Shown: positions 1-64,000 of the stretch, one piece after another
How positions within the stretch are numbered: position 1 is the first letter of the stretch
Layout of the letters: the number at the start of each line of letters is the position of its first letter
NCBI GenBank assembly: GCA_012839895.1
Contig: DUML01000014.1
Coordinates: 1-64,000, forward strand
Direction: 5' to 3'
From: Peptococcaceae bacterium
Lineage (GTDB): Bacteria; Bacillota; Desulfitobacteriia; Desulfitobacteriales; Syntrophobotulaceae
Length of the DNA stretch: 64,000 nt
Notes under the pieces: model-generated
Told to the model about the DNA's origin: nothing
Seen by the model: the letters and a program-made list of their open reading frames with translations, nothing else
Databases searched by the model: none
Program-made: the position numbers and the translations under genes

Positions 1-1
1 T

Positions 2-169
2 GCAGTTGCTGGTTATGAACCTGGAGCACAGACTCCGGATTCTTATACTTTATTTTATAAAAGGCTATTTCAGACTGATCAGACTAGCTTAATTGATAAA
101 GATCAAATCTGTTCAGCAATCCCTAAATTAAATTTAATTAATCAGCTACCTCTAAACAGCTGTTACTAG
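2..169 (+). CDS. Partial 3' end of an unidentified gene
   Basis: An open frame enters from the left edge and runs 55 codons to TAG. The visible C-terminus contains AVAGYEPGAQTPDSYTLFYK followed by a Leu/Asn-rich tail. I do not recognise the family. It converges on the leftward ABC ATPase gene. The frame is open without interruption, but it is short and its start lies outside the window, so it could be chance. Confidence 0.25.
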   Translation, partial: AVAGYEPGAQTPDSYTLFYKRLFQTDQTSLIDKDQICSAIPKLNLINQLPLNSCY

Positions 170-203
170 CTTTTCTAACTCTCGTTAGTAGCTTTTCTTA
201 CCC

Positions 204-950
204 TTATAGAATACTCTTTAAAATATATTTTCTCAATTCTATAAATTCCAAAGTGTCTTTATTTCTCGGATAAGCCAATGGTATCTCTAAAGTTTCCTTA
301 ATCGTTCCCGGTGACGGTGTCATAATGACAACTTTTTGACTTAGGATTAAAGCTTCCTCTATATCGTGTGTAACAAGGATAACAGTTCGATTTGTTTTAC
401 GCCAAAGGTCAATAAATTGTAACTGCAGCCTTGATCTTGTTTGAGCATCAAGAGCTGAAAATGGTTCATCCATTAATAACGCCTTAGGCTCAAAGGCAAG
501 TGCCCGAGCAATTGCAACCCGCTGAGCCATACCACCGGATAATTCGTAAGGATAGGCTTTGCGAAAATTGCTCATTTCTACCAAGCGCAGTACCTGCTCA
601 ACTATTTGCTCGGTTTTTTGAGAACCCTTTTGGCTTTGTATGGGTAAAGAAATATTTTTTTCTACTGTTAGCCATGGAAAAAGCCTTGGTTCTTGAAAAA
701 CAACTGCCCGGTCATAACCAGGCCCTTCAATTTTTTCTCCATTGAAAAAAGCTTCCCCGCTACTGGGCTTCTCAAGACCAGCAATTATTCGTAAAAGAGT
801 AGTCTTACCGCAACCACTTGCCCCAACAATAGAAATAAATTCAGATTCAAAACAGGAAAAGTTTATATCTCGAAGCGCTTCGACACTTCCCCAGGCACTA
901 TGGAAAGTCTTGCCAACGTTTTGCAACTCAACCAGTACATTGCTGCTCAT
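204..950 (-). CDS. ABC transporter ATP-binding protein, nitrate/sulfonate/taurine type
   Basis: The 248-residue protein is a cytoplasmic ABC ATPase of the SsuB/TauB/NrtD family, which energises import of sulfonates, taurine, nitrate or related anions. Visible motifs are Walker A GASGCGKTT (about residues 43-51), the Q-loop FQEPRLFPW, the signature LSGGMAQR and Walker B ALLMDEPFSALD, followed by the switch His in VTHDIEEAL. Length is normal for the family. The permease lies just upstream (stop-to-start gap 21 nt), so the two are co-transcribed leftward. No periplasmic-binding-type gene is present on either side within the window, so the substrate cannot be named. Confidence 0.9.
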   Translation of the reverse strand: MSSNVLVELQNVGKTFHSAWGSVEALRDINFSCFESEFISIVGASGCGKTTLLRIIAGLEKPSSGEAFFNGEKIEGPGYDRAVVFQEPRLFPWLTVEKNISLPIQSQKGSQKTEQIVEQVLRLVEMSNFRKAYPYELSGGMAQRVAIARALAFEPKALLMDEPFSALDAQTRSRLQLQFIDLWRKTNRTVILVTHDIEEALILSQKVVIMTPSPGTIKETLEIPLAYPRNKDTLEFIELRKYILKSIL

Positions 951-971
951 TTTAATTCCCCATTATATTTA

Positions 972-1790
972 TTATACATCTTTTTTCCATGGCATAAGTT
1001 TTTTTTCTGCACGTTTTAAAGATAAGTCCAATAATGAACCTGCAATACCAATAGTAAAAATCGCAACAAATATTGTATTGGGTTGAGACAGTGTTCTTCC
1101 TTCAGTAATAAGGTATCCTATACCTGAGGAAGCGGCAATAAGTTCAGCGCCTACCAAAGCCCGCCAACAGTTGCTAAGGCCTAATCTTAACCCAACAAAA
1201 ATTGACATCACGGCGGAAGGTATATAAATCCTGCATACCATCTTCATAGGAGTAAGCATGTAGGCTCTTCCAACCTCAACCAACTTTGGATCGACACTAT
1301 TTACACCTTGAACAGTATTCAAAAATACCGGGAAAAACGAGGCATAAACAATAACTGCCACTTTGTTGGCTTCATCGATTCCTAGCCAGAGTATAAAAAT
1401 TGGAATCCAAGCAATAGGAGGTATCTGTTGTAAGAAAGATAGAGTCGGATTTACATAGTACCGAAAATACTTGGCTTTCCCAACTAAAATTCCTAAAGGA
1501 ATGGCGAAAATAACAGTTATCAGAAAGCCATAAATTAGCCTTTTCACGCTTGCCAAAAGGTGTCGCCCTAATTCACCGCTTATAAACATTGTACTGAAAG
1601 TATCGAAAATTTTACTGGGTGAAGGCAAAAAATATTGATTGACTAAACCCAACCGGGCAGCAAATTCCCAAATAATAATAATTGTAAGAGGAAAGGCAAT
1701 TCCCCGTATTATAATCTTAACTGCATCTTTACCATTAGTATTTAGTTGCGTCAGATTATTATCCAAATGTTTATGATTTTTTAAAGTCAT
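972..1790 (-). CDS. ABC transporter permease, SsuC/TauC type
   Basis: This is an integral membrane permease of the binding-protein-dependent transport family, partner of the ATPase directly downstream. It has about six hydrophobic segments and an EAA-like loop (VEVGRAYMLTPMKMVCRIYIPSA) that docks on the ATPase. The frame is open up to 1838, but the ATG at 1790 (protein starting MTLKNHKHL) follows an AAAGGA-type ribosome site and is the likelier start; the extra 16 residues have no counterpart in the family. Upstream, the 10-base direct repeat TTTGATACAA occurs at 1861-1870 and 1888-1897, possibly regulatory. Confidence 0.88.
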   Translation of the reverse strand: MTLKNHKHLDNNLTQLNTNGKDAVKIIIRGIAFPLTIIIIWEFAARLGLVNQYFLPSPSKIFDTFSTMFISGELGRHLLASVKRLIYGFLITVIFAIPLGILVGKAKYFRYYVNPTLSFLQQIPPIAWIPIFILWLGIDEANKVAVIVYASFFPVFLNTVQGVNSVDPKLVEVGRAYMLTPMKMVCRIYIPSAVMSIFVGLRLGLSNCWRALVGAELIAASSGIGYLITEGRTLSQPNTIFVAIFTIGIAGSLLDLSLKRAEKKLMPWKKDV

Positions 1791-1907
1791 GGTACAGAGA
1801 TATCCTTTCCCTATCAAAACATTGTGACAAGAATACAATTATCTTATCACACGGCCTTATTTTGATACAACTACTCAATAATCGCCATTTGATACAATGT
1901 CTTAAAT

Positions 1908-1940
1908 CATGAAAGAGCCTCTTGTGAAGGCTCTTTCATG
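1908..1940 (-). terminator. Strong hairpin after hydA
   Basis: A perfect 12-bp inverted repeat (CATGAAAGAGCC / GGCTCTTTCATG) with a 9-nt loop lies about 65 bases beyond the hydA stop. There is no long T-run, but position and strength suggest that it ends the hydrogenase transcript and separates it from the ABC genes. Confidence 0.6.
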
Positions 1941-2003
1941 TTGAAAATAATTGGTTAAATGATATATTTGACATTTATTAATTCTTTGTATCCATTATTG
2001 CCT

Positions 2004-3785
2004 TTAAGCCAGATATTCATTATATTTGCCACGTTTAGTGTAATGGGTATGCAGCAGCTCATGCGACAAATGACCGTTTGGCTCTTTCAGGAACTCATCA
2101 TAAAGCTTTTTGATATATTCATTCTCATGTGATTTCCTGAGCTCTTTGCCTTCATCTTCTTTATAGATTGCTTCCAAGCGTTTTTGGCGAATTTCCGGCG
2201 TAGTCGGCCTGGGTTGGCCTCCTCCACTGATGCATCCTCCGGGGCACCCCATTACTTCAATAAAGTGATAGGGAGATTCTCCTTTAGCAACTTGATCCAA
2301 TAGGATTTTAGCCCCTTTCAGGCCACTAGTTACAGCCACTTTAATTGTAACCCCATCTAAGAATTTATATTCTTCGAGTGGATTTTCGATTAAAAGGTCT
2401 GCGGTTTTTATTCGTTCTAATCCTACAATCGGCGTTACATGTAGTTTATCAAAGGGGAGCTCTCGGCCTGTTACTAACTCATAAACTGTCCTAAGTGCAG
2501 CTTCCATTACTCCTCCGGTAACGCCAAAAATATCAGCAGCTCCGGATGAAAGGCCAAGTGGATTATCAAATGTGCTGTCTGGTAAATTAACAAAATCAAT
2601 ACCAGCTTCCTTGACCATCCTGGCTAATTCTCTTGTAGTTAAAACTGCATCCACATTAGGAACTCCGTTATTTTGCATCTCCGGCCTGATTATTTCAAAC
2701 TTTTTCGCTGTACAAGGCATAATTGATACAACATACATGTCCTTTGGATCAACATTAATTTTTTCCGCATAATAAGACTTGGCTACGGCACCTAACATAG
2801 TATGAGGAGACTTACATGTGGATAGATGATCCAGTTCTTCCGGGAAAGTATGCTCAATATACTTAATCCAACCAGGGCTGCAACTGGTAATCATGGGAAG
2901 TGTCGCCGTACCACCTGTCAGGGCATTCTTGACCCTGGTTAAGAATTCAGTTCCTTCTTCGATAATTGTCAAATCGGCAGCAAAGTTTGTATCGAAGACA
3001 TCATCAAAACCCAATTCCCGCAGCGCAGTTACCAGCTTTCCAGTAACGAGCGTCCCGGGCTCCAAACCAAATTCTTCACCGATAGCAGCCCTGATGGCTG
3101 GAGCAACCTGAACCACAACTCTTTTTTGGGGATCATTAATAGCTTCCCAAACTTTTTCAATCGCATCCGTTTCTTGTAAAGCACCTACAGGACAAACAAC
3201 TGTACACTGTCCGCAATAACTACAATTAACAGAGTTTAATGGTAAGTCCATAGCAGGTCCTATAACGGTTTTAAAACCGCGATTTTGAGCGTTAAGAACC
3301 CCAACTCCTTGAATTTCGTTACAAGCTGTAATACACCTGCGGCAAAGGATACATTTGGACATATCCCGGGTAATAGAAGGAGAAATCTCTTCAAGACCAG
3401 CCGAGTGCTCTCCCTCAAAACGAGCTTCGTTCACTCCGAGAAGATTGCCAATTTCCTGCAGCTCACAGCTTTGATTGCGTTCACAGCTCAGGCAATCTTT
3501 TGGATGATCGGAAAGAAGCAATTCATAAAGTACTTTCCTGGCTTTTCTTACTTTTGCGGTATTAGTTTTAACAACCATACCCTCTCTTACCGGTACCATA
3601 CAAGCTGCTTGTAAATTCCTTGCACCTTCAACTTCTACGACACACAACCTGCAGGAACCGAATTTATGGACTCCTTCCAAATAACAGAGATTTGGAATAT
3701 ATATATTATTCTGTTTAGCAGCATCCATTATTGTTGAACCTTCGGGAACACTTATCTTCTTCCCATTAATTTCTAAATTAATCAT
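2004..3785 (-). CDS. hydA: [FeFe] hydrogenase catalytic subunit HydA
   Basis: This is the catalytic subunit of a multimeric, NAD(P)-linked and probably electron-bifurcating hydrogenase in the cytoplasm (2H+ to H2). The 593 residues contain an N-terminal plant-type [2Fe-2S] domain (Cys34, 45, 48 and a later Cys), a His/Cys cluster segment HPKDCLSCERNQSC (94-107), two [4Fe-4S] ferredoxin motifs (145-198), and the H-cluster domain with TSCSPGW (300-306), MPCTAKK (356-362) and GCPGGCISGGGQ (513-524). The small-subunit-like C-terminus ends at HYTKRGKYNEYLA. It follows hydB by 8 nt in the operon hydC-hydB-hydA. The family assignment is certain; bifurcation is inferred from the three-subunit set. 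Confidence 0.97.
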   Translation of the reverse strand: MINLEINGKKISVPEGSTIMDAAKQNNIYIPNLCYLEGVHKFGSCRLCVVEVEGARNLQAACMVPVREGMVVKTNTAKVRKARKVLYELLLSDHPKDCLSCERNQSCELQEIGNLLGVNEARFEGEHSAGLEEISPSITRDMSKCILCRRCITACNEIQGVGVLNAQNRGFKTVIGPAMDLPLNSVNCSYCGQCTVVCPVGALQETDAIEKVWEAINDPQKRVVVQVAPAIRAAIGEEFGLEPGTLVTGKLVTALRELGFDDVFDTNFAADLTIIEEGTEFLTRVKNALTGGTATLPMITSCSPGWIKYIEHTFPEELDHLSTCKSPHTMLGAVAKSYYAEKINVDPKDMYVVSIMPCTAKKFEIIRPEMQNNGVPNVDAVLTTRELARMVKEAGIDFVNLPDSTFDNPLGLSSGAADIFGVTGGVMEAALRTVYELVTGRELPFDKLHVTPIVGLERIKTADLLIENPLEEYKFLDGVTIKVAVTSGLKGAKILLDQVAKGESPYHFIEVMGCPGGCISGGGQPRPTTPEIRQKRLEAIYKEDEGKELRKSHENEYIKKLYDEFLKEPNGHLSHELLHTHYTKRGKYNEYLA

Positions 3786-3793
3786 CTTCTCAC

Positions 3794-6700
3794 CTACCTC
3801 CTGTCACAACGTAAACAGCGCATTGACTCAGCGATGGCGTTGAGTTTGTGATAGCCTTGGACAACTTCACAGAAATTATCTTTTCTTTTCTCCGGCTCAA
3901 GAATTTCCATTGGGAAACGTTCGTGTTCAACTAATTCATCTTCATCGGTAGGCATTGGAATATCAATATCCTGACCTTTGTTAAGGACACCCTTGCCACC
4001 GAGGTAGCGGTCTATGGAAACTGCCGCTTTCTTCCCGTCAGCAATAGCGGAGATAGCAACATCCGAACCTCTTACCACGTCACCACCGGCAAATACTCCT
4101 TCCAGAGTGGTCATTAAGGTTTCCTTATCGACAACAAATGTTCCCCAATCCGTCATTTTTACTTCTTCTTTCTTAATAAAAGGCAGATCGGAAGTTTGAC
4201 TAACGGCAGGTATAACCATATCAACCTTAATTGAAAAGTTAGAACCCTCAATAGTTTGCGGTCTCCTACGGCCTGCAGAATCAAATCCACCTAATTCCAT
4301 TCTGACACATTCAATTTCTTCTACCTTTTCTTTGCCTAAAATACGAACCGGTGCAACTAACGGTATAATCTCAATTCCTTCTTCGAGGGAATCGTGGATT
4401 TCTCTGGGATCAGCAGGCATATCCTCTATACTCCTCCTGTAGAGGATCATAACCTTTTTCGCACCAAGTCTTAAAACTGTACGCGCCGCATCAATTGCCG
4501 TATTTCCTCCGCCAATAATAGCAACTGTTTCACCTATTTCAACCTGTTGTCCGAGGTTAACTTTACGAAGGAAGTCCAAACCATGAACAACTCCGCTCAG
4601 ATCTTCTCCTGGGATATTAATTCTCATTGGTAATTGAATACCGGTTGCAATATAAATGGCTTGATGTTTTTGCCGCAATTCTTCTAGGGTAATGTCCTTA
4701 CCAACTTCAGTATTTAAATGGATATTAACACCAACTTGCTTAATAAGTTCAATTTCATGAGCGAGAACATCCTTGGGCAGTCGGTATTCCGGAATACCAA
4801 AGGCTAAAACACCACCAGCTACCGGCTGGGATTCGTAAACATGGACATCATAACCTAACCGAGCCAAATAATAACCACAGGTCAGCCCGGAAGGACCTGC
4901 TCCAATAATACCAACACTCTTGCCATTCTTAGGATAAACAATATCCTCTTTAAATGGCTGTTCGTGCTTAAAGGCATAATCAGCTACGAATCTCTTCAGG
5001 TCGCAAATCGCTACAGGTTCGTCAAGCTGAGCTCTCCGGCATTTGCTCTCACAGGGGTGAGTACAAATTCTACCACAAACGGCCGGGAAGGGATTCTCTT
5101 GACGAATAAGATTATAGGCATCTACAAACCTGCCAGCTGAAATTAACCCCATATAACCTGGAACATTAATTCCGGCCGGACAAGCATTTTGACACGGGGA
5201 AATAAACATTTCAGAACATACTCCGGCTCGACAGTATTTATCCTTAATATGTTCTTCGTATTCCTCCCGGAAATATTTAATCGTGCTTAAAACCGGATTA
5301 GGCGCTGTCTGACCTAAACCACACATTGCAGTCTCTCTAATAACAGCGCTAAGTTCTTCCAGAAGCTCAATATCCCCTTCTTTTCCTTTACCCTGAGTAA
5401 TTCGCTCTAAGATTTCCAGCATCCGCTTGGTTCCAATTCTACAGGGAACACATTTGCCACAGGATTCGTCTTGGATAAACTCCATAAAGTATCTAGCGGT
5501 ATCTACCATACAAGTATCTTCATTCATAACAATGAGCCCGCCAGAACCCATAATGGCACCTAACTTAGCGATATGCTCATAATCTACGGGAGTGTTTAAG
5601 TATTCCTTGGTAAGGCATCCGCCTGAAGGCCCACCGGTTTGAGCGGCTTTGAAGGGTTTTCCTCCCGGAATTCCCCCGCCGATCTTAAAAAGGATATCTC
5701 CAAGACTGATACCCATCGGGACTTCAACGATTCCGGTATTGACGACATTACCGGCTAAAGCAAATACTTTGGTTCCTTTACTGCTTTCGGTTCCATATTG
5801 AGCAAACCAGTCAGCGCCGTTTTGAATAATAGGAGCTACATTAGCAAAAGTCTCTACATTATTAATGATTGTCGGCTTGCCAAATAATCCTCGCTCAAAG
5901 GGGAAAGGCGGCTTTTGTTTAGGTTCGCCACGTTGTCCTTCGATTGATGCCATCAAAGATGTTTCTTCGCCACAGACAAAAGCCCCGGCACCAATACGGA
6001 TTTCTAAATCAAACTGAAAATCCGTGCCGAATAATTTATTGCCCAACAGACCATAGGCACGAGCTTCTTCAATTGCTGCGGACAGGCGCTCCACGGCTAT
6101 CGGGTACTCGGCCCGTACATAAACATAGCCCATAGTCGCACCGATAGCATAGCCTCCAATCATCATCCCTTCAATAATGCCATGGGGGTCTCCTTCGAGA
6201 ATGCTTCTATCCATAAAAGCTCCTGGATCTCCCTCGTCAGCATTACAAACAATATATTTTTGGTCAGCCTGAGCTTTTAATCCGGCTTCCCACTTAATTC
6301 CCGTTGGAAAACCTGCTCCACCGCGGCCTCTTAAACCTGACTTCTTCATTTCATCTACAACATCTTGCGGAGACATATTGGTTAAAGCTTTGGCAATAGC
6401 AAAGTAACCATCTTTGGCAATATAAGCTTCGATGGAAGAATAATCGATAAGTCCGCAGTTTCTTAAAGCGATTTTAACTTGATATTTGAAGAAATCAATG
6501 TCATTAATATTGGGTATATACTTGGCCTGAGCTTCATCATAAAATGTATACTTTTCTAGCACGGTTCCATTAATAAGATGGGATTTGACGATCTCCGTCA
6601 TCTTTTCAGGATTAACTTTTGTATAGAATGTCTGGTCAGGTAAAATTAGCAAAACAGGTCCTACCGCACAAGTACCCATGCAACCGGTTTCAATAACAGC

Positions 6701-6889
6701 TACTTTGTCCTCTAGTTGGTTTTCCCCAAGACATTTTATTAATGCATCTTTTACTTCTCCACAGTTTGAAGATACACAACCTGCTCCGCCACAAACTAAT
6801 ACTTGGTATTTATATTTAGAAAGCTTATCATTATAACTCTTTTTGATATTTTCTAAATCTTTAATATCCTTAATTTTAACAACGCTCAT
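3794..6889 (-). CDS. hydB: HydB (NuoF-like) fused to GltD/NfnB-like flavoprotein
   Basis: The 1031-residue protein is the NADH-side subunit of the hydrogenase. Order: thioredoxin-like [2Fe-2S] domain (about 28-110, Cys33, 38, 70, 74); NuoF FMN/NADH domain (about 140-545) with GLRGRGGAGFPTG, NADEGDPGAF and the cluster motif ESCGKCVPC (476-484); then, in place of the usual C-terminal ferredoxin domain, a complete GltD/NfnB-like module (about 560-1031). That module has paired [4Fe-4S] cysteines (566, 570, 605, 609, 613, 617), an FAD fold IIGAGPSG, a second nucleotide fold IIGGGNTAID and the closing AGGDVVRGSDVAISAIADG. The last residues, MRCLRCDRR, add two cysteines. The fusion suggests an extra flavin and possibly NADPH as second carrier. 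The reading frame is intact. Confidence 0.93.
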   Translation of the reverse strand: MSVVKIKDIKDLENIKKSYNDKLSKYKYQVLVCGGAGCVSSNCGEVKDALIKCLGENQLEDKVAVIETGCMGTCAVGPVLLILPDQTFYTKVNPEKMTEIVKSHLINGTVLEKYTFYDEAQAKYIPNINDIDFFKYQVKIALRNCGLIDYSSIEAYIAKDGYFAIAKALTNMSPQDVVDEMKKSGLRGRGGAGFPTGIKWEAGLKAQADQKYIVCNADEGDPGAFMDRSILEGDPHGIIEGMMIGGYAIGATMGYVYVRAEYPIAVERLSAAIEEARAYGLLGNKLFGTDFQFDLEIRIGAGAFVCGEETSLMASIEGQRGEPKQKPPFPFERGLFGKPTIINNVETFANVAPIIQNGADWFAQYGTESSKGTKVFALAGNVVNTGIVEVPMGISLGDILFKIGGGIPGGKPFKAAQTGGPSGGCLTKEYLNTPVDYEHIAKLGAIMGSGGLIVMNEDTCMVDTARYFMEFIQDESCGKCVPCRIGTKRMLEILERITQGKGKEGDIELLEELSAVIRETAMCGLGQTAPNPVLSTIKYFREEYEEHIKDKYCRAGVCSEMFISPCQNACPAGINVPGYMGLISAGRFVDAYNLIRQENPFPAVCGRICTHPCESKCRRAQLDEPVAICDLKRFVADYAFKHEQPFKEDIVYPKNGKSVGIIGAGPSGLTCGYYLARLGYDVHVYESQPVAGGVLAFGIPEYRLPKDVLAHEIELIKQVGVNIHLNTEVGKDITLEELRQKHQAIYIATGIQLPMRINIPGEDLSGVVHGLDFLRKVNLGQQVEIGETVAIIGGGNTAIDAARTVLRLGAKKVMILYRRSIEDMPADPREIHDSLEEGIEIIPLVAPVRILGKEKVEEIECVRMELGGFDSAGRRRPQTIEGSNFSIKVDMVIPAVSQTSDLPFIKKEEVKMTDWGTFVVDKETLMTTLEGVFAGGDVVRGSDVAISAIADGKKAAVSIDRYLGGKGVLNKGQDIDIPMPTDEDELVEHERFPMEILEPEKRKDNFCEVVQGYHKLNAIAESMRCLRCDRR

Positions 6890-6904
6890 TTTCTCACCTC
6901 CGGT

Positions 6905-7411
6905 CTACTTATAGTATTTAGCCAGAATGGCTTCCAGCTTATCAGCGTTAACCTGTTTATAAACTACATCATCAATCATCATGGCAGGAGCCAGTCCACA
7001 GGCACCAATACAGCGAGCTACTTCAAATGTAAACTTACGGTCTTTAGTTGTCCCACCAACTGTGACACCTAACAATTCTTCCAGGCGGTCAACGATTTTT
7101 TTCCCGCCTCTAACATAGCAAGCAGTACCCAGGCAAACCCTTATAGTATGCTCTCCGCGGGGCTCAGTGGAAAAGAAGGAATAAAAGGTCACAACTCCTG
7201 AAACCTCAGACAAAGGTTTGTCCAGACCATCAGCAATAATTTTTTGAACTTCAAGCGGTAAATAGCCGTAGATATTCTGGGCAATATGAAGAACTTGAAT
7301 TAAACTACCTTCTTTGTTTTTGTACTTTTCAATGACTTCTGAAATCATTTCAAGTTTCTGCTGATCGCTTATTTCAGAACAGCATTGACAATTTTCAAGT
7401 TCACAGCTCAT
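6905..7411 (-). CDS. hydC: HydC (NuoE-like) [2Fe-2S] subunit
   Basis: The 168-residue thioredoxin-fold [2Fe-2S] protein corresponds to NuoE/HydC and passes electrons within the hydrogenase complex. The cluster cysteines are visible in VCLGTACYVRGG and VARCIGACGLAP. The N-terminus adds a Cys-rich stretch (CELENCQCCSE). It is the first gene of hydC-hydB-hydA, 15 nt upstream of hydB, and has a good ribosome site (GAGGAGG) before its ATG. Confidence 0.95.
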   Translation of the reverse strand: MSCELENCQCCSEISDQQKLEMISEVIEKYKNKEGSLIQVLHIAQNIYGYLPLEVQKIIADGLDKPLSEVSGVVTFYSFFSTEPRGEHTIRVCLGTACYVRGGKKIVDRLEELLGVTVGGTTKDRKFTFEVARCIGACGLAPAMMIDDVVYKQVNADKLEAILAKYYK

Positions 7412-7911
7412 TGTTTACCTCCTCATTTCTTTTTTATATAGTGTTAAATATCACAATCACAAACAGTAAAAATCTACCCCCTCCTAAAATTTAATCAGTA
7501 TTATTCTAATATACCTTAAAAAATAAAAGCTAACATTCTTGCTGAATTGTGATTGTAATATTCTAACTTCTCAGATTATTTAAAATAAAAAAATCAAAAA
7601 TTAATATGTAGTTATCTAGAGCTATAGTATCTTTCGGATTTCAAAACATTCATCTGATAATGATTAAATTTGTAGAAATTTTCACATGATAATTTATAAA
7701 TTATTTTCAAATAAAAAAGTCAAAAAATATTCATTAAAAAATATTTTATAAATATTCCAAAAATAAATTATATGCTTTTATATGCTTTTGACGTGTCAAA
7801 ATTCGCAAGAGAAAAACACCTCGAACAATTCTTTGAAATTATAACATCATTTTTTACAGTTTTCAATATATTTCGAAAACACTTTATTATCAATAACCTA
7901 AAGCATATTGT
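7412..7911. other. AT-rich intergenic region, hydC promoter side
   Basis: These 500 bases separate proA from hydC and hold no convincing gene on either strand. They are very AT-rich. A weak dyad (TAACCT/AGGTTA, 7892-7920) overlaps the proA stop and may help termination. The hydC promoter should lie near 7500-7560, where a TATATT-like -10 is visible on the minus strand, but I cannot fix a -35. Confidence 0.5.
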
Positions 7912-9165
7912 TCAGGTTACAATGTGATTTTCTCCATAAATTATATACTTTATGGTTGTTAATTCAGGCAAAGCCATTGGCCCCCGGGCATGAAGTTTTT
8001 GAGTACTGATACCAATCTCTGCTCCATAGCCAAATCTTCCCCCATCCGTAAAACGGGTGGAAGCGTTCACATAAACTGCAGCAGCATCAACCTCATTTAA
8101 AAATCTTTGAGCTGTTGTGTAATTTTCCGTAATAATAACTTCCGAATGTTTGGTGCTATACCGATAAATATGATCCAGGGCTTCATCAAGATCACTAACA
8201 ACTTTGACACTGATAATCAAATCCAAATATTCGGTAGCCCAATCATCCTCCTCAGCCGGAAAAGCATATTCTAAAATGCTTTGAACTTTGGCACAGCCTC
8301 TGATTTCCACCCCATAATCCTTAAATTTCTTCCCAATTAAAGGCAGGTATTCCTGGGCAATATCCTGATGCACCAGCAAAGTTTCCAAAGCATTGCATAC
8401 ACCGGGTTTCTGAGTCTTTGCATTAAAAACTATTTCTACTGCTTTGGCTAAATCAGCATCTTTATCCACAAAGGCATGACAAACACCTGTCCCAGTTTCA
8501 ATCACAGGCACCGTAGAATTCTCAATTACAGCCTGTATAAGTCCTGCGCCTCCACGAGGGATAATCACATCGATATATTTGTTCATCCTCATAAGCTGCA
8601 GAGCATATTCCCTATCAGTCAGTTCTACAAGTTGGATCGAACCGGCAGGAGAACCGCTCCGTTCTGCAGCTTCTGAGATAATCCTAGCCAAGACAATATT
8701 GCTTTCAATAGCTTCCGAGCCGCCCCTTAAGATACAAGCATTACCTGATTTAAGGCATAGAGCTGCTGCATCAACCGTTACGTTAGGCCTTGCCTCATAA
8801 ATCATAGCCACAACCCCCAAGGGCACCCGGGTTTTCTGAATTTTTAAGCCATTTGGTCTTGTCCAGAACTCCCCGCTGCCAACAGGATCAGGCAAATTGA
8901 CTACTTCCCGGATAGCATTGCTCATTTCCAGGATAGCATTCGAAGTTAGCCGCAAACGATTAATTAAGCTTTTACGCAAACCCTTCTCTTCAGCGCGCTG
9001 CACATCGATAGCATTGGCTTTTAAAATTTCCGCTTGATTATCAACTAAAGCCTGAGCCATGGCCAAAAGAGATCTATTTTTAGCTTCAGTACTGGCAAAA
9101 GCCAGCTGACGAGCAGCCTTTTTAGCTTTTTCCCCAATTAACAAAAATTCTTTACATATTTCCAT
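7912..9165 (-). CDS. proA: Gamma-glutamyl phosphate reductase
   Basis: ProA reduces gamma-glutamyl phosphate to glutamate-5-semialdehyde with NADPH, the second step of proline synthesis. The catalytic Cys lies in KPGVCNALETLLVH, and NVTVDAAALCLKSGNACILRGG is typical of the family. Length (about 417 residues) is normal. The frame is open to an ATG at 9174, but AGAAGGG abuts that codon; the ATG at 9165 has better spacing. It is the last gene of the leftward cluster, 98 nt after proB. Confidence 0.96.
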   Translation of the reverse strand: MEICKEFLLIGEKAKKAARQLAFASTEAKNRSLLAMAQALVDNQAEILKANAIDVQRAEEKGLRKSLINRLRLTSNAILEMSNAIREVVNLPDPVGSGEFWTRPNGLKIQKTRVPLGVVAMIYEARPNVTVDAAALCLKSGNACILRGGSEAIESNIVLARIISEAAERSGSPAGSIQLVELTDREYALQLMRMNKYIDVIIPRGGAGLIQAVIENSTVPVIETGTGVCHAFVDKDADLAKAVEIVFNAKTQKPGVCNALETLLVHQDIAQEYLPLIGKKFKDYGVEIRGCAKVQSILEYAFPAEEDDWATEYLDLIISVKVVSDLDEALDHIYRYSTKHSEVIITENYTTAQRFLNEVDAAAVYVNASTRFTDGGRFGYGAEIGISTQKLHARGPMALPELTTIKYIIYGENHIVT

Positions 9166-9263
9166 AAAATCCATTCCCTTCTGAGGCAGCTTACAATAAA
9201 AATAAAATTGCTTATCTCCCTATATTTTTAACCCTTATTTTTTAACCCTAGTAAAGGAAAGTC

Positions 9264-10385
9264 TTAATCTTCATATATCACAATCATGTTATCACGATGA
9301 ACCAATTCTTCACTCTTTAAGTCTGGAAATAGCTTCAGAATTTCATTAGACTTAAGCCCTTTCGCTTTATCGGTTTCCTCGCTGCTTAATTCTGCAAAAC
9401 CCCTGGCAATTTCCTCCCCATTAGAATTGACAATTTTTATTAAGTCTTTACGTTCCCAATTGCCATCAATACCTATGACACCAGACGCCAAAAGGCTTTT
9501 ATTGTTCCGCACCAAGGCTTTTTGGGCTCCATCATCAATGATCACTGAACCCATCGATAAAGCTGCATAAGCCATCCAGCGTTTTTTCCCAGTTATTTTA
9601 TGCTTAGACGGGGGTAACAAGGTCCCAAGGGGATAAATACCGGCCGGTATGTTTTCAATCTCAGCCATGCGTTCTGCATTCATCAGAAAAGTAGTAATTC
9701 CAAATTTAGTTGCGATTTCAGCTGCTGAGACTTTTGAAGACATTCCACCTGTTCCATAAGAAGATCCGACTCCACCGGCCAAACACTTAGCTTCTTTGAA
9801 ATCCTCCACTCTGGTAATCAACTTGGCATTTGGGTTCTCAGCCGGATGAGCGGTAAAAAGCCCGTCAACATCAGTAAGCAGGATTAAAAGGTCGGCATCA
9901 ATCATTCCTGCCACTAAGGCTGAAAGCCTGTCATTATCCCCGAAACATAACTCTTCAACAACAACTGTATCATTTTCATTAATTATAGGAACCACGCCAA
10001 ATTTCAAAAGCCTTTCTAATGTATTCTGGGCATTACGATAATGAGAACGCTCCACCAAATCTATCCTCGACAAAAGAATCTGGGCACAAGTCAATCCATA
10101 TTTTTCAAAGAAATAAGAATACTTCTCAATCAGAATACCCTGTCCGACTGCTGCTGCCGCTTGCTTGCCGGCAATATCTTTAGGCCTTTCTTTAAGGTTT
10201 AGCTTAGCCATCCCGGCAGCGACAGCTCCGGAAGTAACCAGAATACATTCCAAGCCACGTTCTCTTAGAGCCGCAAGGGTACAGGCCAACCTATCCATAA
10301 CAACACCGTTAAGCCCACCGGTAACAGAACTTAAGCTATGGCTGCCAATTTTAATAACTATCCTTTGTAAGCGAGCTTTATTCAT
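9264..10385 (-). CDS. proB: Glutamate 5-kinase
   Basis: ProB phosphorylates glutamate with ATP, the first and feedback-controlled step of proline synthesis. The 373 residues comprise an amino-acid kinase domain (VIKIGSHSLS at the N-terminus, NENDTVVVEELCFGDND, GTGGMSSKVSAAEIA) and a C-terminal PUA domain (about 280-370), as in full-length bacterial ProB. Its start overlaps the 3' end of proC by 8 nt, indicating translational coupling. Confidence 0.97.
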   Translation of the reverse strand: MNKARLQRIVIKIGSHSLSSVTGGLNGVVMDRLACTLAALRERGLECILVTSGAVAAGMAKLNLKERPKDIAGKQAAAAVGQGILIEKYSYFFEKYGLTCAQILLSRIDLVERSHYRNAQNTLERLLKFGVVPIINENDTVVVEELCFGDNDRLSALVAGMIDADLLILLTDVDGLFTAHPAENPNAKLITRVEDFKEAKCLAGGVGSSYGTGGMSSKVSAAEIATKFGITTFLMNAERMAEIENIPAGIYPLGTLLPPSKHKITGKKRWMAYAALSMGSVIIDDGAQKALVRNNKSLLASGVIGIDGNWERKDLIKIVNSNGEEIARGFAELSSEETDKAKGLKSNEILKLFPDLKSEELVHRDNMIVIYED

Positions 10386-11184
10386 CCTTGTACTCCCTTT
10401 CCATTTCTTCCGCCCGCTTTAGACAAGCCTGCATCGCCTGAAATACAATTCTCTCCAAATCTTCCTGCTCAAAAATCTTAAGTGCTGCATATGTAGTTCC
10501 ATTCGGGGAAGTTACCGCTTCTCTTAATTCCTGAGGTGTTTTGGTGATCTCAGCGAGCATTTTACCTGCACCGACCAGAGTCTCTCTTGCCAGAAAATTA
10601 GCTTCTTCCCTGCTTAAACCTAATTTTGCCCCAGCCTCAGCCATTAACTCAGTCAAAAGATAAAAATAAGCCGGTCCACTGCCGCTGACTGCCGTCACGG
10701 CATTAATCTTGCTGTCCTCCACCCACAAAACTTTACCAACTGCGGAAAAGATGCGCTCCGCGGCTGCTGCCTGGTCTTCGGTAACATATTTTCCTCGGAC
10801 TAAACCTGAAACGGAATGCAGTACGGCACATGAAGTGTTAGGCATTACTCTGACAATCCCAATTCCGGGCAAAGCTTCTTCATACATATTTAGCCCTATA
10901 CCTGCAGCAACAGCAATAACTAGTTTGCCCAGAAGCGAATAACCTGCCAATTCCTGAAGCAACCCTTTGATATCCTTTGGTTTAACGGTAAGAAGCAAAA
11001 TGTCCGCATCCCGAACTACTTCTGCAAAGACACGACTTTGCACATTATACTGCCTGGCTAAGGCATCAGCTTTTTCCTTCAAGAGATCGCATAAATAGAT
11101 TTGATAATCTGTAGTTCTTTGAGTCAGCCCTTTAATAATTGAATCGGCAAGGTTCCCCGCACCAATAAAACCGATTTTATTCAT
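10378..11184 (-). CDS. proC: Pyrroline-5-carboxylate reductase
   Basis: ProC catalyses the last step of proline synthesis, reducing pyrroline-5-carboxylate. It has an N-terminal Rossmann motif (IGFIGAGNLADSIIKG) and the family signature near AVSGSGPAYFYLLTELMAEAG. Length is normal. Two ATGs exist (11193, 11184); I prefer 11184 because the family starts at MNKIGFIG. It begins the proC-proB-proA block, 94 nt after leuB, and overlaps proB. Confidence 0.96.
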   Translation of the reverse strand: MNKIGFIGAGNLADSIIKGLTQRTTDYQIYLCDLLKEKADALARQYNVQSRVFAEVVRDADILLLTVKPKDIKGLLQELAGYSLLGKLVIAVAAGIGLNMYEEALPGIGIVRVMPNTSCAVLHSVSGLVRGKYVTEDQAAAAERIFSAVGKVLWVEDSKINAVTAVSGSGPAYFYLLTELMAEAGAKLGLSREEANFLARETLVGAGKMLAEITKTPQELREAVTSPNGTTYAALKIFEQEDLERIVFQAMQACLKRAEEMEREYKDE

Positions 11185-11286
11185 AGACCTCATCCTAAAA
11201 GAAAAGTTTCCCTATATTATACCAAATATTTCTTTAAATATTAAGGTATCCTTTTCTTTTTGTTATCCTCTTGTCCGCGTACTCCG

Positions 11287-12348
11287 CTATGCCAAAGCTT
11301 CAACTACAGCGTCTCCCATTTCTTTAGTGCCAATAATTTTTTCTCCTGGTTTAGCCAGATCAGCAGTTCTTAGGCCTTGCTCCAAAACTTTAAGTACCGC
11401 TTTCTCAATCCGCTCAGCTTCAACATGTAGATTAAAGCTATAGCGAAGCATCATAGCTGCTGACAAAATTGTCGCTAAAGGATTAGCAATGTTTTTACCG
11501 GCAATATCAGGCGCGGAGCCATGAGCAGGCTCAAAAAGGCCTTTTTTACCGCTCACACTGGCTGAAGCCAACATACCGATAGACCCGCTGAGCATTGAAG
11601 CTAAGTCGGTCAGTATATCCCCAAACATATTTTCCGTTACAATCACATCAAATTGCCCGGGAGCCCGCACCAGCTGCATGGCAGCATTATCCACATACAT
11701 ATGAGTCAATTCAACATCCGGAAACTCCTTGGCAACATCCGTGGCAATTTCTCGCCAGAACCTCGAAGATTCCAGGACATTAGCTTTATCAACAGAGCAT
11801 AATTTTTTCCTTCTACTTTGGGCAGTCTGAAAGGCTAATTTTAAAATCCGGCGGATTTCTTCTTCAGTATATATCAAAACGTCATAGGCAGCAGGGGGAT
11901 TGTCAGTTCTTCCTTTTTCTCCGAAATACAAACCACCCGTAAGCTCCCGGAAGACAACTAAATCCACGCCTTTAACAACATCTTCTTTTAAAGTAGAAGC
12001 GGAAAGCAAAGCAGGCAAAACTTTAACCGGCCGAATATTAGCATAGAGGTTAAGCTGTTTACGCAATGGTAGAAGCGCACCTAATTCCGGCCGTTCTTTA
12101 GCCGGCAGGGTATCCCATTTGGGTCCTCCAACTGAACCGAGCAATACAGCATCTGCTTCATGGCAAGCTTGAAGAGTTTCCTCCGGGAGGGCTTTGCCCA
12201 CTTCGTCAATGGCAGCACCGCCGATAAGGTATTCATTAAACTCAAAATCATGCTCCCTTCCGGCTAAAACTGCCTTAAGCACTTTCACAGCTTCCGGGAT
12301 AATTTCCTGGCCTATCCCGTCTCCAGGTAATACTGTTATTTTAGGCAT
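11287..12348 (-). CDS. leuB: 3-isopropylmalate dehydrogenase
   Basis: LeuB oxidises and decarboxylates 3-isopropylmalate with NAD+ in leucine synthesis. GDGIGQEI at the N-terminus, GSVGGPKWD, and the metal/substrate segment [28 protein letters not shown] are diagnostic; [21 protein letters not shown] completes the fold. 353 residues is the usual length. It overlaps leuD by 8 nt. Confidence 0.98.
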
Positions 12349-12829
12349 TTTTATTTTTCTCCTTTACATAAGGAATGAGACCCCCGACTTTAATTAGTTC
12401 CTGCATAAAAGGCGGGAAAGGTCTGGCCTGATAAGTAGTGCCCTTTGTAAGATTACTTATAATTCCGCTTTGCAGGTCGACATCAACTTCATCACCGGCA
12501 TCAATTCCGGCGACCGCTTCCGGGCATTCTAATATTGGCATTCCGATATTTAGGGCATTGCGGAAAAAAATCCGGCCGTAACTTTCAGCGATTACCGCTT
12601 TTACCTTAGCTGCTTTGATGGCTAAAGGAGCATGTTCCCGGGATGAACCACAGCCAAAGTTTTTCCCGGCTACAATAATGTCACCTTCCCGAACATTTTG
12701 GGCAAAGGAAGCATCAGCGTCTTCCATACAGTGCGCAGCCAAGTGTTCCGGTTCAGAACGGTTCAAATAACGAGCCGGAATAATAACATCAGTGTCAACA
12801 TCGTGACCAAATTTCCAAGCTTTACCCAT
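12341..12829 (-). CDS. leuD: 3-isopropylmalate dehydratase small subunit
   Basis: LeuD is the swivelling domain that combines with LeuC to isomerise isopropylmalate. The 162-residue short (clostridial/archaeal) form carries the substrate loop [14 protein letters not shown]. It overlaps both leuC and leuB by 8 nt, so the three are translationally coupled. Confidence 0.97.
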
Positions 12830-14096
12830 TTTTCACTACCTCCCTGGGATGAACTATTTCTCCTTTAAGAGCTGAAGCAGCGGCCACGGCAGGATTGCAG
12901 AGATAAACCTCACTTTGGGGATGACCCATCCTGCCGACAAAGTTCCGGTTGGTAGTAGATAAAGCCCGTTCACCCTTGGCCAGAATACCCATATGCCCGC
13001 CAAGACAAGGTCCGCAAGTAGGGGTGCTTACCGCCGCACCGGCTTCGATCATAACCTCGATCCAGCCTCGACGCAGCGCTTCTAAGTAGATCTGCTGAGT
13101 TCCCGGGAAAATCAAGCAACGAACCTCAGGATGAACTTTCTTCCCCTTTAAGATCTCAGCTACAACTTCTAAATCTTCCAGGCGGCCATTAGTACAGGAC
13201 CCAATCACAATTTGATCAATTTTAATTCCACTGGCCTCATCCACTGATTTGGTATTTTCAGGTAGATGTGGGAAAGCAATTTGTAAAGGTATCTCTGCAG
13301 AATTAAACTCATAAATGTTTTCATATGAGGCATCGGCATCGCTCTTATAAACCTTATACTCCTTTTTTGCTCTGGCTTGGACGTATTTCAGGGTAATCTC
13401 ATCGGGCTCAATAATTCCGGTTTTGGCTCCGGCCTCGATCGCCATATTACACATGGTAAGCCTATTGTCCATTGACAGGCTCCTTATACCGTCACCGGTA
13501 AATTCCATAGCTTTATAGCGGGCGCCGTCAACCCCGATCTTACCGATAATATACAAAATAAGATCCTTACCGCTGACCCAGGGCTGAAATTGCGAACCAT
13601 TAAACACAAACTTGATAGACTCAGGTACCCTAAACCAAGCTTCGCCGGTAGCCATACCTGCGGCACAGTCCGTGCTTCCTACCCCCGTGGAAAAAGCCCC
13701 TAAAGCTCCATAAGTACAAGTATGAGAATCAGCCCCGATGATCAAGTCCCCAGGTAGAACCACGCCTTGTTCCGGCAAAAGACAATGTTCAATCCCCACT
13801 GTGCCAGTGTCCCAAAAGAATTTAATACCTTGGGCTTTGGCAAAATCTCTTAATATTTTACACTGTTCAGCCGAAGCAATATCTTTATTGGGGGTGAAGT
13901 GGTCCGCTACTAGGGCTATTTTTTCCGGATCAAAAACTTTATCCACTCCAAGCTTAGCAAATTCTTGGATTGCTACCGGGCCAGTGACATCATTAGCCAG
14001 AACGAGATCTAATTTGGCGTTAATAATTTCACCAGGAACTACCTGCTCCTGCCCAGCATGTGCAGCTAAAATTTTTTCGCTGATAGTCATCCCCAT
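12822..14096 (-). CDS. leuC: 3-isopropylmalate dehydratase large subunit
   Basis: LeuC holds the [4Fe-4S] cluster of isopropylmalate isomerase. Cluster ligands are seen in IGSCTNGR and [14 protein letters not shown], with [19 protein letters not shown] and [11 protein letters not shown] also typical. The 424-residue length fits the LeuC/HacA-type short form that pairs with a short LeuD. GGAGGAAGG lies 7 nt before the ATG. Confidence 0.97.
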
Positions 14097-14129
14097 TTTT
14101 CAGCCTTCCTCCTCTTCCATGCTATAAGC

Positions 14130-15665
14130 TTATCTCTTTTTTACCGTTATCCAACCTTTTTCCAACGCCCTGTTTACTGCCTGGAGATAGGCTTTAATAC
14201 TAGCCTCAATAATATCCGTACTTATTCCACGGCCGGTGACAATATGCTCTCCAAATTTAACGGTAACAGTCACTTCTCCCTGGGAATCTTCCCCGCTGTC
14301 AATGGCTTGCAAGGAATAATGAAGCAAACTGCCATCTATGCCGACAATCTTATCAATTGCTTTGTAAGCCGCTGCCACAGGTCCATCTCCATAGGCAGCT
14401 TTAATAAGTTCTTCATTATACTCTTCACCGTTTTTATGCCATAAACCAATAGTCGCTGTTGGTTTCAGATTATTGCCACTTAATATTTGCCAATAATTTA
14501 AAATTAACTCTTCGGAAACGTCTTGAGCATCAACCAAGGCAAAGAGGTCGGCTGTGGTAATTGTTTTTTTCTTTTCAGCTAAAATCTTAAAGTCATTGAA
14601 TAGCTTTTGGAATTTTTCCTCCGGTAAATCCAATCCCAGTTCTTCTAAAGATTGCCTAAGAGCATGTCTACCGGAGTGTTTCCCTAAGACAATAGTATTA
14701 AGGTCGAGACCAATAACTTCAGGAGAAATAATTTCATAAGTGGATCTTTCTTTTAGTACCCCGTCTTGATGAATACCTGATTCATGGGCAAAAGCATTTT
14801 TACCGACAATAGCTTTATTATGCTGCACCATCATACCCGAAAGTCTGCTGACCATTCGGCTGGTCCGAGAGATTTCCCGAGTTACGATAGAAGTTTCTGC
14901 CTGATAGTAATCCTTTCTGGTATACAAAGCCATGGCCAATTCTTCCAAAGCAGCATTGCCGGCTCTTTCACCCAGTCCGTTGACGGCGCACTCTATTTGT
15001 TGAACTCCAACTTTAACCGCAGCCAATGAATTGGCCACTGCTAAACCTAAATCGTTGTGACAATGAACACTAACCTTGACTTTTTCAATACCTTCCGTTT
15101 TCTCCATTACTTCCTTAATAAATTGGGCAAACTCTTCCGGCATGGCATAACCCACTGTATCAGGTATATTTATCACAGTGGCGCCTGCTTTGATAGCAAG
15201 GGAGAAAACTTTGGCCAAAAATTCAGCGTTACTGCGCGAAGCATCCTCAGCGCTAAATTCAACATCATTTACCTTAGACTTCGCCAGCTTAACAGCAAAC
15301 TCCGCCTGCTCCAAAACCTGCTCCGGACTTTTCCTTAATTTATACTGCATATGAATTGGAGAGGTTGCAATAAAGGTATGGATACGAGGGCTCGCTGCAG
15401 TTTTTATAGCCTCCCAAGCTCTTTCAATATCTTTGCTTTCCGCTCGGGCCAAGGCCGCTATAGTCGTGTTACGGACTTTCTCCGCAATAAGGGATACAGC
15501 TTCAAAGTCCCCGGGAGAGGTTATTGGAAAGCCTGCTTCAATTACATTGACACCCAACTTTTCCAATTGAATGGCAATCTGGAGTTTTTCTTCCTTATTA
15601 AATGCAACTCCCGGCGACTGTTCACCATCTCGTAAGGTGGTATCAAAAAATTCAACAAACTGCAT
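14130..15665 (-). CDS. leuA: 2-isopropylmalate synthase
   Basis: LeuA condenses 2-ketoisovalerate with acetyl-CoA, the committed step to leucine. The DRE-TIM barrel starts [17 protein letters not shown]; the metal site [16 protein letters not shown] and GKHSGRHAL follow; residues about 390-511 form the regulatory domain that binds leucine in the family. 511 residues is the usual long form. It follows ilvC by 90 nt. Confidence 0.97.
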
Positions 15666-15755
15666 CGATATCTACCTGCTCTCCCTGAAATCATTCTTAA
15701 CCTATAGTATTAAATTTAAGCAACCTTATGACTTCCTTATGAATTTCTTAAAATC

Positions 15756-16754
15756 CTATTTTATTTTCTTCAGCCAAGGCATCATGGCCCGTAACTCCTT
15801 ACCTACTTTCTCGATAGGATGCTCCTCGTCCATCTTGGAAATAGCATTAAAGACCGGCCGATTAACCTGATTCTCCAAAAGCCACTCCTTGGCGAATTGA
15901 CCCGATTGAATTTCAGAAAGAACTTTTTTCATTTCCTTCCTGGTTTCCTCGGTTATAATCCTTCTCCCAATCATCATATCGCCATACTGAGCGGTATCGG
16001 AAATGGAATAACGCATCCAGCTAATTCCACCTTCATACATTAAATCGACAATGAGTTTTAGCTCATGCAGGCATTCAAAATAAGCGCTTTCCGGTTGATA
16101 ACCGGCTTCTACCAAAGTATCAAAACCGGCTCTGACCAGTTCCGTTACCCCGCCGCAAAGAACAACCTGCTCGCCAAAAAGGTCGGTTTCCGTTTCTTCT
16201 TTAAAAGTAGTTTCCAAAACTCCGGCTCTGGTGCAACCAATACCTTTAGCATAAGCCAAACCAATCTTATGAGCGTTTCCGGAAGCATCTTGATGCACGG
16301 CAATAAGTGCCGGCACTCCCACCCCTTCTTCGTAAGTCCGGCGAACCAAGTGTCCGGGGCTTTTGGGTGCAATCATGATAACATCTATATCCTTCGGCGG
16401 TACAATTTGCCCGAAATGAATGTTAAAACCATGAGAAAAGAGCAACACTTTGCCAGGAGCAAGATGCTGTTCGATTTCTTCTCTGTAGACCTTACTTTGC
16501 TGTTCATCAGGAAGTAAAATGACAATAATATCAGCTTGAGCAGCAGCTTCCGCCACTGTCATCACAGCAAGCCCGGCTTCTTCTGCAGTTTTCCATCTGG
16601 CACTGTTTTTTCGCAAACCTACAATAACGTCTAAACCTGAATCTTTCAAATTTTGGGATTGGGCATGACCTTGGCTACCCCAACCCATTACGGCAATCTT
16701 TTTGCCTTGAAGGATACTTAAATCTGCGTCTGCATCATAATAAATTCTAGCCAT
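15756..16754 (-). CDS. ilvC: Ketol-acid reductoisomerase
   Basis: IlvC isomerises and reduces acetolactate or acetohydroxybutyrate in valine/isoleucine synthesis. It shows the Rossmann motif [17 protein letters not shown], the metal-binding [15 protein letters not shown], and ends MMPWLKK as in short class I enzymes. The frame opens at 16775, but the ATG at 16754 (MARIYYDAD) has GGAGAGG 7 nt upstream and matches the family start. Confidence 0.98.
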
Positions 16755-16817
16755 TTCATTTACCTCTCCTATCATAAATAAATTTAAAATTTACTAAGTC
16801 GTTACGAAAGATATTAA

Positions 16818-16868
16818 CTTGTAAAGATTCTTCGCTATGCTCAGAATGACTTGTAAGGATTCTTCGCT
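16818..16868. repeat. Direct repeat/REP-like fragment between ilvH and ilvC
   Basis: Two 19-bp copies of CTTGTAAAGATTCTTCGCT (16818-16836) and CTTGTAAGGATTCTTCGCT (16850-16868) differ by one base. The first is followed by ATGCTCAGAATGAC, giving an imperfect dyad (ATTCTTCGC ... GCTCAGAAT). This resembles the dispersed 'GATTCTTCGCTnnGCTCAGAATG' repeats seen in many bacterial genomes. It sits inside the ilv transcript. Confidence 0.55.
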
Positions 16869-16922
16869 AGACATAAGGTCTTTTGAATCCTCATTGTTTG
16901 ATAAAGATTGAGCCAAAAAGCT

Positions 16923-17402
16923 TTAATTATCCGACCTGGCAATGGCAATTTTCCCTGTCCGGACCAATTCCTGAATCCCATAGGGTCTCATGGTACGGAT
17001 AAAGGCGTTAATCTTATCTTCATCGCCGGTTAGTTCAATCGTTAGATTGCTTCTCCCCATGTCAACCACTCTTCCCCGAAAAACATCAACTGTTTGCAGG
17101 ACTTCCAGCCTTGTTTCCGCACGGACTTTTACCCTGATTAAAGCCAATTCCCGATCAACAACAGCTTCGTTAGTGAGATTAGATACTTTATGAACTACAA
17201 CTTGTTTGTGAAGTTGTTTCGTAACCTGCTCAATAACTTGACTATCCCCTTCAACTACAATTGTCATCAGGGAGAGGCTGGGATTTTCCGTTTGACAGAC
17301 CGTCAAGCTGTAAATATTATAAGCCCGCCGGGCAAACAGCCCGGATATTCTGGCTAAAACACCAGGATTATTCTCAACCAGAACCGCTAAGGTATGCAGC
17401 AT
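16923..17402 (-). CDS. ilvH: Acetolactate synthase regulatory subunit
   Basis: This is the small ACT-domain subunit that confers valine feedback on IlvB. LVENNPGVLARISGLFARRAYNI is the N-terminal ACT motif; the C-terminal half is the usual ALS-specific domain. 159 residues is normal. Its ATG overlaps the ilvB stop by one base, so the subunits are translationally coupled. Confidence 0.97.
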   Translation of the reverse strand: MLHTLAVLVENNPGVLARISGLFARRAYNIYSLTVCQTENPSLSLMTIVVEGDSQVIEQVTKQLHKQVVVHKVSNLTNEAVVDRELALIRVKVRAETRLEVLQTVDVFRGRVVDMGRSNLTIELTGDEDKINAFIRTMRPYGIQELVRTGKIAIARSDN

Positions 17403-19153
17403 TATTCTCTCCCCTCCAGAATATCAGTAATAGTTTTTCCGGGAGGCAAGGTTGGCAGAACAATTTCATCCGGGGAAATATGACAATCAACAAGGACCGG
17501 CCCGGGTGTTTCAATAGCTTCTTTCAGCACTACATCAACCTGTTCAGGGCTTTCGATCCTTAGCCCTTTGACCCCATAAGCTTCAGCCACTTTAACAAAA
17601 TCAGGGTTGGCATGGAGCTGAATCTGGCTAAAGCGCTCATTGCAAAACATTTTTTGCAATTGCTTAACCATACCTAGGACACCATTATTCATAAGAATAA
17701 TCTTAATAGGCAATTCATATTGCACCGTTGTGGCCAATTCCTGAATACTCATCTGGAATGAACCGTCTCCGGTTACAAGGAAAACCAAACTGTCAGGTTT
17801 GGCAAACTGGGCACCGATGGCTGCCGGAAAACCAAAACCCATTGTCCCTAGCCCCGCACTGGTAATAAACTTTCGCCCTCCCGTTACCGGATAAAACTGA
17901 GCGGCCCACATTTGGTGCTGACCTACATCAGTACAGACAATCGCGTTCTCTCCACCGATCTCTCCCATAGCTTTAAGAATAGTTTGGGGATTCAAACGCC
18001 CGTCTTGTTCATAGCTTAAAGGATACTGCTTAGCCCAGGCACGCAATTGCTCCCACCAGGGGCTGATTTCAAGAGGGGTAACTTTCTGCAACAGGTCTTC
18101 TAAAACCAACCTGGCATCGCCGACGATAGGAATATGGGCTTTAACTACTTTTCCAATCTCAGCGGGATCAATATCGATGTGAATTATTTTAGCTTTAGTA
18201 GCGAATTTATGCTTTAAACCGCTTGTTACCCTATCATCAAAGCGTACTCCCACAGCAATTAAAAGATCACAATCGTTGACGGCTAAGTTAGCCGTAATCG
18301 TGCCGTGCATACCGACCATCCCCAAATAATTGGGGTGCTTAGCCGGGACGCTGCCTATCCCCATCAAGGTAGTTACAACAGGGATATTGGCTTTTTCAAT
18401 TAATTCCTGCAAAACCTGCTCTGCCCCGGAAGTTATGACACCTCCCCCGGCATAAACTACCGGTTTTTTACTTTGAGCCAACGCTTTGGCAGCTTCTTCA
18501 ATTTGTCCGGCATTGCCTTTGGAAAAATATTTATAGCTTTTAAGGGCTATTTTGGGCGGTCGGGGATCATGGACTTCCTCGGCCATGACGTTTTTGGGTA
18601 AATCTATCAGTACAGGGCCAGGCCGGCCGGTTCCGGCAATGTAAAATGCTTCCTTCACAATTCTGGGAATATCTTTGGCATTCTTAACTAAATAAGAATG
18701 TTTAGTTATTGGCAAAGTCATACCGGTAATATCTACTTCTTGAAAAGAATCGGTTCCCAAAAGATGGGTTGGTACCTGGCCGGTTATAATAACCAAAGGG
18801 ACGGAATCCATATAAGCATTAGCTATTCCAGTAACCATATTGGCTGCCCCTGGGCCGGAAGTAGCCATACAAACTCCTACTTTGCCGCTCACCCTAGCGT
18901 AAGCGTCAGCAGCATGGACAGCTGTTTGTTCATGCCGAGGTAAAACATGTTTAATAGGGCTATCCAGTAAAGCATCATACACGGCAAGCAATGCCCCTCC
19001 CGGATATCCGAAGACGATTTCTACGCCCTCCTCAGCCATAACATCCAGCAAAACTTTAGCACCGTTTAAGGTATGTTTAGACAGAACCTCAACGTCTTCC
19101 CAAGTAATTTCCGGATCTCTGGCAAAATAAATGTCTTCCTTGCATTTACTCAT
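17402..19153 (-). CDS. ilvB: Acetolactate synthase catalytic subunit
   Basis: This thiamine-diphosphate enzyme condenses pyruvate to acetolactate or acetohydroxybutyrate. The catalytic Glu is in RHEQTAVHAADAYAR, and the ThDP/Mg motif is GDGSFQMSIQELATTVQY with LMNNGVLGMVKQ. It is 583 residues, with about 25 residues preceding the canonical GAKVLLDVM start. Four bases separate it from ilvD. Confidence 0.97.
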   Translation of the reverse strand: MSKCKEDIYFARDPEITWEDVEVLSKHTLNGAKVLLDVMAEEGVEIVFGYPGGALLAVYDALLDSPIKHVLPRHEQTAVHAADAYARVSGKVGVCMATSGPGAANMVTGIANAYMDSVPLVIITGQVPTHLLGTDSFQEVDITGMTLPITKHSYLVKNAKDIPRIVKEAFYIAGTGRPGPVLIDLPKNVMAEEVHDPRPPKIALKSYKYFSKGNAGQIEEAAKALAQSKKPVVYAGGGVITSGAEQVLQELIEKANIPVVTTLMGIGSVPAKHPNYLGMVGMHGTITANLAVNDCDLLIAVGVRFDDRVTSGLKHKFATKAKIIHIDIDPAEIGKVVKAHIPIVGDARLVLEDLLQKVTPLEISPWWEQLRAWAKQYPLSYEQDGRLNPQTILKAMGEIGGENAIVCTDVGQHQMWAAQFYPVTGGRKFITSAGLGTMGFGFPAAIGAQFAKPDSLVFLVTGDGSFQMSIQELATTVQYELPIKIILMNNGVLGMVKQLQKMFCNERFSQIQLHANPDFVKVAEAYGVKGLRIESPEQVDVVLKEAIETPGPVLVDCHISPDEIVLPTLPPGKTITDILEGRE

Positions 19154-19157
19154 TGGG

Positions 19158-20855
19158 CTAACCCTCCCTGGCTATTCGAAAAGCTGCTCCTTTATTGGCG
19201 GATTGGACAAACTTGGCATACCTTCCCAGATAACCGGTTCGTCCGGCTACCTCATAAGCTTTCTGCAAACCTTTCTCCGGATTAAAAGCTTTTCTCCTTT
19301 TACTTTTTTCTTCCTCCGGTATTAGCCAGTCAATAGTCCTATTAATTAAATCTATCCTAATAAGATCACCATTTTCCACAAAAGCAATTTCTCCGCCTAA
19401 AGCGGCTTCAGGAGCAATATGTCCGACAGATAAACCGCGGCTGCCTCCAGAAAAACGGCCGTCAGTTAAAAGAGCGACAGAAGCATCAAGTCCCATCCCG
19501 GCTAAAGTGGATGTTGGACCCAACATTTCTCTCATCCCCGGCCCACCGCGCGGCCCTTCATAACGAATAATCACTACATCCCCGGCTATAATCTCACCAT
19601 TACGAATAGCATCGGCGGCGGCATCTTCACCGTCAAAAACCTTGGCTTTCCCTTCAAAGACAATATCCTGCTTGGCTAAAGCCCCGACTTTAATCACCGC
19701 TCCATCCGGAGCAAGATTGCCGAAAAGGATGCTTAAGCCCCCTCGTGGGGAATAGGGGTCAGTTAGAGGACGAATAACATTAGGATTTTTAACTTTGGCC
19801 TGGGCGACCCTCTCCGCCAGAGTGCATCCCGATACAGTCTGTACCGAGCCGTCAATCAACCCGGCATCAAGCAGTGTTTTCAGTACTGCGCTAATTCCTC
19901 CGGCTTCGTTTAAATCAACCAAAAAATGGCCATTAACCGCCGGACTAAGTTTACAGATTTGGGGAGTCTTATCACTGATAGCATTTATATCAGCTAGATC
20001 AAACTCAATTTCCCCTTCGAAAGCAATAGCCGGCAAATGCAAGATAGTATTGGTGGAACAACCCAAAGCCATATCAACGGCAATACCGTTAAAAATTGAC
20101 TCTTTTGTGACAATGTCCCTGGGTTTAAGATCATCACGCCAAAGATTCATAACTTGATAGCCTGTTTCCTTAGCCAAGACAAGCCTTTCGGAATAAACAG
20201 CAGGAATTGTACCGTTGCCAGGCAAAGCCATTCCCAACACTTCCGCCAGGCAACCCATGGAATTAGCGGTAAACATTCCGGCACAGGACCCGCAAGTAGG
20301 GCAGGCTTTCTCTTCCAAACTCCTTAACCACGCTTCGCTTTCCTGTCCGCTGTGGACTTTGCCTACTCCTTCAAAAACGCTTATTAAATGAACATCCTGA
20401 CCTTCGAACCGCCCGGGTAGCATTGGCCCGCCGGTAACAACAATCGAGGGAAGGTTAAGCCTCATGGCTGCCATGAGCATTCCCGGAACTACCTTATCAC
20501 AGCTGGGGATGAAGACCAAAGCATCCAACCCATGGGCTTTGGCCATAATTTCCACAGAATCAGCTATTAACTCCCGGCTGGCCAACGAATAATGCATCCC
20601 AATATGCCCCATGGCAATCCCGTCACAGACTGCAATAGTGGAAAATTCCAAGGGTGTTCCTCCATTTTCCCGGACACCGGCCTTAACCGCTTCCGCAAGC
20701 TGGCGCAAGTGCATATGGCCAGGTACAAGCTCTGTATAAGAATTAACGATGCCAACAAGTGGTTTGTTGATTTCGCGCTCAGTAAGACCTAAAGCCCGAA
20801 AAAGAGACCTATGAGGCGCTCTGTCCACGCCTTTTTTCACCACATCACTGTTCAT
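19158..20855 (-). CDS. ilvD: Dihydroxy-acid dehydratase
   Basis: IlvD dehydrates dihydroxy acids to the 2-keto acids of valine and isoleucine using a Fe-S cluster. Cluster cysteines occur in [32 protein letters not shown] and [34 protein letters not shown] is also diagnostic. 565 residues is normal. GAAGGGGG precedes the ATG. Confidence 0.98.
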
Positions 20856-20993
20856 GAGCCCGCCCCCTTCTACTGCTAGTAATATCCATTAATAATATCT
20901 TTTTCTATATTTGTTTGCAATAGGTTTTGGTGCTATAATATTAAATTTTTTCCAAAAATGAATAAGTCTTATTTCAAAGTTTAAGGATAAAGC

Positions 20994-21860
20994 CTAGATT
21001 AATTCCCCATCGATTTGTGTTAATTCTCTGAACTTAGTTAAAAGCTTTTTAAAGAGGGGGCCTGGCTTACCGTCTTTAATTAAACGAGAGTCCACACAGG
21101 TTACCGGAATAAGCTCGGCCGCAGTACCGGTTAAGAAACACTCATCAGCTACATAAACATCATGTAAAGTAAACAACTCTTCAACGGCCGGGATACCTTC
21201 TTCTTTGGCTAAGGCCAGAACAGTATCCCTGGTGATTCCTTTCAAGGCACCGACATAAACCGGAGGAGTCATTAAAACCCCGTCTTTAATAATGAAAATA
21301 TTATCGCCGGTTGCTTCACAAACATAACCTTGATCGTTTAACATCAAAGCTTCTAGAACTCCAGCCCTGTTTGCTTCAATTTTAGCCAGAATATTATTTA
21401 GATAATTGAGAGACTTGATCCGTGCATTTAAAGCATCTACTCTATTTCTGCGGGTAGAAGCCGTAATAACTTCCAGGCCGTTTTCATACATGCTTTGGGG
21501 ATAAAGTATAATATCACTGGCAATACAAAAAATATTAGATTTAGGGCATTTTCTGGGGTCTAAACCCAAATCGCCAATACCTCTGGATACTATTAATCTA
21601 ATATAGGCATCGGTCAGTTTGTTTTGACGGACAGTTTCTAAGACAACGTCCATCATTTCTCTAGGGCTAATTTCAATTTTCAATAGAATGGAATTAGCAG
21701 ATTCGTAAAGCCTGTCAATATGTTCTTTCAGTTTGAACACTCGGCCGTTATAAGCGCGTATCCCTTCAAAAATACCGTCTCCATAGAGAAAACCATGATC
21801 AAAAATTGAAATCTTAGCCTCCTCGCTGTCAACAAATTTGCCATTACAGTAAACAATCAT
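20994..21860 (-). CDS. ilvE: Branched-chain aminotransferase, class IV
   Basis: This PLP fold-type IV aminotransferase makes the final transfer to valine, leucine and isoleucine. The catalytic Lys is in NARIKSLNYLNNILAKIEA, and the phosphate-binding segment is EATGDNIFII followed by GALKGITRDTVL and FLTGTAAELIPV. The 288-residue length fits clostridial IlvE; D-amino-acid aminotransferase is the alternative, but its place as first gene of the ilv/leu cluster favours IlvE. ilvD follows after 138 nt. Confidence 0.93.
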   Translation of the reverse strand: MIVYCNGKFVDSEEAKISIFDHGFLYGDGIFEGIRAYNGRVFKLKEHIDRLYESANSILLKIEISPREMMDVVLETVRQNKLTDAYIRLIVSRGIGDLGLDPRKCPKSNIFCIASDIILYPQSMYENGLEVITASTRRNRVDALNARIKSLNYLNNILAKIEANRAGVLEALMLNDQGYVCEATGDNIFIIKDGVLMTPPVYVGALKGITRDTVLALAKEEGIPAVEELFTLHDVYVADECFLTGTAAELIPVTCVDSRLIKDGKPGPLFKKLLTKFRELTQIDGELI

Positions 21861-21959
21861 TATGATTCTCCTCTCAATATTTTATTAAATTATTAGGCAA
21901 TTGATTTGCTAATAATTTACCTGAATTATTTACAATTTTCCAAAAAATATCTTTGTAAG

Positions 21960-22000
21960 AAAAAAACCCGGGTAGTTCAATTTGAACTGTCCTATCGGGC
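21960..22000 (-). terminator. Intrinsic terminator in the ilvE leader
   Basis: On the minus strand the hairpin GCCCGATAGG-ACAGTTC...GAACT-ACCCGGG is followed at once by a run of seven T. It lies between the leftward promoter (22071-22099) and ilvE. The next gene to the right is divergent, so it has no upstream transcript to end and is read as an attenuator of the ilv operon. Confidence 0.75.
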
Positions 22001-22064
22001 TTAGTACATTATTTTTAAAAATCATTTTACACACTTTATTGTGTTATAGGACATGATTTATTAA
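21967..22064 (-). promoter_or_regulatory. ilvE leader with competing antiterminator segment
   Basis: In the predicted RNA leader, TGTCCTAT (22046-22053) is the exact reverse complement of ATAGGACA (21988-21995), which forms part of the 5' arm of the terminator. Pairing of the two would disrupt the terminator base. No T-box consensus (AGGGTGGNACCGCG) is visible, and the only nearby AUG frame (10 codons at 22052) has no ribosome site and few Ile/Leu/Val codons. The effector is unknown. Confidence 0.5.
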
Positions 22065-22070
22065 TACATA

Positions 22071-22099
22071 AGTGTATATGATACAGATGGAAGTGTCAA
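22071..22099 (-). promoter_or_regulatory. Promoter of the ilv-leu-pro cluster
   Basis: On the minus strand, TTGACA (22099-22094) and TACACT (22076-22071) are 17 bases apart. The -35 is a perfect consensus. It lies 211 bases upstream of ilvE and back to back with the hom promoter. Confidence 0.65.
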
Positions 22100-22118
22100 G
22101 AATTTATAAAAATAACAC

Positions 22119-22147
22119 TTGCCAAATCCACGAAAGATTGATATAAT
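22119..22147 (+). promoter_or_regulatory. Promoter of hom-thrB
   Basis: TTGCCA (22119-22124) and TATAAT (22142-22147) have a 17-base spacer, 52 bases before the hom ATG. It is divergent from the ilvE promoter; the two -35 boxes are 19 bases apart, so a shared regulator is possible. Confidence 0.75.
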
Positions 22148-22198
22148 GTCCACTGTTTATAAACATTTGTTCTCTCATCATGGACAGGAGGTAACTTT

Positions 22199-23488
22199 AT
22201 GAAAAAAATAACTATCGGTTTGCTTGGCTATGGAACAGTCGGTAGCGGCGTTGCATCTATCCTGACTAATAATCGTTATGACATTAATACACGAACTAAC
22301 ACCGATATTACGATAAAAAAGGCTTTAGTACGCAATCTTCTCAAAGAAAGGCCCTTCTCTGAAGGTATTATATTTACTGACAAACCGGAAGAAATAATTA
22401 TGGATCCGGAAATAGATATTGTTGTTGAAGTTATGGGCGGCATAGAACCTGCTCGATCCTTAATATTAGCTGCATTAAACAATGGCAAAAATGTAGTCAC
22501 AGCTAACAAAGACCTCTTGGCACTGCATGGCAGTGAACTATTTGCAACTGCCGAACAAAATGGCCGTGACCTTTACTTTGAAGCCAGCGTAGCCGGGGGA
22601 ATACCGATTATCGCAGCTCTTAAACAATCTTTCACCGCTAACCGCATCTCTTCCATTGTGGGAATAATTAATGGCACCACCAACTTTATTCTTTCGGCCA
22701 TGACCGAACAAGGCCGGGATTTTGCAGATGTCCTGCGTGAAGCTCAAGAACAGGGGTATGCTGAAGCCGATCCAACTTCAGACATCGAAGGGCTCGATGC
22801 CGGCCGGAAATTAGCCATTCTCTCTTCTCTGGCTTTTAATACCCAGGTATCTTTTAACGATGTTTATGCCGAAGGCATTAGCAAAATATCTCCAGCTGAT
22901 ATTCAATATGCCGAGGAGCTTGGCTGTGTGATAAAACTATTGGCTATTGCCAAGAATCAGGAAGATGGGCTTGAAGTCCGAGTACATCCTGCCCTCTTAC
23001 CCAAAAAACACCCATTAGCAACGGTGAACGGGGTTTATAATGCTATTTTCGTTGTGGGCGACGCAGTTGGAGCAACTATGTTCTATGGGAAAGGAGCGGG
23101 TTCCTTACCAACAGGCAGTGCCGTAGTGTCGGATATTATCCAGGTTGTCCGCAATATGGCCGCAGGTTCAGAAGGTCAAGGGAAAAGCAATTTTTACCGC
23201 CATTATCCAATCAAAAAGGTTGAAGACTTCACCACCGGTTACTATATCCGGCTTAAAGTTAAAGACGAGCCTCGAGTTTTTGCAACAATTGCCCTTTTCT
23301 TTGCCGAGGCAGGTATTAGCTTTAACTCTATTATTCAAAAACCCCGTTCCAACAACAATGCAGAAATTGTCCTAGTAACTCACCCCTGTAAAGAAGGCCA
23401 ACTCCGCCAAGCGCTGCAGTCTTTGAATTCTTACAGCAAACTGAATAAGATCTACAATGTGATCCGCTTGGAAACTAACGGCTTCTAG
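22199..23488 (+). CDS. hom: Homoserine dehydrogenase
   Basis: This NAD(P)-dependent enzyme reduces aspartate semialdehyde to homoserine. Rossmann motif GLLGYGTVGSGVASIL at the N-terminus, VTANKDLLA, the catalytic-core IINGTTNFIL and EGLDAGRKLAILSSLAF are visible; residues about 350-429 form a C-terminal ACT domain (threonine feedback in the family). 429 residues is the usual length. AGGAGG lies 8 nt before the ATG. thrB follows after 66 nt. Confidence 0.97.
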   Translation: MKKITIGLLGYGTVGSGVASILTNNRYDINTRTNTDITIKKALVRNLLKERPFSEGIIFTDKPEEIIMDPEIDIVVEVMGGIEPARSLILAALNNGKNVVTANKDLLALHGSELFATAEQNGRDLYFEASVAGGIPIIAALKQSFTANRISSIVGIINGTTNFILSAMTEQGRDFADVLREAQEQGYAEADPTSDIEGLDAGRKLAILSSLAFNTQVSFNDVYAEGISKISPADIQYAEELGCVIKLLAIAKNQEDGLEVRVHPALLPKKHPLATVNGVYNAIFVVGDAVGATMFYGKGAGSLPTGSAVVSDIIQVVRNMAAGSEGQGKSNFYRHYPIKKVEDFTTGYYIRLKVKDEPRVFATIALFFAEAGISFNSIIQKPRSNNNAEIVLVTHPCKEGQLRQALQSLNSYSKLNKIYNVIRLETNGF

Positions 23489-23554
23489 TCAGCCTGATAG
23501 CTTGCCCGGTTATCTTTAGCGTAGCCTTATTAACAGCATATTAAGGAGGAAACA

Positions 23555-24454
23555 ATGTATCAAGTAAAAGTACCCGCCACTTCAGCCAACCTAGGACCAG
23601 GATTTGACTGTATGGGACTGGCTGTTAAGCTATATAACTATGTTCAGGCTCAAGAAAACGATCAATTGGAAATCATCCTTAAAGGATCTTATACCAAAAA
23701 TATTTCCACTAATGAAGATAATCTCGTCTGGCAGACAGCTTGTCTCCTTTGGCAGAGAATTGGTTTTAGGCCAAAACCATTAAAACTTGTTTTAGAAAAC
23801 AATGTACCTCCTGCCAGAGGACTTGGCAGCAGCTCTACTGCAGTAGTGGCCGGCTTAATGATTGCCAATGCTGTGGCAGGCTATCCCTTGCAACGCTTAG
23901 ATCTATTAAGTATCGCTACAGAAATAGAAGGCCACCCCGATAACGTTTGCCCGGCCATCTATGGCGGTATTACGTTAACTGTTATGGCTGAAGATAAAAT
24001 AATTCCCAGGGTCCTGACTAAAAACCCCGGGTTTAAGGCTGTAGTAGCAATACCTGAGATCCTGGTAGAAACAGAAAAAGCCAGAAAGATCCTTCCTTCT
24101 TCCGTCCCCCTCAAGGACGTGACCTTCAATGCATCCCGTGTCGGACTCTTAGTTGACGCATTTTTGAGGGAAGAATACGAACTCTTGGCCATTGCCACTC
24201 AAGACAAGGTCCACCAAAACCAACGAGCTTCCCTTATCCCAGGGATGCCTCAAGCTCTCCAAGCCGCCCTGCAAGCCGGCGCCTACGGTGCGGCTTTAAG
24301 CGGCTCAGGCCCAACCCTGCTTGCTTTTGCTCCAATTGGGCGGGAAGAACAAATAGCTCAAAAGATGCAAAAAGCTCTCGCTGCCCACTCTCTGGATTCA
24401 ACTACACTTACTTTAGAAATTGACCCCAATGGAGCCGTACTAACAGAAATTTAA
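23555..24454 (+). CDS. thrB: Homoserine kinase
   Basis: This GHMP kinase phosphorylates homoserine on the way to threonine. The ATP loop is PPARGLGSSSTAVVAGL; the N-terminal VKVPATSANLGPGFDCMG and the late GAYGAALSGSGPTLLAF are diagnostic. 299 residues is normal. Threonine synthase is not in the window. Confidence 0.97.
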   Translation: MYQVKVPATSANLGPGFDCMGLAVKLYNYVQAQENDQLEIILKGSYTKNISTNEDNLVWQTACLLWQRIGFRPKPLKLVLENNVPPARGLGSSSTAVVAGLMIANAVAGYPLQRLDLLSIATEIEGHPDNVCPAIYGGITLTVMAEDKIIPRVLTKNPGFKAVVAIPEILVETEKARKILPSSVPLKDVTFNASRVGLLVDAFLREEYELLAIATQDKVHQNQRASLIPGMPQALQAALQAGAYGAALSGSGPTLLAFAPIGREEQIAQKMQKALAAHSLDSTTLTLEIDPNGAVLTEI

Positions 24455-24518
24455 TGCTTACAGGGATTTAAGTTTTTTCTTAATTCCAGGGATCTCCAAA
24501 CTGGATCAAAAAAATTCG

Positions 24519-24550
24519 TGGCCATTGCAAAACTTACTAAGCAATGGCCA
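24519..24550. terminator. Bidirectional terminator between thrB and slt
   Basis: A 10-bp perfect stem (TGGCCATTGC / GCAATGGCCA) with a 12-nt loop lies between two convergent genes. On the minus strand it is followed within 5 bases by seven T; on the plus strand the downstream sequence is AT-rich. Confidence 0.75.
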
Positions 24551-24628
24551 TGTTAAATTTTAAATTTCTTAAAAGTATATTTAGAATATTTTTTGCATTA
24601 TTTTGCGAACCGCTAAAAACACTAATTA

Positions 24629-25207
24629 TTACTTTTTACCGCCGTAGAGTTCGGAGTATTTATTATAAGATTTCAGTACTTTTTGTACATATTCTTTAGT
24701 TTCAGGAAACGGGATATCTTTTAAGAGATAAGAGTTTGAACTCTTTTTTGAGTTTTCTAACCAACCCTTTACTCTTCCGCTGCCGGCGTTATAAGCAGCC
24801 AGGGAAAGGCCGGTATTGCCGGAAAACTCCTTGTACAAGGTCGCTAAATACCAAGTACCGTACCGGATGTTATCCTCAGGCTGTTTAAGATCAACTTGAC
24901 TGTAATCTTCCTTGAGCCATCCCGCAATTTCTTTAGCAGTAGAAGGCATTAACTGCATAAGCCCAATAGCCCCTTTGGGAGAACTTGACTTAGGCAGAAA
25001 ATGGCTTTCCTCTCTGATCACAGCTATAACTAAAAGAGGATCAATTCCATATTCGGCAGCATACCGTTCTATTATATCCCTGTAAGGATAAGGATAAAGA
25101 ACCTTCTCCAAAATATTTAATTTTAACCCAGCTAAAAAGCACCCTAATAAAAAAAGTATTGTTATTATTTTAACAATCTTTTTCTTCCCAATATAAATTA
25201 CATACAA
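24629..25207 (-). CDS. Lytic transglycosylase (Slt family)
   Basis: A membrane-anchored murein transglycosylase that cleaves peptidoglycan outside the membrane. It has one N-terminal transmembrane segment (about 11-27) followed by the SLT domain: catalytic Glu in AVIREESHF, then SPKGAIGLMQLMPSTAKEI and LSLAAYNAGSGRVKGW. The only start in frame is TTG with a weak ribosome site. It is last in the polA-mutM-ABCF-coaE-slt series, an arrangement common in Clostridia. Confidence 0.92.
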   Translation of the reverse strand: MYVIYIGKKKIVKIITILFLLGCFLAGLKLNILEKVLYPYPYRDIIERYAAEYGIDPLLVIAVIREESHFLPKSSSPKGAIGLMQLMPSTAKEIAGWLKEDYSQVDLKQPEDNIRYGTWYLATLYKEFSGNTGLSLAAYNAGSGRVKGWLENSKKSSNSYLLKDIPFPETKEYVQKVLKSYNKYSELYGGKK

Positions 25208-25299
25208 TTACATCAATCCTAATAATTATTTTTGCTATTAAAATATCTATGCTGACTTGCTCCCAGTTAGAATTACTAGAATAGAATATCAACTCTTAT

Positions 25300-25896
25300 T
25301 CAAGCAAACTTGCTTTGAATTTCTTGCCAGATTTGAGACAAGTGTTTTTCAGTTTCCTCCCAATTTCCGGAATTATCAATTACCCTATCGGCTTTTTTGG
25401 CCTTTTCTGCTATGGGCATCTGAGAAAGAATTCTCATCTCTGCCGCCTTGGCAGTAAGGCCATTTCTGGCCATCAACCTCTTACATTGAATATCAGGTGA
25501 GACGTAAACAACCCAGACTTCGTCTACAAACCTTTCCCAGCCAACTTCAAAAAGAAGGGGAATATCAATTATTACAATTTTCTCCTTCCTATCTTCAGCA
25601 GCCTGGCATTGAGCCAGGATTTCTTTTTTAACCAGGGGATGAATAATCTCTTCCAGTTTTTTTCTGGCTTGTGGGTTTCTAAACACTTTTTCTCCTAGAA
25701 GAGCCCGGTTTACCTGGGAACCATCTATATATTCGCTGCCCAAGGCCTTAATTATAGCTTGGATCATCGTAGGACTGGAATATAATTCATGAACAATCTT
25801 ATCAGCATCAATTACTGTTATTCCCTTTTCAGCGAACCAGCTGGAAACTGCGCTCTTACCGCTTGCTATCCCCCCGGTAAGTCCTACCTTAAACAT
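25300..25896 (-). CDS. coaE: Dephospho-CoA kinase
   Basis: CoaE phosphorylates dephospho-CoA in the last step of CoA synthesis. The P-loop is GLTGGIASGKSAVSSWF, followed by DADKIVHELY and the lid DIPLLFEVGWE. 198 residues is typical. The preceding CoA enzyme (coaD) is at 58.5 kb. Confidence 0.97.
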   Translation of the reverse strand: MFKVGLTGGIASGKSAVSSWFAEKGITVIDADKIVHELYSSPTMIQAIIKALGSEYIDGSQVNRALLGEKVFRNPQARKKLEEIIHPLVKKEILAQCQAAEDRKEKIVIIDIPLLFEVGWERFVDEVWVVYVSPDIQCKRLMARNGLTAKAAEMRILSQMPIAEKAKKADRVIDNSGNWEETEKHLSQIWQEIQSKFA

Positions 25897-25929
25897 TAAA
25901 AACAGCTTCCTTTCTCCCTTTTCCTTTTA

Positions 25930-27786
25930 TCATTCTTGCATAGCCAACCATTCCTGCATCAAGTCATCCAGTTTTCCTTGCAGGTTTTGGTGTTGGTTAT
26001 GCAGCTCAAGAATCTGTTCATAATCGCTTCCGGCCAATTCCAATTTGCGTTCTAAATCCTTAAGCTGGGCTTCGGTTTCCTCGATTTTCTCTTCCAGCTG
26101 TCTAATTTTCCTTTCCTTGCGCTTAATCTCCTTAGATTCTTCCAGGTAGATTTTTGCTGTACGAGGCTGTTCGCATTTATCCGAATTTTCCAGATCCCTT
26201 TCCAACGCTTCCTTGTCCATAAGCTCGCGGTAACTAGTATAATCACCATCAACTATAGTAAGAGCTTTGGGAGTTAAAACTGCGATTCTATTCACAATTC
26301 TGTTCAAAAAATAGCGATCATGGGAAACCACTATTAAAGTACCGTCATACTCAATTAAAGTTTCTTCGAGAACCTCTCTGGTCTCCATATCAAGGTGGTT
26401 TGTCGGTTCATCCAAAAGCAGTAAGTTCCCCTGCTCCAAAAACAACTTACAAAGAGCAAGCCTGCTTTTCTCCCCACCGCTTAATACTCTTATAGGCTTA
26501 AAAACATCTTCACCCCGGAAACCAAAACGGGCTAATAAATTGCGAATTTCCGGATCTTCTAAGTTACAAGAGTATCTGATTTCGTCAATCACTGTATCCC
26601 TTAATCCAATGTTCTCATGCTCCTGAGAATAATAACCTATTTTAACATTGGCACCAAGGCGAATCTTCCCCTCATAAGGAACCTTTCCGATAATTGCCCG
26701 TAGCAATGAAGTTTTGCCAACCCCATTATGCCCTAAAAGTGCTATTTTGTTTCCTCGACGCAAATCAAGCTGCACATTCTCCACAATTTTTTTTTGCTCA
26801 TAAGATATGGACAAATCCTCAATCTTTAAAACCAAATCACCGGAACGAAGGTTGGTTTTAAGATTAATATTTATGGACTTCTCCACCGAAGGTATTTCCA
26901 CCGGACTAATTTTTTTTAGTTGTTTTTCCCGTCCGCGAGCTTGCTTGGCTTTAATTCCTGCCTTATGCCTTCGAATATATTCTTCTAATGACGTTATTTT
27001 CTTTTTAATTTTTTCCGCTTCTCGCCTTAAAGTTAATTGTTCCGTTGCATATTGCAGTTCAAATTCCGAATAGCCGCCCCGGTACTGTTTTAAACCTCCG
27101 TTTTGAATTAAAAGTATCTGGCTGACAACTTTATCTAAAAAATATCTATCATGGGAAACCACAAGCACTGCACCGGTATACTCCTCCAGATAGCTTTCTA
27201 ACCATTCCAGGGCTTCCAAATCAAGGTGATTGGTAGGTTCATCCAGGATTAATAGTTCCGGTTCCTTAAGCAAAAGCTTACCCAAGGCTAAACGGGTTTT
27301 TTGGCCACCGCTGAGGGCAGAAACAACCTTGTCTTGTTCTTGTGATAAACCAAGTCCGGATAAAATTCTCCTCACTTGCGCTTCTAGCGCATATCCTCCG
27401 GCTCTTTGGTAGTTTTCCAATAAATTGCTGTATTGTTCCAAGATCTTTGTTTCCGTATTTTGACTCATCCGTATCTCTAGGTGTCTAAGCCGGTTTCGCA
27501 TATCCAAAATATCCTGACGCTCCACCAACATCGCTTCGAATACGGAACAAGAATCACTACTATTAACAGCAGTTTGAGGTAAATAGCCAATAGAAACAGA
27601 ACAATGGATCTCGCCTTGAGCCGGCTCGATTTCCCCCACTATAGCCTTGAGCAAAGTTGTTTTACCTGCTCCATTTGCTCCGATCAGCCCTGCTTTTTCA
27701 CCTTGTTCTAGCCGAAAAGAGATGTTTTCCAGTATTGTGTTTCCTGCTGCTTCAATGTTAAGATTCTTAGCAACAAGTATGCTCAT
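25930..27786 (-). CDS. ABC-F family ATPase
   Basis: A soluble tandem ATPase of the ABC-F class, which acts on ribosomes (translation factor or antibiotic protection) rather than in membranes. Two ATPase cassettes are seen: GANGAGKTTLLK / LSGGQKTRLALG / LLILDEPTNHLDLEALEWLE, and GHNGVGKTSLLR / LSGGEKSRLALC / LLLLDEPTNHLDMET. The interdomain linker is charged, and a long C-terminal coiled coil (about 540-618) resembles YdiF/Uup forms. The frame opens at a TTG (27819) overlapping mutM, but the ATG at 27786 matches the family start and has AAGGAGG upstream, at a rather long spacing of 15 nt. Confidence 0.93.
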   Translation of the reverse strand: MSILVAKNLNIEAAGNTILENISFRLEQGEKAGLIGANGAGKTTLLKAIVGEIEPAQGEIHCSVSIGYLPQTAVNSSDSCSVFEAMLVERQDILDMRNRLRHLEIRMSQNTETKILEQYSNLLENYQRAGGYALEAQVRRILSGLGLSQEQDKVVSALSGGQKTRLALGKLLLKEPELLILDEPTNHLDLEALEWLESYLEEYTGAVLVVSHDRYFLDKVVSQILLIQNGGLKQYRGGYSEFELQYATEQLTLRREAEKIKKKITSLEEYIRRHKAGIKAKQARGREKQLKKISPVEIPSVEKSININLKTNLRSGDLVLKIEDLSISYEQKKIVENVQLDLRRGNKIALLGHNGVGKTSLLRAIIGKVPYEGKIRLGANVKIGYYSQEHENIGLRDTVIDEIRYSCNLEDPEIRNLLARFGFRGEDVFKPIRVLSGGEKSRLALCKLFLEQGNLLLLDEPTNHLDMETREVLEETLIEYDGTLIVVSHDRYFLNRIVNRIAVLTPKALTIVDGDYTSYRELMDKEALERDLENSDKCEQPRTAKIYLEESKEIKRKERKIRQLEEKIEETEAQLKDLERKLELAGSDYEQILELHNQHQNLQGKLDDLMQEWLAMQE

Positions 27787-27806
27787 CGGGTTTTGGGACT
27801 TCCTCC

Positions 27807-28628
27807 TTACTTTTGACAATTAGGACAGTACACGGTGGTTCGTCCGGCAATTTTCTCCTTAGCCAGAATCCCTCCGCAACCTTTACACTCTTGTCCTGCC
27901 CGGCCGTAAACCATTAATTTTTCTTGGAACATACCCTTATTGCCTTCAGCATCCCTATAATCCCTAAAAGATGTTCCTTTGGCCTTAATTCCCTCATTTA
28001 GGACATCTTGAATAGAATTGCAGAGAAGGATAATCTCTGAAACTTTTAAGGAATCCGTTTTTCGGCCGGGGTAAATACCGGCCCGGAATAAAGCTTCATC
28101 TGCATAAATATTGCCTAAGCCGGCTATTACCCTTTGATCTAAAAGGGCAGCTTTAATTGTACACTTTTTTCCGGCCAGTTGCTGTCCCAGCTTATCGAAG
28201 GCAAAAGCCTCATCAAGGGGTTCCGGCCCCAATTTAGCTAAGAATGATATTTCACTGGCTTTTTTTGTTGGAACAAGCTGCATCCTACCAAATTTTCTTA
28301 TATCTGAATAATGCAGTTCGCCTTCATCCAAATGTAAGACAACATGAGTATGCTTATCCACCGGTTGCTTCCCAAGATAATATATTAGACGCCCGGTCAT
28401 TCGAAAATGAACTATTAGAGTAATATCCCCGCTGAGGTTAATGAGAAGATACTTTCCACGTCTATTAATAAAATCAATAGTCCTGTCCTTAACCAATTCC
28501 CCGAATTCCATTCCAGGTAATGAGACCGCGGCAGGAGGCCAGAATACCTCAGCATCAAGGATCTTCTTTCCCAAGGTATTCTTAGCCAAGGTTAATCTAA
28601 TACTTTCAACTTCCGGTAATTCGGGCAC
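27807..28628 (-). CDS. mutM: Formamidopyrimidine-DNA glycosylase
   Basis: Fpg removes oxidised purines such as 8-oxoguanine. The catalytic N-terminal proline follows the start codon: the GTG at 28628 encodes (M)PELPEVESIRL, with AAAGGAGG 8 nt upstream. The longer open frame to 28700 would bury the essential proline and is rejected. The C-terminal zinc finger CKGCGG...CPNCQK is complete. It lies between polA and the ABC-F gene, all three being DNA- or ribosome-maintenance genes. Confidence 0.97.
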   Translation of the reverse strand: MPELPEVESIRLTLAKNTLGKKILDAEVFWPPAAVSLPGMEFGELVKDRTIDFINRRGKYLLINLSGDITLIVHFRMTGRLIYYLGKQPVDKHTHVVLHLDEGELHYSDIRKFGRMQLVPTKKASEISFLAKLGPEPLDEAFAFDKLGQQLAGKKCTIKAALLDQRVIAGLGNIYADEALFRAGIYPGRKTDSLKVSEIILLCNSIQDVLNEGIKAKGTSFRDYRDAEGNKGMFQEKLMVYGRAGQECKGCGGILAKEKIAGRTTVYCPNCQK

Positions 28629-28683
28629 AAGGTTCTCCTCCTTTGTAATAAACTTTTTCGAGACTAAAAAAATAACTCTCAGG

Positions 28684-31407
28684 TTAATCAGTTTGATCAA
28701 GTTTTACCGTATATTTGACCATATCATACCAGTTTGGACCGACTTTAAAATCTACCACTAAGGGGACAGACAGCGGGTAAGCCTTTTCCATACATTCTTT
28801 TACTTTGAAAGCAACAACATCAAGTTCCTCTGGTTTGACCTGAATTAGCAGTTCATCATGAACCTGCAGTAAAATATCGGCCTTATTGTCGGAAAGCTCC
28901 TCAGCGACCTTAATCATGGCAATTTTCATTATATCGGCAGCCGTCCCCTGAATAGGAGTATTTTTAGCTATTCGCTCTCCGAATTGTCTCGTTATCCTAT
29001 TAGGATGGCTGAGCTCCGGTACTCTTCTTAAGCGGTTCAAAAGGGTTCTTACTTCGCCTTTCTCTTTAGCCTGGCTAACAGCTTTCTCCAAATAACGCTG
29101 TACACCGCTATACCTGGCAAAATATTGGTCAATATAAAATTTAGCCTCTTTTCTGGGAATAGCCAAATCCCGGGCTAACCCGAAATCAGTAAGGCCATAC
29201 ATTAAACCAAAATTAACCGCTTTAGCTTTCCGCCGCATATCAGAGGTAACTTCTTCCATAGGTACTCCAAAAACTTCAGAAGCAGTCCGACTGTGCACAT
29301 CTTCCCCAGCCAGAAATGATTCACAAAGAATTGGATCCCGTGAATAATGAGCTAAAATTCTTAATTCGATTTGCGAATAATCAGCTGAAAGGAGCAGCCA
29401 GCCTTCCTTGGTGGGTTTAAACACTTTCCGTAGTTTTCGCCCTTCTTCCAAGCGAATGGGGATATTCTGTAAATTAGGCTCAGTACTGGAGAGCCTGCCA
29501 GTTGCAGTAACAGTCTGTTGAAAACTGGTATGAATCTTCCCTTCTCGTAGCTGGCTAAGCAACCCTTTCACATAAGTGGAATTGAGCTTCATTAATTGAC
29601 GGTATTCCAAGACTTTTTCCACTATGGGATGCTCGGAACGAAGCTCTTCCAGAGTATCGGCGTCTGTAGAGTAACCGGTCTTTGTTTTCTTCATGGGAGG
29701 CAGGCCTAAATTTTCAAAAAGAACCTTCCCCAGTTGTTGAGGAGAATTAATATTAAATACTGAACCTCCCAACCGATATATTTCCTCTTCCAAGCCTTGA
29801 ATCTGAAACTCCAACTCCCGGCCAAACTCGGTCAGCATCTCTTTATCTACGGCAATACCCGTGTTCTCCATTTTAGCCAGAACTTTACTAAGGGGTTGTT
29901 CAATTTCATGCAAGAGTCGGTCAAGGTTTTCTTTGGCTATTTTTTCCGTATACTCTCCGGCGATTTTTCTTAAAAGATAAGCCTCTTGTGCCGGCGAAGG
30001 CGCAAAGAGCTCAGATGTATATTCCCGCAACAATTCAGCCGCACTATAATTTGAGCGGTTGGGATTTAAAAGATATGCCGCCAGGCTCAAATCAAGATCA
30101 ACACCGGATAAAGTTTGGCCTTCATTTAACAATAAAGAATGAAGAGTTTTACTATCGGCAACAATCTTTAGAATGGAATCGTCAGCTAAAATTTCCTGCC
30201 ATCTGGCGACAATTGAGTTAGGCAAGTTGCGACGCGCTAACCGGTAGGTATACTCTTCGTCACAAATACCCATTTCCGTCCACCTGCTTTGATGGACATC
30301 ACTGCCTTCATAACGATAACTTATAACCAGGGTTGGTTTAGTCTCCAGCCAAGAATCCATCTTCGCAAGCCAAGATGCACCGTCTAATTCTTTTTCTTTG
30401 ACAGGAATGGCTGCCACTTCCCCTTGGCCTTCGCCGCTTTTCTCCAGCTCTTTTGGCTCTCCGGCTTGTATCTCTAAAGCTTTTCTTTCGCTCCTTTTTT
30501 GCTGCTCCGACCCCACTGAACCCGTTGTTTCCAGCCTATCCTCAAAACTTTGCAGGAAAAGCCTTGCCACAGTATGCAAATTGTAACGGTGGAAAATTTT
30601 TAAGCAGGCATCCTTATCCGGCTCACACCAAAGAAGGTCATCGATATTAAATTCAAGTGGGACATCATGCATCATGGTAGCTAACTTTTTACTAAGTAAA
30701 GCTTGTTCGCCGTATTCCTCCAGCAATGCTTTTAATTTCTTCCCACTGATTTGGTCTTTATTTTTTAGGACATTTTCCACGGTGCCATATTCATGGAGGA
30801 GCTTTAAAGCTGTCTTTTCACCTACTCCCGGAATCCCGGGAATATTATCCGAAGCATCGCCCATGAGCCCTTTTAAGTCAATGATTTGAGGCGGCTTCAA
30901 ACCGTACTTTTCCAAAAGCCTTGCCTCATCGTAGCACTGAACATCAGTTATGCCTTTGAACGTTAGATAAACTTTGGTTTGAGGCGAAATCAGCTGCAGG
31001 GCATCCCGGTCACCGGTAAAAATACTGACTTCCAAACCTTCTTCCACCGCTTTATCGGCAACTGTGGCTATAATATCGTCAGCCTCATAACCGGCCAGTT
31101 CGAGAGTTGGTACGGACATAACCCCCAATATTTCTTTAAGGTAGCCAAATTGAGGCTTTAAAGTATCTGGGGTTTCTTTTCTTTGAGCTTTATAAGCGGC
31201 AAATTGTTCAGTCCTTATCGTTGGTTTATCTTTATCAAATACAACCACCCAATAATCAGGCTTCTGTTCTTTCTGCAATTTTAAAAGCATAGTCAGAAAA
31301 CCATGCACAGCGTTAGTGGGCAAACCTTCCGCAGAATTAAGCGGCGGTAAAGCGTAGAACGCTCTGAAAACAAGACTATTGCCGTCAAGAATCATGATCC
31401 GAGCCAT
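28684..31407 (-). CDS. polA: DNA polymerase I
   Basis: Repair and Okazaki-fragment polymerase. Order: 5'-3' exonuclease domain (about 1-290; LAGYEADDIIATVADKA, GLMGDASDNIPGIPGVGEKTA), a degenerate 3'-5' exonuclease region lacking clear metal residues (about 320-530, as in other Firmicutes), then the family A polymerase domain with DYSQIELRILAHYS, RRKAKAVNFGLMYG and QVHDELL. ATG at 31407 (MARIMILDGNS) has GAAAGGAG at 8 nt and is preferred over 31425. About 907 residues. Confidence 0.97.
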   Translation of the reverse strand: MARIMILDGNSLVFRAFYALPPLNSAEGLPTNAVHGFLTMLLKLQKEQKPDYWVVVFDKDKPTIRTEQFAAYKAQRKETPDTLKPQFGYLKEILGVMSVPTLELAGYEADDIIATVADKAVEEGLEVSIFTGDRDALQLISPQTKVYLTFKGITDVQCYDEARLLEKYGLKPPQIIDLKGLMGDASDNIPGIPGVGEKTALKLLHEYGTVENVLKNKDQISGKKLKALLEEYGEQALLSKKLATMMHDVPLEFNIDDLLWCEPDKDACLKIFHRYNLHTVARLFLQSFEDRLETTGSVGSEQQKRSERKALEIQAGEPKELEKSGEGQGEVAAIPVKEKELDGASWLAKMDSWLETKPTLVISYRYEGSDVHQSRWTEMGICDEEYTYRLARRNLPNSIVARWQEILADDSILKIVADSKTLHSLLLNEGQTLSGVDLDLSLAAYLLNPNRSNYSAAELLREYTSELFAPSPAQEAYLLRKIAGEYTEKIAKENLDRLLHEIEQPLSKVLAKMENTGIAVDKEMLTEFGRELEFQIQGLEEEIYRLGGSVFNINSPQQLGKVLFENLGLPPMKKTKTGYSTDADTLEELRSEHPIVEKVLEYRQLMKLNSTYVKGLLSQLREGKIHTSFQQTVTATGRLSSTEPNLQNIPIRLEEGRKLRKVFKPTKEGWLLLSADYSQIELRILAHYSRDPILCESFLAGEDVHSRTASEVFGVPMEEVTSDMRRKAKAVNFGLMYGLTDFGLARDLAIPRKEAKFYIDQYFARYSGVQRYLEKAVSQAKEKGEVRTLLNRLRRVPELSHPNRITRQFGERIAKNTPIQGTAADIMKIAMIKVAEELSDNKADILLQVHDELLIQVKPEELDVVAFKVKECMEKAYPLSVPLVVDFKVGPNWYDMVKYTVKLDQTD

Positions 31408-31536
31408 ATAATAGACTCCTTTCAATAAAATCAGACTAAATAAGCTTTTTTTATATCATAACCTTTTATTAAATCAATAACAACCTTATTAGTTTGAAAT
31501 TGCCATCCTTGCCTAAATTGCCATCCTAATTTGAAC

Positions 31537-31580
31537 AAAAAAGAGCTCGAGCCAAACTGTCTCAAGCCCTTGTACTCTTA
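31537..31580 (-). terminator. Terminator after the HesB-like gene
   Basis: On the minus strand GCTTGAG and CTCGAGC (one G-U) form a stem with a 9-nt loop, extended by AAGAG/CTCTT, then six T. It ends the selenoprotein transcript before polA. Confidence 0.65.
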
Positions 31581-31681
31581 TTTACCCCTCTAGCCAAAAT
31601 CCCTTAATATCAGCCTCTCTTGGTCTTACTCGATATTCGACTGAATCCTGTCTCAGATTTCCCCAGATCAGATCTCGAGAA

Positions 31682-31978
31682 TTAACAGCGGAAAGGCTTT
31701 GAGTCTTTTATGATAAAGCCACGCTGCGGCATGGAATTGTCATAATCAATTGTTAAATTACCGATATACTCCTTTAAGCCGGAATTGTATATTATCGGAA
31801 CACCATGAGATTCAATTTCTTCGTCATTAGCGCTTTTTTGCTCATCCAGAGCTAACCTAAACTTAGGGCCGCCTCAGCCATAACCTTCATACTCAATCCG
31901 TAGTCTTAAATTGTCAGGATTTTGGCTCTGGGCGATAATATCTTTGATTATATCAGCCGCGACTGGCGTTAATTCCAT
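31682..31978 (-). CDS. HesB/IscA-like selenoprotein, Sec at codon 35
   Basis: A continuous 98-residue frame runs from ATG 31978 to TAA 31682 and is interrupted only by TGA at codon 35 (31876-31874). The sequence around it, LRLRIEYEGYG-U-GGPKFRLALDE, aligns with the first conserved cysteine region of HesB/IscA Fe-S assembly proteins (LRLGV..GCSG..Y.LEF in E. coli IscA), so Sec replaces that Cys. Residues continue in frame through GVPIIYNSGLKEYIGNLTIDYD to a C-terminal Cys (FIIKDSKPFRC). A HesB-related selenoprotein family with exactly this feature is known (TIGRFAM HesB_rel_seleno). A candidate SECIS lies just downstream of the TGA. AGAGGTGAG is about 10 nt before the ATG. Probable role: Fe-S or redox-metal binding; partner unknown. 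A sequencing error or pseudogene is the alternative. Confidence 0.85.
31840..31852 (-). promoter_or_regulatory. Candidate bacterial SECIS hairpin
   Basis: In the mRNA, GCUC-UGGAU-GAGC forms a hairpin whose loop has G at its second position, 26 nt after the UGA, within the range usual for bacterial SECIS elements. A second small hairpin (CCUA-AGUU-UAGG) sits closer, 8 nt after the UGA. Both are within the coding sequence, as expected for SelB recognition. Confidence 0.5.
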
Positions 31979-32194
31979 AAAATATCGCTCACCTCTCTTC
32001 TTTAATTTTAATAATTTTAATATTTTTATTTTATCCAATTCCTAAGACTAAACACATCAAAAGAAAGACAATTTCTTCAAAATAAGCGGCATCTGTTAAC
32101 CTTGGAGGAAAAATTTATAAAAGTTATAATAAAGTTATAATTATGCAATAGAAGAAATTAGGGGATGTAAAAAGATTTTGGGGACGATAGCCAA

Positions 32195-33370
32195 ATGAAT
32201 AAAAGCTCACCAAAACGCCAAATAATCCATGTTGATCTGGATGCCTTCTATGCTTCCATCGAACAACGTGATAACCCTGAGCTAAAGGGGAAACCGGTAA
32301 TTGTTGGCGGCAAACCAGAAAGCAGAGGAGTGGTATCTACTTGCTCCTATGAAGCTCGCCGCTACGGCATAAAATCAGCCATGCCCCTAGCAGAAGCCCG
32401 CCGCCGTTGCCCTCAGGCTGTCTTTTTGCCTGTGGATATCCCCAAATACTCTCAAGTCTCCCGCCAGATTCATAAAATTTTTCAAGATTATACCCCTTTA
32501 ATTGAACCCATCTCACTAGATGAAGCTTTTTTGGATGTTACCGCCTCTTTAAGCCTCTTTGGTTCCGCCGCGGCAATCGCCCGGGAAATTAAGGAACGTA
32601 TAAAAAAAGAGCTGTGTTTAACAGCATCAGTAGGGATTGCTCCTAACAAATTTCTCGCTAAGCTCGCTTCCGACCTTCGAAAACCGGACGGTTTTGTCAT
32701 AGTCCAAGAAGACCAAATCCAAGCTTTTCTTGACCCCTTGCCTATTGAGAGAATCTGGGGAGTCGGACCTAAAACCGCTGAAGAGCTCCATAAACTTGGA
32801 ATAAGGACAATTAAAGAATTAAAAAACCTCGATGAACTGATCCTAAAAAAACATTTAGGCCTTCTCGGCAGTCATCTCTATTATTTAGCCCGTGGAATAG
32901 ATAAGAGGCCGGTAGAGCCGGAACGAGAAGTCAAATCCCTTGGCAGGGAGACCACTTTTCCAGAAGACCTAAAAGACAAGGAAGTTCTGCAGACTTATAT
33001 CCTGGAGTTAGTGACCGATATCGGCCGTAAACTGCGCAAAGGATCACTTAAAGCTAAAACTATAACCTTGAAAGTGCGTTTTGCCGATTTCAGCACCTTG
33101 TCCAAGTCCAAAACATTAGAGCATTACACAGATCTGGACAAGGATATTTACCGCGCAGCATGCAATCTCTTTCAAGAATTGTGCTTAAAACAACCTGTCA
33201 GGCTCATTGGGGTATCCGTCCATAACCTAACTAGCGGCGAAATCCAACAGAGTCTATTTCAAATTGACGACACTGAGCAAAAGAAAAAACTAGCCACTAC
33301 AATAGACAACATCAAAGAACGTTTTGGTGAAGATAGTATAACTTTAGCCCGGCTTTTAAAGAAACCGTAA
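32195..33370 (+). CDS. dinB: DNA polymerase IV (Y family)
   Basis: Translesion polymerase. The palm begins IIHVDLDAFYASIEQRDNPELKGKPVIVGG, with the second catalytic pair in SLDEAFLDVT and the family-typical ASVGIAPNKFLAKLASD. The HhH region (ERIWGVGPKTAEELHKLGI) and little-finger domain follow. 391 residues is normal. The ribosome site is weak (GGGGACGA). It has no obvious operon partners. Confidence 0.96.
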   Translation: MNKSSPKRQIIHVDLDAFYASIEQRDNPELKGKPVIVGGKPESRGVVSTCSYEARRYGIKSAMPLAEARRRCPQAVFLPVDIPKYSQVSRQIHKIFQDYTPLIEPISLDEAFLDVTASLSLFGSAAAIAREIKERIKKELCLTASVGIAPNKFLAKLASDLRKPDGFVIVQEDQIQAFLDPLPIERIWGVGPKTAEELHKLGIRTIKELKNLDELILKKHLGLLGSHLYYLARGIDKRPVEPEREVKSLGRETTFPEDLKDKEVLQTYILELVTDIGRKLRKGSLKAKTITLKVRFADFSTLSKSKTLEHYTDLDKDIYRAACNLFQELCLKQPVRLIGVSVHNLTSGEIQQSLFQIDDTEQKKKLATTIDNIKERFGEDSITLARLLKKP

Positions 33371-33559
33371 TCAAATTTTTAACCTTTTTAGGTTATACTA
33401 GGTGTATAATCCAGCATTATTTCATTGGTTATTATCAAGTATTATTTCATTGAATAGTTTATATTTTTTCATTTTGATAAAATTTTTTCATTTTAATACT
33501 GGACAACAATCCAACTTCTGATTTAAGTGGTAGATAACTTAGAAAATACCGCATTCTTA

Positions 33560-33598
33560 GCCAGTTAGATTAACTGGCACATTTTTTGCAAATATAAT
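33560..33598 (+). promoter_or_regulatory. Promoter with overlapping inverted repeat
   Basis: TTAACT (33570-33575) and TATAAT (33593-33598) are 17 bases apart, about 40 bases before the riboswitch. The perfect inverted repeat GCCAGTTA-GAT-TAACTGGC (33560-33578) covers the -35, where a repressor would block polymerase. It does not match the ModE consensus as I know it. Confidence 0.55.
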
Positions 33599-33639
33599 GA
33601 CATAAATAGCTGTTGCTTATCATAGTTTAAAACTTATAT

Positions 33640-33747
33640 TGCTCCGAGCCTGGTCACCTAACGTTTAAACCATGGGGCTATGGCCTGGGTACTTTACCCA
33701 CAGGGTTGTAAGAGAAATCTTGCAGCCTCCCGCTTCGGAAAGGAGAA
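33640..33747 (+). ncRNA. Molybdenum/tungsten cofactor (Moco/Tuco) riboswitch
   Basis: The segment matches the Moco RNA motif: CTCC (33642) and GGAG (33742) form the closing stem, with conserved elements GAGCCTGGTCACCTAACG, CAGGG, a stem capped by GAAA (TGTAAGA-GAAA-TCTTGCA), CCTCCCG and GGAAAGGAG. The CAGGG...GAAA...CCTCCCG...GGAAAGG layout is the same as in E. coli moaA. An internal hairpin (TGGGTA-CTT-TACCCA) may be P3, but I cannot decide between Moco and tungsten cofactor. It precedes a terminator and the ABC importer, so cofactor sufficiency probably shuts off uptake. Confidence 0.85.
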
Positions 33748-33762
33748 ATGAAAGTGAAAATG

Positions 33763-33804
33763 AGCACTTCTTCATGGATCTCCATTCTGAAGAAGTGCTT
33801 TTGT
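33763..33804 (+). terminator. Riboswitch expression-platform terminator
   Basis: AGCACTTCTTC (33763-33773) pairs perfectly with GAAGAAGTGCT (33789-33799), enclosing an inner ATGG/CCAT stem, then TTTTG. It lies 16 bases after the aptamer and 30 before the permease ribosome site, as expected for transcriptional control. Confidence 0.75.
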
Positions 33805-33838
33805 ATATATCAAAGATAACAGGAGGCTCTTGTTAATA

Positions 33839-34891
33839 ATGAAAACCAACGCCCTCATTTCTTATTACAATTATTCCAACAAGAGAAATAAATTAAAATT
33901 AATAATTTTAGCAATTATGCCCGTCTTTTTGGGCGTGATAGCCTTAGCTGTTGGTAGATACCCTGTGACTTTGTCTGATATTTGGACAGCATTTACCGGA
34001 GAATTGTTTGCCGGCGAAGATTTGTTGCCGGCTGCTGTTCAAACCGTTATTTTTGACGTTCGTATTCCCAGGATTATTGCAGCTCTTTTAATTGGTACTT
34101 CTTTATCAGTATCAGGTGCCGCCTTTCAGGGGACTTTCAGGAACCCGCTGGTATCCCCTGATATTTTAGGCGCGTCTGCCGGAGCCGGTTTTGGAGCAAC
34201 ACTGGCTATCATTTGTTCCTGGGGTAATTTGGGAATAACCTTGGCAGCATTTACTTTCGGTTTATTGGCAGTAGGTATGACCTATTTCATTGGCAATAAA
34301 ATAAAGAATTCAGGTGATATTACACTGGTCCTAGTCTTAGGCGGTATACTGGTGGGAACAATTTTTACCTCCTTAGTATCTTTGATTAAATGCGTAGCCG
34401 ATCCTTATGAAAAACTTCCGGCTATTACTTATTGGTTAATGGGCAGTTTAAGTTCTATACAGATAAATGATGTCTATATAGTTCTTCCGCCAATGCTTAT
34501 TGGTATTGTTCCCTTACTGCTTTTTCGCTGGCAGTTGAATCTGCTGGCTTTCGGCGACGAAGAGGCCCAAAGTATGGGGGTTAATACCAATAAATTGCGG
34601 TTAATGGTAATAATTTGTGCTACTCTGCTTACAGCCTCGGCTGTATCAATTAGCGGCATGATCGGTTGGGTTGGCCTTGTGATTCCGCATTTTGTGCGTG
34701 CTTTAACTGGTCCCAATTATAAGAGCCTAATACCGGTTTGTATTGCCGTTGGCAGTTCATTCTTACTGGTAGTCGATACCCTGGCACGTTCCTTATTGCC
34801 AATGGAAATACCAATCGGTATTTTGACATCATTAATTGGAGCGCCGTTTTTTATATATTTACTAGCTAACAGCAGGAGGAGTTGGAAATGA
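33839..34891 (+). CDS. FecCD-type ABC permease, probable molybdate/tungstate
   Basis: A polytopic membrane permease of the BtuC/FecCD family (about ten transmembrane segments, 350 residues). Family hallmarks are RIPRIIAALLIGTSLSVSGAAFQGTFRNPLVSPDILGASAGAGFG and the GLVIPHFVRALTGPNYKSLIP loop that contacts the ATPase. FecCD-type importers usually carry siderophores or B12, but MolBCA of Haemophilus carries molybdate/tungstate; the Moco riboswitch upstream favours the latter. A TTG at 33830 lies only 3 nt after AGGAGG; the ATG at 33839 is preferred. It overlaps the ATPase gene at ATGA. Confidence 0.9.
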   Translation: MKTNALISYYNYSNKRNKLKLIILAIMPVFLGVIALAVGRYPVTLSDIWTAFTGELFAGEDLLPAAVQTVIFDVRIPRIIAALLIGTSLSVSGAAFQGTFRNPLVSPDILGASAGAGFGATLAIICSWGNLGITLAAFTFGLLAVGMTYFIGNKIKNSGDITLVLVLGGILVGTIFTSLVSLIKCVADPYEKLPAITYWLMGSLSSIQINDVYIVLPPMLIGIVPLLLFRWQLNLLAFGDEEAQSMGVNTNKLRLMVIICATLLTASAVSISGMIGWVGLVIPHFVRALTGPNYKSLIPVCIAVGSSFLLVVDTLARSLLPMEIPIGILTSLIGAPFFIYLLANSRRSWK

Positions 34892-35670
34892 GTCTGGAAA
34901 TAAGAAATTTAGCCTTCGCTTATGACCGAGAACCTATTTTTGAAAATGTCTTCCTTAGGGTCGAAAAAGGAGAAATTGTCTGTCTTCTAGGGCCAAACGG
35001 CTCCGGCAAAACAACTTTATTTAAAACGATTTTGGGTCTTTATAGAGCCCGCGAAGGTCAGATTATCGTCAATGGCAAAGACGTCAGCAATTGCAGCCGG
35101 CGGGAATTGGCAAAAATAATGGGCTATGTCCCCCAAAATCATATACCACCATTCCCATATTCAGTCATAGATGTGGTCCTAATGGGCAGGACCGCCCATA
35201 TCAATAATTATGCCGTGCCATCGGAGCTGGACTACCAAATTGCCTGCGACGCTATGGCCAATCTCAACATTTCCTATTTGGAAGGAAAAACCTATACAGA
35301 GATAAGCGGCGGGGAGCGACAGCTGGTGTTAATTGCCCGGGCTTTAGCGCAACAACCCGAAATTTTAATAATGGATGAACCGACTTCCAACCTGGATTAT
35401 GGGAATCAAGTTAGACTCTTAAACCATATCAAACGTTTAGCCGCTCAGGGGCTCAGCATCATCATGTCCACCCATTCACCGGACCACGCTCTCTTCTGCG
35501 CATCCAAAGCCATAATGCTTAAAGACGGTCGGATCTTTTGTTCCGGAAAGGCTGAGGAAGTCATAACAGAAAGCAATTTGAGCCAGATTTACGGTATTAA
35601 TATTGAGATTGCCAAGGCAACGGTAAAAAACGGAGAATCAAAGAAAATTTGTATTCCCGTGGTAGCTTAA
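34888..35670 (+). CDS. FecE/MolC-type ABC ATPase
   Basis: Cytoplasmic ATPase of the importer. Walker A GPNGSGKTTLFK (about 36-47), Q-loop YVPQNHIPPFPYSVIDVVLMGR, signature EISGGERQLVLIARAL, Walker B EILIMDEPTSNLDYGNQ, and the switch His in STHSPDHAL are all present. ATG 34888 overlaps the permease stop and has AGGAGGA 7 nt upstream; the TTG at 34882 is less likely. 260 residues, normal. Confidence 0.93.
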   Translation: MSLEIRNLAFAYDREPIFENVFLRVEKGEIVCLLGPNGSGKTTLFKTILGLYRAREGQIIVNGKDVSNCSRRELAKIMGYVPQNHIPPFPYSVIDVVLMGRTAHINNYAVPSELDYQIACDAMANLNISYLEGKTYTEISGGERQLVLIARALAQQPEILIMDEPTSNLDYGNQVRLLNHIKRLAAQGLSIIMSTHSPDHALFCASKAIMLKDGRIFCSGKAEEVITESNLSQIYGINIEIAKATVKNGESKKICIPVVA

Positions 35671-35699
35671 TAAACCTTTAACAAGGAGGAATATAACAA

Positions 35700-36794
35700 A
35701 TGAATATGAAGTGGAGAATTTACGTTTCAGTCATACTATCAATATTGCTTTTAGCCTTCTCGGCAGGCTGCAGCAAACCTCAAACTACATCTGCCCCGGA
35801 AGCAACAAGCAAAACTATTACCGACATGGCAGGTCGCAAGGTGGAAATCCCGACTACTATTGATAAAGTTTATTCTACTTCGGCAACAGGCAGTGTTTTT
35901 CTTTACACTCTTGCCCCAGATAAATTAGCCGGTTGGAACAGTGCCTTGAGAGACAAAGAAAAAAGGTTTATTGATCCCAAATACCATACTCTGCCTGTTC
36001 TCGGACGTTGGCAAGGCTCCACTCCTACCGGAAGTATCGAAGACTTATTGAAAGCCAACCCTGATATTATTATCAGTGTAGGCGATGTATCTCCAGAGTA
36101 TATTAGTGACGCCGATGCTATTCAAAAGCAAACCGGGGTTCCGGTCATCATGCTGGACGGCAGTATCAAAAACACCGCGCAGTCATACAGACTTTTAGGG
36201 GAAATAATTGGTGAAACCGAAAGAGCCAAACTCCTGGCTGATTATTGCGATCGGACCCTGGAAGAAATATCTACCAATCTAAAGTCGATAGCAGAAGAAG
36301 AAAAAGTTCGGGTTTATTATGCGGAAGGGATTGAAGGACTGGAAACAGAAATCAGCGGAACAGTAAATTCAGAAGCTTTTGATTTGGCAGGTGCCAAGAA
36401 TGTCGCAATACCGCCAACTTCTGATGTCCGCCGCATGCAAGTCTCCATTGAGCAGATTCTAGCTTGGGATCCGAGCCTTATTATTATCTGTACAGATGGC
36501 GACGAAACCCATGCTCTCTACAATAAGATCCTAAATGATAAAAGCTGGGCTAATATCACGGCGGTTAAAAATAGAGAAGTATATGAAATTCCCAGCAATC
36601 CTTATGACTGGATAAACCGCCCCCCCTCAGTAGTGCGTTTTATCGGCATAAAATGGTTGTCCTCACTGCTCTATCCGGATGTTATAACTACCGATATTCG
36701 TCAGAACATTAGCGAGTTCTATTCCCTGTTCTTTAACTATGAAATTAGTGAGGCTGAAATTGAGAAACTACTTGCCAAGTCACAGCGTTATTAA
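35700..36794 (+). CDS. Substrate-binding lipoprotein of the Mo/W-type importer
   Basis: An extracellular binding protein of the BtuF/FecB/TroA-like fold, tethered by lipid. The N-terminus has a positive start, a hydrophobic segment and the lipobox AFSAGC (Cys about 26), followed by a low-complexity linker. ITDMAGRKVEIPTTIDKVY is the usual first strand of the fold. GRWQGSTPTGSIEDLLKANPDIII is like the MolA/metal-oxyanion branch rather than typical siderophore binders, though this is a judgement by eye. AAGGAGGA lies 10 nt before the ATG. Confidence 0.88.
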   Translation: MNMKWRIYVSVILSILLLAFSAGCSKPQTTSAPEATSKTITDMAGRKVEIPTTIDKVYSTSATGSVFLYTLAPDKLAGWNSALRDKEKRFIDPKYHTLPVLGRWQGSTPTGSIEDLLKANPDIIISVGDVSPEYISDADAIQKQTGVPVIMLDGSIKNTAQSYRLLGEIIGETERAKLLADYCDRTLEEISTNLKSIAEEEKVRVYYAEGIEGLETEISGTVNSEAFDLAGAKNVAIPPTSDVRRMQVSIEQILAWDPSLIIICTDGDETHALYNKILNDKSWANITAVKNREVYEIPSNPYDWINRPPSVVRFIGIKWLSSLLYPDVITTDIRQNISEFYSLFFNYEISEAEIEKLLAKSQRY

Positions 36795-36835
36795 AGACAA
36801 TAAAAGTTAGTTTTTAATGGATAGAGGTTTTGAAT

Positions 36836-37393
36836 ATGCCCAATAATCTGCTTATCACAGGTAAAATTAGATCGGGCAAATCAACTCTTTTAAAAGAAAT
36901 GATAGATCCGCTACTTACGGTAACCGGTGGTTATTATGTACAAAGACTATTTATTCAGGGCGAATCCCGGGCATTTAGACTAGTAGACATTAATCGCGAA
37001 AGTTACTTGCCTAACCTAGAGGTACAAAATATCGAAAGCTTTCCCGGTTTAATAGCCGTAATGGGTGAAGAAAAGCATTGTTACTTCGAACCTTTTAGAA
37101 ATATCGGTGTGCTCGCTTTAAAACAGGCTGCAGAGCAAAAACAGCTCATACTTATGGATGAACTTGGGAGATTCGAAACCAAGGTTCCCGAGTTCATGCA
37201 AGCTGTTTTTCAAACGCTAGACAATAACCTCCCGGTGCTAGGGGTAATAAAAAAAGAAACTAACCCTTTCTTAGATCGGATTAGAGCACGTAGCGATGTA
37301 GACGTTATTGACATTGATAAAGTCGGGTTAAGCGTAGCAAGAAAAAAAATCGAGTTATTTTTGAGCACTGTATTCATTCTTCCCCGGCTTTAA
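36836..37393 (+). CDS. Small P-loop NTPase (THEP1-like)
   Basis: A 185-residue soluble P-loop protein: Walker A TGKIRSGKSTLL at the N-terminus, Walker B LILMDELGRFE (about 100-110), and LPVLGVIKKETNPFLDRIRARSDVDVIDID near the end, as in THEP1-type nucleoside triphosphatases. Similar NTPases occur in molybdenum-transport operons, so it may serve cofactor metabolism or metal handling; the function is inferred from context. ATG 36836 has AGAGG 8 nt upstream; a TTG at 36830 is less likely. It follows the binding protein by 41 nt, and its end overlaps the rtcB remnant by 20 nt. Confidence 0.75.
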   Translation: MPNNLLITGKIRSGKSTLLKEMIDPLLTVTGGYYVQRLFIQGESRAFRLVDINRESYLPNLEVQNIESFPGLIAVMGEEKHCYFEPFRNIGVLALKQAAEQKQLILMDELGRFETKVPEFMQAVFQTLDNNLPVLGVIKKETNPFLDRIRARSDVDVIDIDKVGLSVARKKIELFLSTVFILPRL

Positions 37394-38212
37394 AATTATA
37401 AATTGGTGTAAGTTTTTTGACGATCTCTACCGTCGGTTCAATCTGCTTTACAATCTCAGCCATATCTTTGTACGCCATCGGGCACTCATCCAAAGTTTCT
37501 TTATTAACTGATGTGGTATAAACATCTTTCATCTGTTTTTTAAACTCAGAAAGAGTAAAGCTTTGTTTGGCTTTAGCTCTGCTCATCAGCCGCCCCGCAC
37601 CGTGCGGGGCGGAATAGTTCCAGTCCGGATTTCCTTTGCCAAGGCAAATCAAACTCCCGTCCCGCATATTAAGCGGAATTAAGAGCCTTTCCCCTGCTTT
37701 GGCGGATACCGCACCTTTACGCAGGATCATCGTATCGGTATCAATATAATTATGGGTTGTAGTGAAGCGGTCCACCACATCCAGTTTCATCCCGTTGATG
37801 ATTTCTTTCATTATAGCTTTGCGGTTCAGTTCGGCATAGTGCTGGACAATTTTCATATCGTGAAGGTAATCATCAAACAGACTACCGGTGACATAAGCAA
37901 GAGAAAAAGGAATAGTAGTATTGCGTCCTGCCTTATCTTTTTCACTTTTGCCGGTTAGCTGTTTATAGCCCGCTTCCTGATAGTATTTGGCTACTTGGAG
38001 ACCAAGGTGACGGCTGCCGGAATGCACCACAACATATAAATTGCCCTCTTCATCCCGGTTAACTTCAATAAAATGGTTGCCCCCACCCAATGTCCCGATA
38101 CTTTTCTGCGCCCTGTCCAGATTCACTGCTTTTGAACACCGGAGCTGGGTTAAATCAATTTGCTCATTATAGGGATGGAGTTTCTGCCTCACCTCAAAGC
38201 CGGAGGGAATAT
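37374..38212 (-). pseudogene. rtcB: RtcB RNA ligase, 5' part deleted
   Basis: About 275 C-terminal residues of an RtcB 3'-phosphate RNA ligase remain. The homology begins at about IPSGFEVRQKLHPY (38210) and runs through KSIGTLGGGNHFIEV, VHSGSRHLGLQVAKYY and the histidine motif APHGAGRLMSRAKAK to the stop. Roughly the first 130 residues, with the early Mn-binding Cys/His ligands, are absent, and the sequence upstream of 38212 is the phage tape-measure gene in another frame. The GTG at 38192 could initiate the fragment, but the product should be inactive. This is a deletion junction between host and prophage. Confidence 0.85.
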
Positions 38213-38568
38213 TCGTATAGATCAGTTTCTAAAGTGCCTAAATGCTGTTCAGTCCATGCTATTTCTCTTTGTAATGCCCGGTACTGTTCTTCTCCGATTT
38301 TCCCCTGTTTGAATTGCTCCTGAGCTTGTCTTTCGGCCTCTTTCAAAGTATCTAACTTACCTTTAGTGTTTTCTATTGCCTCAGCGAGAATTTTTTGTTT
38401 TTGGGCAAGCAGTTCGGTATTTTTGGGATCTAGTTTTAATAAGCGTTCTACTTGTTTTAGTTCATCTTGTAAGTCTTTAGATTTTTTGTTTACGTCCTCT
38501 AGGGCTTTGTTAAGGGGCTGAGTGTTACCAGCAATCTCTATAGTTATCCCTTTGATTTTTCCAGCCAT
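38194..38568 (-). pseudogene. Tail tape-measure protein, truncated
   Basis: The 124 codons match the N-terminal coiled-coil part of siphophage tape-measure proteins (GKIKGITIEIAGNT, then Lys/Glu-rich heptads with VERLLKLDPKNTELLAQKQ). Full tape measures usually exceed 700 residues. The homology stops near 38220, where rtcB sequence begins, and the last residues (YEYSLRL) come from read-through into it. It sits where expected, right after the G/GT chaperone genes. Confidence 0.85.
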
Positions 38569-38582
38569 TTTCTCACCTGCCC

Positions 38583-38801
38583 TTAAAACCGATCGAAGTC
38601 GGCTTGATTAGCAATTCTTACCTTTTCTTCTTCCTCTTGTTCGCTCATATTGAGATTGTTGTAAGTCACAATAAACCCGACTATCATGCCAACGGTCATT
38701 TCGTTAAAATCGGCAAGAGTTAAACCCCTTTCGTATGCTCTTACCATCAGCACTTCTGTGGTCAGCTCGAAAGGGGCTTCTTCTCCTTCGCCATCAGTTA
38801 T
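38583..38801 (-). CDS. Tail assembly chaperone, T part made by -1 frameshift
   Basis: This 72-codon frame has no start of its own. It continues the G gene in the -1 frame after a run of nine A (38809-38801): the 0 frame reads AAA-AAA-AAA-TAA, and the -1 frame reads on as ITDGEGEEAPFEL...DFNEMTVGMIVGFIVTYNNL...ANQADFDRF. This reproduces the lambda G/GT arrangement found in most siphophages, where a small share of ribosomes make the fusion (here about 186 residues) needed for tape-measure assembly. Confidence 0.8.
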   Translation of the reverse strand: MTDGEGEEAPFELTTEVLMVRAYERGLTLADFNEMTVGMIVGFIVTYNNLNMSEQEEEEKVRIANQADFDRF

Positions 38802-39142
38802 TTTTTTTTACTTTTTGCGGTCGCTCCAAGGCTGCTAAACATCATGTTCATAAGTTCGGGCAGGATATCCATAAGAGGGAATTCCGAAAAGCTATCAAGC
38901 CACTCCATGGGTGGTGGGATAGTAGGGTCTGCTGTTTTAGCAAGGGTCCAAACTAAATTATAGAATACTTCTAAGTCTAGGGCACTAAGGTCTTTTACCT
39001 CGTTATTCTCTCCTATAGCCTCCTGTAGCTTATAAATATCCTGCAAGGCATCCCTGCCAAACTGGGCTTTATAGCGTAACAAAAAGGCGCCAGTACTCTT
39101 AAAAGGTACCTGACGCCCATCAATCGTTAAGATTTTTTCCAT
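38798..39142 (-). CDS. Tail assembly chaperone G-like protein
   Basis: A 114-residue protein between the tail tube and tape-measure genes, the position of the lambda G chaperone. MEKILTIDGRQVPFKSTGAFLLRYKAQFGRD and EWLDSFSEFPLMDILPELMNMM are typical of Gram-positive phage examples. It ends at an A-rich slippery site (see the T-part entry). Confidence 0.85.
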   Translation of the reverse strand: MEKILTIDGRQVPFKSTGAFLLRYKAQFGRDALQDIYKLQEAIGENNEVKDLSALDLEVFYNLVWTLAKTADPTIPPPMEWLDSFSEFPLMDILPELMNMMFSSLGATAKSKKK

Positions 39143-39145
39143 CTC

Positions 39146-39718
39146 TTATTCCTCCGGGGTAGACACATAAACCGCACCAAAGAAGGTATCATAGGCGGCA
39201 CTACCTTGGGGCACCTTCGCTTTTACGTCTCCCGTGTCTGGTGCTGGTCTGGCAGTAATGCTCAAGGTTTCAGTCTGAGGCTCTTTGGTGTTATTTTTGG
39301 TGCTGCCGGAAATACTAGGCCGAGAAGCTAAAACATAATACAGTACATGCCGCATTTTCTTTGCATCACCGTCAAATTCAAATAGAAGCGCAAAATGCTT
39401 TGCCTTGGCGTCCTTGTTTTCTATCAGGACGCCATTGGCATCCTCGATTTCTCCAAAAACATCTTTCCGGAATTCATCAGGAATCAGTGCCATTTCTAAG
39501 TTACCTGTGTAACCGTCATTGGTATTTTCCTCATAATAAACCATATCATCAGCATAAAACTGAACACTCTCGCCGGCTGCATCCAAAGTCAAGTTTACAG
39601 CACCCGGAATCCGTTTCGGGGTACTGTACGTAATCGTGCCATCGGTTCCTTCAGTGACTACCGCATAATGCACATTATTAAGGCCAAATTTAACTTTATT
39701 TTTAACCACATCTGGCAT
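39146..39718 (-). CDS. Major tail tube protein
   Basis: The 190-residue tail tube subunit (phi13-type): KVKFGLNNVHYAVVTE at the N-terminus, then PKRIPGAVNLTLDAAGE, FYADDMVYYEE, NDGYTGNLEMALIPDEFRK and TLSITARP near the end. These are conserved in siphophage tail tubes. Three bases separate it from the G-like gene. Confidence 0.9.
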   Translation of the reverse strand: MPDVVKNKVKFGLNNVHYAVVTEGTDGTITYSTPKRIPGAVNLTLDAAGESVQFYADDMVYYEENTNDGYTGNLEMALIPDEFRKDVFGEIEDANGVLIENKDAKAKHFALLFEFDGDAKKMRHVLYYVLASRPSISGSTKNNTKEPQTETLSITARPAPDTGDVKAKVPQGSAAYDTFFGAVYVSTPEE

Positions 39719-39732
39719 TGCTCTTTACCTCC

Positions 39733-40053
39733 TTAAATTTCATAAAGGACCTGATATAGGCCCTCTGACTCAATGTAGGTCTCGGTTTTCTCCCAGTAGA
39801 TGTCGTGTTCATCGAATAAATCTTCAATCAGCTTTTCCGTGGTAGGATCCTTCTTTATTGTATATAGCTCCACCTGATAATTAGGGTTTTTACTATAGAC
39901 TTTGTTGTCAGCTCCAAAATTTGAAGAATGACTAAATAAATATATCAAATACGGAGGCTCCGGTGGAGGATTGTCTTCATCTACTCCGTAATGATGATAA
40001 GCAACTCTTAAACCAGTACTTTCTAATAAACTTAGAAGCGTTTCCTCATCCAC
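39733..40053 (-). CDS. Tail completion/terminator-like protein
   Basis: About 106 residues, in the position of the tail terminator between the HK97 gp10-like gene and the tail tube. Visible: LSLLESTGLRVAYHHYG...PPYLIYLF and YQVELYTIKKDPTTEKLIEDLF. GTG 40053 has GGAGGAGG 9 nt upstream and nearly abuts the gp10-like stop; a longer frame to 40083 would overlap that gene more. Confidence 0.75.
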   Translation of the reverse strand: MDEETLLSLLESTGLRVAYHHYGVDEDNPPPEPPYLIYLFSHSSNFGADNKVYSKNPNYQVELYTIKKDPTTEKLIEDLFDEHDIYWEKTETYIESEGLYQVLYEI

Positions 40054-40429
40054 GCTCAATCGCCTCCTCCACCTCTCGCACAAACTCCTCTATGACCATT
40101 TCTTCCGCCGGCCTGATATGTGGTTTGCCCTCCACTCTACCGCCGCCACGTTTAGCGTGCCCATGTTCCAGTAGATGGGTAAGCCTGTAATGCGGAGCCT
40201 TGACATGGACAATGCGTCTATGCGGCTGGCCAATAGCTTTTTCTGTGGTCATAGTCCAGCTCTTTGCATATTCACCCGTCCTCTTCGGTGATGTTCGCTT
40301 TAGCTGCTTAACTGCAGCCTTGCCTACACGTTCGCTTGATATATTGATTTTCTCAACAACTTCCTGGGAATATTTTGACAGTTCCTGCGCAATTTCGGCT
40401 GCAAGCTGATCAACGTTGATTTTAGCCAT
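40046..40429 (-). CDS. HK97 gp10-like head-tail/tail protein
   Basis: A 127-residue basic protein of the HK97 gp10 family (tail component joining neck and tail): AAVKQLKRTSPKRTGEYAKSW and VHVKAPHYRLTHLLEHGHAKRGGGRVEGKPHI are the family core. ATG 40429 with AGAAGG is preferred over 40459. It overlaps the upstream adaptor gene by 8 nt. Confidence 0.85.
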   Translation of the reverse strand: MAKINVDQLAAEIAQELSKYSQEVVEKINISSERVGKAAVKQLKRTSPKRTGEYAKSWTMTTEKAIGQPHRRIVHVKAPHYRLTHLLEHGHAKRGGGRVEGKPHIRPAEEMVIEEFVREVEEAIERG

Positions 40430-40748
40430 TACCAATCGCCTTCTCGCAGGTAAGTTCAAGTTCTTCCATACTTACCTCATAGGTCCGAATGACTTTATAA
40501 AGCACACCCTCAAATTTGAGCTTTGTTTGCCCGCCATATTCGTAAGGATGAACTACAAGGACAATCACAGGTTTTAAGCCTCTTGTCGCGGCATTATAAA
40601 ATTCAGATCTACTGACAGACTTCTTACCGCAAAGAATAGTTATCTCTTCTTTTTTCCCCGGGATTTGATTGCCAATTTCATCTTTTGTCAAGGTCCGAGA
40701 AATCAGGGTCACTTCATGATCAAACGTCACTAGAGTCACCCCTTGCAT
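40422..40748 (-). CDS. Head-tail adaptor (head closure) protein
   Basis: The 108-residue protein resembles phage head-closure/adaptor proteins (SPP1 gp16-like): FDHEVTLISRTLTKDEIGNQI, then CGKKSVSRSEFYNAATRGLKP and FEGVLYKVIRTYEV. It overlaps both neighbours in the head-tail connector block. Confidence 0.82.
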   Translation of the reverse strand: MQGVTLVTFDHEVTLISRTLTKDEIGNQIPGKKEEITILCGKKSVSRSEFYNAATRGLKPVIVLVVHPYEYGGQTKLKFEGVLYKVIRTYEVSMEELELTCEKAIGNG

Positions 40749-41004
40749 GGATAAATAGATTGTGCAATCTGTACTGCAAATGACGCGGTATACCGGTATT
40801 ACTGTCCCTACTCTGGTACCGCCATGTAGCGTAGTCTACCACGAACATTAAATGATTAGGGTTGTCTCCATTAAGAGACAACCCTTTTTCGTCTTCAAGC
40901 TCTTTTATTACACCGTCAATAATGGCAGTCAGGTAAGTATCACGAACAGTTGAGGATATACCCAAACGTGCCTTTACTAATTCCAATACAATTGATGTAT
41001 TCAT
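40720..41004 (-). CDS. Head-tail connector (gp6/gp15-like)
   Basis: The 94-residue helical protein fits the DNA-packaging/adaptor family that docks on the portal. ELVKARLGISSTVRDTYLTAIIDGVIKELEDEKG is the usual start, and VVDYATWRYQSRDSN is family-like. It is located directly after the capsid gene, as expected. Confidence 0.8.
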   Translation of the reverse strand: MNTSIVLELVKARLGISSTVRDTYLTAIIDGVIKELEDEKGLSLNGDNPNHLMFVVDYATWRYQSRDSNTGIPRHLQYRLHNLFIHARGDSSDV

Positions 41005-41018
41005 TTATGGCCGCCACC

Positions 41019-42749
41019 TTAAGCACCGGTGTTGACTACGATTGTGGCGATACCTGCCTTAATGGCTTTACCGTCGGCGTCAAATTCTACTACCGTAATG
41101 ACGTGGCCTGGAGTTAGGTCTGCAAGATTTACACCAGTTGTGAAGTTCGGATTGGTTCCGAAGCTCTGCCATGCAGAAGTTTTCTTCATTCCGGAGTAGA
41201 CTTTTGCAGGCATAGCGCTTGTCTTATACAGGAGCGTAGTGCCAGACTGCTCCTGACCTGATACTTTGATCTTTGTATCCCCTTCATCAGTACCCGCTTC
41301 AGATGTTACTGTCAGTTCGCCAAGCTCGGTATTTGCATAATCTTTCGGGAATGTAGTGGAGGTTACAGCGTCAGTATTGTCAAAGCTGACCATCACAAAC
41401 GCTTCTCCGAATACAGGCATACCGTCATATCTTGCATAGCCCTTGAAACCGGTCTGATGCTTTACGAAGCGGGCATGCTCGGAGCTCTCGATTGCTGCCC
41501 CTTCACGCTCAGCCAAGAGATAGACTGAACCGAATCCGCCGATAATCTCATTGTCCCCGACGATTTCAAGTTCGACGATATCACCGCCGATGATTGGCAT
41601 CTGGTTGTTGACTCCCGCCAAGAGCGCTGCGGCTGCGTCAAAAGCAAGAGCTTTCGTCATAATGTTGATATGTGTCTTGCGGTTCATGACCCAAAACGCT
41701 CTACCGTCAGAGTAGTCGGGTTTTGCGGCCCCGAGTGCTTCAATCAGCGAAGCGTAGAATGTTGCGCCAGTAGCAGTGTTAATGTTCAGCTTCTTTATGT
41801 TGCTTGTGTGCAGGTCAGTCCATGCCGGCGCGTTAGTTCCCCAATCATTGGGAGCAGAAGTCTGCGCGAGGCGGGTGACAATACCCAAGGGCATCTTTAT
41901 ACCGGTGCCGTAAATGATAGCCCTGTCTACGCCCTTGCCGATTGCCTTGCCAAGCTGATCCATAATCTCAGTGCCGAGTGCGATGTCACTATCTTTGAGC
42001 AAATTGTTATGCACCCAGATGATGCCGCCGACCATATAGCCGTCAACTTCGATCTGATTCAGCGCCATATCAAGCTCGTTAAACTCGCCCTCGGCCTCCA
42101 TCCAAACGCCTTCTGGTGCAGCGCCCATAATGTTTTGGCGCGCGGTTCCGTTGACAGATTTGACCGTGACATATTTCGCAAGCTTGCTGTACTGTTCCAG
42201 GTTGTTCCGGAGAATCTCCAGCATGACATCAGGCACAGTCAGGCTGCCGTTGGTTACTCCTCTTGTTTTGATATCACGGATAGCAGAAATAAACTGCCTC
42301 ACTTCTTCGCGAGCAAAAAAGGCATCGCGCTGTTCGATGCTGTCAAAGAACTTTACCCTTGTTTTCATGTTTCTTTCTACCCCTCTCTGTTCAGATTTTG
42401 CCGGAACAAACACCGGCGGTGTTTTGGCTCTTTCGTTGAGTTCTTCAAGCTCTGTCTCCAGCTTACGGATTTCGTCCTCGAGTTTCTGCTTCTCGTCCTC
42501 ATGCTGTTTATGCTCGGCATCCAAAGCCTCCTGGTCCTTTTCAAAGGCCTCCACTGCCTCGTCAACAGCAGCTTTGTCCTCTTCGGATGTCTCTTCCGTG
42601 ATTTCATTCACGGCCTCCTCGAGTCCCGCCTCGCGTTGCTGAAGTTCAGCTTTACGTTGTTCAAAATCCGCATCCTTGGCTTTGAGGTCATCCAGTTTCT
42701 TTCTCAGATCCTGAATTTTCTTTGTTATAACAAGCTGTCTCAGTGCCAT
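41019..42749 (-). CDS. HK97-type major capsid protein with delta domain
   Basis: The 576-residue precursor has a strongly charged N-terminal coiled coil (about 1-115; the scaffold-like delta domain normally cleaved by the protease upstream), then the HK97 fold from about residue 125: VPDVMLEILRNNLEQYSKLAKYVTVKSVNG, EGEFNELDMALNQIEVDGYMVGG and FWVMNRKTHINIMTKAL. About 100 extra residues at the C-terminus (ELTVTSEAGTDEGDTKIKV...) look like an appended beta domain that may decorate the shell. The frame is intact. Confidence 0.92.
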   Translation of the reverse strand: MALRQLVITKKIQDLRKKLDDLKAKDADFEQRKAELQQREAGLEEAVNEITEETSEEDKAAVDEAVEAFEKDQEALDAEHKQHEDEKQKLEDEIRKLETELEELNERAKTPPVFVPAKSEQRGVERNMKTRVKFFDSIEQRDAFFAREEVRQFISAIRDIKTRGVTNGSLTVPDVMLEILRNNLEQYSKLAKYVTVKSVNGTARQNIMGAAPEGVWMEAEGEFNELDMALNQIEVDGYMVGGIIWVHNNLLKDSDIALGTEIMDQLGKAIGKGVDRAIIYGTGIKMPLGIVTRLAQTSAPNDWGTNAPAWTDLHTSNIKKLNINTATGATFYASLIEALGAAKPDYSDGRAFWVMNRKTHINIMTKALAFDAAAALLAGVNNQMPIIGGDIVELEIVGDNEIIGGFGSVYLLAEREGAAIESSEHARFVKHQTGFKGYARYDGMPVFGEAFVMVSFDNTDAVTSTTFPKDYANTELGELTVTSEAGTDEGDTKIKVSGQEQSGTTLLYKTSAMPAKVYSGMKKTSAWQSFGTNPNFTTGVNLADLTPGHVITVVEFDADGKAIKAGIATIVVNTGA

Positions 42750-43336
42750 TTCTTTAATCGCTCCTTTCGTTCAGATTTCCATTTTTCTATTTGACGCTTT
42801 TTGATTTGCACATAGTCCTTTTTTCTTGCCTGCACGGAGGTGTCTTCATAGGCAGGGAACGTTACTACCGAAACTTCATAAAGCTTGACACGTTTGATGG
42901 TCCAGTGGACGGAGCCATCCTCGTGGTACTCAGTATCCTCTTCCAAAATGTCGAATCCAAAAGAGCACTGATTGACATCATCACGTTCAACCCGGGCATA
43001 CAAGTTTAGAGCATCCTGATCTTTTTCATTGATTTCGACCCGGCCCCAGAGCCCCTTTTTATCCACTTTAAGCTCAAGTGTTCCGGCCTTATTGCGCCCC
43101 AGAACTAGCGTCGTATCATGGTTTATGAGTGCCCGGATGTCATCTTCAAGGGCACCATCAAATGCGTTTGAGTCAATGCTTTCTGTGGCTCCCGGCCATA
43201 GTTCGTATATGCCGCCGAATACTGCAAAATAGCCTTCGATGTACTTTTTGCCATCGGACTCTTCGGCCCGAAACTGGGTTGGTTGGCTTCTAGCCTGGCG
43301 TATAGTTCTATTCATCGTTTTCATCGCTTTCATCAC
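42740..43336 (-). CDS. HK97-family prohead protease
   Basis: The 198-residue serine protease matures the capsid. The catalytic His is in ALINHDTTLVLGR and the Ser in VNQCSFGFDIL, with EGYFAVFGG near the start. The C-terminal 30 residues are very basic. It overlaps the capsid gene by 10 nt and the portal gene by 29 nt. Confidence 0.92.
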   Translation of the reverse strand: MMKAMKTMNRTIRQARSQPTQFRAEESDGKKYIEGYFAVFGGIYELWPGATESIDSNAFDGALEDDIRALINHDTTLVLGRNKAGTLELKVDKKGLWGRVEINEKDQDALNLYARVERDDVNQCSFGFDILEEDTEYHEDGSVHWTIKRVKLYEVSVVTFPAYEDTSVQARKKDYVQIKKRQIEKWKSERKERLKKWH

Positions 43337-44516
43337 CTCCGATCAGCTTCTTCTGTTTGCCTAGCATGCTAGCCGGGATATAGTTTTCAAGCGCAAGCAG
43401 CTCATCCATCTCAGAATCAGGGGACATCCCAATCCAGTCACGCCACTCATTGCGTCTCATAGCCATACGATCCACCATCTCGGACCCGGCTTGAACAATG
43501 TCGGATAAACTGTAAGAATACAAGCTTCGAGGATTGAACTTCCAGTACAGATCCGGAGAATACAACAGCTTCCTAGTTAGTTCTTGCTCTATGACCTTTG
43601 CTTTCCCGAGGATCCGAGAGCCGATGAAGTTGTTATACTCTTCTCTGTCAAATGAACCCACCCCGACCAAAAAAGGCGGCACACCGAATATGCTGGCTAC
43701 CGTCCTTTTGTCGAGCTCCATATTTTTTGCCAGTGCCAGGTCATTCAATGTAAGTGGCTTGACTTCTTTTACTTCAAATGCCTCAGCCGGGATGAACCAC
43801 GGCCTACCGTCCTCGCTGGCGTCAAGGTACTGCTCAGATAATTTTTTCCGGCCTTCTTTGCTTGCAAATTCTTCTGTCAGTCCGTCAACCTTCACAATTA
43901 TAGAAGGTGCCGGGCTTTCAAGAAGAGCCTGCTTCGTTGCGCCTGCCTGTTTTAACCCTTTAACTATATCTTTTAGCACTACTCTATATCCTGTGCCGAT
44001 GTATGGCCGCTCCGGATCTGGATTGATTACGAAGTGCAGGACCTCATCCGAAGAAAATACCTTATCGCCATACCTGATGATATATCATCCGTCCGGGGTG
44101 TCTTGGAACGTAACTCTTGACGGCTTCAAGGGCTCCAGGTTTTCCAGATAACCTTCCGGTGTATACCGTGGATATGTTACCTGGTTGCCGTCACCGTCAA
44201 GCATCAAGGTCCAAACTATGTTGTATATAAAAGCCTTACGTGTCATATACTTATTGGGCTCAATGTCAAGCTTCCTGGAAAGTTCATTCTTAATCCGAAT
44301 ATCGCCCTGGTCCGTGTTCTGCATCAGATATATGGTCATGTTGGAAATAAGGTCTGCGTAAATGTCCACACACATTTTTACTTCCGGGCAGTTTGCAAGT
44401 TTTGTATAGCCATTTGTCACTAAGAGATCATATGCATCAGGTGAACAAAGCCATATCATGCTTGTTCTTTCAGGAGCATCCCTGCTTTGAATATTCCGTT
44501 TTTTCTTTTTACTCAT
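43308..44516 (-). pseudogene. Portal protein with in-frame TGA
   Basis: One continuous frame of about 402 codons, the normal length of an HK97-family portal, is split by TGA at 44087-44085. The first part ends VTFQDTPDG; after the TGA the same frame reads YIIRYGDKVFSSDEVLHFVINP, then LKDIVKGLKQAGATKQALLE and FGVPPFLVGV to the end. The expected residue at the stop is an aromatic one (DG-W-Y), consistent with TGG to TGA. Sites downstream (ATG/GTG near 43979) could give only a 223-residue fragment. Without a portal no packaging is possible, unless UGA is read through. Confidence 0.88.
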
Positions 44517-46296
44517 TTAACCACCCCTTTGCCTTCTCCGACTTCTCCAGGTTTTCAAGCATTCGAACACAGGCAAATACTGCTGCATCAAATACATCAA
44601 TACGGTGAGTTTCTTCAACCTTTTCGTACTGGATCATGTCGTCGGTTTTTTCTATAGCGCGAACATTAGCCACGCAATATTCAAAAGGTTCAGCACCAAA
44701 ATAATAGAGCTTCCCATCTTTAGCTTTTTTTTCGATATGACGGAAGCCCTCTGACTTTTTATAGTAATACTGCGGCTGATCCACAATAGAAAAACCTTTT
44801 TGTTTCATGCCGATAAAGTATTCTCGGCAAAATTTTCTATCATGGCCAACCTGCTTTATCTTAAAACCATCTTTCCGCATTTGGTCAAACCAATTTACTA
44901 CATCTGCATGATTAACAGTCGGGTTGTTGCACAAGTCAAGCCAGCCGTCATCCTTCCAGCCGAATAGAGGGATATTATCCTCTTCTGCCTTGACATGCGC
45001 TGCCACTATAGGGAACCAGCAATGCGGAATAATGATATCAATGTCTTTGACTCTGTAAGTTCCGTAAAGCGCTGATGTTGTCAGGTCATGAAGCTTAGAC
45101 AGGTCCGCGCCGCCGAACCAATTTAGTTTTAAAGCTTTAACATATTCAAGTTTTTTCTGCAGTGGCCATCCCGGATCTATTCCCAGCTCTTTTTCAGCTT
45201 TTCGGTTGCTGGCCTGGAATTCGGCCAAATTGAAATACGCTTTCATTGATGAAGTGTAGATATTTAAGCTCTTGGCCAAAAAAACTTTACGCTGTTGCGG
45301 ATCATTTAAAGCCTGCATAGCATCGTTCATGATGTCGGCCGGCCGGATTGTCACGCCGTAACTGGGGTTCGCTTTCTGGTGCTCAATCGGGTTTGTGAAA
45401 TCTACATCTCCGTTTTCATCCTCGTCAGCTTTGCAGATGAAAATAAAATAAGCATCGTCCTCCACGATGCCGTCTAAAACTTTCTTACAATATTGCAATC
45501 GACGATAACAAAAGCTATTTACATCATCACCTGCCGTTGTAATACCAATAACTAACTTATTTGTATACGCCTTTGTTGCTTCCTTCAGGATGTTATACTG
45601 TTTTGGCGACTTATAGGCATGGATTTCGTCAGCGATAACTATATTGCAGTTGAAACTGTCCTGCGCATCCGGATTGCCGGCAAGCGCTTCAAGATGCAGA
45701 CTGCCGCCATCCAGATCATCATGCGATATTGAATGCTCCATATTGTTATCTAGAATGCGCCACCCATCAGTAATGGCGCTATTTTTATCAGGGTAGAGAA
45801 CAGAAGTAAGATTGTAGTACCAGTTATCAAAACTCTCCATTGCCTGTTTTAATACAACGCCAACAACATAAACCTTTGATCCGCTAAGACGTTCCAATAT
45901 CCCCAAGGCCCAGGCTAAAGCAGAGGCGAACTCTGTTTTTACGTTTTTCCGTGGCACATAAATAAACGCCTCCTTAACTCGTCGTTCTATGGTCCCTGGT
46001 TTATAAAATATTAGCATGCCATATACACAGAATTTGTGCCACGGTTGTAAAATAAACGGTTTACCTCTTAATGGGATACCATCAAGAGCTTGTCCTTGTC
46101 GGTGTTTGAAAGTCTTTTCTATAATTCCAATAACAAAATCCGCATCTCTCGTGCGGATTTCCCACTTGCCGGACTCTATATCATTTAAAAATCGCTGGCA
46201 GCATTGTATCCGTTCTTTGTTAGCTACGATTTTGCCGCTGACAACACCTTGTGCATACTCCATTACCTCTGCAGCATACTTACCTGTTATTGTCAT
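44509..46296 (-). CDS. Terminase large subunit, P-loop Gly to Val
   Basis: The DNA-packaging motor and nuclease (595 residues, Terminase_1/HK97 gp2 type): ATPase region with [16 protein letters not shown], Walker [23 protein letters not shown], and a C-terminal RNase H-like nuclease ([26 protein letters not shown]). The family P-loop is RKNGKT; here the Gly before the Lys is Val (codon GTA at 45942-45940), which should cripple ATP binding. The frame is otherwise full length. It overlaps terS (ATGA) and portal. Confidence 0.92.
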
Positions 46297-46646
46297 TCAT
46301 TATCCAAACCCTTTAAAGCAGTGGTAAGTATGGACTGCTTTTTCTTGGCAAACGCTTTGTCATCTGTCTTTAACAATCCTTGCGGAGTTAGTCCCAACTG
46401 GGCCGCATATGCCAGGATATCTTTGCGGAGCGATTCAAGGGTTGTCACGATAGGCGCTTTCTTGGTGCCAGTGTTTGTATATTCTTTGAAATTATAATCA
46501 GATGCTATGAAGCGTTCTGTTAGCACTTTGTATTGTTCCCGGAGTTGTGAGTACACCTCAATGATAGGCTCAAACTCGGGCTTATATACACCAAGAGCTT
46601 TCATCTGTTCTCTGGTCTGATTGATTATACTTTTTGGTCGGCCCAT
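46293..46646 (-). CDS. Terminase small subunit, P27 type
   Basis: The 117-residue DNA-recognition subunit: [39 protein letters not shown] and [22 protein letters not shown] fit P27-family small terminases. It overlaps terL by 4 nt. Confidence 0.85.
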
Positions 46647-46728
46647 CTCATCAACTCCTTTCCAAATTTTGGCGCAATAAAATTTTCACCTTTTGCCGGA
46701 GAGGGAAAAGCTTCCCAAGCCCGGTCCC

Positions 46729-47019
46729 CTATACGTTGTACCCCATATTTCGAAGGAGGGGGGATACCTTCTCCCTCCATCGCTCACCTGTTTTTGTCGT
46801 TGTCCTGTCATGCATTGAGTCATGGCATGGACCACAAAGACTAATCAAATTCGCGCTTACTAATGCTAGTTCCGGATATTGCTCTGCCGGGTAAATATGA
46901 TGCGCTGTCTGCGCTGGCGTCGTGCGCCCATACCGTCGGCATTCCCGACAAAGGTATTCATCCCGGCGCAATATTCTTTCTCTCATTCGCTGCCACTTAC
47001 GAGTTTTATAAAAATTCAT
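46729..47019 (-). CDS. HNH endonuclease next to terminase
   Basis: A 96-residue HNH nuclease: YKTRKWQRMRERILRRDEYLCREC, AHHIYPAEQYPELALVSANLISLCGPCHD gives the HH...N...C-x2-C core. HNH proteins encoded beside the small terminase assist cos cleavage in HK97-like phages. ATG 47019 has GGGTGAT upstream; a longer frame to 47055 is less likely. The 82-base gap to terS may hold the cos/packaging site, though no motif is evident. Confidence 0.88.
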   Translation of the reverse strand: MNFYKTRKWQRMRERILRRDEYLCRECRRYGRTTPAQTAHHIYPAEQYPELALVSANLISLCGPCHDSMHDRTTTKTGERWREKVSPLLRNMGYNV

Positions 47020-47033
47020 AACATCACCCAAAA

Positions 47034-47053
47034 CAAAAAGAGCCTTTCGGCTC
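47034..47053 (-). terminator. Short GAAA-loop hairpin upstream of the HNH gene
   Basis: Minus strand GAGCC-GAAA-GGCTC followed by five T, 15 bases before the HNH start. It would stop leftward readthrough from the early genes, or act as an antitermination target. Confidence 0.5.
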
Positions 47054-47088
47054 ATGTAAAAAAATTAAAATCATTTGATTATTTTGTA

Positions 47089-47117
47089 TTGACATTTTAA
47101 TCATTATCTAGTATACT
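47089..47117 (+). promoter_or_regulatory. Consensus promoter of a rightward cassette
   Basis: TTGACA (47089-47094) and TATACT (47112-47117) with a 17-base spacer, 21 bases before the ATG of the small gene at 47139. It points against all neighbouring phage genes. Confidence 0.8.
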
Positions 47118-47138
47118 AAAATCAGAAGGGAGGTGATA

Positions 47139-47294
47139 ATGAAAGTGGATAAAGAAAGGCTAGAGCTGATAAAAGCGGTAATCGAACTAATGACAGCTTG
47201 TATAACACTGATAGCCGCAATACTCACAGCCAAGCCAAACGAAAAGGCTCACCGAAACCGCCCAAAGCCTCGCAAGCAAAAGCGGAAAAGGTAA
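47139..47294 (+). CDS. 51-residue protein: hydrophobic helix plus basic tail
   Basis: ATG is preceded by a very strong ribosome site (GGGAGGTGAT) and a consensus promoter. The product has an acidic/basic start (MKVDKERLELIKAVIEL), a hydrophobic stretch (about 14-32) and a highly basic tail (HRNRPKPRKQKRKR). I know no family for it. Size and shape recall type I toxins or holin-like peptides, but that is only a resemblance. It is the first gene of a three-gene rightward cassette. Confidence 0.7.
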   Translation: MKVDKERLELIKAVIELMTACITLIAAILTAKPNEKAHRNRPKPRKQKRKR

Positions 47295-47354
47295 GCCACC
47301 CAGAGGGAGGGAAACCTCCCTCCTCTAAAATATATTATATCCACTTTCAGTTAT

Positions 47355-47513
47355 ATGAACAAGATTAGCTTAATTATTATTGCTTTATGGGCGCTTTATC
47401 TAATTTTTTGGGATTGGTCAGGAAACGCAACTGAGAATATAGCTACAATATCACTCATTGTATTTTCCTTAGCCGCAGGAATTTCAATCGCAAATTTACT
47501 CAAAAGAAGGTGA
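47355..47513 (+). CDS. 52-residue membrane protein
   Basis: The frame encodes two hydrophobic segments (ISLIIIALWALYLIFWDW and ISLIVFSLAAGISIANLL) joined by a short polar turn, ending KRR. No clear ribosome site precedes the ATG, so it may depend on readthrough or reinitiation from the gene before it, and its TGA sits just before the next start. Function unknown; small phage membrane proteins of this type include superinfection-exclusion and holin-like proteins. Confidence 0.5.
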   Translation: MNKISLIIIALWALYLIFWDWSGNATENIATISLIVFSLAAGISIANLLKRR

Positions 47514-47518
47514 TGCTT

Positions 47519-47716
47519 ATGGCACAGCGGGGCGGCAAACGTCCTGGTGCTGGCAGGCCCACAGGAACGACCGGCGCCTATAAACCTGAAAAAGAACAAA
47601 AGAAGAATCGAAGCATAAAATTTTCTGATGCCGAATGGGCAATCGTTCAGGAAAAGGCTAAGTCAGCTGGTTATGATTCAATCTCAGAATATATCAGAGC
47701 CAAGGCACTAGAATAA
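47519..47716 (+). CDS. Ribbon-helix-helix DNA-binding protein
   Basis: A 65-residue protein: a glycine/arginine-rich start (GGKRPGAGRPTG) and a C-terminal ribbon-helix-helix (RSIKFSDAEWAIVQEKAKSAGYDSISEYIRAKALE), as in CopG/Arc-type repressors and many phage or plasmid regulators. AGAAGG lies 8 nt before the ATG at 47519; earlier starts are less likely. It could autoregulate the cassette promoter. A terminator follows directly. Confidence 0.75.
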   Translation: MAQRGGKRPGAGRPTGTTGAYKPEKEQKKNRSIKFSDAEWAIVQEKAKSAGYDSISEYIRAKALE

Positions 47717-47738
47717 GCAGTCCTAGCGACTGCTTTTT
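47716..47738 (+). terminator. Rho-independent terminator of the rightward cassette
   Basis: GCAGTC-CTAGC-GACTGC followed by five T, directly after the RHH stop codon. Confidence 0.85.
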
Positions 47739-47743
47739 GTATG

Positions 47744-47767
47744 AGAAAAAGAGCCCGGAGGCTCTTT
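47744..47767 (-). terminator. Second leftward terminator
   Basis: Minus strand AAAGAGCC-TCCG-GGCTCTTT continuing into a T-run (TTTTTC). It backs up the terminator at 47786-47812. Confidence 0.6.
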
Positions 47768-47785
47768 AAAACTTTCTTTCTTTTT

Positions 47786-47812
47786 AACAAAAAGCCGCCC
47801 TCTCGGACGGCT
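47786..47812 (-). terminator. Leftward terminator of the early-gene transcript
   Basis: Minus strand AGCCGTCC-GAGA-GGGCGGCT (one G-U pair) followed by TTTTTG, 80 bases beyond the YopX-like stop. It ends the early transcript before the divergent cassette. Confidence 0.8.
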
Positions 47813-47891
47813 CCTTCAGCATATATTATACTCTATCTTTTTTAAAAAATCGTCGCAAGATTGTCGCAAGTTTTTTCACATTTGTTTTAAA

Positions 47892-48272
47892 TTACACAGT
47901 AAGCAGTTCTGGATTTTCATGGATATTGCCGATAACTTCGCAGTTATAAGGACTATAAGTGTCGTATTCGCAGCACCCACACCCATCGCCAGAAGCAAAG
48001 GGAAACCATCCTCCTCTTTCATTGCACCATTCAACTGCTAGTACTCTGTCATCGCTTGTTCTGACAATATCACCTTCGTAAATTTCTTTGCTATTCTTAT
48101 CTTTGAGACAGGTGTACTGCATTATGACAAGGCAATCTATGTTATCTGTTTCAAAATGTTTAAAACGAAAACCAATCATGTCATCAAAAAGCTCTATGCG
48201 TTCTTGATAGTGCATAATTTTATTTTTCTTGTCCCACACTCGAAATTTTATCTCCAGTTCTTGTTTAGTCAT
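47892..48272 (-). CDS. YopX-family phage protein
   Basis: A 126-residue protein of the YopX family (SPbeta and many Gram-positive phages; function unknown): IKFRVWDKKNKIMHYQE, MQYTCLKDKNSKEIYEGDIVR and YNCEVIGNIHENPELL are typical. ATG 48272 has AAGGAG 8 nt upstream and is preferred over 48314. It is the last early gene. Confidence 0.88.
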   Translation of the reverse strand: MTKQELEIKFRVWDKKNKIMHYQERIELFDDMIGFRFKHFETDNIDCLVIMQYTCLKDKNSKEIYEGDIVRTSDDRVLAVEWCNERGGWFPFASGDGCGCCEYDTYSPYNCEVIGNIHENPELLTV

Positions 48273-48304
48273 CTTCTCACTCCTTCGCATTCTTAACAAA
48301 ATAC

Positions 48305-48778
48305 TTAATACCACCCCAGCCTTTCCGCTATCCCATACACAAACCCACTGCGGTACCTATGAAACGTCGCCCGGTCCACGTTCAGCACCTCCGCCATGTT
48401 ATCCGGCGACATATCAAAACGGTTCCGCCCCTGCATCTTCTCTCTCAGCTCCGCCGGCGGCTGCCATTCTGCCAAGGCCAGTCCATACTTCACCCACACC
48501 ACCCGCCGGCATTCTTCTTTCGCTCGGGAATAAACATCCTCTATGGCCTTCGTGATCCGCTCCATCTCTCGCAGGAGTATACTGTCCGCCAGCTTCGTCG
48601 CCCGTCGTTCGACTATGCTGGTTCCGGCATACCGATCGCCGACAACTGCCCCGTATGCCTCATGCATACCCCCGGCCAAGATGATATCCCGCCTCAATTC
48701 TTCGATTGCTTTCAATGTATCATAATAAGCATATATCTCTGCCTCAATGTGCCTGTATGTCGCTCGTTTTAGCTTCAT
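48305..48778 (-). CDS. RinA/ArpU-type late transcription regulator
   Basis: 157 residues resembling RinA-family phage activators, which switch on the packaging and structural operon: KRATYRHIEAEIYAYYDTLKAIEELR at the N-terminus and a C-terminal sigma-like HTH (VLNVDRATFHRYRSGFVYGIAERLG). ATG 48778 has GGAGGGGTGG upstream; a longer frame to 48901 runs through a large hairpin and is rejected. Its ribosome site lies in the stem at 48785-48845, so translation may be controlled. It is well placed to control the terminase module downstream. Confidence 0.8.
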   Translation of the reverse strand: MKLKRATYRHIEAEIYAYYDTLKAIEELRRDIILAGGMHEAYGAVVGDRYAGTSIVERRATKLADSILLREMERITKAIEDVYSRAKEECRRVVWVKYGLALAEWQPPAELREKMQGRNRFDMSPDNMAEVLNVDRATFHRYRSGFVYGIAERLGWY

Positions 48779-48784
48779 CTTGCC

Positions 48785-48845
48785 ACCCCTCCCGGGTTGT
48801 GGTATATTGGTTGTGAAAGACATCACCACGACCCCGGGAGGGGTT
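48785..48845. repeat. Large GC-rich inverted repeat over a ribosome site
   Basis: ACCCCTCCCGGG-TTGTGGT (48785-48803) and ACCACGA-CCCCGGGAGGGGT (48825-48844) form a stem of about 18 pairs with one bulge and a 21-nt loop. In the leftward mRNA the 3' arm carries GGGAGGGG, the ribosome site of the RinA-like gene. On the plus strand the hairpin is followed by TTATTTTTTT and would act as a rightward terminator. Confidence 0.75.
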
Positions 48846-48851
48846 ATTTTT

Positions 48852-49013
48852 TTATGCCGCTGTTTCCTTTTTTGCCTCAAGAATCTCCCAAATTGGCACA
48901 TGCAGGTACCGCTCTTTATAGTACAACTCGTACAGCTCTCGAACTCGCTCCCGCTTGCCCACCATCGAATTCACAACCATGCGCGCCACAATCATAATAC
49001 AAGTCTCGTTCAT
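48852..49013 (-). CDS. Small conserved-looking phage protein, unknown
   Basis: A 53-residue frame with an excellent ribosome site (GAGGAGG, 5 nt before ATG): MNETCIMIVARMVVNSMVGK, then KRERVRELYELYYKERYLHVPIWEILEAKKETAA. A helical protein with a charged middle. Its start is 2 nt after the stop of the next gene upstream. No function known. Confidence 0.7.
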   Translation of the reverse strand: MNETCIMIVARMVVNSMVGKRERVRELYELYYKERYLHVPIWEILEAKKETAA

Positions 49014-49015
49014 GG

Positions 49016-49180
49016 TTATCCTCCTCTGGACAGGTTTCGCTGTCCTTTATTTCTGCATTCCGGGCATCTTTTGGCACTCCCCGAAAGCGGAATAAATGTT
49101 TTCCCACAATCGAGGCATTTTTTCGGCTTGTACCTAGCGTTGAGCGCTATTGCGCTCCGGATCGGATTAGGAGCAGCCAT
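49016..49180 (-). CDS. Zinc-ribbon microprotein
   Basis: A 54-residue protein: NARYKPKKCLDCGKTFIPLSGSAKRCPECRNKG gives a CxxC-CxxC zinc ribbon. ATG 49180 follows AGAAGGTGGTGA, which is also the end of the upstream Cys-rich gene. Probably nucleic-acid binding; role unknown. Confidence 0.75.
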   Translation of the reverse strand: MAAPNPIRSAIALNARYKPKKCLDCGKTFIPLSGSAKRCPECRNKGQRNLSRGG

Positions 49181-49182
49181 AT

Positions 49183-49320
49183 TCACCACCTTCTCTTTCT
49201 GGCCATTCTGGATAGTCTTTCCCACCTGCATTCGTCAACTTTTGGGTAAGGGCATCTTGTATATTCATCACAAGTGTTGCACTGGCATGCTTGCCCTTTA
49301 CACTTACGGCATTTGCACAT
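49183..49320 (-). CDS. Cys-rich 45-residue microprotein
   Basis: The frame encodes MCKCRKCKGQACQCNTCDEY followed by TRCPYPKVDECRWERLSRMARKRRW: eight cysteines in 31 residues, then a basic tail. Its ATG lies inside the end of the upstream nuclease gene, and its TGA is 2 nt before the next ATG, matching the tight overlaps of the operon. It probably binds zinc. The ribosome site is weak. Confidence 0.55.
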   Translation of the reverse strand: MCKCRKCKGQACQCNTCDEYTRCPYPKVDECRWERLSRMARKRRW

Positions 49321-49639
49321 AACGCCCAGCCTCCCACTCTCTATAGAGTTCAAACCAATCCTCAGCTCTCATAGTTATCAGCCATTTACAGTTATTCTTA
49401 CGATGAGCAATAATAGGTATCTGACCTTCAGCAGCGTCACGTGTTGACTGATCCATAGCCTCATGGATGTTCAGCCTTTCAACCCTCTTAACCTCGACGT
49501 GGATGCCGGGGAGGCCTACGACATCTTCCCCTTCAATGCCTGAGTATTGCTGTCCACGCCTTGCGTCATATCCTTGATTTTTACAGAACCTCGCCCATTC
49601 AAGTTCGCCGCGCTTTCCCTTAGCTTTACTGTTAATCAT
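49304..49639 (-). CDS. Holliday junction resolvase-like PDDEXK nuclease
   Basis: 111 residues. KGKRGELEWARFCKNQGYDARRG is the N-terminal Glu helix, DVVGLPGIHVEVKRVE the Asp...Glu-x-Lys core, and MDQSTRDAAEGQIPIIAHRKNNCKWLITM the following strand of archaeal-type Hjc/phage resolvases. It probably resolves branched DNA during phage recombination, together with RecT and YqaJ. Overlaps the upstream gene by 4 nt. Confidence 0.85.
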   Translation of the reverse strand: MINSKAKGKRGELEWARFCKNQGYDARRGQQYSGIEGEDVVGLPGIHVEVKRVERLNIHEAMDQSTRDAAEGQIPIIAHRKNNCKWLITMRAEDWFELYREWEAGRYVQMP

Positions 49640-50154
49640 TTTGCTTCCCTCAATTCTTTTTCGTGTTGAACATCAAATAATGTCATCTGATATTCAGCAT
49701 CACGAACAGCTTCCGCGAATTTCTCTATTCCAGTATCCCAAAGGCCATGCCTATAAATAACATCCGAAAATTCTTCAACATCATGCTCTCTGATTAACCA
49801 GTTTTCAGGATCATCTTTTGATGCCCATTCTTTACGTGTGATTTCACCCGTAGTAGGGTCAATAACCACAATGCCTGTTTTTCTTTGAATGTGGCAAAGC
49901 TCGTGGTCAATAAGTGCTCTGAGTTTTTCCATAGGCCAACCTTCGAATGCAGGAGCAATAACGAAAATATGGAACATCTTGCCGGTTAAGAATCTCTCGA
50001 ATGCCGAACATTTTTTGCACTTCCCTGCCCAGTTCACTCCGCCGTCGTCGCGGATATAGTATTCTATAAGGTCTTTTGCATCTCTTAAGTGTGGATGATG
50101 GTCGTCAATTAGCTTTTCAGCAATTTCACGCACTCTTGGCGCTTTTTCAAACAT
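49636..50154 (-). CDS. Phage-type putative metallopeptidase
   Basis: 172 residues with a zinc-peptidase-like helix IDHELCHIQRK (HExxH) and an Asp/Glu-rich region after it (HDVEEFSDVIYRHG). CKKCSAF adds a possible zinc knuckle before it. Similar proteins are common in early regions of Gram-positive phages. The target is unknown; SprT-like roles in DNA-protein repair are one possibility. AAGGAGG precedes the ATG. Confidence 0.78.
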   Translation of the reverse strand: MFEKAPRVREIAEKLIDDHHPHLRDAKDLIEYYIRDDGGVNWAGKCKKCSAFERFLTGKMFHIFVIAPAFEGWPMEKLRALIDHELCHIQRKTGIVVIDPTTGEITRKEWASKDDPENWLIREHDVEEFSDVIYRHGLWDTGIEKFAEAVRDAEYQMTLFDVQHEKELREAK

Positions 50155-50178
50155 ATTCTTACCTCCTTGAGTTAAAAC

Positions 50179-50994
50179 TTAGAGATAAACACCATCATAT
50201 TTACCGGGATCAATCTTCTTCTTTCGTGGCCTGTCTCTGCTTTTAGCTTTCTCAAATTGTTCATCAAGCTCTTGAATTTGAGAAACTCTGAAAACTCCGG
50301 AATCCAACCAGTCTTTCAATATCGAACTGACGTATGACATTTTTCTAACACCTTGCTCTGAAGAGCGTCGTAAAGCCTCAATCACTATTTCATCAGGCTC
50401 AGGACTACCTCGAAGTGAGAAGTCGTGGCACCACTGGGTAATATTTTCACAATCAAGTGGAGCTATTGGTCTGCCCCAAGCCTTTTCGGCAAATTCAATT
50501 GCTTTTATGCCGATTGCTTCGTTTTCGGAAGCATCATCAGCACCAGACTCGAGTTTAAGGGATTCAGATGATGAGGGAATCAGTTTAAGGGAATCAGCAG
50601 GGAAAGAATTGTTCTGTTCTGGTTCTTGCATTGTACTTGTATGGTGCTTTTCTGGTGCTGTTTCTTGTGTAGGTGGTGGCGGTATAATACTAGCTGCTTC
50701 TTTTACATGCGGATTTTGATGCTTGGAGAAATTAGTAACCTGGATGTACTGGTTACCGTCGACTTCATAGCGGATTATAAAGCCATGTTTGGCCAATTGT
50801 TCCAATAGCTGATCCACATCGCAATCATCATAAGGTAAAACCTCGGCTTTAATCCGTTTTGGTCTATCTTCAAGACGGCCTTCTCTATCGGCTATACACC
50901 AAAGCCCGGCAAATAATAACCTTGCTAATGGATCACATTCGGCTAACTCATCATTTAGAAAGAATCCCGGCTTGATATTTCTTGCCCTTGCCAT
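50179..50994 (-). CDS. Phage replication protein, DnaD-like
   Basis: 271 residues. The N-terminal part (ARNIKPGFFLNDELAECDPLARLLFAGLWCIADREGR) is the winged-helix replisome-organiser type, followed by a Pro/Ser-rich linker (about 110-165) and a C-terminal DnaD/DnaB_2-like region (AWGRPIAPLDCENITQW, MSYVSSILKDWLDSGV). It should start replication of phage DNA and recruit host helicase loaders. No dnaC-like gene is seen beside it. Confidence 0.8.
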   Translation of the reverse strand: MARARNIKPGFFLNDELAECDPLARLLFAGLWCIADREGRLEDRPKRIKAEVLPYDDCDVDQLLEQLAKHGFIIRYEVDGNQYIQVTNFSKHQNPHVKEAASIIPPPPTQETAPEKHHTSTMQEPEQNNSFPADSLKLIPSSSESLKLESGADDASENEAIGIKAIEFAEKAWGRPIAPLDCENITQWCHDFSLRGSPEPDEIVIEALRRSSEQGVRKMSYVSSILKDWLDSGVFRVSQIQELDEQFEKAKSRDRPRKKKIDPGKYDGVYL

Positions 50995-51151
50995 CCTGAT
51001 CCCCCTCTATCTTAACAATTTCATATATCTTCGAGCTCGTATAACATAGCTTAGCAGCTTTTTCTGCTTCATCGCGTGTCTCAAAGGTGTATATTCTTCC
51101 GTCAGAGCACCTCATTAGCCCGCCCGTCCGTTTGAGTTTTATGGCGTACAT
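50951..51151 (-). CDS. Small protein, unknown
   Basis: 66 residues: MYAIKLKRTGGLMRCSDGRIYTFETRDEAEKAAKLCYTSSKIYEIVKIEG resembles short phage proteins with a beta-alpha-beta pattern. Its 3' end overlaps the DnaD-like gene by 44 nt. No function known. Confidence 0.65.
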   Translation of the reverse strand: MYAIKLKRTGGLMRCSDGRIYTFETRDEAEKAAKLCYTSSKIYEIVKIEGDQDGKGKKYQAGILSK

Positions 51152-51161
51152 AGCTAATCCC

Positions 51162-51344
51162 TTACTTTACTTCCGCACACTCCGGACAAAGGTTAATCCA
51201 TTCGCCCTGCTCATTTTTACTTACCTTCCAGCCGTTATCTTTACGCCACTGCGAGGCTTCACCGAAACTATCAAATACTTTATCTGCTGCCGTTTCGCAG
51301 TTGTCACATATTAGCCTTTTCTTTCCGTATTCGTTGATTATCAT
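51162..51344 (-). CDS. Zinc-ribbon microprotein
   Basis: 60 residues: KKRLICDNCETAADKVFDSFGEASQWRKDNGWKV and a C-terminal LCPECAEVK give a CxxC...CxxC ribbon. ATG 51344 overlaps the upstream stop (ATGA), with GGAGGAAGGTG upstream. Confidence 0.72.
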   Translation of the reverse strand: MIINEYGKKRLICDNCETAADKVFDSFGEASQWRKDNGWKVSKNEQGEWINLCPECAEVK

Positions 51345-51478
51345 GATGTTTCACCTTCCTCCGGTTCCAGCGTCTCCATTTTCTCTAGCTCTTTGTTGCC
51401 GCAGTAGATGCATCCCTCTGCCGTTTCAGTTGCTGAATATTGATTCCCGCCGCAAGCGGGGCATTTGTAGCGGTTCAT
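51341..51478 (-). CDS. Zinc-ribbon microprotein
   Basis: A 45-residue frame: MNRYKCPACGGNQYSATETAEGCIYCGNKELEKMETLE. CxxC...CxxC plus an acidic tail. The start overlaps the upstream stop and its own stop overlaps the next start (ATGA), so it is a regular member of the operon. Confidence 0.7.
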   Translation of the reverse strand: MNRYKCPACGGNQYSATETAEGCIYCGNKELEKMETLEPEEGETS

Positions 51479-51822
51479 GATTCATCATCCCAGAATAGTC
51501 GTTGTCCGCAATATTTGCAGTACCATTCAGGATAAAATTGTTTGTGCAATTTAAAATTAATGATAGTTGAGTGCCAACAAACAGGACAGGTTATCAACGC
51601 AGCATCATCTCCTTCTTTGTGTTTCAGCTTAACTGGCTTTGGTTGTTGTCGATGAAGCGCTTCTAACGCGGTCAGCAGGTCATACGTGTTTTCTATCAAG
51701 TCTTTACGGTTGATATATTTTATTGTGCTTATTGCTTGTGCAACGTCCTCATGCGAGAACGGATTTTCCCATTCGTCGCTCGAATCTGTCCTTATGGCTA
51801 TTTCTCTTAAATCATTATTCAT
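51475..51822 (-). CDS. Unknown protein with C-terminal zinc ribbon
   Basis: 115 residues. The N-terminal half is helical (SHEDVAQAISTIKYINRKDLIENTYDLLTALEALHRQ); the C-terminal half has CPVCWHST...WYCKYCGQRLFWDDE. The ribbon suggests nucleic-acid or protein binding. Overlaps the following microprotein gene by 4 nt. Confidence 0.65.
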   Translation of the reverse strand: MNNDLREIAIRTDSSDEWENPFSHEDVAQAISTIKYINRKDLIENTYDLLTALEALHRQQPKPVKLKHKEGDDAALITCPVCWHSTIINFKLHKQFYPEWYCKYCGQRLFWDDES

Positions 51823-51988
51823 TTACTTCCATCCTCCCTCCAGCCTCCCCAGCGGCCCCGGCTGGCGCAGGCCGCTGAACTTGGCTGGTTTTCAGTATTC
51901 AATTTCCAACTCACCAACACTCATCTATACAAACGCCCCGGACCTCATGCCAACCGGTACCCAAATCATCGGCCCGGGGCCAAGGGGT

Positions 51989-52807
51989 TCAAGTTTCAGT
52001 TACTTCTCCTGACTCTTCTATTACCTCTGCTTCCAAAATGTTTTCCTCGGCTACTATTGCTTCATCTGCTAAATGAACGGTATCTGAGCTGTCCTCAATA
52101 TAAGCTCTCTGCATTTCGATAGACATAATCCCATATTTGGATAACAGCAACCGCAGGCAGGTTTTCAGAGCCATTGCGTCAAAATCAGTTGCCCATACAC
52201 TGGCTTCATGGCCATAACTCTTGCTGTACTTTTCTCCATGCTTTGCTACTTCTTCAACCGACATATAAAGTGTCTTCCTAAAACCGTTTAATGTTTCGAT
52301 GAAAGCAAAATAACCTATTTTCTTGTCACTTTTTCGCTGTTCCGGGTCAATCTCTATTTCCCCGGTCAGTTTGTCTTGTTTAACAAGTTCACCTTCGTAC
52401 ACCACATCAGCGTTGATATACCGATAGGCCCCTGTCCGCATACAAAGCTGAATGTATCCTTTGTATCCTAGCTGGAATGTGGGTATATACTGTCCGGACT
52501 TTCTGTCACGATATGGCACGATCCAGGCAAAACCAAGTTGTTTATTGATGGGCAACTTGAGGGAGGCAGCTTTGAGTGCCTCCATAACAACACTCTTGGG
52601 ATCGCACATTTGCAAGGTTTTATCAGTGTTGTAAAGGTCAATAATACTGGCCACAAATGCACCTGCGTTTTCCTGAAGAACCGCCTTAAACTGTTCCTGC
52701 ACGCTTTGTGCTGCCAAAATATTCTTAAGTCTGTCAATCGGCCTGGCAACAGCAGTTTTGCCGTTAGCAGTAGTTGCTTGTTGGATTAAGTTTTTCTGGC
52801 TAGCCAT
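51989..52807 (-). CDS. recT: RecT single-strand annealing protein
   Basis: 272 residues of the RecT/Redbeta group: SIIDLYNTDKTLQMCDPKSVVMEALKAASLKLPINKQLGFAWIVPY and FQLGYKGYIQLCMRTGAYRYINADVVYEGE are diagnostic. It anneals phage DNA ends resected by the YqaJ exonuclease, which is encoded 2 nt upstream. AAGGAGG precedes the ATG. The 166-base gap after it (51823-51988) is GC-rich and holds no convincing gene. Confidence 0.95.
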   Translation of the reverse strand: MASQKNLIQQATTANGKTAVARPIDRLKNILAAQSVQEQFKAVLQENAGAFVASIIDLYNTDKTLQMCDPKSVVMEALKAASLKLPINKQLGFAWIVPYRDRKSGQYIPTFQLGYKGYIQLCMRTGAYRYINADVVYEGELVKQDKLTGEIEIDPEQRKSDKKIGYFAFIETLNGFRKTLYMSVEEVAKHGEKYSKSYGHEASVWATDFDAMALKTCLRLLLSKYGIMSIEMQRAYIEDSSDTVHLADEAIVAEENILEAEVIEESGEVTET

Positions 52808-52809
52808 AA

Positions 52810-53748
52810 TTACGATACCTCCTTAATTTTAAAAACTCTTAAAGTTTGAGCAGGTTTGAGATAGCTTGAATAGATTTCTGCCTGCTCCTTCTTCAGTCGT
52901 TGAGTATCCAACGTTTGCCGGACTTGGTTTTTCCACTCTACGATATATCCATGTGCCCTACCGATTTCGGCGTCAGCCAAAGCAAGCTGAAGTTCCTGCT
53001 GGAGTTTGTCCCGCTCTTGCTCAAGCTCTTTCACTTTGGCATCCAAAGCAAGGTATTGTTCGATTTTCTCTTCTTGGCCAAAAAGTGCAACCTCCTCGCG
53101 CTCCCTGGCCTCAGGGAACAGTTGCTTGATTACTTCCGATGTGTTTTTACTTCCGTCCGGAGCCGGCGGGATCTGCTTCAAAACATGGTTTTCCCAGAAG
53201 TCTTTTTCTGCTGCTATTAGTGCATTTATCTCTGCTTCATCTCGCTCAATAGTGAAAACATGAAAGGCTTTGTTTAGGACCAGCACCGCTAGATACCATC
53301 TATCCGCCCCGGTAACAGCCATATAGTGCATACACTGTACATAGTAGTTTGGTGGGAATTCACCTTGCGAGAATTTTGCACGGTTCAGAACAGAAGTTGT
53401 TTTGCATTCCAAACCGGCATTTTCACCAATTACCCAGCGGTCAATATTGGCCAACATGAAAGGATGTTCTGGATGTTGGAGCATGGCATTCCGCCGGCGG
53501 ACCTTTTTACCTGTTGCTTCGCAAAACCGAAATGCAACATAATCTTCCAGGTCTCGCCCTTGGCGCATTGCTTCGTTGTCGGGCTGATCTGCCTTCAACC
53601 CTACCTTTTCAGCATAGACATCGAATGAAGAACGGTAGCGGTCAAGGCCTACAATAGCGGCTGCGTCTGAGCCTCCAAGACCATTTTTCCGTAATTTTAG
53701 CCATTCTTCGTGGTTGATGTCTTTGGTTTGAGCATAGACAATAGCCAT
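52810..53748 (-). CDS. YqaJ-type viral recombinase/exonuclease
   Basis: 312 residues of the lambda-exonuclease-like PDDEXK family: LRKNGLGGSDAAAIVGLDRYRS, then FMLANIDRWVIGENAGLECKTTS carries the catalytic Asp...Glu-x-Lys, with NYYVQCMHYMAVTGADRWYLAVL after it. The C-terminal third is a coiled coil. It resects dsDNA for RecT. ATG 53748 has AAGGGGGG upstream; the longer frame to 53814 overlaps the previous gene and is rejected. Confidence 0.93.
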   Translation of the reverse strand: MAIVYAQTKDINHEEWLKLRKNGLGGSDAAAIVGLDRYRSSFDVYAEKVGLKADQPDNEAMRQGRDLEDYVAFRFCEATGKKVRRRNAMLQHPEHPFMLANIDRWVIGENAGLECKTTSVLNRAKFSQGEFPPNYYVQCMHYMAVTGADRWYLAVLVLNKAFHVFTIERDEAEINALIAAEKDFWENHVLKQIPPAPDGSKNTSEVIKQLFPEAREREEVALFGQEEKIEQYLALDAKVKELEQERDKLQQELQLALADAEIGRAHGYIVEWKNQVRQTLDTQRLKKEQAEIYSSYLKPAQTLRVFKIKEVS

Positions 53749-53749
53749 A

Positions 53750-54265
53750 TTAAATACCCCCCTTCGGATAAATAACCAATACATCTTTTCTACCGTGCTG
53801 GATAGCCTCATCATAAGTCTTCATGCAGATATCAATCTTCTTTCCCCGGATGGCTCCTCCGGTATCAAGAGCCGTCCGCCATCCTATCCCTTGGATCCAT
53901 ACTTTGGAGCCAAGCGGAATTACGTCCGGATCGACGGCCACAGCATCATCAATATGCTCTATCGTCCTGGCTCCGCTGGCCATGTACTGACCGGCTCCTC
54001 AGCTATTCAGGCCGTTCCGGTCGTCCAAAGGGCTATAGGCCGAAGATTCGAACATATCTATTTGCCATGATTCCAGCCAAGTGGCAAAGGCCTCGGTAAG
54101 CCGCAGCTGGTCCGTAGAGAGCTGGAGAAGATTGTGCTCAAGACAGTTGATTTCAGCCTGCATGAGAGATAATTCTTCAGTTAGCTGCCGGCATTGGTAT
54201 GACAGCACTACCAACGCAACAATAAAAATCGAAAGAAGTAAAGTTTGTATAGGGTTTCTTCTCAT
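53750..54265 (-). pseudogene. 3D-domain (cell-wall) protein with in-frame TGA
   Basis: One frame runs from ATG 54265 (GGAGG 8 nt upstream) to TAA 53750, broken only by TGA at 54001-53999. Before it: a transmembrane segment (PIQTLLLSIFIVALVVLSY), a coiled coil, and FESSAYSPLDDRNGLNS. After it: GAGQYMASGARTIEHIDDAVAVDPDVIPLGSKVWI and DTGGAIRGKKIDICM. Together these form a 3D domain whose consensus reads NG-W-G-GQYMASG, so the TGA replaces a conserved Trp. The enzyme family acts on cell wall; here it sits in the early region, not with lysis genes. The intact form would be a 171-residue membrane-anchored protein. Confidence 0.85.
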
Positions 54266-54384
54266 TTTGAAATCCTCCATAGATACATTTTTGCCGTACA
54301 GAACGGGCAAATGTACTTTTTCACGGGTTTTGCAAGTATGCTTACGTGCCATTTCCTTTTGCAGATTCGGCAGATTCTTACCAT
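54262..54384 (-). CDS. Zinc-ribbon microprotein
   Basis: A 40-residue frame: MVRICRICKRKWHVSILAKP and KKYICPFCTAKMYLWRISK, giving CxxC...CxxC. AAGGTGG is 10 nt upstream, and its TGA overlaps the ATG of the 3D-domain gene. Confidence 0.65.
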   Translation of the reverse strand: MVRICRICKRKWHVSILAKPVKKYICPFCTAKMYLWRISK

Positions 54385-54436
54385 CTTGCATTAACCACCT
54401 TTTTCACTTATACTGGACTCGAATATTTTTCTTTTT

Positions 54437-54465
54437 GGGCCGCTTTAAGCGGTCTTTTCTTTTTT
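54437..54465 (+). terminator. Rightward terminator inside the leftward operon
   Basis: GGCCGCTT-T-AAGCGGTC followed by TTTTCTTTTTT on the plus strand, directly beyond a leftward stop codon. The minus strand has no T-run. It would stop antisense transcription. Confidence 0.5.
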
Positions 54466-54718
54466 ATTCAATAACTTCATGGCAAAATGCACCAAAGTTC
54501 CCTTTCTCGTACATATCACCGCCGATCAACGGGTCTTTGAAGTACTCTTCCGGGTAATGCCATGCATAGTTAAGAATTCCAGGCCGTGAATAGGCTTTAG
54601 CTCCAAAATGATCTATAAACTTCTGCTGTGCTTCTGCGCAACTATTAGCCTTGATTTCTACCCAGCCACCTTTGTATGGTTGCCCGCTTTGCCCAAATGT
54701 AAAATAATAGGTTTTCAT
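54464..54718 (-). CDS. Small protein, unknown
   Basis: 84 residues: YYFTFGQSGQPYKGGWVEIKANSCAEAQQKFIDHFG, then PGILNYAWHYPEEYFKD and CHEVIE. This beta-alpha pattern is seen in many small phage proteins, and I believe homologues occur in clostridial phages, but no function is known. Confidence 0.7.
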   Translation of the reverse strand: MKTYYFTFGQSGQPYKGGWVEIKANSCAEAQQKFIDHFGAKAYSRPGILNYAWHYPEEYFKDPLIGGDMYEKGNFGAFCHEVIE

Positions 54719-54742
54719 TTAGTCAAGCTGCCCCCTTCTCCT

Positions 54743-54946
54743 CTAATACTTCCTGTCCATCACTCCCTGGTAAGCTATAACCCGGGCCTTGACTTCAGTC
54801 AGGATCTCCCTTGCCATGAATGATGGGATATTGTTATCCAAGAGCATTGTAAAAATTTCGTTTGCCATAGACTTTTGTATAGCCTCCCGGTTTGCTGGTT
54901 TCATTACTTGGCTGCCGGGCTTTCGGATGTAGTACTCTTCTGGCAT
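54743..54946 (-). CDS. Small protein, unknown
   Basis: A 67-residue frame from ATG 54946 (GAGGAG 5 nt upstream): MPEEYYIRKPGSQVMKPANR, then SMANEIFTMLLDNNIPSFMAREILTEVKARVIAYQ. A helical protein. A longer frame to 55051 would overlap a zinc-ribbon gene and is rejected. No function known. Confidence 0.6.
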   Translation of the reverse strand: MPEEYYIRKPGSQVMKPANREAIQKSMANEIFTMLLDNNIPSFMAREILTEVKARVIAYQGVMDRKY

Positions 54947-55065
54947 GCAGGCTCCTCGCTTTCCTTCGATATTTGCGCCCCACAATAGCAGCAGGCCCAG
55001 TATTCGGAAAAGGTATCTGCGGAATAGACCGGTTTGCCGCAGCTGGGGCAAGTGCGTTTTACCAA
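54904..55065 (-). CDS. Zinc-ribbon microprotein
   Basis: A 53-residue frame starting at TTG: VKRTCPSCGKPVYSADTFSE, then YWACCYCGAQISKESEEP, two CxxC pairs. GAGGTGA is 5 nt upstream. It overlaps the following gene by 43 nt in another frame. Confidence 0.5.
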   Translation of the reverse strand: MVKRTCPSCGKPVYSADTFSEYWACCYCGAQISKESEEPACQKSTTSESPAAK

Positions 55066-55070
55066 ACTTC

Positions 55071-55232
55071 TCACCTCACTTTCTCAATCACTCTTGCCCT
55101 ACCCGTCACCCGGTGCACAATCTCTATGCTGTCCGGCAGGTTTTTCCGAATCAGCCAGTTCTCCGGGTTCAGCCGGCAGGATGCGAGCAGTTCTTTCTGT
55201 TTGCGGGTTGGTCGTTTGCCGTTTTTGTGCAA
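55071..55232 (-). CDS. DUF6906-like small phage protein
   Basis: A 53-residue frame from TTG 55232 with AAAGGAGG upstream: HKNGKRPTRKQKELLASCRLNPENWLIRKNLPDSIEIVHRVTGRARVI. This matches a small basic protein widespread in Gram-positive phages (N-GKRPTRKQK...LNPENWL). Function unknown. Confidence 0.75.
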   Translation of the reverse strand: MHKNGKRPTRKQKELLASCRLNPENWLIRKNLPDSIEIVHRVTGRARVIEKVR

Positions 55233-55247
55233 TCGGTGGCCTCCTTT

Positions 55248-55808
55248 CTATGCTAATTTTTTAATAAATTGCTCCCTGATCTGCTTCCAGAGTTTCTCTC
55301 TTTCCAGCTCATTTTTAAGGAGCAGGGTTTCCTGAGTGCACGGCATAAGCCTTCTTCTGGCTTCGGCTGCTACTATGGCCGCTGTTTCTGGATCTGAATA
55401 ATAGCCAAGGTAAATTCTTTTTCCGTAAACGGTAACCTCAACCTTATAGCCGTTTCCCTTTTTGTAGACCCCCCTGTAGCCTGTCCTCCCTATAGGCTGT
55501 TTTCTATTCTGCTGATTTTCTGATTGTGTAACTTCTCGCAAATTAGACCGGCGGTTATCAAATCCATTATGGTTAATGTGATCTATCAGCATCCCAGGGG
55601 CAGGCTGCATAAGCCAACGGTGGAGAATCACCTTGCGGGATTTGCCCCGCCCGATACATATTTTCCCGACTACATAGCCTCGTAAAGCTGTCCATGTATT
55701 TGGAAATTCTTGCGCTCTTGGAAGATCGGTGGTGTCAATAATTGTTTTCTTGCCGTGTTGAAGATGAATTATTGTAATATCACCTTTTACTTCAAAACGA
55801 TTTTTCAT
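55248..55808 (-). CDS. HNH homing-type endonuclease with AP2 domain
   Basis: 186 residues: an HNH region (ILHRWLMQPAPGMLIDHINHNGFDNRRSNLREVT) followed by an AP2 DNA-binding domain (TGYRGVYKKGNGYKVEVTVYGKRIYLGYYSDPETAAIVAAEA). Such HNH-AP2 proteins are free-standing homing endonucleases in phages. It is inserted between the HTH gene and the DUF6906-like gene in the same direction. Confidence 0.92.
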   Translation of the reverse strand: MKNRFEVKGDITIIHLQHGKKTIIDTTDLPRAQEFPNTWTALRGYVVGKICIGRGKSRKVILHRWLMQPAPGMLIDHINHNGFDNRRSNLREVTQSENQQNRKQPIGRTGYRGVYKKGNGYKVEVTVYGKRIYLGYYSDPETAAIVAAEARRRLMPCTQETLLLKNELEREKLWKQIREQFIKKLA

Positions 55809-55811
55809 AAT

Positions 55812-56018
55812 TTAACCCGCTTTCTTTTTCCCGAACCTTCTCATATAGCCGGTATTGATTTTTTTCTCCGGTTCAAACGGCAAGCCTATTTTATCTTCCG
55901 GGAACCTCCAGGACCCGCCGATTTTTATGCCGCCATACTTTGCGGGTCCATTGTGATAGATAGTCGAGATTCCGATATTAAGTTTTTTTGATACCTCCTT
56001 GACCGTTAAATAATTCAT
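55812..56018 (-). CDS. Excisionase-type HTH protein
   Basis: 68 residues: YLTVKEVSKKLNIGISTIYHNGPAKYGGIKIGGSWRFPEDKI is the MerR-like HTH of the helix-turn-helix 17/excisionase family. In this position it could be the excisionase or an early regulator. It ends in a basic tail (MRRFGKKKAG). Confidence 0.8.
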   Translation of the reverse strand: MNYLTVKEVSKKLNIGISTIYHNGPAKYGGIKIGGSWRFPEDKIGLPFEPEKKINTGYMRRFGKKKAG

Positions 56019-56033
56019 TTAATCCCCTCCTCG

Positions 56034-56261
56034 TTAGCAGGCTTCATCATCCGGATAGTCAAATAAATACTCCAAAGTTAAATCAGGGAAGAATTTGCGT
56101 TGTATTTTACGAGCATGAGTGAAAGGAATTTTGGTTTCTCCTGAGAGATATTTTCTTAGTGTCCTATCACTTACGCCTATTCTTTTTGCAATGTCTTCAT
56201 ATTCGAATCCTCTCCTTGCCACCTCAGCTCTTAAATTTCTAAATATTGTCTCGCACTTCAT
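56034..56261 (-). CDS. Cro-like XRE regulator
   Basis: 75 residues with a lambda-repressor-type HTH (RGFEYEDIAKRIGVSDRTLRKYLSGETKIP). It is divergent from the repressor gene across the switch region, which is the position of cro. ATG 56261 (MKCETIF) has AAGGGGTGAG upstream; the longer frame to 56279 is less likely. Confidence 0.85.
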   Translation of the reverse strand: MKCETIFRNLRAEVARRGFEYEDIAKRIGVSDRTLRKYLSGETKIPFTHARKIQRKFFPDLTLEYLFDYPDDEAC

Positions 56262-56280
56262 GTTCTCACCCCTTCTCAAT

Positions 56281-56404
56281 CCGTTGACGGAACTTTTTCT
56301 TTAATCATAATTCCTTTAACGGCATTTGTCAACAAGATTTTACATTCTTTTCTTCCGTCAACGGCATTTATTTGATTGACTATCGGGAATAAACGGATTA
56401 TTAT
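56281..56404. promoter_or_regulatory. Lysogeny switch: divergent promoters and three operators
   Basis: Rightward repressor promoter: TTGACT (56376-56381) / TATTAT (56399-56404), spacer 17. Leftward cro-side promoter: TTGACA (56332-56327) / TATGAT (56309-56304), spacer 17. Three dyads of the type CCGT-NN-ACGG: CCGTTGACGG (56281-56290), CCTTTAACGG (56313-56322, inside the leftward spacer) and CCGTCAACGG (56355-56364). The first and third are also exact 12-base inverted copies (CCGTTGACGGAA / TTCCGTCAACGG). Confidence 0.8.
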
Positions 56405-56428
56405 TATTTCAAAGGAGTTGAGAATAAA

Positions 56429-56761
56429 ATGGGTTTCGAAATTATTACCAAGTTACGGAAAGAAAAAGGCTTAACACTTAAGCAGCTTTCCGAGAAATCT
56501 GGAGTTCCATTAGGGACGTTGAACAAGATTGTTAATGGCATAACGAAAGATCCAAAACTTGATACATTGAAAGCCATATCCAAAGTTTTAGATTGTACTT
56601 TGGATGATTTTGACGATGAAACTTTTGACGAAAATCGCATTGAATTATCTGAAAAAGAAATAAATCTCTTAAAAAAATGGAATATGCTATCTGAAGAAAA
56701 CCAGAACAGAATCATGGGAATGATTGAAATTAAACTGAGCGAACAAGAAGAAATGGGGTGA
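56429..56761 (+). CDS. Prophage repressor (XRE family)
   Basis: 110 residues: N-terminal HTH (LRKEKGLTLKQLSEKSGVPLGTLNKIVNGITKDPKLDTLKAISKVLDCTLDDF) and a short helical C-terminal part (SEKEINLLKKWNMLSEENQNRI). It lacks the peptidase-like LexA/CI domain, so induction by RecA-driven self-cleavage is unlikely. It is followed 4 nt later by the integrase, so both are made in the lysogen. Confidence 0.88.
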   Translation: MGFEIITKLRKEKGLTLKQLSEKSGVPLGTLNKIVNGITKDPKLDTLKAISKVLDCTLDDFDDETFDENRIELSEKEINLLKKWNMLSEENQNRIMGMIEIKLSEQEEMG

Positions 56762-56765
56762 TATC

Positions 56766-57875
56766 GTGGCTGAATTTATAAAAAAAGCTAACGGTATTGC
56801 AGTCCGCTTCTATGTAGAAAAAAATGGTAAAAGGGAGCGGATTTATCTTTATGAAAAAGGATGGACTCAAGAAGATGCCGAAAATGCCATGGTCGATTAT
56901 CGACAACGTATGGGTTTTATTGATGACAAAGAAATAAATGTTGCCGGATTTCTTAATAAATTTTATGAGGATTATGTAGAAAAAAGCGTAACTGAGACAA
57001 CCCAGCGTCGATATGATGAATTTATTGGTATCCATATAGTTCCCGAAATAGGTAATGTAAGGCTGCAAAAACTTAAACCTGCTGAGATCCAGGCACTTTA
57101 CACCCGTTTAATAAAAAAAGGACTGTCCAATAGTACAGTCCTAAAAATTCATCGTTTTTTACATCTGGCTTTCAGATATGCAGTATTGTGGGGATATCTA
57201 AAGTTCAATCCAGCGGATGGGGTTAAGGCTCCGTCGGTGCCTAAAAAGGAAATGGTAATTCCTACAGACGAAGAAATAAAAATAATCCTGAATTACGCAA
57301 AAGGAAAAGATATATACTGGCCAATCTATATTGCATCAACAACCGGAATGCGCTTAGGTGAAGTTTGTGGTTTACAGGAATCGTCTGTGGATTTTAACGG
57401 GAAGAAATATATCATTCAGCATACGCTTAAAAGAGTGAATGGGAAGCTAACTTTAAAATCAACAAAAACAGCTGGCAGCCGTCGGCCCGTGCCTTTTCTT
57501 CCGGGCACAAATGAAGAATTAAAGAAATACTTAAAAAATAAAACTAAAAACAAATTAAAACATGGACCAAAATATGTAGATTCCGGTTTTTTCTTGCAAC
57601 GAGCATATGGTCAGCCCATGCAACCGGACGACGTTTCAAAAGCTTTTAAGGCAATAGTCAGAAAACTTGGCCTGAACGAAGTAATTACATTTCATTCATT
57701 ACGTCACTATCATGCTTCCTGGTTGTTACGCCAAGGCGTTCACCCGAGAATTGTTCAAGAACGTCTCGGGCATTCAAGCGTTAAAATTACTTTGGATACC
57801 TACAGTCATTTATTGCCGGACATGCAAAGAGTTATATTAGAAAAATTAGATTGTTCTGTATTCGAAGCAAAATAA
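56766..57875 (+). CDS. int: Tyrosine integrase
   Basis: 369 residues. N-terminal AP2-like arm-binding region (FIKKANGIAVRFYVEKNGKRERIYLYEKGW), SAM-like core-binding domain (about 60-150), and catalytic domain with Arg in TTGMRLGEVCGLQ, HSLRHYHASWLLRQG (His-x-x-Arg), RLGHSSVKITLDTYSHLLPD (His and Tyr). It is complete and ends 84 bases from the tRNA-Leu 3' end, the probable attachment site. Confidence 0.95.
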   Translation: MAEFIKKANGIAVRFYVEKNGKRERIYLYEKGWTQEDAENAMVDYRQRMGFIDDKEINVAGFLNKFYEDYVEKSVTETTQRRYDEFIGIHIVPEIGNVRLQKLKPAEIQALYTRLIKKGLSNSTVLKIHRFLHLAFRYAVLWGYLKFNPADGVKAPSVPKKEMVIPTDEEIKIILNYAKGKDIYWPIYIASTTGMRLGEVCGLQESSVDFNGKKYIIQHTLKRVNGKLTLKSTKTAGSRRPVPFLPGTNEELKKYLKNKTKNKLKHGPKYVDSGFFLQRAYGQPMQPDDVSKAFKAIVRKLGLNEVITFHSLRHYHASWLLRQGVHPRIVQERLGHSSVKITLDTYSHLLPDMQRVILEKLDCSVFEAK

Positions 57876-57926
57876 AAGATGGGCACGTTTTGGGCACGTT
57901 CCCGTCGGTCTTTTTGGGCACAAAAT

Positions 57927-57953
57927 AAAAAAAAGGCCCTTTAGAGCCTTGAT
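57927..57953 (-). terminator. Terminator after tRNA-Leu
   Basis: Minus strand AAGGCTC-TAAA-GGGCCTT (one G-U) followed by at least seven T, 7 bases beyond the tRNA CCA end. Confidence 0.8.
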
Positions 57954-57959
57954 TTTCAA

Positions 57960-58046
57960 TGGTGCCGAAGGTCGGGGTCGAACCGACACGTCTGTTAGGA
58001 CATCGGTTTTTGAGACCGACGCGTCTGCCAATTCCGCCACTTCGGC
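57960..58046 (-). tRNA. tRNA-Leu(CAA)
   Basis: A complete class II tRNA: acceptor GCCGAAG/CTTCGGC with encoded ACCA, D arm GCGG...CGC, anticodon stem TCGGT/ACCGA with loop CTCAAAA (anticodon CAA), a long variable arm, and T arm GTCGG-TTCGACC-CCGAC. It reads leftward with its 3' end facing the integrase, so it probably houses the prophage attachment site. Reading frames crossing it are not genes. Confidence 0.96.
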
Positions 58047-58158
58047 AACTGCTTTAATATACTAGCATTTTCACTTGCCGGAGTCAAGTAGAGAATTAAG
58101 GAAATCTAAATTTTTCATTAAATTTTATAACTTCTATTAGTCTATTAGTTGATAGTAA

Positions 58159-58359
58159 TTAACTTCCAATAATACCAGTCAAAATCTCATTTGCTTCTTC
58201 CACTTCAGATTCGGGGACAAGTATCTCCGTAGAACCATTGGCTTGCTGGTGGGAAGAACCGACCGGTCGCAATTGAACAAGGATTCCTTCCTCAGCCAAG
58301 GCTTGCTGATACTTTTCAGCAATACTTTTGGTAGGAGCAATATAAATTACTGTCCACAT
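58159..58359 (-). CDS. Small DUF2007-like protein
   Basis: 66 residues: MWTVIYIAPTKSIAEKYQQALAEEGILVQLRPVG, then STEILVPESEVEEANEIL. The ferredoxin-like beta-alpha-beta shape and the C-terminal acidic helix fit the DUF2007 'putative signal transducing' group, though this is by eye. ATG 58359 has GGGAGGG 11 nt upstream; the frame to 58419 adds residues without support. It follows coaD in the host. Confidence 0.7.
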   Translation of the reverse strand: MWTVIYIAPTKSIAEKYQQALAEEGILVQLRPVGSSHQQANGSTEILVPESEVEEANEILTGIIGS

Positions 58360-58449
58360 ATGTTCTGATACCCTCCCGCAAATAATCCGTACTTTTATCT
58401 TGTGGTTATTAAGTTCCATTCTTTTAATTCTCTGTTATTCTCTGTCCTG

Positions 58450-58941
58450 CTAAAAAGTTTTATGATACTTGCGATATAGAGCTTTTTCGACATTTTCAGG
58501 AACAAAGTCCTTAATACAACCTTTGAGACTGGCAGCCCATTTTATAGCACTGGAGCTAATAAAAGAGTATTCACTTTTAGTCATTAGAAAAACTGTCTCG
58601 ATATCCGGAGCAAGTTTTTTGTTCATTAGTGCCAATTGAAATTCATATTCAAAATCAGTCATGGCTCTTAAGCCTCGAATTAGAGCAACAGCACCGTATT
58701 TCCGTGCAAATTCTACCGTCAAACCGCTGAAAGCGGTGACTTCAACATTGTCTAACCCCCTAACTTCATGGCGAAAAAGTTCTTGCCTTTCTTCCAAGGT
58801 AAAAAGGGTGTTTTTATTGCTTTCCGAAGCTACACCGACAATTATGCGGTCGAATAAAGCCAAGGCCCTGTTAAGAATATCCAGATGGCCATTGGTGACA
58901 GGGTCAAAAGTGCCGGGATAAACTGCAATGCGTGTTATAAT
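58450..58941 (-). CDS. coaD: Phosphopantetheine adenylyltransferase, unusual start
   Basis: CoaD adenylylates 4'-phosphopantetheine, the fourth CoA step. Family core: RIAVYPGTFDPVTNGHLDIL (T/HxGH), GLRAMTDFEYEFQLALMN and YSFISSSAIKWAASL (ISST/S motif). The family start would be M-TRIAVYPG. The only standard start in frame is a TTG at 58953 that lies on the Shine-Dalgarno itself (TTGGAGGAG). With that ribosome site, initiation at ATT 58941 (5 nt) or ATA 58938 (8 nt) fits better. The coordinates here use ATT. Confidence 0.9.
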   Translation of the reverse strand: MITRIAVYPGTFDPVTNGHLDILNRALALFDRIIVGVASESNKNTLFTLEERQELFRHEVRGLDNVEVTAFSGLTVEFARKYGAVALIRGLRAMTDFEYEFQLALMNKKLAPDIETVFLMTKSEYSFISSSAIKWAASLKGCIKDFVPENVEKALYRKYHKTF

Positions 58942-59050
58942 CTTCTCCTCCAAACCACATTGATATAAAGTATTGGAAACACTTTGGCAATACTAATAAT
59001 AAGTATCTTCGCTTTTTTCTGCAATTATCCTTCTTAAAATTACAATTTGC

Positions 59051-62000
59051 TCACTGCTTATCTGCCTCTTTCCATCTAATATTTTCCTTACCTACCAGAA
59101 TACTTAATTCTTCTTCCAAGCTGGGACTATATTTTACAAAATAATCACTGCTGACTTCAAATACCTTTTTTGTGTCTTGGAAGAAGAAATAAACAGGATT
59201 AGTGCCTTTATATACGCTTAAGAGCTGAAAAACCTTATCTAGCAGAATCTTATCCTGATTATTTAAAAACTTAAGGAAGAGTTTGCTTTTCTTTTCCTGT
59301 CTTTCCTCCAGTGTAGCCGAGGTTTGCCCGGCCGTTTGGTTAACCAAACGGCCAGCAGCCAAGTATTCTTCTATTGGAATTATCTTTTCCGCAAAAATTC
59401 TCTTCTCATCTTCATTTACACTATAACGGCCCTGAACAATCACAATTTGATCATTGTTCAGCTGTACTGTCTCGGCAAAAAGCCGCGGAAATACAAGCAC
59501 CTCTATTGTTCCGGTCAGGTCTTCTAACTGGAAGGTAGCCATCATTTCACCTTTTTTGGTTATTGTATGTCTTATAGAATTAATAATCCCGCCTAAGGTG
59601 ACTTTTCTTTCTTCTTCACTTTCCAAGCAAATAGCAATTTCCGAAGTAGTGACCCTTTTTAAAAGATCTTGCACAGTAAATAAAGGATGACTAGTAAGAT
59701 AGATCCCCATATATTCTTTTTCCATTTTGAGGATTTCCGCCTCTTCAAAATCCGGGATATCAGGCATGTCTAGGTCTTCTTCCAGTTCCTGATCCAAATC
59801 AAACAAAGAAATTTGGCCAGATTCATTATCTTTTTGGCGGTTCTGAGCAAGTTCTAAGGCCTGATCCAAAACTTTCATAGCCTGTGCCCGGTTGCATAAA
59901 GACTGAAAAGCTCCTGCCTTGATCAAACTTTCCAATGCCCTTCTGTTCATCACTTTGGAATCTACCCGCAAAACAAAATCATAAAAAGACTTGAAAGGAG
60001 CTTCTTGCCTAACTCTAATTATTTCTTCAACTAATTGACTGCCAACATTGCGAATTGCCTCCAAGCCAAAACGGATTGCCTGCTGTTCTATAGTAAAATC
60101 TTTATAACTATACTGGACATCGGGAGGCAGTATTTTTATACCACTACTACGGGCTTCTTGGATATAAAATGAAATTTTATCGGAAGACCCAATAACCGAG
60201 CTTAAGAGTGAAGCCGTAAATTCCAAAGGATAATTAGCTTTCAGATAGGCCGTTTGATAAGCTATCAGAGCATAGGCTGTCGCATGGCCTTTATTAAATC
60301 CATACTCGGCAAATTTAGCGATAAGTTCAAATATTTCCTCCGCTTTTTTTTCTTCCACGCCTAAGCGGACAGCACCAGGCACTATCCAGTCGCCATTCTC
60401 ATTCTGTAAACCATAAATAAAGTTCCGGCGTTCTTCCGCCATAATTTTTTTATCTTTTTTGCCCATAGCCCGGCGCAAAAGGTCGGCTCGTCCCAGGGAA
60501 TAGCCGGCTAATTTTTGCGCAATCTGCATGACCTGTTCCTGGTAAACAATTATCCCATAGGTGGGTTTTAGTATTTCCTCTAAAAGCGGATGCAGATAGG
60601 TGGTCTTACTTCCGTGTTTACGGCGAATAAATTCCGGGATTTGTTCCATCGGCCCTGGGCGATATAAAGCCACAACAGCAATAATATCTTCAAAACAGCT
60701 AGGTTTTAATTCTTTAAGAATTGCTCTCATCCCGCTACTTTCTAATTGAAAGACCCCTGTGCTGTTCCCTGCAGCTAAAAGCTCATAAGTAGCTTGATCG
60801 TCTAACGGTATCTTATCGATATCCAACGAAATGCCCCTGGTCTGCTTGATTTTTTCGATTGTTTTGGTAATAATCGTTAAGTTGCGCAGGCCGAGGAAAT
60901 CCATTTTCAGTAAACCAATTTCCTCCACAGCCTTCATAGGATACTGTGTCATACGAAAGCCATCTGGAGTTTTTTGCAAGGGCAGATAGTTAGTCAACGG
61001 TTCTCTGGCAATAACCACTCCAGCCGCATGGGTTGAAGCATGACGAGGCATTCCCTCCAGCGACTTGGCTATTTCAAAGAGCCTCCGTACTTCTTCATCC
61101 TCTATTAGTTTTTTTAAATCGGGAGAGACATCTAAAGCTCTTTCTAAAGTGATCCCCAATTCATTGGGGACGGCTTTGGCTACCCGGTCTACTTTTCCTA
61201 AAGGTATATCCAGCACCCTGCCCACATCTCTTAAGACGGCTTTAGCTCCCATTGTACCGAAAGTTATAATTTGACAGACCTGTTCCTCACCGTATTTTTC
61301 CGTAACGTACTTGATAACTTTCTCCCGGCCTTCCGGGTCAAAATCAATATCAATATCCGGCATAGTGATTCTTTCAGGATTTAAGAATCTCTCAAAAACC
61401 AGATCATGGCGTAAAGGCTCAACTGAAGTAATTCCTAAAAGGTAAGCAACCATGCTGGCTGCCGCCGAACCTCTTCCAGGTCCGATTGCTACACCTTGCT
61501 CCCTCGCATACCGGCAAAAATCAGCCACAATTAAAAAGTAACCGGAAAAACCTGTCTGAGTAATTACCTCCAGCTCGTATTCCAATCTCTCTCGCTCACG
61601 CTCGGAAGCCTGCGGGTAATAGCGGGGAAAGGCTTTCCAACATAGTTCCCGTAAGTAGTCATCCAGAGTATAATTAGGTGGAACTTTAAAGACCGGTAAA
61701 TAATGCCGACCAAAAGTAAATTCAACCTTGCACCTGTCAGCTATTTCGTTGGTTACAGCCAGCACTTCAGGGGTTTCCCCAAATAGGAGATTCATTTCTT
61801 CTTCGCTTTTGAGGTAGAATTCTTGGCCTTCAAAGCTCATTCTATTAGCATCGGTCAAAGTTTTGCCGGTCTGAATGCAGAGCAATACATCTTGCAGGAA
61901 GGCATCTTTTTTATGGACATAATGAACGTCATTGGTTGCCACCATTGGTATTCCCGTCTCTAAAGAGAGCATCCGCAACCCGGTATTTATCTTCCTTTGA

Positions 62001-62539
62001 TCATTTAAACCATGATCTTGAATCTCCAGAAAAAAATTACCTTTTCCGAATATAGCCACATATTCCAGCGCCGACCTCTTAGCCTGGGAATAATTATCCT
62101 GGAGCAGGTATTCTGCTATTTCCCCTGCCAAACAACCGCTTAAAGCAATTAAGCCTTTGCTGTGGTTTTGCAAAAGCTCTTTATCAGCCCTGGGTTTATA
62201 GTAAAAACCGTCGATATGCGCCTGTGACACTATTTTCACAAGGTTCCGGTAACCTTCGTTATTCTCGGCCAAAAGCACCAAATGATAATTCTTATCGTCT
62301 TTACCCGGAATGCGTTCTGTTCTTTTGCCCGGAGCAAGATAGATTTCACAACCGATTATAGGATTAATGCCTTGCTTTTTACATGCCTTATAAAAATCGA
62401 TAACTCCGTACATTACCCCATGGTCCGTAACAGCAAGGGCAGGCATGCCCAATGCGGCTGCCTGCCGGGTCAGTTCCTCTATTCTCGCCGCTCCGTCCAA
62501 GAGGCTATATTCAGTATGCACATGCAGATGCGTGAACAT
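59051..62539 (-). CDS. dnaE: DNA polymerase III alpha subunit (DnaE)
   Basis: Replicative polymerase of the C family, about 1162 residues. N-terminal PHP domain (FTHLHVHTEYSLLDGAARI, VTDHGVMYGVIDFY) with most metal residues; polymerase core with GPGRGSAAASMVAYLLGI and the catalytic PDIDIDFDPEGREKVI; HhH and C-terminal OB fold (GTIEVLVFPRLF). It lacks the exonuclease insertion of PolC, so it is the DnaE form. ATG 62539 is coupled to the upstream stop (62544); the frame to 62614 has no support. Confidence 0.97.
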   Translation of the reverse strand: MFTHLHVHTEYSLLDGAARIEELTRQAAALGMPALAVTDHGVMYGVIDFYKACKKQGINPIIGCEIYLAPGKRTERIPGKDDKNYHLVLLAENNEGYRNLVKIVSQAHIDGFYYKPRADKELLQNHSKGLIALSGCLAGEIAEYLLQDNYSQAKRSALEYVAIFGKGNFFLEIQDHGLNDQRKINTGLRMLSLETGIPMVATNDVHYVHKKDAFLQDVLLCIQTGKTLTDANRMSFEGQEFYLKSEEEMNLLFGETPEVLAVTNEIADRCKVEFTFGRHYLPVFKVPPNYTLDDYLRELCWKAFPRYYPQASERERERLEYELEVITQTGFSGYFLIVADFCRYAREQGVAIGPGRGSAAASMVAYLLGITSVEPLRHDLVFERFLNPERITMPDIDIDFDPEGREKVIKYVTEKYGEEQVCQIITFGTMGAKAVLRDVGRVLDIPLGKVDRVAKAVPNELGITLERALDVSPDLKKLIEDEEVRRLFEIAKSLEGMPRHASTHAAGVVIAREPLTNYLPLQKTPDGFRMTQYPMKAVEEIGLLKMDFLGLRNLTIITKTIEKIKQTRGISLDIDKIPLDDQATYELLAAGNSTGVFQLESSGMRAILKELKPSCFEDIIAVVALYRPGPMEQIPEFIRRKHGSKTTYLHPLLEEILKPTYGIIVYQEQVMQIAQKLAGYSLGRADLLRRAMGKKDKKIMAEERRNFIYGLQNENGDWIVPGAVRLGVEEKKAEEIFELIAKFAEYGFNKGHATAYALIAYQTAYLKANYPLEFTASLLSSVIGSSDKISFYIQEARSSGIKILPPDVQYSYKDFTIEQQAIRFGLEAIRNVGSQLVEEIIRVRQEAPFKSFYDFVLRVDSKVMNRRALESLIKAGAFQSLCNRAQAMKVLDQALELAQNRQKDNESGQISLFDLDQELEEDLDMPDIPDFEEAEILKMEKEYMGIYLTSHPLFTVQDLLKRVTTSEIAICLESEEERKVTLGGIINSIRHTITKKGEMMATFQLEDLTGTIEVLVFPRLFAETVQLNNDQIVIVQGRYSVNEDEKRIFAEKIIPIEEYLAAGRLVNQTAGQTSATLEERQEKKSKLFLKFLNNQDKILLDKVFQLLSVYKGTNPVYFFFQDTKKVFEVSSDYFVKYSPSLEEELSILVGKENIRWKEADKQ

Positions 62540-62543
62540 AAGC

Positions 62544-63848
62544 CTATCTTTTATCCCCCATCCGGGCTGACATAATGCCCTTGACCAACAAATCTTTTTG
62601 CTCGTTATAAACATCTATTTCAATGTTGCAGTGTTTTTTGGTTACTAATAAAAGCTTAGCCCTGATGCTGATCTCGGTTCCCACCGGTACCGGGTGGAAT
62701 TGGAAGAAGTTGAAATTTTCCGTAATTGCATCCAGGCGGTATTTTTTCCGTAGAGCGATATAACCGGCGGTATTCATGAGCGTAACCAAGTTGCCGCAGC
62801 TGGCCGAACCAAATTCATTGGCCATGAATTGAGTGATTTCACCCTTAATGGTTAAGTGTTCAGGATCATCGGCATAACGAAAACCGCTTAAAACCAGGTT
62901 ATCAACCGTCTCCCCGAACTGTGGCTGTTTTTGGATCTGCTGTAAAGCTTCCAAAACATCCTGCAAGCTGACTAAGCCTATCAGTTTTCCGTTTTCCACC
63001 ACGGCGGTGATTTCCCAACCTTCCCAGACCATTTTACGGGAAGTATGCGTAACGGAGTCATCCCGCTCAACAGTAAAAGGATTACGATTCATTACTTCAC
63101 TGATTTTCACTTCTTGATCCGCACCGGCAACGTCTACAGCCGTAACTATTCCAACAACATTATGCTCATGATCAACTACTGGAAAACGGCTGTGCCCGGT
63201 TTGCTGTGACAGCTTGTACCAGTCGCCCACAGTGTCATCTTCTTTTAAGTATTTTACATCTTTGACCATGATATCTTCCACGAGAAGGATTTCTTTATCA
63301 ATCAACCGGTCAAAGAGAGCTCGATTTATCATAGTGGTGACAACAAAAGTATCGTAAGGCGAAACCATGATAAGGGTGTTAGACTCTTTGGCCAACTCTA
63401 CAACTTCCGGTAAAGGCTCTTTCCCTCCTGTAATCAGCAAAGGCACATTTTTTTTCAAGGCTAAGATTTGAGCATCCGTTCTGTTACCAACAATACAAAG
63501 GGAGCCTTCTTCCAGATATCGTTCCAAATCTTTAAGCTCCATTGCTGCAATCAAAAATTTGTTGGGACACTCAGTTAGCTTTTCTTCACCGCAAATAATA
63601 ATTGCCTCGACAATTTGGGATACTTCGTTTAGAGTAAGATCTTCAATCTGTCTTTCCTTGACACCTTCAATTCTAAGGGTTCCCACTTTAGGAATAGATC
63701 TGACCAAGCCTTTGTTTTCTGCTTCTTTTATTGCCCGATAAGCCGTTCCTTCACTAACGTCCAGTTCTTTGGCAATAAAGCGAACCGAAACTTTACTGCC
63801 GATAGGCAGATTTTCAATAAAAGTTAATATTTGTTGATGTTTTGTCAT
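62544..63848 (-). CDS. YtoI-like HTH-DRTGG-CBS-HotDog protein
   Basis: 434 residues. Order: winged HTH (KVSVRFIAKELDVSEGTAYRAIKEAENKGLV), DRTGG domain (about 90-190; LCIVGNRTDAQILALKKNVPLLITGG), two CBS domains (about 195-310; DIMVKDVKYLKEDDTVGDWYKL..., VMNRNPFTVERDDSV), and a C-terminal HotDog thioesterase-like fold (MANEFGSASCGNLVTLMNTAGYIALRK). This matches B. subtilis YtoI, also located near dnaE. CBS domains probably sense a nucleotide; the gene is likely a ligand-responsive regulator. The DNA target is unknown. Confidence 0.92.
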   Translation of the reverse strand: MTKHQQILTFIENLPIGSKVSVRFIAKELDVSEGTAYRAIKEAENKGLVRSIPKVGTLRIEGVKERQIEDLTLNEVSQIVEAIIICGEEKLTECPNKFLIAAMELKDLERYLEEGSLCIVGNRTDAQILALKKNVPLLITGGKEPLPEVVELAKESNTLIMVSPYDTFVVTTMINRALFDRLIDKEILLVEDIMVKDVKYLKEDDTVGDWYKLSQQTGHSRFPVVDHEHNVVGIVTAVDVAGADQEVKISEVMNRNPFTVERDDSVTHTSRKMVWEGWEITAVVENGKLIGLVSLQDVLEALQQIQKQPQFGETVDNLVLSGFRYADDPEHLTIKGEITQFMANEFGSASCGNLVTLMNTAGYIALRKKYRLDAITENFNFFQFHPVPVGTEISIRAKLLLVTKKHCNIEIDVYNEQKDLLVKGIMSARMGDKR

Positions 63849-64000
63849 ACTAAAACTAACGCCCCACCTGTTTTTGTTATTATTATACCACAAGATGGGG
63901 CTGTTATATAATAAATACTTTTTAATAATTATTGCTTGATTCATTGTAAAATGAAATGCAACAATAAACTATAGAACCACAGCAAGAAACCGAGTATGAT

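Follow-up and report, generated by a model that had tools for sequence, protein, structure and literature searches.

HesB-like proteins are among the 25 bacterial selenoprotein families that were tabulated in 2006 (PMC1794560), and they also appear on a 2026 selenoprotein list, where they are given the motif UxGP and the model TIGR01911 (PMC13188914). The HesB-like protein of Methanococcus maripaludis was identified through mutagenesis and 75Se labelling (PMC11097638). A first-pass annotation of the 64,000-nucleotide stretch of DNA analysed here (the window) proposed that an in-frame UGA hides a selenoprotein of this kind, and both lists bear out its remark that the related family is known. 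It also called selenocysteine (Sec) in this fold chemically unusual. Sec indeed appears to be present, but the family is a long-listed one and this is not an oddity of one genome. The window gene adds a divergent new member to a family of selenoproteins that has been known from the 2000s onwards.

Reading frame and homologues of the hesB-like gene

The coordinates and the codon number given by the first-pass annotation are correct, and the strand, which it left unstated, is minus (Table 1). The UGA at codon 35 is the sole interruption of the 98-codon frame, and when it is read as U the protein sequence is MELTPVAADIIKDIIAQSQNPDNLRLRIEYEGYG-U-GGPKFRLALDEQ...FIIKDSKPFRC, with the UxGP motif present as UGGP and codon 35 supplying its U. 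The ATG is preceded by GAGAGGTGAG, a good ribosome-binding site. The read-through frame matches PF01521 (Fe-S_biosyn) with E 2.8e-12 and 47.3 bits (gathering threshold 26.3) and TIGR00049 with E 5.1e-15; both matches span nearly the whole length and cover both flanks of the UGA, which upholds the earlier view that the sequence on either side is family-like.

Table 1. Coordinates, in the window, of the hesB-like gene, its elements and its neighbours
Feature	Position	Strand	Remarks
hesB-like selenoprotein gene	31682..31978	minus	ATG 31978-31976, TAA stop 31684-31682; 98 aa with UGA as predicted Sec
In-frame UGA, codon 35	31876-31874	minus	aligned with first ligand Cys of IscA/HesB in UGA and Cys homologues
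Apical SECIS hairpin GCUC[UGGAU]GAGC	31840..31852	minus	5-nt loop, 25 nt past the UGA; its second position is G
Ribosome-binding site (AGAGGTGAG region)	31990..31998	minus	about 10 nt 5' of the hesB-like ATG; read from sequence
polA	28684..31425	minus	downstream of the hesB-like gene, same strand
dinB-like (IMS family) polymerase	32195..33370	plus	divergent neighbour of the hesB-like gene
Probable intrinsic terminator	31537..31571	minus	11-bp stem and U tract; fold -15.1 kcal/mol, z -2.68; between the hesB-like gene and polA

The homologue search covered 60 relatives and the window genome, and homologues were found in 48 of the 60 relatives (49 of 61 genomes when the window genome is counted). 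In the 70 aligned homologues other than a distant locus, L093 (71 in the alignment), the column of codon 35 holds either a UGA or a Cys codon and never a truncation. Across the phylum the same column is UGA in about 60 distinct homologues and Cys in 24-25 others, in agreement with the claim that the UGA occupies the position of the first cluster-binding Cys. Of 399 genomes sampled across the phylum, 101 contain matches. A single UGA interrupts the frame in many of these matches and no UGA in the others, and the further UGA loci that were inspected residue by residue again have their UGA at this column.

These observations bear on the simplest alternative, namely that the UGA, which is a literal stop codon in frame, either ends translation in the usual way or stems from a sequencing error, the gene being a pseudogene or encoding a truncated peptide. 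Against this, dozens of species carry UGA in the same column, with Cys elsewhere, and conservation of the protein continues past the UGA; in the nearest relative (61% identity) it extends to either side of the codon. None of the homologues stops at codon 35, and the concern that re-sequencing might turn the codon into TGC or TGT is excluded in practice, given that dozens of independent genomes share the UGA column.

The window genome has only two PF01521 genes, each with a single UGA and neither a Cys version. The second (G000:C94:13862-14182, minus strand) has its UGA at the same column. This second HesB-like gene (L056:3863-4183) has a Cys-rich tail, and a small ORF resembling a CxxC zinc ribbon lies nearby (L056:4250-4492). 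A more distant PF01521-like frame with a UGA, L093:1950-2249 (G031:C10), has the motif GCUSVAP, a further UGA near the C-terminus and a hairpin that deviates from the family pattern; it is probably a different subgroup and possibly a different Sec subfamily.

Sec machinery and the SECIS hairpin

The genome (2.84 Mb, 98.7% complete) contains selA (574 bits), selB, selD and selC, the last being a 94-nt tRNA-Sec with the anticodon UCA (68.8 bits, threshold 47). The selD gene has a UGA of its own within TSSSG-U-AAKMSP, which is the known Sec site of SelD. Since selA, selB, selC and selD are all present, the bacterial Sec pathway is complete in this organism, judging by its gene content, and is accompanied by at least one selenoprotein of textbook type; the possibility of absent Sec machinery, which the first-pass annotation had left to a search for these four genes, is ruled out.

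An open frame alone would also result from a genome-wide reading of UGA as another amino acid (e.g., Trp, as in table 4). This reading is opposed by the presence of selA, selB, selC and selD with a UCA tRNA-Sec, by the aligned residues, which are Cys and never Trp, by the SECIS that follows the UGA, and by L025 and several other UGA genes in which the C-terminal Cys is immediately followed by a second UGA that apparently serves as the stop. Genome-wide recoding of UGA is in practice already refuted, and its probability is negligible.

The hairpin GCUC-UGGAU-GAGC that was proposed downstream of the UGA is indeed there, but the distance of 26 nt assigned to it only approximates that from the UGA to the loop, which is 25 nt, the stem being reached after 21 nt. 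Two more base pairs are possible past an A.A mismatch (TTA...AAA, 31855-31837). The 64 kb window contains a single instance of the pattern of a UGA, a spacer and a CUCUGGNGAG-like hairpin, that of the hesB-like gene, against 0.08 occurrences expected from shuffles. The folding energy of the window hairpin is not significant relative to shuffles (z = +0.87), and an Rfam search at the hairpin returned no match; to our knowledge, Rfam has no general bacterial SECIS model. The significance of the SECIS therefore comes from the comparison with homologues and not from the folding energy of this particular hairpin.

In 60 distinct UGA genes, CUC[UGGAN]GAG or near variants are found 25-26 nt past the UGA. 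Pairs 1-4 of the stem are standard in all 60 of these Sec genes, pair 5 in 59 and pair 6 in 56. The type of pair changes from gene to gene: pair 4 is A-T, G-T or G-C, pair 5 is G-C or A-T, and paired alternatives such as UUAACUC/GAGUUAA, CUGACUC/GAGUCAG and GUAGCUC/GAGCUGC occur. Of 24 Cys homologues, 13 keep pair 3 and 17 keep pair 4, and TTA, TTG, CTA and GAA come into use as Leu and Glu codons. The combination of CTG/CTT and GAG codons is present in 57/60 Sec genes versus 8/24 Cys genes (Fisher p = 8e-9, a value that overstates independence because the rows are related, yet the tree has several separate Sec/Cys switches, with at least 4 changes). The statistics on pairs and codons and the tree exclude L093, because the motif around its UGA has a different shape. 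Because the stem is kept in UGA homologues, synonymous sites included, and is lost in Cys homologues, the comparison identifies the hairpin as a SECIS under selection. Some Cys homologues retain the hairpin, as expected after a recent Sec-to-Cys conversion, and a remnant SECIS-like structure was described in the Cys HesB-like gene of Desulfitobacterium hafniense (PMC1794560).

The window gene has a slightly weakened version of this element: its stem has 4 bp followed by A.A and is thereby shortened by one mismatch relative to every other Sec member, and its CAA and its A.A pair are the only ones among the 60 Sec genes. Since the stem is shorter and the folding energy is no better than that of shuffles, Sec decoding could be less efficient here. 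This slight degradation relative to relatives can be counted in favour of a stop codon or a pseudogene, but the conservation of the SECIS at synonymous positions and the full Sec machinery speak against such a reading, which we consider highly improbable. With the SECIS apparently under selection, insertion of Sec at codon 35 is close to certain, and that the window gene is a Sec-decoded HesB-like protein is very probable. In the mechanism that the comparison strongly supports, the UGA is decoded by SelA, SelB, SelC and SelD, directed by the hairpin 25 nt downstream, and Sec35 replaces the first of the cysteine ligands of the family.

Clade, predicted fold and possible role

The maximum-likelihood tree was built from few columns and many of its forks are open. 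It places the window protein among 21 rows, each with UGA, that are set apart by a split with support 96/94 and correspond to 18 distinct genes as some rows duplicate one locus; the opposite side of the split contains 51 Sec rows and all 25 Cys rows. By this tree, the window gene belongs to a divergent, apparently Sec-only clade. Its protein scores 47.7 with NF038090 (cut-off 85) and 36.7 with TIGR01911 (cut-off 66.35) and thus falls short of both models. The Sec paralogue of the genome, the clade members and the other Sec homologues scanned also fall below the two cut-offs, which must therefore be narrow. The window gene sits in the broad HesB-like family, outside the two curated subfamilies, and, given that both models exclude the scanned Sec homologues, annotations probably often show genes of this kind as truncated or omit them.

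An AlphaFold2 model built with a 30-row alignment has a mean pLDDT of 87 and a pTM of 0.73, and its best solved matches are all IscA, SufA or HI1723 (1r94, 1s98, 1x0g and 2d2a; TM 0.70-0.79). Given this confidence and these matches, the predicted IscA-like fold is secure, the C-terminal residues (pLDDT 66) being less certain. The canonical ligands of A-type carriers are C...CGC. The ligands left in the window protein are U35 and the terminal C98, at which the chain ends, and the three-ligand pattern C-x(63-65)-C-G-C is absent. The C-termini of relatives are mostly SSC, and most clade members have a single C-terminal Cys and no CGC; L026 has three C-terminal cysteines and L028, a clade member, has none.

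We favour the reading that the protein is a selenolate-ligated carrier of an Fe-S cluster or metal. A HesB-like selenoprotein with the A-type carrier fold would fold and dimerise like IscA, Sec35 together with Cys98 would hold an Fe-S cluster or iron in transit, and the selenolate would tune cluster binding or release under strictly anaerobic conditions. The case for Fe-S or iron carriage as such is evenly balanced. The missing third ligand of the canonical set and the lack of a C-terminal Cys in L028 count against it, as does the normal nitrogen fixation of M. maripaludis upon disruption of its hesB-like gene (PMC11097638). The protein may instead be a real selenoprotein that is not an Fe-S carrier, in which Sec35 would serve as a redox centre, forming a selenenylsulfide with Cys98, or as a ligand of a soft metal or metalloid on an IscA-like fold. 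Such a role would suit a protein that has one C-terminal Cys left and no canonical CGC, and whose gene has no adjoining Fe-S assembly genes in the window; moreover, most uncharacterised selenoproteins are inferred in a 2026 review to be redox or metal-ligand proteins (PMC13188914). However, the fold is that of IscA, Sec sits at the cluster-ligand position, and there is no CxxU or UxxC redox motif in the protein; we regard this alternative as a serious one, though somewhat less likely than not. Returning to the preferred carrier reading, in its strongest form the 21 UGA rows, usually with one C-terminal Cys and missed by the curated models, would be a Sec-only branch of their own among the A-type carrier-like proteins, and the selenolate would truly ligate an Fe-S cluster or iron that can be transferred. 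This form is rather unlikely; if it were true, the branch would be a carrier with natural selenium coordination.

The position of the gene between polA and dinB was put forward by the first-pass annotation as part of its novelty. Four relatives from the same family (G008, G011, G009 and G003) have the order hesB-polA-mutM-ABC ATPase on the same strand, and a dinB-like gene lies upstream of the hesB-like gene in several relatives. The polA neighbourhood is thus conserved among near relatives, but it gives no functional clue. A functional link to polA or dinB was considered and rejected: the order is confined to near relatives, gaps of 70-363 nt separate the genes in those that share it, a terminator is found here, and more distant members of the clade have other neighbours. 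The terminator was seen by folding and was missed by the promoter and terminator pattern scan through its loop-length limit. Because of this terminator-like hairpin between the hesB-like gene and polA, we take the hesB-like gene to be transcribed alone. A polA query in the plasmid search gave no match. Elsewhere in the window, the sole RtcB match of the genome (37374-38192, minus strand) lacks roughly the initial quarter of the Pfam profile. At its 5' end it adjoins a short phage ORF (38194-38568, minus strand), which is tape-measure-like, has no match in Pfam and comes after phage tail genes. This junction (37374-38568) resembles one left by recombination or deletion on the prophage side, or else a chimeric contig.

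Relation to known systems

The window gene adds a clean, probably mis-annotated member to the HesB-like selenoproteins, and the divergent, apparently Sec-only branch to which it belongs falls under current annotation cut-offs. As both PF01521 proteins of this genome appear to be selenoproteins, with no Cys version, the organism would be a clear test case for the part that Sec plays in the IscA-like fold.

With the HesB-like selenoprotein family (TIGR01911 HesB_rel_seleno, NF038090 IscA_HesB_Se), which occurs in Sec-decoding bacteria and methanogens, the window protein shares the fold family, the predicted Sec at the first ligand Cys, the U-x-G-P motif (UGGP here) and a SECIS directly downstream; it differs in scoring below both cut-offs and in its C-terminus, where the Cys-rich tail is replaced by one Cys. 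The second HesB-like selenoprotein gene of the genome has the UGA column and the SECIS position in common with it, but this paralogue lies in the other large clade, which is characterised by Cys-rich tails and by many members with Cys for Sec. Finally, the A-type carriers IscA, SufA and ErpA share with the window protein the predicted fold (by the TM values to solved IscA and SufA) and the position of the first ligand, whereas the window protein scores far below the cut-offs of their models, and would have Sec for the first Cys and one terminal Cys for CGC.
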